This document shows, one piece after another, positions 1 through 5,313 of a DNA stretch of 5,313 nt; position 1 is the stretch's first letter, and each line of letters begins with the position of its first letter. Origin of the DNA: an uncultured Fretibacterium sp. (lineage in GTDB: Bacteria > Synergistota > Synergistia > Synergistales > Aminobacteriaceae); NCBI GenBank assembly GCA_937892105.1, contig CALAUZ010000319.1, positions 1 to 5,313 on the forward strand, given 5' to 3'. The notes beneath the pieces were generated by a model. The model saw only the letters and a program-made list of their open reading frames with translations, was not told where the DNA came from and searched no databases. A program made the position numbers and the translations under genes.

Positions 1-2648
1 CGTCCGGAGGAGCTGACATTAACACCGGTAAATTCCACGCAAAGGCTGACGCTAATAACATTGAGCCTAAGAATATTCCCCAATTAAGGCAGGCTTCAGG
101 AACGTATAACCTAAAAGCAGATGTATCGGGCAGCTTCAACGACATCAAAACAATCACTGCTGACGCTTTACTGACAGGCAGGAACGCAGGTTATTCGGGG
201 ATTAACAGGGGTACTGTTGATATTCCCGTGAAGATGAGGAATGGCATTGTGAATGTCTCTGAGGCAAGAATAAATATTCCTGGAAGCTCAGTATATCTTG
301 ATGGCAACGCTGACATAGTGAAGGGTGCATTCAAGCTGAAGGCTGACGCAGAGAATGTCAGCCTTAAATTCATTCCTCAGGCAGGACAGAAGGTATCAGG
401 TACATATTCATTCAACGCAGACGCGTCGGGAAACTTCTACGATATCAAGACCATAACGGCAGACGCATTACTCACGGCAAAGAACGCAGGTTATGACGGG
501 ATAAAGCTGGGTAACGCAGAAGTCCCCGTAACGTTCAGGAATGGTATTGTTACGGTGTCGAACGCAAAGGCAGCTCTTCCTGACGGTTCGGCAAACCTTA
601 ACGCAACAGTGAATGTGAATGACGCTTCCTTCCGCGCAAACGCTGACATACAAAATGTTGACCTGAGATTTGTCCCGCAACTGAAGCAGGTATCAGGCAA
701 ATATTCCCTGAAGGCTGACGCTTCCGGACGATGGACTGACATCAACGGTATCAACGCGAATGCAAACATTACGGCGAGGAACGCTGGATTTTCAGGAATG
801 AACTTGGGGAATGCTGACATACCCTTAACACTGCGTAACGGTATCGTCAATATTTCCGGCACAAAAGCAGCTCTGCCGGGAGGAACCCTCAATGCAAAAG
901 GTACTGTGAATATAAGGAACATGGCCAATCCCGTTATGGATATTACGGCTTCAACGTCAGGTATAAATATTGCACAGCTCCTCAAAGGGTTAAAGCTCCA
1001 GAATGTGCCGGTAACAGGAAGGGTTAAAGGTGTTGCAGATGTGAAAGGTTCTGTGAGCAATCCGGCTGTTAATGCGAGGGTTGATGCTGAGAATGTTAAG
1101 GCGGCAGGATTTGTTGACTTTCCAAGTGCAGTAATCGAGGTTAATGGGAACATGAAGAAGGTTAATATCCGCAACATTGACGCTAAGTTCAACGGCTCAA
1201 GGATAACGGGTTCAGGAAATATACTCCCGAACATGAATAACATCATGGCCAGCAAAATGAACATTGACACCAAACTCAAACGCTTTAACCTGAAAGCAAT
1301 GCTGAAAAACTTTATGCAGAAGCCGCCTGTTGAGGGAATAATAGACGCAAGGGCAGGGATACGCGGAACGTTCTCACAGCCATATGCAGACATAGAGCTT
1401 ACGAGGCCGATATTGTACGGGAAGACCGAGATCCACGACATATCAGCAAACGTTAAATCCCCACACCCTAATCATTACAGGATTAATGCCAAAGCAAGGG
1501 TAGAGAATTTCAAGCCTGAAGCGGATATCGACATAAGGAACAATAACGGAGTGATAGTCTACAACGTTGACACCAAACCGCTAGACATTGACAGCGCGAT
1601 ACAGACACAGATGCCGAATATGGCAGGAATGGCGAAAGGTTATGCGACAGTACATGTTGATGGAAGCACGAAGGCAGGAGCAAACGTGAATGTGAAAGCG
1701 AAATCACAAGAGATACGCATTCTCGACAAAATCAAGTTGCAGGATATATCGCTGCCCGTAACATATATTACAGCGAAGAACAGGGCTGAAATGAAGAAGG
1801 GCACGGCAACGCTCAATGGCGGGACGATAACATCAGGTTTCACTGCTGACATTGGGGCAAAGGCAACGGAATGGCAGGGGAACGTTAAGGTATCGCATAT
1901 TGATTTCGGGAAACTTGTAACTTCATTCATGCCGGAAGGAGAACTTATAGGTTCAGCGGACGTGCAGGTAAACATGAAGGGTACATCAACGCAGTATATA
2001 AACCTTAGTTTTGCGGAAGGGAAATTTTCTACGGGGTCAGGATATCTTCACAAAATGGCGATATTGGACAAGGTTACGCCGACGAAACGCATTAGTTTTG
2101 AGAAGATTAACGGTTCATTTTTCTGGGACGGCAAAGATTTATTCCTTAATCCTGGAACTGGTGCGAAGGCTGGGAATGGCGAACCTCTGTACAGATATTT
2201 CACGATAAACGGTTCAGCAGGCATTCCTGGAAAGGGTATGAAGCTGTTATGCGATGGAAGATTTGATTTGAAGCTGCTTGACCAGTTACTTGGGGCAATG
2301 AAGGGAGTATTCCAGTACATGACGGGGAGTTTGGCGAGGAATGTTTTGCGTGATGCTGCCGGAAGGGTATTGGGAGTAAAACGGAGGGATTTCCAGAATG
2401 TATCGTTTACTCTGGCGAACTCGTGGGACAAGATACAGCTCCTCAACATAAAGATAACGAAGCCGATTGAGGATATTCTGCCGATTGACATTCTCAACAA
2501 GGACGAGGAGAAACAGAAGGAGAGTACGCAGTTCAAACTGAGTATAAAGGTGCCTGTTGGGAAGGGAGATCCGAGCATTGAGGAGGAAAGTCCTGGAGAC
2601 CAGTTTAAGCAACAGTTAATAGATAACCTGTTCAACATAGGGCTATAA
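1..2648 (+). CDS. AsmA/TamB-like envelope protein, C-terminal 881 residues (5' end outside window)
   Basis: The reading frame is open from base 3 to the TAA at 2646-2648, and the ATG at 228 is internal to a repeat, so the true start lies left of the window. The protein is built of short beta-strand-like segments rich in N, A, G and V. Visible residues 1-330 are tandem repeats of about 100 residues. Residues from about 330 to 660 hold more diverged units with the 'G-x-G-x-(n)P-x-(a)' style of AsmA/TamB proteins, such as GIRGTFSQPYADIEL near residue 451. From residue 675 the segment FSTGSGYLHKMAILDK, then FEKINGSFFWDGKDLFLNPG at 699, resembles the AsmA-like C-terminal region. Known members are inner-membrane-anchored periplasmic bridges implicated in phospholipid transport and outer-membrane assembly. 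That role is inferred here; the N-terminal anchor is not visible. The protein ends in a charged linker and a short amphipathic helix. The zinc-ribbon gene follows after 10 bp. TamB, YhdP and other AsmA-clan assignments cannot be separated by eye. Confidence 0.8.
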   Translation, partial: SGGADINTGKFHAKADANNIEPKNIPQLRQASGTYNLKADVSGSFNDIKTITADALLTGRNAGYSGINRGTVDIPVKMRNGIVNVSEARINIPGSSVYLDGNADIVKGAFKLKADAENVSLKFIPQAGQKVSGTYSFNADASGNFYDIKTITADALLTAKNAGYDGIKLGNAEVPVTFRNGIVTVSNAKAALPDGSANLNATVNVNDASFRANADIQNVDLRFVPQLKQVSGKYSLKADASGRWTDINGINANANITARNAGFSGMNLGNADIPLTLRNGIVNISGTKAALPGGTLNAKGTVNIRNMANPVMDITASTSGINIAQLLKGLKLQNVPVTGRVKGVADVKGSVSNPAVNARVDAENVKAAGFVDFPSAVIEVNGNMKKVNIRNIDAKFNGSRITGSGNILPNMNNIMASKMNIDTKLKRFNLKAMLKNFMQKPPVEGIIDARAGIRGTFSQPYADIELTRPILYGKTEIHDISANVKSPHPNHYRINAKARVENFKPEADIDIRNNNGVIVYNVDTKPLDIDSAIQTQMPNMAGMAKGYATVHVDGSTKAGANVNVKAKSQEIRILDKIKLQDISLPVTYITAKNRAEMKKGTATLNGGTITSGFTADIGAKATEWQGNVKVSHIDFGKLVTSFMPEGELIGSADVQVNMKGTSTQYINLSFAEGKFSTGSGYLHKMAILDKVTPTKRISFEKINGSFFWDGKDLFLNPGTGAKAGNGEPLYRYFTINGSAGIPGKGMKLLCDGRFDLKLLDQLLGAMKGVFQYMTGSLARNVLRDAAGRVLGVKRRDFQNVSFTLANSWDKIQLLNIKITKPIEDILPIDILNKDEEKQKESTQFKLSIKVPVGKGDPSIEEESPGDQFKQQLIDNLFNIGL
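3..992 (+). repeat. Tandem coding repeats of about 300 bp (99-100 residues) in the AsmA-like gene
   Basis: Three full units and the tail of a fourth lie head to tail and in frame. The anchor codons for the SG(T/K)Y motif fall at 96, 396 and 693, and the anchor bases for NAG(Y/F) fall at 183, 483 and 780, giving periods of 300 and 297 bp. Each unit carries SG-x-Y, then (K/N)AD-x-SG, then a DI-x-x-I-x-A segment, NAG(Y/F)-x-G, (D/E)(I/V)P, RNGIV and a run ending in a variant of FVPQ. The first two full units share the string DIKTITADALLT, while the third is more diverged. Positions 3-95 match the end of such a unit, so the array continues to the left. The units probably stack as repeated beta-structure and lengthen the periplasmic span. 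Confidence 0.85.
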
Positions 2649-2658
2649 CATAATAAAA

Positions 2659-2838
2659 ATGGCTTTTGAAAATTTGAGGAAGTGTCTGTCCACGCCGGTA
2701 AAGTTCGATGATGCTGATACTGGGATAAGTCTTGCAGGAGGGCGAGCGGAAGGGGAGAAGTGTCCGCGTTGCTGGAAGTATGAGGAACACCCGAACAGTA
2801 ACGGATTGTGCAGAAGATGTGCGGCACGTTATGAATGA
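2659..2838 (+). CDS. Free-standing IleRS-type C-terminal zinc ribbon, 59 residues
   Basis: ATG at 2659 opens a 59-codon frame ending at TGA 2836-2838. Residues 31-54 read EGEKCPRCWKY, then a short linker, then GLCRRC, giving C35-x2-C38-x12-C51-x2-C54. The KC-x-RCW signature followed by LC-x-RC is the hallmark of the FPG/IleRS zinc finger found at the extreme C-terminus of bacterial isoleucyl-tRNA synthetase, where it helps tRNA recognition. Here nothing of the synthetase body precedes it: the frame has a TAG at 2638-2640 and the AsmA-like gene fills the upstream sequence. Residues 1-30 have no motif I recognise, apart from an extra C9. It lies 10 bp after the AsmA-like stop and just before a terminator, so it is probably co-transcribed. 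No strong Shine-Dalgarno is visible (AGGG about 16 bases upstream), so translation may depend on coupling. It could be a functional trans-acting metal-binding domain or a relic of an ileS duplication. An intact, gap-free frame with all four cysteines argues for function, but does not prove it. Confidence 0.72.
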   Translation: MAFENLRKCLSTPVKFDDADTGISLAGGRAEGEKCPRCWKYEEHPNSNGLCRRCAARYE

Positions 2839-2859
2839 GGACTAGAAGATGAATTTTGG

Positions 2860-2891
2860 CCTCCCTGTGATGAGCGGGGAGGTATTTTTTT
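2860..2891 (+). terminator. Intrinsic terminator after the AsmA-like/zinc-ribbon unit
   Basis: CCTCCC (2860-2865) pairs perfectly with GGGAGG (2877-2882) around an 11-base loop. A TA and a run of seven T follow. It lies 21 bases after the zinc-ribbon stop codon and ends the leftmost transcription unit. Confidence 0.85.
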
Positions 2892-2893
2892 GC

Positions 2894-2915
2894 GTGAGAT
2901 TTCGTGAAATTTCAC
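2894..2915. promoter_or_regulatory. Near-perfect palindrome, possible operator
   Basis: GTGAGATTTC and GAAATTTCAC form a 10-bp inverted repeat with a 2-base spacer and one G-T mismatch. It follows the terminator and lies just upstream of the extended -10 match at 2934-2942, where a -35 element would sit (TTCACA at 2911-2916 is 5/6 to the -35 consensus but 20 bases away). No U-tract follows, so an operator is more likely than a terminator. The binding protein is unknown. Confidence 0.35.
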
Positions 2916-2933
2916 ATAAAAAAGAGCAAGGTT

Positions 2934-2942
2934 TGTTATAAT
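2934..2942 (+). promoter_or_regulatory. Extended -10 promoter for the LRR gene
   Basis: TGTTATAAT is a perfect extended -10 element (TGnTATAAT), which can work with a poor -35. The best -35 candidate, TTCACA at 2911-2916, has an over-long 20-base spacer. Transcription would start near 2949 and give an untranslated leader of about 140 bases before the LRR start codon at 3092. Confidence 0.5.
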
Positions 2943-3013
2943 TATTCGTATCAAAGTTACACTTAACACATTGCAAAGGGTACAACAACCCTAGTCTACC
3001 TTGCTTATTGTTT

Positions 3014-3022
3014 ATTATACCA
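3014..3022 (-). promoter_or_regulatory. Possible antisense extended -10 promoter in the LRR leader
   Basis: On the minus strand this reads TGGTATAAT, again a perfect extended -10, with a partial -35 (ATGACC, 19 bases upstream on that strand). It would fire leftward from about 3007, towards the + strand promoter at 2934. No convincing gene lies on the minus strand here, so a product would be a short antisense RNA. AT-rich spacers yield such matches by chance, hence the low confidence. Confidence 0.2.
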
Positions 3023-3055
3023 TAGTTAGGGTGGCGGAGGTCATGTGTCTTTCTT

Positions 3056-3072
3056 AATTTTGACGCAAAATT
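3056..3072. promoter_or_regulatory. Palindrome just before the LRR ribosome-binding site
   Basis: AATTTTG (3056-3062) and CAAAATT (3066-3072) are perfect inverted repeats around ACG. The element ends six bases before the Shine-Dalgarno of the LRR gene. It could be an operator or a small leader hairpin; the sequence does not say which. Confidence 0.25.
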
Positions 3073-3078
3073 CATTAC

Positions 3079-3084
3079 AGGAGG
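3079..3084 (+). promoter_or_regulatory. Strong ribosome-binding site of the LRR gene
   Basis: AGGAGG lies 7 bases before the ATG at 3092, which is ideal spacing and fixes the start of the signal-peptide reading frame. A second ATG at 3087 is only 2 bases from the site and would end after two codons at the TGA overlapping the real start. Confidence 0.85.
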
Positions 3085-3091
3085 TTATGAC

Positions 3092-4884
3092 ATGAAAAAG
3101 TTTTCGCGTTTCATGGTTTCGGCAATCTTCGTGTTGTTGATTGTTTCGTTGGCTTGGGCGGATGTGGTAATTGATGAAGCTAACTTTCCAGATGAAGAGT
3201 TTCGCAGGTACGTAAGCGTAAAGCTAGATACTGACATGTGACAGCAACAAACTTGTGGAGCTTGATTTGAGCAACCAAGTGCGCTTAGATTACTTAGAGT
3301 GTAATAATAATCAGTTGTCTATTCTTGACTTGAGCAATAGTCCTAATATGCAATACTTGGACTGTTCCACAAATCAGCTCACGAGACTTACTTTGAACGA
3401 AAACCGCAGTCGTTTAGGACTTCTGAATTGCAGAAGTAACTTGCTCACGGAACTTGACTCAAGTAACATGGGTAGTGATGCGTTGGGTTGGTCGTCCATC
3501 TCTGAATTGTAGCCATAATGAGCTGGTTTCTCTTGATGTAAGTAACTCGGAACTATGGTCGTTGAACTGTTCTCATAACCACCTTGAGGAACTTGACATA
3601 ACTCCGCATAAAATAACCTTGCTACAATGTCAATACAATCAATTAACCAGCCTTGATTTGAGCAATCAAAAATTCACCGCCATAGATTGCAGCCATAACC
3701 AGCTCTCAACGCTCATCATCAATGGTATGAGTGCAATGGATATGTACTGCGGAGATAATCAACTCACATCACTTGACCTAAACAGTGCTAAAGCAATAGG
3801 TGGACTGTCTGGTGTCTTATCCTGTGAAAATAACCTGCTGACCACGCTTGACGTGAGTAATAATACATCGCTGAAGGAGTTAGACTGCAAAAGTAACAGC
3901 CTTACGGTTCTCGATACTTCTGGTTGTCCAAACCTTGAAATTTTTGAGTACGATGGCAATACGAAAGTCATTACCCTCCAGCCAGAGTTCAAAGCCCATC
4001 AGCCAGTCCTCGAAGGTCAGATAATCGTCAACTTCTTCGCTCTATTGCCGCAAATTTCTGGTGTCGATTACAGCAAAAGCTATGTGAAGTTCGATGTACT
4101 TAACGATACTACGTACAATCCTGTGCAGGAATATGACCCTTCATTTACCACGAACGGGAAATCGGGAACATATTACGGCTTCAGGTGCTGCCTAACGTCA
4201 ATCCAGATGGCAGATCCTATAACAGCAACGCTTCACTATGGTAACGGCAAGACGATTACACATACGTACAAGCTCACGGACTATCTGGATAAGTACTACA
4301 ACGACACGTCAAAATCTGAAGCACTCAGAAACATTGTAGGAGCGATGAAGGATTACGGCCATTACGCGCAGATAGCCCTCGCTGAAGTCAACGGCTGGAC
4401 ACTCGGAACAACTCACTTTGCCACTGAAGCAGCAAAAGGTTACACGGACTCAGACATTGAGTAAACACGTCAAGCTGTGGACAGGTACGCAAAATCGTGG
4501 AACGTGGGGGCATCAGGCATACAGAGCATAGGTTACAGGCTGGTGCTTGATTCTGATACTGCGCTGGAATTGTTCATTCGTCCTGCTCAGGGATATTCGG
4601 GGAAAGTGTGCGCGTATTCAAAGGGAGCGATAGACATAACTAACACTAGTACAAATCTCGCGGTGAAACAGTCAGACGGCCGTTATCTCGTTCAAATTTC
4701 GGGCATACCTGCTCACAGGCTGGACTACACCAACACGATAAAGGTTGTTACGGACAAAGGAGAGTTTGACGTTAATGTTAGCGCGTTGTCATATGAGGAG
4801 CCTGAAATCGAGATTATACGTTTTGATGGTGAAGACGTAATCACGGCCAGCGGCGGCGGTACAGCCCTTCCGATAGAGGAGTAG
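3092..4884 (+). pseudogene. Secreted leucine-rich-repeat protein gene, broken by two frame shifts and a nonsense codon
   Basis: The start is intact: MKKFSRFMVSAIFVLLIVSL then AWA is a typical signal peptide, with cleavage expected before D24. VVIDEANFPDEEFRRYV follows, the usual opening of secreted LRR proteins of gut anaerobes. The frame stops at TGA 3239-3241. The LRRs resume one frame over (LTCDSNKLVELDLS, from about 3231) and run to TAG 3510-3512. They continue in a third frame from about 3500 (LNCSHNELVSLDVS) to TAA 4462-4464. After that stop the same frame runs on to TAG 4882-4884. The joined product has about 12 LRRs of C-x-x-N-x-L-x-x-LD-(L/V)-S type. A non-LRR region follows with YYGFRCCLTSIQMADPITAT and a helical part (LRNIVGAMKDYGHYAQIALAEVNGW). 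The last part is beta-rich (YRLVLDSD to NVSALSYEEPE). No C-terminal anchor is visible. The family is probably a surface or exported binding protein; function is unknown. Downstream pieces lack good starts and ribosome sites, so decay is the simplest reading. Assembly errors remain possible. Confidence 0.8.
3231..3977 (+). repeat. LRR block with Cys-x-x-Asn consensus
   Basis: About twelve repeats of 19-27 residues follow L-x-x-L-x-C-x-x-N-x-L-x-x-LD-(L/V)-S-x. Examples are LDYLECNNNQLSILDLSNS, LWSLNCSHNHLEELDIT and LKELDCKSNSLTVLDTS. The cysteine-to-asparagine ladder recurs in nearly every unit. Two units are longer, around 3471-3510 and 3783-3828. The second frame break of the gene falls in the first of these long units. 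Confidence 0.85.
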
Positions 4885-4979
4885 CAGTCGGAAGAATAAC
4901 ACAGTTGTCAATCTGTTTTTACGTGCAATGTATGAAAGCATGTAGTGAGAGAAATTCCTCAGTACTCGCTTTGGACAAT

Positions 4980-5011
4980 CCCCCTTCCCAAAACGAAGGG
5001 GGTAATTTTTT
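4980..5011 (+). terminator. Intrinsic terminator after the LRR pseudogene
   Basis: CCCCCTTC (4980-4987) and GAAGGGGG (4995-5002) form a perfect 8-bp stem with a 7-base loop, followed by TAA and a run of T. It lies 95 bases after the last stop of the LRR gene. It separates that gene from the TusA-like gene. Confidence 0.9.
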
Positions 5012-5037
5012 GCGTTATGTCGTAATACGTCCGGCCA

Positions 5038-5066
5038 TGTTACAATTCTCAATATCACATTACAAT
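5038..5066 (+). promoter_or_regulatory. Promoter region with twin -10-like elements for the TusA-like gene
   Basis: TGTTACAAT (5038-5046) is an extended -10 with one mismatch in the hexamer, and TACAAT recurs at 5061-5066, exactly 20 bp later, inside a repeated TTACAATTC (5040-5048 and 5060-5068). No good -35 is visible for the first. GTTACA (5039-5044) could serve the second with a 16-base spacer. The element lies just after the terminator, as expected for a new transcription unit, and implies a leader of roughly 180-200 bases. Confidence 0.45.
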
Positions 5067-5217
5067 TCACGAGGGGAGTACGCAGATTTATGCAGTTTCT
5101 CAGTTTCACATGAGGAATATTTCGCTTGCACGGGACTGCATATTGTCATGTACTCTTAAACACTCTCAATCTTTCACAATAATATTCATTTCCGGGCAGA
5201 AGCATAAATTTTTCAGC

Positions 5218-5247
5218 GTATACCTTCAGGAAGTCAGGAGGATATAC
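5218..5247 (+). promoter_or_regulatory. Ribosome-binding site partly held in a hairpin
   Basis: AGGAGG (5236-5241) lies 11 bases before the ATG at 5253 and sets that start. GTATACCT (5218-5225) can pair with AGGATATAC (5239-5247) with one bulged A, covering the last three bases of the Shine-Dalgarno. This could dampen or control translation. The stem is AT-rich and only moderately stable. Confidence 0.4.
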
Positions 5248-5252
5248 TCAAA

Positions 5253-5313
5253 ATGTTACACGTAAACGCAATGGGCAAGTTATGCCCCGAACCCGTCATC
5301 ATGACAAAAGCCG
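5253..5313 (+). CDS. TusA/YedF-like sulfur-carrier family protein, N-terminal 20 residues (3' end outside window)
   Basis: The ATG at 5253 follows AGGAGG at 5236-5241 and opens MLHVNAMGKLCPEPVIMTKA, which runs off the right edge. The pattern V-(D/N)-A-x-G-x-x-CP-x-PV-x-x-TK is diagnostic of the TusA/SirA fold. Cys11 in the CPEP motif corresponds to the persulfide-carrying cysteine of TusA, which relays sulfur for tRNA 2-thiolation and other pathways. The 'VNAMG' opening resembles, from memory, the N-terminal domain of the two-domain YedF proteins linked to selenium metabolism. With only 20 residues, single-domain TusA (about 80 residues) and YedF (about 200) cannot be told apart. The gene has its own promoter region after a terminator, so it begins a new unit. 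Confidence 0.82.
   Translation, partial: MLHVNAMGKLCPEPVIMTKA

Follow-up and report, generated by a model that had tools for sequence, protein, structure and literature searches.

The 59-residue open reading frame (ORF) at nt 2659–2838 of contig CALAUZ010000319.1, from an uncultured Fretibacterium sp., is probably a non-functional remnant of ileS, the gene of isoleucyl-tRNA synthetase (IleRS), at a rearrangement junction. The window analyzed here is the whole stretch of 5,313 nucleotides in which the ORF lies. In this window the tail of an enzyme gene stands without its body next to an unrelated neighbor, and therefore the ORF is in all likelihood left over from that gene rather than a gene of its own. 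Homology to ileS, the native order of the downstream genes, a junction unseen in the relatives read, an extra base in the tail and a broken leucine-rich repeat (LRR) gene all support this reading. The features of the window are as follows.

3–2648, + strand: 3′ portion of a gene of the asmA family (881 codons, frame intact), which runs off the left end of the window (Pfam AsmA, E 4.5e-10)
2649–2694, + strand: spacer and junction, containing the ATG of the ORF (2659); asmA homology stops at 2635–2680 and ileS begins at 2669–2694
2669–2845, + strand: ileS 3′ end (zinc finger), truncated at its 5′ side (nhmmer profiles; full-length IleRS frames L001–L009)
2821–2824, + strand: extra base (GCGG) relative to ileS tails (comparison with 30 tails and profile alignment)
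2859–2883, + strand: ileS terminator hairpin followed by a T-run; similar hairpins follow ileS in many relatives
2915–3091, + strand: leader after ileS and before the LRR gene; similar stretches occur in relatives
3092–4884, + strand: LRR surface-protein gene, broken by an in-frame TAA (4462–4464) and by two frame changes, one near 3235 and one near 3490
5253–5313, + strand: start of yedF (selenium-metabolism sulfurtransferase-like), cut by the window end (identity to L003 of genome G003)

The ORF is closed on the + strand and contains C35, C38, C51 and C54; the frame and the four cysteine ligands are found exactly where the first-pass annotation had put them. The Pfam family zf-FPG_IleRS (PF06827) matches residues 32–56 with 22.8 bits against a curated cut-off of 21.3 bits (E 8.2e-5). 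The best PDB matches of the ORF are IleRS C-termini, with weak E-values of 0.07–0.09. A DNA profile of the ileS 3′ ends of 30 relatives matches window nt 2685–2879 in nhmmer with an E-value of 3.3e-37, and the next-best position in the window has an E-value of 0.0083, showing that the likeness between the ORF and IleRS is real and is no chance match. The first-pass annotation was thus right to recognize the C-terminal zinc finger of IleRS. The 30 tails are the best 30 of 41 rows from the tail search of the genus. The anchor used to locate them was an exact match to CPRCWK, which all 30 contain, and those six residues are therefore unable to vary in the set.

The window shares with the C-terminal finger of bacterial-type IleRS (the end of TIGR00392; PF06827) its sequence, the four Cys and the EGEKCPRCWKYEEHPN...GLCRRC core. 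Unlike that finger, the window ORF has no synthetase body, its last residues are out of frame and it lies behind asmA. It also lacks the S[KR]FE[WF] segment preceding the finger, which is present in 12 of 12 other aligned sequences. The first-pass annotation missed that the similarity to IleRS starts only at about residue 10–13 of the ORF. It also did not see that the similarity continues downstream of the ORF, through the ileS terminator and into the flanking DNA, or that a single extra base makes the last five residues unlike the ends of all 30 tails. The first ~10 residues, which are outside the finger, would be spacer or breakpoint DNA, or damaged ileS.

In relatives the same sequence is the end of ileS. 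A contig scan with the ORF and its single database neighbor gave 17 loci, and the reading frames were examined in 14 (L001–L014). The matching sequence is the C-terminus of an open IleRS frame of 922–980 residues in the Synergistaceae loci L001–L009, and the end of a 897–997-residue frame reading as IleRS in the other five, L010–L014. The L002 protein matches TIGR00392 (ileS) with 907 bits. Against the IleRS tails of Synergistaceae, the identity of the window tail reaches 78% over 46 residues. As no closer tail occurs among the 17 proteins obtained at E <= 1e-10 when an intact IleRS of this species was sought, the window's own IleRS is not one of them.

Within the genus of G002, the tail occurs in 40 of 43 genomes (E <= 0.01) and an IleRS match in 41. 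The tail is in frame with the IleRS body in 37 of these 41, a few of them with the start of the body cut. The remaining four are G018, G022 and G037, which are cut by contig ends, and G034, which has a local deletion. At the family level 72 of 81 genomes carry the tail (E <= 0.001), and it is clearly separate from ileS in none of the 72; G018, G037 and G047 are contig-end cases, indecisive alone, and outside the genus the attachment was judged from frame length only. Tail rows with a frame of less than 400 residues in the family are G034, the contig-edge cases G018, G037 and G047, and a second copy in G030. As far as the genomes examined show (81 of the family, with 31 asmA loci), related genomes hold no orthologue of the finger as a separate, free-standing gene. 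The first-pass annotation regarded the ORF as a complete small gene and offered three roles for it. The relic agrees with the reading preferred here; action in trans on an IleRS and binding of another RNA are unsupported, the sequence being carried by relatives as the end of ileS.

To the right of the ORF, the window has the native downstream neighborhood of ileS. In blastn, window nt 2694–3106 matches L002 across the end of ileS and its 3′ flank at 73% identity over 428 nt, nt 2703–3103 aligns with L003, and similar stretches align with L004 too. The homology thus continues into the native 3′ flank, as in an ileS remnant. The order in G003, ileS followed by LRR (a 904-residue frame) and yedF, is the order of the right half, and segments of the window farther right match both of these G003 genes. 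In yedF, window nt 5244–5313 and L003 share 84% identity over 70 bases, and the yedF protein of G003 matches TIGR03527 with 169.9 bits (cut-off 110). LRR frames at this place are open in G003 and in G004 (1902 residues) and interrupted in the window; G002, otherwise the closest genome, has different genes here. By these alignments, the window from about nt 2669–2694 rightwards has the layout of the normal ileS locus in Synergistaceae relatives, from the last ~50 ileS codons through terminator and leader to LRR and yedF.

Four relatives were searched for stretches like the leader (nt 2915–3091), and three of them have such stretches at several positions. Such copies lie at G019:C110:4755-4892, G019:C102:13539-13698 and G002:C34:17446-17606. 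None was found in G003 at E <= 0.001, and the leader matched no Rfam family up to E 1.

The left half belongs to a different locus. An asmA orthologue is present in 42 of the 43 genus genomes, with up to 72% identity over 881 residues. The 3′ flank was read at 31 loci from these 42 genomes, none reaching more than ~1.5 kb beyond asmA. The ileS tail is behind asmA in none of the 31, 29 of which have at least 300 nt of flank. The conserved order of asmA and zinc ribbon, which the first-pass annotation had raised, is thus absent from these loci. The only tail-like match in an asmA locus, L049, was rejected as chance (E 1.7). With asmA on the left, the ileS locus on the right and the pairing absent in the relatives read, the junction must lie between nt 2649 and 2694. 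The genes downstream of asmA (L018–L061; kinds judged by eye) vary widely within the one genus, as if this were a frequent breakpoint.

A second profile, made from nine tails chosen as close with the G001 tail left out, matches window nt 2669–2882 with an E-value of 2.4e-47 in nhmmer; the match begins at 2669 and contains a 5-base gap. The similarity of the spacer itself is weak, with z up to 3.6 to asmA flanks and 1.1–2.4 to ileS, and hence the exact breakpoint is not fixed.

The main rival of the remnant reading is an assembly chimera, in which asmA and the ileS 3′ region come from different stretches or species and the real ileS continues normally. We regard it as possible, though distinctly the less probable account. 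The protein database searches and the genus genomes yielded no other case of the junction. In G003, asmA is on another contig than ileS, which lies in the middle of its contig (367–370 kb of 829 kb), so that a short deletion would not join the two there. Both halves fit the same genus, yet their best DNA matches partly differ. These points favor the chimera. An assembly join through a shared word would need a stretch of at least ~20 bases identical on the two sides; against this, the likeness of the 46-nt spacer to ileS is confined to the surroundings of a ~10-nt word. GC3 is alike across the junction (0.50 in asmA, 0.49 in the tail, 0.49 in LRR), and an intact asmA beside a broken LRR gene is unlike uniform sequencing error.

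The tail itself carries damage. The profile and the comparison with the 30 tails place one extra base after the last Cys, giving the ending AARYE-stop. The closest relatives end in C-A-H-V-M-N-E-D-stop or similar, and the window ends in C-A-A-R-Y-E-stop. No window-type ending was seen among the 30 tails, of which that of G040 is cut by the contig end before its stop. The native ileS stop, TAG at nt 2843–2845, is out of frame with the ORF. Relative to intact orthologues, the disabling changes are the body missing in the window and the extra base. The extra base alters the last residues only, and a working IleRS could tolerate this change at its end if nothing else were altered, which again suits a chimera.

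The substitution pattern speaks somewhat against the remnant, in that it does not reveal relaxed selection. The window keeps 18 of the 19 residues that are invariant in the tails of the 30 relatives, including all four Cys. The exception is L12, invariant in 30 of 30, which is T in the window and adjoins the junction. The pN/pS of the window tail is 0.19 against G001 and 0.24 against G002, the closest two, and 0.19–0.55 over the 30 tails; eight pairs of relatives give 0.04–0.33. These ratios rest on 46 codons with few sites, and the detached form has no true orthologues for dN/dS. The low pN/pS would mostly be due to the time the tail spent as part of ileS, before the break. Measured against asmA, the tail has diverged slightly more than expected; its mean z of −1.56 is the lowest among 24, with G025 close at −1.53, and over these 46 codons an excess is suggestive only.

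The retained residues and the four ligands are also what a working free-standing zinc finger would show, one that serves in trans an IleRS without its own finger. Peptides of the IleRS-finger kind have been studied in vitro apart from the enzyme, which makes the trans idea chemically sensible. The asmA stop is just 10 nt upstream of the ATG of the ORF, and therefore re-initiation after asmA is conceivable. Nothing like a Shine-Dalgarno (SD) sequence precedes the ATG at 2659 when the bases are inspected by eye; GAGGAAG at nt 2676–2682 resembles a ribosome site, but the ORF frame has no start codon shortly after it. The frameshifted end of the ORF, the missing segment before the finger, the broken neighboring LRR gene and the lack of any clear case of a tail apart from ileS among the 72 family genomes that have one (three being at contig ends) stand against such a function. 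Overall it is very unlikely that the finger works in this way.

PMC4861432, crediting Glasfeld et al. 1996, describes the C-terminal zinc motif of bacterial-type IleRS as essential for aminoacylation. The titles and abstract openings among the literature matches listed contain nothing on a free-standing IleRS finger. A variant of the trans idea would have the rearrangement split the only ileS of the organism ~50 codons from its end, with the finger working in trans from behind asmA. Such a split gene is very improbable.

The database contains small proteins with the tail; of 31 candidates at E <= 1e-5, 14 are of this kind, with lengths of 49–105 residues. By eye, eleven of the 14 look like IleRS throughout, and many start at an internal IleRS residue (MLETMRA..., MSKFEW...). 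Such proteins are what ileS genes with a frameshift or a cut would be expected to give. The N-termini of the other three, P0028, P0030 and P0031, are by eye seemingly unrelated to IleRS. P0030 and P0031 each come from one short contig and carry an IleRS tail. P0028, of 93 residues on a 1029-base contig, has an N-terminus matching PF09682 at its cut-off and then an IleRS tail; like the window, it appears to be a junction or chimera.

The N-terminus of P0028 is phage-holin-like, and this fusion suggests that ileS ends may sometimes border phage DNA. It speaks for one further explanation, in which the window tail is a displaced attachment-site copy from an element integrated at the ileS 3′ end. 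The left neighbor asmA is a core gene and no element gene, and neither phage records nor pattern scans of viral contigs yielded a stand-alone ileS tail. We consider this origin extremely improbable. P0028 had no match in phage records, viral scans with asmA, a degenerate finger DNA pattern and P0028 gave nothing, and no match was found in plasmids.

Several viral candidates were rejected. The ORF matches three phage records, each annotated as isoleucine--tRNA ligase. A further scan of viral contigs gave five loci, L111–L115. L111–L114 contain one identical frame of ~160 residues with a KCPRCWK motif, by eye no IleRS, and L115 contains a full-length IleRS-like frame. The ~160-residue viral frame, with its KCPRCWK...LCDRC zinc motif, lies at nt 5623–6111 in L111–L113 and at nt 752–1240 in L114.

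Two cases in the genus resemble the window in part. G030 has a tandem tail copy (L095, nt 3571–3912), likewise an extra ileS tail with damaged coding. It starts ~100 bp behind an intact ileS and is 95% identical over 257 nt, and its second Cys pair is lost, probably by deletion between short repeats. This copy shows that duplication and decay of ileS tails take place in the genus. The window tail, unlike the G030 copy, is behind asmA and keeps all four Cys. The other case is the frameshifted ileS of G034 (L092, L101), in which, as in the window, the tail is separated from the frame of the body just before the finger. The break in G034 is a small local deletion immediately before the finger, either real or an assembly error, and in contrast to the window the body and tail are still adjacent.

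For the favored reading, an ileS remnant, a simple course of events can be proposed. A chromosomal rearrangement would have fused the DNA immediately downstream of asmA with ileS, at a position ~50 codons short of the ileS stop. The ileS tail, terminator, LRR and yedF would thereby have come to lie behind asmA in their native order. The first codons of the ORF would then derive from spacer or breakpoint DNA, and the remaining frame would be leftover ileS. The +1 frameshift after the last Cys would have been acquired since the rearrangement, in a tail that is decaying. We infer that the join is present in the real chromosome, that an intact ileS lies elsewhere in the source genome and that the ORF is not used.

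On present evidence the feature is ordinary, a gene remnant or a chimera, and a free-standing gene is not favored. It gives a caution: a conserved motif in a short ORF need not mean a new gene, and the motif here is inherited from a large one. If the junction is real and the ileS of this organism is otherwise finger-less, the window would provide a natural test of an IleRS finger acting in trans.
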